Part shown: positions 1 through 11,603 of the stretch, one piece after another | Numbering within the stretch: position 1 is the first letter of the stretch | How the letters are laid out: the number at the start of each line of letters is the position of its first letter | Assembly (NCBI GenBank): GCA_902783305.1 | Contig: CACZQU010000350.1 | Coordinates: 1 to 11,603, forward strand | Source of the DNA: an uncultured Lachnospiraceae bacterium | GTDB taxonomy: Bacteria > Bacillota > Clostridia > Lachnospirales > Lachnospiraceae | Direction: 5' to 3' | DNA: 11,603 nucleotides | The notes under the pieces: generated by a model | What the model was told of the DNA's origin: nothing | Database searches by the model: none | The model's input: only the letters and a program-made list of their open reading frames with translations | Made by a program: the position numbers and the translations under genes

Positions 1-791
1 ATGGTCCAGGAGCAGTCCGGTCCCACCGCTGCTCCCTCGATGAGCGAGGAGTGGGAAAAACTGATATTCTCTCTGGCAATCCGGGTAAGCTCCGGAATAT
101 AATTGATATCCATCAGTCCTCCGTCACTTTTCGCCTGGGAGGAGGACTCCGCGGACTCCACATAAATACAGATCAGGTTTTTCTTCTCCTGAGGGAATGT
201 CAGCTGTACACTGTCCGGTGATACATACTCCTCCTCGATAAAGGAAGAGCTCTCAAACTGAGCGGTCAGGTAATCCACAACAGAAAACTCGCCGTCCAGA
301 CGCAGAAAGAAGAAATAGTACCCGCAGATCAGGACAAATACCAGGTGCCAGAATGGAGCCCGTAAAGGCAGAAGCGGAATCTGCCGCTCCCGTACACCGC
401 TGCCTATACGCAGGGAAAGTCTCCTGCTTCGCGGAAAAATCAGAGCCAGAAGATAAACCATCATGCCGATGATGAAAGGGTGAAGAACGGATGAGAGAAA
501 ATCAGACACCGCATCCTCCGCCAGTCCTTCGGTGGGCATATTCAGATGGAAAACCAGTTCTTCCATACTGATATTTCCATAGTTTGTTTTCGCCCATGCC
601 AGGCTGAGAAAAAGGAAAACCAACGCAGCTGCCAGAAGCCTTGGCAGGATAAACGCCAATGCTCCCAACAATCTGCCTTTTCCCTTTCCGGTTCCGGATC
701 CTTTGCGCCCGTCCTTCACTATGGTGTCCTCCGTACCCGTACGGCTTTCACTCTCCTTTGCTTCTTGCCCGTCTGGCAGTGCTTTTTCCAT
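1..791 (-). CDS. LTA synthase / phosphoglycerol transferase family protein (sulfatase fold), 3' part outside window
   Basis: This is the N-terminal 263 residues of a membrane-anchored enzyme resembling LtaS and MdoB, which move phosphoglycerol onto extracellular polymers. A charged cytoplasmic N-terminus (1-40) precedes hydrophobic segments at about 41-66, 98-119 and 147-163. The extracellular sulfatase-like domain then begins with NLICIYVES (205-213); E212 is a candidate metal ligand. It continues through MDINYIPELTRIARENISF (227-245) to GPDCSWT (257-263). The final Thr (codon 5-3) sits where the family has its catalytic nucleophile, so the cut falls right after it. The ATG at 791 is preferred because GAGGAGG lies 11 nt upstream. 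An in-frame ATG at 836 (MNDQFLFINEEDCSQ before the chosen start) is possible but has no clear SD. The gene lies downstream of a terminator and a candidate promoter, so it is probably its own transcription unit. Family call is good; the exact polymer product is unknown. Confidence 0.8.
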   Translation of the reverse strand, partial: MEKALPDGQEAKESESRTGTEDTIVKDGRKGSGTGKGKGRLLGALAFILPRLLAAALVFLFLSLAWAKTNYGNISMEELVFHLNMPTEGLAEDAVSDFLSSVLHPFIIGMMVYLLALIFPRSRRLSLRIGSGVRERQIPLLPLRAPFWHLVFVLICGYYFFFLRLDGEFSVVDYLTAQFESSSFIEEEYVSPDSVQLTFPQEKKNLICIYVESAESSSQAKSDGGLMDINYIPELTRIARENISFSHSSLIEGAAVGPDCSWT

Positions 792-802
792 CTGGCTGCA
801 AT

Positions 803-809
803 CCTCCTC
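803..809 (-). promoter_or_regulatory. Shine-Dalgarno site that decides the LTA-synthase-like start
   Basis: GAGGAGG on the minus strand, 11 nt before the ATG at 791. It is a full-strength SD with slightly long spacing. If translation began at the in-frame ATG at 836, this motif would instead lie inside the coding region (Glu-Glu-Asp codons). Confidence 0.5.
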
Positions 810-948
810 ATTGATAAACAAAAATTGATCATTCATCGGATCCGTTGGTACCGGTGCCGTCCGCTTTACCCCGATGGGCAAGCCTCGTTCCCGTTGACGT
901 TCCTTCGGCCAGGCGGCCTTAAACCGTATCCGGCTCAAAAACAGGTAT
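810..948 (-). other. leader region of the LTA-synthase-like gene, no recognised riboswitch
   Basis: Most of the gene-free stretch 792-1142 is accounted for by the terminator (1023-1083), the small hairpin (1002-1020), the promoter (949-977) and this leader. The leader is GC-rich and has short self-complementary elements such as GGCC-GCCT-GGCC and CGGATCCG. I do not recognise a T-box, c-di-GMP, c-di-AMP, SAM or guanidine aptamer in it. The reading frame of the downstream gene stays open through the whole leader, so an N-terminally longer protein cannot be formally excluded. Confidence 0.3.
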
Positions 949-977
949 ATTCTACTATAAAAATGGCAATGATTCAA
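949..977 (-). promoter_or_regulatory. candidate sigma-A promoter for the LTA-synthase-like gene
   Basis: On the minus strand, TTGAAT (977-972) and TAGAAT (954-949) are separated by exactly 17 nt. The -10 matches consensus at five of six positions and the -35 at four. The promoter lies between the upstream ATPase terminator and the downstream gene, where one is needed. Transcription would start near 942, giving a leader of about 150 nt to the ATG at 791. Confidence 0.45.
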
Positions 978-1001
978 GGAGGAGTTCCCTGGACGAAAAC
1001 A

Positions 1002-1020
1002 GCAGCATAAAAGATGCTGC
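1002..1020 (-). terminator. small secondary hairpin after the main terminator
   Basis: On the minus strand, GCAGCAT and ATGCTGC pair perfectly around a CTTTT loop, followed by TGTTTTCG. It lies just past the T-run of the main terminator. It could act as a back-up terminator, but its downstream U-tract is interrupted and it may be incidental. Confidence 0.3.
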
Positions 1021-1022
1021 GG

Positions 1023-1083
1023 AAAAAAAACCTCCTTTGCTTTTCCAGCGGCCTGTATTGAGTCGCTGCAAAAGTAAAGGAGG
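1023..1083 (-). terminator. rho-independent terminator of the HerA-like ATPase gene
   Basis: The minus strand reads CCTCCTTT, CTTTT, CAGCG, a loop of about 13 nt, then CGCTG, AAAAG, AAAGGAGG and eight T residues. The arms give 8, 5 and 5 bp blocks separated by single mismatches (A/C and G/G). The hairpin starts 60 nt after the ATPase stop codon. The T-run lies only on the minus-strand exit side, so it is directional and separates this gene from the LTA-synthase-like gene. Confidence 0.9.
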
Positions 1084-1142
1084 CTGTCCTGGAAGCATCA
1101 GATACAGTCAATGGTAAAAAGATGATGCCGGTTTACGGCAGT

Positions 1143-2747
1143 TCATCTTCTGCCGCCCAGAATGGTGTTGAGGATTCCCCGTCCGATGGAGGCCCCGACA
1201 TTTCCGCCGAGGGTTTTGCCGAATTTCCCGCCGACCGCCTGGCCGATGGTGTTGCCGATCTGGCGGCCGATGGTGCCCGCTGCGGAGCTTCCTACCTTTT
1301 TCATTTCGGAAAGGCGTCTTTTTTCTCTGGCTGCCTCTTCCTTCTCCTGTCGTTCAAGCTCCTTCTGGGCTTCCTTTTCCGCCTCGGCAGCTGCTTTCGC
1401 GGCTGCCTTCTCTTCTTCAAGCCGGGCTTTCGCCTCAGCGAGAGCCTGGGCGTCCATGTCCGCCTTCCGGATCAGGAATTCATAAGCAGAATCCCTGTCA
1501 TAGAAATCCTTGTATTTGATATACAGATTACCCGACTGGATAACACTGGTCCGTACGGTGTCCTCGATCGTTCCCATCCGGCTTTGAGGCGGAAGGATTG
1601 TGGTCTGCTGCACGATGGTGGGAACACCGGTTTCATCCAGGACGCTGACCAGGGCTTCACCGATGCCCAGATTGATCAGGGCGTCATACGTGTCGAAGGC
1701 CGGGTTGACCCGGAAGGACTCGGAGGCTGCCTTCGCCGCTTTCTGCTCCTTCGGGGTATACGCATGGAGAGCATGCTGCACCTTATTGCCCAGCTGGGCA
1801 AGGATTCCGTCCGGGATATCCGACGGGCTCTGGGTAATAAAGAAAATCCCGACCCCCTTCGAACGGATCAGCTTGACGACCTGCTCTACCTTGTTCAGAA
1901 GGTTTTTGGAGGCGTTGCCAAAAAGCATATGGGCTTCATCGAAGAAAAACACGATTCTGGGCTTTTCCAGATCTCCCGCCTCCGGGAGAAGCTCATACAG
2001 CTCGGACATCATCCAGAGCATAAAGGTGGAATACATCGTGGGATTCTGCATCAGGGTTTCACAGGCCAGAATATTGATCTGTCCTCTTCCCTCGCTGTCT
2101 GTGGCAATCCAGTCCTTGATGTCCAGAGCCGGCTCTCCGAAAAACATTTCACCACCCTCTGCTTCAAGGGCTACAATGGAACGGGTGATGGCAGCAAGGC
2201 TCTGTCGGGCAAGATTGCCGTACGTCAGCGAATACTCCTTTGCATTGTCTCCCACATAGGAGATCATGGATTTGAGATCCTTGGTGTCAATGAGAAGAAG
2301 GTTTTCGTCATCTGCGATTTTGAACACAACCGTGAGAATATTGGACTGTGTTTCATTTAATCCGAGAATCTGGCTCAGAAGAAGAGGCCCCATCTCGGAA
2401 ACCGTCGTGCGAAGGGGAATCCCCTTCTCCTGGTACACATCCCAGTAGACGGAGGGATAGGCGTGAAACCGGAATCCGAGATCGCCAAGGCCCATTTTTT
2501 CCACGCGCTCCATGGCGGTTCCGCCTTCTTCTCCGGACAGGCACATTCCTGACAGGTCTCCCTTGGCATCCGCCAGAAACACCGGAATGCCGCAGTCGCT
2601 GAAGGACTCGGCAAGAACCTTAAGGGTGACCGTTTTTCCGGTGCCCGTCGCGCCGGCAATCAGTCCATGCCGGTTCACCATTCTGGGATAGATAAAAATA
2701 TTGTCTTCGCCGGATTTACCGAGCAGGATCTTTCCGTCCTGATACAT
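1143..2747 (-). CDS. HerA/YjgR-like ATPase (DUF853 family)
   Basis: A 534-residue cytoplasmic P-loop ATPase of the HerA-FtsK superfamily, of the YjgR/DUF853 type, whose cellular role is poorly defined. Visible features are Walker A GATGTGKT (32-39), the following FLADAKGDLSGM segment typical of the family, Walker B IVFFFDEAH (265-273) and a sensor-like FFITQSP (about 302-308). The nuclease partner NurA, found beside archaeal herA, is not present here. Residues 433-484 are an Ala/Glu/Lys-rich probable coiled coil. Residues 485-534 are a Gly-rich tail with repeated GxxxG spacing. Length is close to that of known YjgR proteins. The start is supported by GAGGTGATCC just upstream of ATG. The gene appears monocistronic, with a 146-nt gap from oppA on one side and a strong terminator on the other. 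I see no convincing promoter in that gap. The family call is secure; a DNA-processing role is only inferred from the superfamily. Confidence 0.88.
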   Translation of the reverse strand: MYQDGKILLGKSGEDNIFIYPRMVNRHGLIAGATGTGKTVTLKVLAESFSDCGIPVFLADAKGDLSGMCLSGEEGGTAMERVEKMGLGDLGFRFHAYPSVYWDVYQEKGIPLRTTVSEMGPLLLSQILGLNETQSNILTVVFKIADDENLLLIDTKDLKSMISYVGDNAKEYSLTYGNLARQSLAAITRSIVALEAEGGEMFFGEPALDIKDWIATDSEGRGQINILACETLMQNPTMYSTFMLWMMSELYELLPEAGDLEKPRIVFFFDEAHMLFGNASKNLLNKVEQVVKLIRSKGVGIFFITQSPSDIPDGILAQLGNKVQHALHAYTPKEQKAAKAASESFRVNPAFDTYDALINLGIGEALVSVLDETGVPTIVQQTTILPPQSRMGTIEDTVRTSVIQSGNLYIKYKDFYDRDSAYEFLIRKADMDAQALAEAKARLEEEKAAAKAAAEAEKEAQKELERQEKEEAAREKRRLSEMKKVGSSAAGTIGRQIGNTIGQAVGGKFGKTLGGNVGASIGRGILNTILGGRR

Positions 2748-2839
2748 AGGATCACCTCGTTTTTTGTCATTTCAACCCACATGTAACCGGTTAATCATGA
2801 AGTCATTCACGTCTCAACCGTAAAGGTTTCTATTCAGCA

Positions 2840-2866
2840 AGTGCCCCGCAGCGGGTGCGAGGCACT
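2840..2866 (-). other. 11-bp stem-loop between oppA and the ATPase gene
   Basis: Minus-strand AGTGCCTCGCA and TGCGGGGCACT pair over 11 bp (one T-G wobble) around the loop CCCGC. It begins 27 nt after the oppA stop codon, where a terminator would sit, but TGCTGAATAG rather than a U-tract follows it. It may stabilise the oppA 3' end, act as a weak or factor-dependent terminator, or be a protein-binding site. The remainder of this gap holds a TTGAGA hexamer (2817-2812) without a matching -10. Confidence 0.55.
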
Positions 2867-2893
2867 GACTGTCAGCCCTGATGAAAGCGTCAG

Positions 2894-4603
2894 TTATCTT
2901 CCGAACTGCACGTCGTTGTTGCCGGAATCGGTAGTCCACATCTCAAGCATGTTGATCGGGTCATTGAAGTCCGCAATCCAGCCGTTCCTTGCGATGTCAT
3001 AGTTACCGGCTTTCCTCTCATTGAGGAAGACATTCCACTCAGTAGTCTCCAGGGTCATGTCGATACCGATGGCCGCGAAATCCTGCTGAAGGGCTTCGCC
3101 GATGGCCACATGACCGGAGGTATCATTGGTCAGATAATTGAAGGAAATCGGAGTCTCCTCGGAAAGCTTGCCGTCCTCGTCAAACTCATATCCTGCCTCC
3201 TGGAGAAGCTCTATGGCCTGGTCAAGGTTGTCCTCATAGGCTTCATAGGTCGGATCGAAATATCCGCCGATCTCCTCATCATTATAGGTATAGGTGACCG
3301 GATAGGTATAGTCATCATCGTTGACGCGGAATTCTCCTCCGTTGCCGTCCGCCATACCCGCAGGAATGAAGGTAGACGCAGGCTGCTGGCCGGTCTGGCC
3401 GATGTTCTCGCAGATGTAATCGCGGTCAATCAGCAGGCTGAGAGCTTTCCTCATGGCTGCTGCCTGCTCCGGAGTCTTGCCCTCAAAGAGCGGACTGTTG
3501 ACATTGAAGCACACATAGTAGGTGCCCAGCTGATCCACGATATAGAATTCCGGATTATCCAGAAGGTTCTGGATTTCGTCGGTAGGAACCGTGTCAATGA
3601 AATCCAGGTCGCCGGCGTTATAAGCCGCAAAGATCGCGGTGTCGTCCGCGCTCAGCATGAACTCCAGCTTCTCGATTTTGACTTCGTCCGCGCGATACCA
3701 GTTCGGGTTCTTGACATAAACCATGCTCTCATTGTGCTTCCAGGAATCCAGGATATACGCACCGTTGGACACAAAGCCCGCCTCCAGAGCCCATGCTCCG
3801 GGATTGTCCTCATGGCCTTCCGCTCCCTCGACCGCTTCCTTTTTCACCGGATAATAGGTCGGGAACGCGCACAGATCCAGGAAATAAGCACAGGGAGCCG
3901 CCAGAGTCACGGTAAGGGTCTGGCCGTCTTCACTGACCTCGACGGCCAGGGTATCGTCGTCATTTCTGGCGATCGCGTCAAACATATAGAAATAATCCGC
4001 TCCCGTTTCCGCTGCCGCCGCCCGGTTCCAGGCATAGGCAAAATCATTGGCGTCCAGCTTGGTTCCGTCGCTCCACTTCAGATCCGGAAGCAGAGTGAAG
4101 GTGTAAGTGAGGCCGTCCTCACTGGATTCATAAGACTGTGCAAGGGCAGGAACCACATTTCCTTCCTCATCATAGGCAAACAGACCGGTGAAAGAATTCA
4201 CGACCAGGCAGGCTCCATCCACGGAAGAGTTGAGGGCCGGATCCAGCTTGTCCGGTTCACTGGCCAGATTCAGGCGCAGGGTATCGCTGTCCCCGTTGTC
4301 CGCGAACATAAAATACTTAAATCCATAGGCATTGCTATAGATCCCGCTCACGGTTTCTTTCTGCATATAGACGTCATTGTAAAAATAAATCGGGACAATC
4401 GCGCCGGTATCCATCAGAATGTCTTCCGCCTGGTGCATAAGACCCTCTCTGGCAGCAAAGTCCGTCTCTGTCTTGATCTGTCCGATCAGCGCATCGTACT
4501 CCTCCCAGTCCGGTGCTGCCTCAGAAGATTTCGCAAAAGCACCAGCCGCCGGAGCCATTACCATTGCTGCCGCAAGGACAGCCGCAAGAATCTGTTTCTT
4601 CAT
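2894..4603 (-). CDS. oppA: oligopeptide-binding protein OppA-like, apparently circularly permuted
   Basis: Extracytoplasmic peptide receptor (SBP family 5) of the adjacent transporter; 569 residues. Residues 1-24 are a Sec signal peptide (MKKQ, Ala-rich core, AGAFA cleavage site) with no lipobox Cys. Residues 31-101 (WEEYDALIGQIKTETD..., AEDILMDTGAIVPIYFYNDVY, IYSNAYGFKYFMF) match what is normally the C-terminal end of OppA/DppA proteins. The usual mature N-terminus follows at about 105 (DTLRLNLASEPDKLDPA), then LKWSDGTKLDANDFAYAWNR, the central domain and YDIARNGWIADFNDPINML. The protein stops at SGNNDVQFGR, just where the displaced tail would normally follow. Total length is normal, so the tail seems moved rather than lost or duplicated. 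AGGAGG lies 5 nt before the ATG. Family assignment is firm. The permutation rests on my knowledge of family order and was not computed here. Confidence 0.88.
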   Translation of the reverse strand: MKKQILAAVLAAAMVMAPAAGAFAKSSEAAPDWEEYDALIGQIKTETDFAAREGLMHQAEDILMDTGAIVPIYFYNDVYMQKETVSGIYSNAYGFKYFMFADNGDSDTLRLNLASEPDKLDPALNSSVDGACLVVNSFTGLFAYDEEGNVVPALAQSYESSEDGLTYTFTLLPDLKWSDGTKLDANDFAYAWNRAAAAETGADYFYMFDAIARNDDDTLAVEVSEDGQTLTVTLAAPCAYFLDLCAFPTYYPVKKEAVEGAEGHEDNPGAWALEAGFVSNGAYILDSWKHNESMVYVKNPNWYRADEVKIEKLEFMLSADDTAIFAAYNAGDLDFIDTVPTDEIQNLLDNPEFYIVDQLGTYYVCFNVNSPLFEGKTPEQAAAMRKALSLLIDRDYICENIGQTGQQPASTFIPAGMADGNGGEFRVNDDDYTYPVTYTYNDEEIGGYFDPTYEAYEDNLDQAIELLQEAGYEFDEDGKLSEETPISFNYLTNDTSGHVAIGEALQQDFAAIGIDMTLETTEWNVFLNERKAGNYDIARNGWIADFNDPINMLEMWTTDSGNNDVQFGR

Positions 4604-4682
4604 CTTTTCCTCCTTTTGTCAAGTCATTTCCGAAACAGAGGTTGACAGTTACATATATTGTGCATGAATGCAGTCTTCCGGA

Positions 4683-4743
4683 AAGAGGGAACATTTCCAC
4701 CACCGAAAAAAACAGCAGGATCGGAAAAAAGAAATGCCCTCTT
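4683..4743 (-). other. long imperfect hairpin in the oppF-oppA gap
   Basis: On the minus strand AAGAGGG pairs with CCCTCTT, and CATTTC with GAAATG after a 2-nt bulge. A CCG/CGG pair lies further in, and the loop carries two T-runs of six and seven. It lies in the 161-nt gap between oppF and oppA. No U-tract follows the outer stem, so it is not a standard terminator. It could cause partial termination, mRNA processing or 5' stabilisation of the oppA message, a common way to raise binding-protein output. An AT-rich TATA-like patch (near 4650-4657) follows, without a good -35. Confidence 0.4.
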
Positions 4744-4764
4744 ACACCAAAACCGCAAAAACAC

Positions 4765-5730
4765 CTAACGGATGAGATTCCAGCAGGCAACCTGGTGTCC
4801 GCCTCCCACGTCCTTCAGGGAAGGGCATTCCATCCGGCACTTCTCAGTGGCATACCTGCAGCGGGTGCGGAAAGCACATCCGTCGGGCATATGAAGCGGA
4901 CTGGGAACATCCCCCTCGAGGACGATTCTCTGGCGCTGCCGGGTAATCCTGGGATCCGGGATGGGCACAGCGGAGAGCAGTGAAACCGTATAAGGATGCA
5001 TCGCATGCTCATATACCTCGTCCGCGTCTCCGATCTCCACCACTCTCCCCAGATACATCACGGCGATCCTGTCCGAGATATGACGGACGATCAGCAGATC
5101 ATGGGCAATAAATAAGTATGCCACCCCCAGCTGATCCTGCAGATCCTCAAACATATTGACGACCTGTGCCTGGATGGATACATCCAGCGCGCTGACCGGC
5201 TCATCGCAGACAATGAACTTCGGATCCACGGCCAGGGCTCTGGCAATCCCGATCCTCTGACGCTGTCCTCCGGAGAATTCGTGAGCATAACGCGTAGCAT
5301 GCTCCGCGTTCAGTCCCACGGTTTCCATCAGAGCGAGAATCTTTTCCCTTCTCTCCGCCTTGTTCCGGTACAGCCTGTGCACATCCATCGGCTCCCCGAT
5401 GATATCCTCCACTGTCATTCTGGGATCCAGGGAAGAATAAGGATCCTGAAAGACCATCTGCATCTTTTTGCGGAGCTCCCGGATATTCTTTTCCGTGACC
5501 TCCTCTCCCTCAAAGAACACCTGGCCCCCGGTCGGCTTGTACAGATACAGCAGCGTCCTGCCGACCGTGGTCTTCCCGCAGCCGGATTCTCCTACCAGGC
5601 CAAGGGTCTCTCCCGGATGGATCTGGAATGACACTCCGTCCACGGCTTTGAGCCATGTGGTTTTTCTCCAGCCGGTCCTGACGGGAAAATACTGCTTAAG
5701 GTCCCTGACTTCAATCAGATTTTCGCTCAA
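4765..5730 (-). CDS. oppF: oligopeptide ABC transporter ATP-binding protein OppF
   Basis: One of the two ATPases that power peptide import; 321 residues, normal for OppF. Motifs: Walker A GESGCGKT (47-54), Q-loop Q95 in VFQDPYSSLDP, signature FSGGQRQR (152-159), Walker B FIVCDEP with catalytic E177, and H-loop H210 in AHDLLIV. The C-terminal oligopeptide/HPY extension holds C285, C291, C298 and C317. The start is TTG at 5730. It overlaps the oppD stop by 4 nt (TTGA) and has AGGAGGTG ending 7 nt upstream, so translation is probably coupled to OppD, its expected heterodimer partner. No nearby in-frame ATG competes for the start. Confidence 0.93.
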   Translation of the reverse strand: MSENLIEVRDLKQYFPVRTGWRKTTWLKAVDGVSFQIHPGETLGLVGESGCGKTTVGRTLLYLYKPTGGQVFFEGEEVTEKNIRELRKKMQMVFQDPYSSLDPRMTVEDIIGEPMDVHRLYRNKAERREKILALMETVGLNAEHATRYAHEFSGGQRQRIGIARALAVDPKFIVCDEPVSALDVSIQAQVVNMFEDLQDQLGVAYLFIAHDLLIVRHISDRIAVMYLGRVVEIGDADEVYEHAMHPYTVSLLSAVPIPDPRITRQRQRIVLEGDVPSPLHMPDGCAFRTRCRYATEKCRMECPSLKDVGGGHQVACWNLIR

Positions 5731-6746
5731 TGCTCCTCACCTCCTGCCTGTACAGCCATCTGTTCCTTCACATTCATCCAGCAGGCGGCCCGATGAGTCG
5801 GTGTAAGCATGATCTCGGAGGGCTTTTCCTCCAGACAGATTTTCATCGCGTTGTCACACCGGCTGCAGAAAGCGCAGCCATCAGGCATATTCAGCAGGTT
5901 GATGGGACTGCCGGAAATCGGGATAAGCCTTTCCTTGCTCCGGTTTACATTCGGAATCGAGCGCAGAAGACCTTTGGTGTATTCGTGTCTCGGATCATAG
6001 AAAATGTCTTCGGCCGTTCCTCTCTCGCAGATGCTCCCTCCGTACATGACGATGATTTTATCACACATATCGGCAATGACTCCCAGATCATGGGTCACCA
6101 TGATGATGGCCATCCCCAGCTTTTTCTGCAGCTCCTGCATCAGCTCCAGAATCTGCGCCTGAATGGTCACGTCCAGGGCTGTGGTCGGCTCATCCGCGAT
6201 CAGGATATCCGGTTCGCAGGCCAGCGCCATGGCAATCATGACTCTCTGGCGCATTCCTCCGGACAGCTCATACGGGTACTGACGGATCCGTCTGGCCGGT
6301 TCATTGACACCAACCAGCTCCAGCATTTCGATCGCGCGGCTCCTCGCCTCCTTGCGGGATTTATCCGTGTGCAGGCGGATAGCCTCCATCAGCTGGCTTC
6401 CCACGGTAAAAACCGGATTCAGACTGGTCATCGGATCCTGGAAGATAATACTGCACCGTTTTCCGCGAAACGCCTGCAGCTGTTTCGGGCTCCACCTGGA
6501 CATGTCTTCTCCCTTGAAGAGAATACTGCCCTTTACGATCCGTCCGGTATCCGCCAGAATCTGCATGACCGAATAAGCGGTCACGCTCTTTCCCGAGCCG
6601 GATTCCCCGACGATTCCCATGATCTCTCCGGGTCTGAGATTGAAGGTCACTCCGTTGACGGCCTTCACTTCACCGGAATCTGTAAAAAAGGAGGTATGCA
6701 GGTCATTGACCTCCAGAACATATTCATAATCTAAACTGGCAGCCAT
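5727..6746 (-). CDS. oppD: oligopeptide ABC transporter ATP-binding protein OppD
   Basis: The second ATPase of the importer; 339 residues, typical length. Motifs: Walker A GESGSGKS (47-54), Q-loop Q103 in [11 protein letters not shown], signature LSGGMRQR (161-168), Walker [13 protein letters not shown] with catalytic E186, and H-loop H219 in THDLGVI. The C-terminal domain contains C291, C294, C297, C304 and C322. The C-x5-C-x6-C spacing (291, 297, 304) is the same as in OppF. The ATG at 6746 follows AGGAGGT by 7 nt. That SD is built from the last two Arg codons and the stop of oppC (AGG AGG TAA), so oppC and oppD are tightly coupled. Confidence 0.94.
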
Positions 6747-6751
6747 CTACT

Positions 6752-7846
6752 TTACCTCCTCAGCTTTGGATCAAATGCGTCGCGCAGACCATCTCCCAGC
6801 AGGTTGAAGGAAAGCACCAGAAGACAGATTACCAGGGCCGGGATGACAAGCTTGTGCGGGTAACTCTGCATACCCTCCCGTGCCGCGTTGGCCAGGGAGC
6901 CCAGAGACGGCATCGGCGACTGTACGCCCAGTCCCACAAAGCTCAGGAAGCTTTCCGTGAAAATTGCCGACGGAATCTGCAGCGCAGTAGAAATAATAAT
7001 GACGCTCAGGCAGTTGGGGATGATATGCTTGCGGATGATACGGGCAGGCTTCGCCCCGATTGCCCTTGCGGCCAGAATATATTCGTTTTCCTTGATGGAG
7101 AGAATCTGCCCGCGGATCAGACGGGCCATCCCGACCCAGTAAAGAAGGCCAAAGACGATAAACAGGGAAATCATGTTGACGCCGAGCTTTGCCAGGGCAG
7201 TGCCCTCGATCACCGGCGCCAGAGTCTGCTTCAGCACCACGGAAAGAAGAATCACCATCAGCATATCCGGCAGAGAATAGATGATATCCACGATCCGCAT
7301 CATGATCAGATCCACCCTTCCTCCCACGTAGCCACAGATGCTGCCGTACAGCATCCCGATGATCAGAACCAGAATAGCCGCGAAAAACCCTACGGCAAGA
7401 GATACCCTCGTCCCGTAAAGTACACGTACGAGGTAATCCCGGCATTGTTCATCGGTTCCCAGAATATGAGGAAAATATTTCTGCCCTTCCTCCATGCCCT
7501 TCAGCTCATTTTTGGACCAGGTAAAGGGAGCCAGATTTTTGGCAGTCTTGTCACGCCTGCCGTTGACGGAAATCATTTCCGAATATTTATAGGGAATCAC
7601 CATCGGTCCGGCCACGGACAATGCGACGATCAGCACCAGAACGATGATGCTGGATACAGCAAGGGGATTTTTCATCAGCTTGCGCATCCCGTCCCTGAAG
7701 AAAGTGGTGGACTCGCTCATCACCTCCTGCTGTGCTTTTTCCTCATCCGTCGCTTTTTCAAATCTGGAAAGATCCAGCTGCAGACTGAAGGGACTTTTGG
7801 TCAGCGTGCCCCTGTCTTTTGCGTTTTCTACATGCTCATCTGCCAT
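6752..7846 (-). CDS. oppC: oligopeptide ABC transporter permease OppC
   Basis: Membrane permease of the peptide importer, 364 residues, paired with OppB. Residues 1-60 are a polar, charged cytoplasmic N-terminus. A first membrane segment follows at about 61-84, then an extracytoplasmic loop (85-128) and the OppC hallmark HILGTDEQCRDYLVRVLYG (127-145). The remaining segments form the BPD_transp_1 core. The EAA coupling loop is EYILAARAIGAKPARII (255-271), followed by RKHIIPN; it contacts the ATPases. The ATG at 7846 has GGGAGG upstream and lies 14 nt after the oppB stop. The N-terminal extension is somewhat longer and more acidic than I would expect, but OppC proteins often have one. Confidence 0.93.
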   Translation of the reverse strand: MADEHVENAKDRGTLTKSPFSLQLDLSRFEKATDEEKAQQEVMSESTTFFRDGMRKLMKNPLAVSSIIVLVLIVALSVAGPMVIPYKYSEMISVNGRRDKTAKNLAPFTWSKNELKGMEEGQKYFPHILGTDEQCRDYLVRVLYGTRVSLAVGFFAAILVLIIGMLYGSICGYVGGRVDLIMMRIVDIIYSLPDMLMVILLSVVLKQTLAPVIEGTALAKLGVNMISLFIVFGLLYWVGMARLIRGQILSIKENEYILAARAIGAKPARIIRKHIIPNCLSVIIISTALQIPSAIFTESFLSFVGLGVQSPMPSLGSLANAAREGMQSYPHKLVIPALVICLLVLSFNLLGDGLRDAFDPKLRR

Positions 7847-7860
7847 TTTTCCGCCTCCCG

Positions 7861-8772
7861 TCAGTCAAAATTGATCCGCGGATCCACCAGCTTGTATACC
7901 AGATCGCTGAGCAGGTTCATGATCACCATCAGCGTCGCCAGGAAGATCGTGGTTGCCATGATCATCGGGTAATCCCGGGTAGTAATCCCGGTAACAAACT
8001 TGGATCCCAGTCCGCCGATCGTAAAGATATTCTCCACCACCAGAGAACCGGTCAGGATATAGGCCAGCATAGGACCGACATAGGTAATCACCGGAATCAG
8101 GGCATTTCGGAGAGCGTGCTTGAAGATCACCTTAAGCCGCGGCACTCCCTTCGCCTTCGCTGTGCGGATATAATCCTGTCCCAGCGCGTCAAGCATGCTG
8201 GTCTTGGTCAGCCTGGTAATATAGGCCATAGGGTACATCGCCAGAGCGACAACCGGAAGGACATAATTGGGATTTCCCGTAGAGAAGACGGGGAACCAGC
8301 CCAGTCTGATGCAGAAGACCAGAAGCAGCAATGTCGCCAGAACAAAGCTGGGAACAGCAGTCATCAGCGTTGAGAAAAATACAATGAGCCGGTCAGCCAG
8401 ACGGTTCCGGTTGAGAGCCGCAATGCTTCCCAGGATCACGCCCGCGATGACCGCAGCCAGGGCAGCCATTCCTCCAAGGCGCGCGGAAACCTTAAAGGAT
8501 TCGAAGACGGTCTGGGAAATGTCCCTGCCGGTTTTGAGGGACACCCCGAAGTCTCCGTGCAGAAGGCGCCCCAGATAGATGAAGAACTGCTGAAGAACCG
8601 GCTTGTCCAGGTTGAAGCGTTCCATCAGGACCTTCTCCACCTCCGGACTGAGGGCTTTCTCCCCGCTGAAGGGACCTCCCGGAATAGCATTCATGGCGAA
8701 AAAGGTTATGGCACTGATGATAAATACCGTAACCACTGCGAGGATAATTCTTTTTACCACATATTTTGCCAA
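7861..8772 (-). CDS. oppB: oligopeptide ABC transporter permease OppB
   Basis: Membrane permease, first gene of the opp cluster, about 303 residues from the chosen start. The N-terminal segment ends in AIPGGPF, the usual OppB/DppB signature. It is followed by FNLDKPVLQQFFIYL, the HGDFGVSL motif, the BPD_transp_1 membrane core and the EAA loop DYIRTAKAKGVPRLKVIFKH. The frame also offers a GTG at 8781. AGGAGA directly abuts that GTG with no spacer, whereas the TTG at 8772 has a normal 9-nt spacer. I therefore place the start at TTG, giving MAKYVVKRI, which looks like other OppB N-termini. Family assignment is secure; only the first three residues are uncertain. Confidence 0.92.
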   Translation of the reverse strand: MAKYVVKRIILAVVTVFIISAITFFAMNAIPGGPFSGEKALSPEVEKVLMERFNLDKPVLQQFFIYLGRLLHGDFGVSLKTGRDISQTVFESFKVSARLGGMAALAAVIAGVILGSIAALNRNRLADRLIVFFSTLMTAVPSFVLATLLLLVFCIRLGWFPVFSTGNPNYVLPVVALAMYPMAYITRLTKTSMLDALGQDYIRTAKAKGVPRLKVIFKHALRNALIPVITYVGPMLAYILTGSLVVENIFTIGGLGSKFVTGITTRDYPMIMATTIFLATLMVIMNLLSDLVYKLVDPRINFD

Positions 8773-8781
8773 TTTTTTCAC

Positions 8782-8787
8782 TCTCCT
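8782..8787 (-). promoter_or_regulatory. Shine-Dalgarno site that decides the oppB start
   Basis: AGGAGA on the minus strand. It touches the GTG at 8781 with zero spacing but sits 9 nt before the in-frame TTG at 8772. The geometry favours the TTG as the true start codon. Confidence 0.5.
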
Positions 8788-8864
8788 GTATCAGTTTCCA
8801 GGGCGGCGGTAAAGCCATGGAGCAGACAACCTTGCCGCTGCCGGTTTTTATGCTCTAATACTTT

Positions 8865-8894
8865 ATCCTATCACATTACCGCATCCTATTTCAA
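8865..8894 (-). promoter_or_regulatory. candidate promoter for the opp operon
   Basis: Minus-strand TTGAAA (8894-8889, five of six consensus) lies 18 nt before TAGGAT (8870-8865, four of six), which has an extended TGA immediately upstream. The -35 overlaps the last codons of the YfhO gene. Transcription would start near 8858, about 85 nt before the oppB start. No terminator is visible after the YfhO gene, so read-through from it is also possible. Confidence 0.35.
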
Positions 8895-11603
8895 TCCCTT
8901 ACCTCCGGAAATCCTTCCGGAATACAGCACAAAGAGCGCCAGCCCCAGAAGCGAAATCAGTACGGCAGGCAGCATAATCCGCTGGTGGTAATGAAAACAG
9001 ACCGTATGCTTCCCTTCGGGAATCATGACCCCGATCACTCCATCCCCGCCGATCGAAACCTTTTCGGCTTTTTCTCCGTCAAGGAGGATTTCCCAGCCCC
9101 GTACATAAGGAATCGAGGTGAACAGCAGGCTTTCCTTTTCCGCCTCTACGGTACCTTCGATCCGGGTATCTTCAAAGCTGGTGATCTGCCACCCCTGCCC
9201 GTTAAGAATGTCAAAGGCTTTCCGGAAGGAGGAATCTTCATAGGAGGCTGCATACAAAGATACGGTTCCGCTCTCCCGGTATGTTTTTTCAAAAGCACCT
9301 CTTTTCGTGAGCTTGAAATCCACGTAAATCTTCTCTCCGGCCGAAACCTGGCCCACATCGATCATGCTCCGCCCTGCGGAGAGCTCCCGGTCCTGGTTCA
9401 CCTTGCTGGTACGATAGACAAAACGCTTGGCGTTGGCTGCGTCGACATAGATATATAGGTACTGATCCTGATCAGAGGTATAGGTCACACTGACCGTCGG
9501 CTCTGCCAGAAGGTTCTCCGGGTGGTCCACTCTGTAATTGAAATGGCCTTTGGAATCCAGCGGGGTGACGGTAATATTCTGTGTGACCACGGTATCCGGT
9601 TCGAGCAGTGTGAACATCGGCTCTGTTACTCCCGCGGCTTTGCGGATGAAGTCATCCTGTACCGCAAAGGGCTGAGAGAACTCCATCTGCCAGTTCAGCA
9701 CCTCCGGATCCGTCAGAAAGCCCAGCGGCAGGGCAAAGTCATTCCGGTAAAGCCATACGGTTCCGAACTCCTCGAGGTATTCGTACTTTTGTGCCCGGGG
9801 ATGAGGCTCGTCCTTGTTCATGACATACCGGACATCAAAGAGAGCGTCAATGAGGGGGGTCGGGTCATAATACCGGAAGCTGTTGCCGGTGGCGGCTACC
9901 CCGAGATTCTGCATGAATCGGGAAATGCCTCCCGGCTCCAGAGAGGAAAACTGGGAAAACCCATTGTAATGGTAAAGAGAAGCGTCGTTTATGGTAGTAA
10001 ACCGGCGGAACTCTGCGCGGTAGAAGCCATCCGTCGCATTCCTGGGTGCCTCCTCCTTCGTCCCGCTCTCCCCGTTCTTTTCCTCAGCTGTGTTCTGTGT
10101 CCGGTTTTTCTCCTCCAGGCTTTCAATACAGGCAACCATTTCAGCCGCGTCATCCATGTATTTCACATATGCCTCCCGGCTGCCCGTATCCTCCAGGTTG
10201 GATACGGAGGTAAAGCTGCATTCTCCTACGACAAGGAGCAGCACAATGGGGATCAATATCCGGTGAAAGAAGCGTCCTCTCCGGCTCCCAAGCCAGAGAA
10301 TCGTCAGATACGCTGCCATCAGCAGCAGGTTTGCCACAATATCCGTATCCGAAAGCACCCGGTCAATGTCCTCCACACGGCCCACGACCCAGTATTGGGT
10401 TGCCAGAATTACGGCCGCATAGGCCGCGCAGGTGACGGGCGCCGCGAGGAACTTTGATTCAGGAAGATGCACAAACGCGCTGTAAGCCATGTACAGAAGG
10501 ATAAAGCTGTAGACAAAGGTATATCGGTGAGGAAGATTCGCGGGAAAATGCATACCGTGAATCAGGTAGTCCAGAGGCCGGATGCAGGCACACAGCAGCA
10601 TAAACACCAGCAAGGCCGTCATCCCTGCTTTTTCCTTGCGGTTGATCCTCCTGTTCGTATAGTACAGCGGCAGCAGAACAAGAGTCAGTACACCGCTGTA
10701 AATGTTCGGAAGGTCTTCGTTGCGGGCCAGCACCGCCGGCCTTGCCCCCAGAAAATGGTTGGGGATAATCTGCCAGACATTCGGATAGATTTCAAAAGCC
10801 GGGAAGCTGGTATCACTGACTGCCGTCGCCGACAGGGCGAGAGCTACCGGTGCAAGGATAAACATGGAAGTCAGGGCCGCCAGCACAGAGAGTACCGCGA
10901 ACCGAAGCACCCTTTTCCCGATCTGCCCAAGGTCCTTTTTCAGGGAATACCGGGAAATGACCAGAACCAGAAAATAAAGAGCAGTCAGCACACAGACCAG
11001 CACCGCCAGATAAAAATTCACGACCATGGTCAGAACCAGGGAGAAATAATACAGCTTCATCCGGCCGTCTTCCACGAGCCGTTCCGTCCCTCTGGCCACT
11101 AACGGGAAGAGAACCACCGTGTCCAGCCACATGATATTCCAGTAATAGCAGGTCAGAAAGGCGCAGAATGCGTAAAGCATGCCAAAAATCAGGATGGAGA
11201 GATCATTCCTCCGGAAATGGTCCTTGAGGTACCAGGTAAAAGAAGACGCGCTCAGACTGATCTTAAGCAGGATAAACAGAGCGATCATTTCCGGGAGGTT
11301 TTTCTCCGGAAAAAGAAACATCAGCAGATTGACCGGAGACGTCGTATAATATGCCATCTGGGAAACAAAATCCTTCCCAAGTCCTCCCTCCCAGCTGTAG
11401 AGAAGACTTTTCCCATTGAGAATCCGGCTGTGCAGCTCCTCGATATAAGGTGCGTACTGGTGATAAAGATCCACCTTCAGCACTGTCTCTCCCCCGAAGG
11501 GATATACCTTCTTGATGATATATGTGATCAGAAGGATGCACATGCTCAGCACAAAGGCCAGAACCACAAACCGGTTCCTGACCCACCAGCCTGATTCATG
11601 CTG
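8886..11603 (-). CDS. YfhO family membrane protein, 5' end outside window
   Basis: Large multi-pass membrane protein of the YfhO family (GT-C-like fold). In Bacillus and Listeria relatives it is linked to adding sugars to lipoteichoic acid from a lipid-linked donor. The frame stays open to the right edge (12 more codons before the GTG at 11567, including WWVRNRF), so the true start is probably outside. A GTG start at 11567 would leave no charged residues before the first membrane segment. Numbered from that GTG: first membrane segment about 2-18, VDLYHQYAPY (32-41), many further segments to about 455, the conserved-looking PHRYTFVYSFILL (346-358), a polar linker (483-512), an extracytoplasmic region with HYNGFSQFSSL, the late GWEILLDGEKAEKV motif and a final membrane segment (865-884). 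The family call is good. The sugar and acceptor cannot be told from sequence. Confidence 0.85.
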   Translation of the reverse strand, partial: QHESGWWVRNRFVVLAFVLSMCILLITYIIKKVYPFGGETVLKVDLYHQYAPYIEELHSRILNGKSLLYSWEGGLGKDFVSQMAYYTTSPVNLLMFLFPEKNLPEMIALFILLKISLSASSFTWYLKDHFRRNDLSILIFGMLYAFCAFLTCYYWNIMWLDTVVLFPLVARGTERLVEDGRMKLYYFSLVLTMVVNFYLAVLVCVLTALYFLVLVISRYSLKKDLGQIGKRVLRFAVLSVLAALTSMFILAPVALALSATAVSDTSFPAFEIYPNVWQIIPNHFLGARPAVLARNEDLPNIYSGVLTLVLLPLYYTNRRINRKEKAGMTALLVFMLLCACIRPLDYLIHGMHFPANLPHRYTFVYSFILLYMAYSAFVHLPESKFLAAPVTCAAYAAVILATQYWVVGRVEDIDRVLSDTDIVANLLLMAAYLTILWLGSRRGRFFHRILIPIVLLLVVGECSFTSVSNLEDTGSREAYVKYMDDAAEMVACIESLEEKNRTQNTAEEKNGESGTKEEAPRNATDGFYRAEFRRFTTINDASLYHYNGFSQFSSLEPGGISRFMQNLGVAATGNSFRYYDPTPLIDALFDVRYVMNKDEPHPRAQKYEYLEEFGTVWLYRNDFALPLGFLTDPEVLNWQMEFSQPFAVQDDFIRKAAGVTEPMFTLLEPDTVVTQNITVTPLDSKGHFNYRVDHPENLLAEPTVSVTYTSDQDQYLYIYVDAANAKRFVYRTSKVNQDRELSAGRSMIDVGQVSAGEKIYVDFKLTKRGAFEKTYRESGTVSLYAASYEDSSFRKAFDILNGQGWQITSFEDTRIEGTVEAEKESLLFTSIPYVRGWEILLDGEKAEKVSIGGDGVIGVMIPEGKHTVCFHYHQRIMLPAVLISLLGLALFVLYSGRISGGKGLK

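Follow-up and report, generated by a model that had tools for sequence, protein, structure and literature searches.

The reverse strand of the window, the whole 11,603-nucleotide stretch of uncultured Lachnospiraceae DNA analysed here, encodes YfhO (8886-11567), the permeases OppB (7861..8781; BPD_transp_1 and the BPD_transp_1 N-terminal model) and OppC (6752..7846; BPD_transp_1 and OppC_N), the ATPases OppD (5727..6746) and OppF (4765..5730; ABC_tran and oligo_HPY in both), an OppA-type binding protein of SBP family 5 (2894..4603) and the product of a HerA-type gene (1143-2747). An open-ended frame with hydrophobic stretches (3-977, same strand) runs off the contig and gave no Pfam match at 0.001. 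The oppA gene shares an operon with oppB, oppC, oppD and oppF, which were recognised by their Pfam domains. Its frame starts with ATG, comprises 569 codons and a stop, and contains no internal stop; a likely ribosome-binding site, AGGAGG (4609..4614), lies 5 bases ahead of the ATG, in agreement with a preliminary description of this DNA that had noted an open frame, an export signal and a good Shine-Dalgarno sequence. The export signal occupies residues 1-24 (4532..4603), with a likely cleavage site at AFA/K as judged by eye from the translation. Neither the signal nor the rest of residues 1-60 contains a cysteine, and the lipobox of a Gram-positive lipoprotein is thus absent; an SBP without a lipobox is unusual in Gram-positives. 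SBP_bac_5 covers residues 149-563 (E 5.4e-81; 273 bits, with a curated cut-off of 32.4) and is the sole Pfam family in the protein at E 0.001, with no match to the type I periplasmic-binding fold of cluster B. Because Pfam reports one ordinary SBP_bac_5 stretch, the permutation described below is invisible in domain tables.

Comparison with solved structures by phmmer divides the protein into three blocks whose order is permuted. Residues 34-102 align to 451-519 of B. subtilis DppE (8ay0, 521 aa; i-Evalue 2.6e-12), residues 107-433 to 22-342 and residues 485-563 to 367-444, and the tail aligns to 455-520 of B. subtilis OppA (8are, 525 aa; i-Evalue 4.2e-7). The tail likewise falls at the C-terminal position of E. 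coli MppA (i-Evalues 0.49-0.5) and Salmonella OppA (22), matches that alone are not significant. Together with a profile of ordinary-order relatives, the structures place the moved tail, which corresponds to the C-terminal end of an ordinary OppA, at residues 33-102 (4298..4507; profile columns 471-540), and the core, which corresponds to the ordinary N-terminus onward, at residues 105-567 (2903..4291; columns 35-469). By the profile, the two residues 103-104 (4292..4297) form the linker between the former C- and N-termini, and the chain contains the complete length of the family once. The ordinary order, with a domain I strand first and the tail last, is therefore replaced by signal, tail and core. 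This is the arrangement that the preliminary description had proposed, with total length unchanged, and it is borne out by the sequence blocks as well as by conservation, the fold model and the operon; the block boundaries are refined here, and residues 25-104 align to the C-terminal end of ordinary OppA and not to its N-terminus. The stretch W542 to D545 (2966..2977) aligns with W416 and D419 of Salmonella OppA, of which D419 binds the peptide amino group, and the residues aligned with both are invariant in alignments A1 (26 rows) and A4 (131 rows). Judged by its sequence, the protein is a permuted variant of SBP family 5 (cluster C) and not a canonical member.

Predicted fold, function and the nearest precedent

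An AlphaFold model built on a 131-sequence alignment (pLDDT 93, pTM 0.89), which replaced an earlier run on 26 sequences (pLDDT 65.3, pTM 0.52), supports the ordinary two-lobed fold of cluster C, which the preliminary description had anticipated and the protein most likely adopts. It belongs to the same family as the ordinary OppA, DppE and MppA proteins (cluster C, PF00496; 8are, 8ay0, 3o9p, 1ola/1b05) and has in common with them the two-lobed fold, as predicted, the Trp and Asp of the peptide site, and the opp operon. It differs from them in its tail-core instead of core-tail order and in a new N-terminus in lobe 2. Its probable role is peptide import: the permuted OppA would close on a peptide and hand it to OppBC, with OppDF driving import.

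The closest precedent lies in another cluster. TpMglB-2 (Tp0684), as described in excerpts of PMC4990184, is a naturally circularly permuted cluster B SBP that keeps the two-lobed fold, binds glucose in experiments and belongs to a family found across treponemes and Gram-positives, for which the name 'Cluster Bc' was proposed. Natural circular permutation of a two-lobed SBP is thus common to TpMglB-2 and, with its fold as predicted, the window protein. In TpMglB-2, however, the C-terminus now carries the first three N-lobe strands and the fold needs a fourth crossing of the hinge, whereas the window protein belongs to cluster C, carries its C-terminal tail at the front and falls into one of three break classes. 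A permuted OppA or other cluster C protein was not found in the open-licence papers searched, so that permuted SBPs are known in cluster B and cluster C permutation has no precedent found in that literature.

Occurrence of the window's break and of two further breaks

A protein search with the window OppA returned 7968 matches, and all of the best 120 examined for chain order count as permuted. Among these, 119 are labelled permuted and one, P0089, is labelled tandem on account of an extra 17-bit match from its signal peptide. A scan of genome contigs likewise found the window's permutation at 80 of 80 loci, a set selected by similarity to permuted proteins, which shows the order to be genuine and spread but does not give its frequency. 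The 80 loci include the isolates Porcincola intestinalis and Lachnospiraceae bacterium COE1, together with metagenome-assembled genomes named Blautia, Acetatifactor, Eisenbergiella, Butyrivibrio and Christensenellaceae. Within the class, identity as listed for these loci ranges from 61 to 100% (best segment 59-85%). The recognised genes are exactly oppB-C-D-F-A at 57 loci; all four transporter genes are present at 71 and at least one at 79. In a search of 41 genomes of relatives, the window's own included, five carry this break (G000, G002, G011, G014 and G015), all of the window's genus, and G037 carries another.

Several members of the class have unusual surroundings or additions. In G002 (contig C44, locus L009, 1-1500) the permuted OppA lies inside a 1263-aa open frame, with at least ~480 residues of Glu/Ala-rich repeats ahead of the tail, and P0028, P0036, P0042, P0058 and P0065 contain shorter stretches rich in Glu/Ala or Glu/Thr. 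Behind the opp genes at locus L114 (5929-9602) comes a tandem pair of permuted oppA genes with the window's break, one of which has diverged further than the other.

These occurrences bear on whether the permutation is an artefact or the remnant of a gene. A collapsed tandem oppA pair could have set the tail ahead of the core during assembly or binning, and the window genome is fragmented (614 contigs, 82% complete); the preliminary description had named an assembly error at about position 4292 as a way in which its reading could fail, and had asked whether homologues carry the same junction. They do: the identical junction recurs in the best 120 listed proteins and at the 80 loci, the two isolates among them, and an artefact, which we reject on these grounds, has practically no chance of being the explanation. 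A relic, that is, a permuted gene that, expressed or not, no longer works as an SBP while another SBP serves the importer, could be argued for, as further SBP5 genes lie on contigs C228, C404 and C387 of the window genome and a lipobox, by a simple motif, is wanting in 68 of the 120 listed proteins of the class. Against it stand the open frame, the level of identity across the 80 loci, the sharp and conserved termini, the persistent position behind oppF and the invariant residues aligned with the binding site, and we consider it very unlikely that the gene is such a relic. The preferred reading is a working, permuted SBP.

Two further breaks first surfaced in two genomes fetched for odd-looking matches. 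A junction profile (A2, 13 rows) detects any permutation that fuses the old termini; with at most six candidates scored per genome, so that the counts are lower bounds, it gave full-span matches without a stop in at least 10 of 391 genomes of the class and at least 10 of 398 of the phylum, G000 being in both sets, and hence in at least 19 distinct genomes. By comparison, 145 of the 391 and 185 of the 398 have some match at E 1e-30 when proteins of ordinary order are counted as well. Left out of these counts is a BP2-like junction match in G788 (C1:904231-905151, locus L204), which has one TGA inside and may be a disrupted gene or a case of stop recoding.

Assigned against the ordinary-order profile, the breaks fall at columns ~470, ~384 and ~300. 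The first is that of the window's class (BP1, 212 sequences), with starts at columns 466-473, ends at 466-474 and linkers of 2-4 residues. In BP2 (48 sequences), 46 proteins start at columns 376-386 and 47 end at 381-389, with linkers of 3-9 residues, and in BP3 (59 sequences) starts lie at 298-305, ends at 296-302 and linkers have 1-8 residues. Isolates are represented here too: Helicovermis profundi (longest contig 3.12 Mb), Fusibacter bizertensis (4.48 Mb) and Clostridium grantii all belong to BP3. The best 120 matches listed for a BP3 query comprise 52 BP3 and 68 ordinary proteins, and those for a BP2 query 35 BP2 and 85 ordinary proteins. Transporter genes of the opp type adjoin all 12 BP2 and BP3 genes at the 11 loci fetched for context, and an ordinary SBP5 frame of at least 350 aa was sought in these 11 stretches and not found. 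At one of the loci (L231) the SBP gene and the transporter genes are divergently oriented, and at another (L235) the SBP gene lies on the other strand ~2 kb away. Locus L145 (G037:C13:53500-65000) holds two successive opp gene sets, both headed by an SBP gene with the BP3 permutation; the second set runs off the fetched stretch.

Changes of chain order and the ordinary-order relatives

Both trees require 13 changes of order, FastTree on 236 sequences (80% redundancy cut, 491 columns, break columns kept) and IQ-TREE (PMSF, quick search) on a 107-row alignment from which 16-21 columns around each break had been removed. AU tests on 105 rows, from which the long branch L021 and L118, a duplicate of L208, had been dropped, reject a single clade for BP3 (p 1.2e-5; 494 lnL units worse) and for BP2 (p 2.1e-6; 273 units worse). 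A single clade for BP1 is not rejected (p 0.615; 65 rows, 33 of them BP1, the long rows L227, L133 and L129 dropped). The tests were unrooted and used quick searches with the break columns removed, and single supports are not to be trusted far. Across the three classes the minimum is 1+2+2 = five changes of chain order, for which five separate permutations are the simplest account; since the tests are unrooted, a gain and a later return to ordinary order would also register as two changes, and returns could be included among the five. Within BP2, the 18 main proteins are rejected as one clade (AU test, p 2.5e-4, 56 rows), and the 384-break clade needs one extra switch of order, i.e. at least one return or a second origin. 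Within BP3, L179 is 72% identical to an ordinary protein and its grouping with the main BP3 proteins is rejected (p 1.5e-44, 34 rows), and for P0237 of C. grantii against the main 300-break group the AU test gives p 0.0525.

The closest unpermuted relatives found reach 65% identity to the rotated window protein, and one of them occupies the same operon slot. In the genus of G350, 12 of 29 genomes, that of G350 among them, encode a protein 76-100% identical to the one in G350 and 7 more have one at 50-52%, all in ordinary order. Like the window gene, the oppA gene of this L118/L148/L208 group lies at the end of oppBCDF, and the OppB, OppC, OppD and OppF proteins of G350 are 67-76% identical to the window's. 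Its product, whose rotated identity is 65% with the window protein and as much as 67.7% with the window's class, is nevertheless of signal-core-tail order and has a lipobox. FastTree places these ordinary-order proteins inside the window's class (supports 0.85-0.88), and in the 107-row tree L220 joins the permuted L008 (SH-aLRT 97). A return to ordinary order, hinted at by these two groupings, is unsupported by the AU test: holding the 33 BP1 rows together gives a likelihood higher by 6.65. In that 65-row analysis BP1 and the L208 group form one side of a branch with support 35, and the G350 group is a candidate sister of BP1.

One ancient permuted SBP could in principle have given rise to all permuted proteins, with ordinary-order relatives as many returns. 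The old-C to old-N junction is indeed common to all classes, ordinary-order proteins within the 384-break clade need at least one return or a second origin, and unrooted tests do not separate gain from loss. Such a history, however, requires far more returns than gains: the three classes have ordinary-order relatives of their own, up to 67.7, 61.0 and 73.6% identical after rotation, the permuted groups are scattered among the 66 ordinary-order rows of the 107-row tree with at least 13 changes, and the matched solved structures of family 5 are all in ordinary order. We therefore hold it to be very unlikely indeed and favour separate permutations.

Origin and position of the new termini

The reading that accounts best for the data, and which we consider highly probable as a whole, is that of a permuted OppA serving as importer SBP, with a single origin in place for the window's class and separate permutations elsewhere. 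In this protein the final ~70 residues of an ordinary OppA lie behind the export signal, the two-residue linker fuses the old termini, and the new termini are at column ~470 in lobe 2. The class most likely arose once, within the oppBCDF-oppA operon, probably by in-frame tandem duplication and subsequent trimming, and in other Bacillota the same family would have been permuted separately at columns ~384 and ~300. Duplication followed by trimming is the usual proposed route to circular permutation; the duplication with loss of flanking parts advanced in the preliminary description is plausible. The order changes would run from ordinary to permuted. Tandem SBP5 genes do exist, as at L114, and a two-unit fused frame or other duplication intermediate was not found among the scored sequences. 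In other oligopeptide-binding proteins, according to excerpts of PMC10924461, the termini lie close together beside domain I strands, and joining them would therefore cost little. That both termini sit in the same lobe had been the preliminary description's reason for tolerance, with which this account agrees.

In Salmonella OppA, lobe 2 is taken to span residues 271-486. By alignment and end sequences, the breaks correspond to residues ~279-285 (BP3), 354-357 (BP2) and 442-445 (BP1), inside these limits, so that the new N-terminus of each class, with the export signal and any lipid tether, sits on lobe 2 and not on lobe 1. Lobe 2 of YejA comprises residues 287-539 of 585, as given in excerpts of PMC10924461. 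The position of the new N-terminus in lobe 2 may matter. A wider proposal, which we find possible but doubtful, is that Bacillota OppA-type SBPs permute repeatedly (at least 5 changes; 13 on the best trees), always with termini in lobe 2, and that permutations are kept because the altered tether changes docking to or leaving of the permease, some lineages having returned to ordinary order.

Whether tether position matters for an SBP thereby becomes testable, and three break positions in one family of ~500 residues provide material for studying the origin of natural circular permutations and their possible neutrality. The system gains value from living ordinary-order relatives that are up to ~74% identical after rotation, for the window's class even in the same operon slot. 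Alignments made in chain order mishandle permuted SBPs. The age and wide spread of the permutation, and the existence of further permutations in the family, go beyond what the window sequence alone could tell. By the simple motif, a lipobox is present in 52 of the 120 listed proteins of the window's class, 26 of 35 in BP2, 50 of 52 in BP3 and 145 of 153 in ordinary order.
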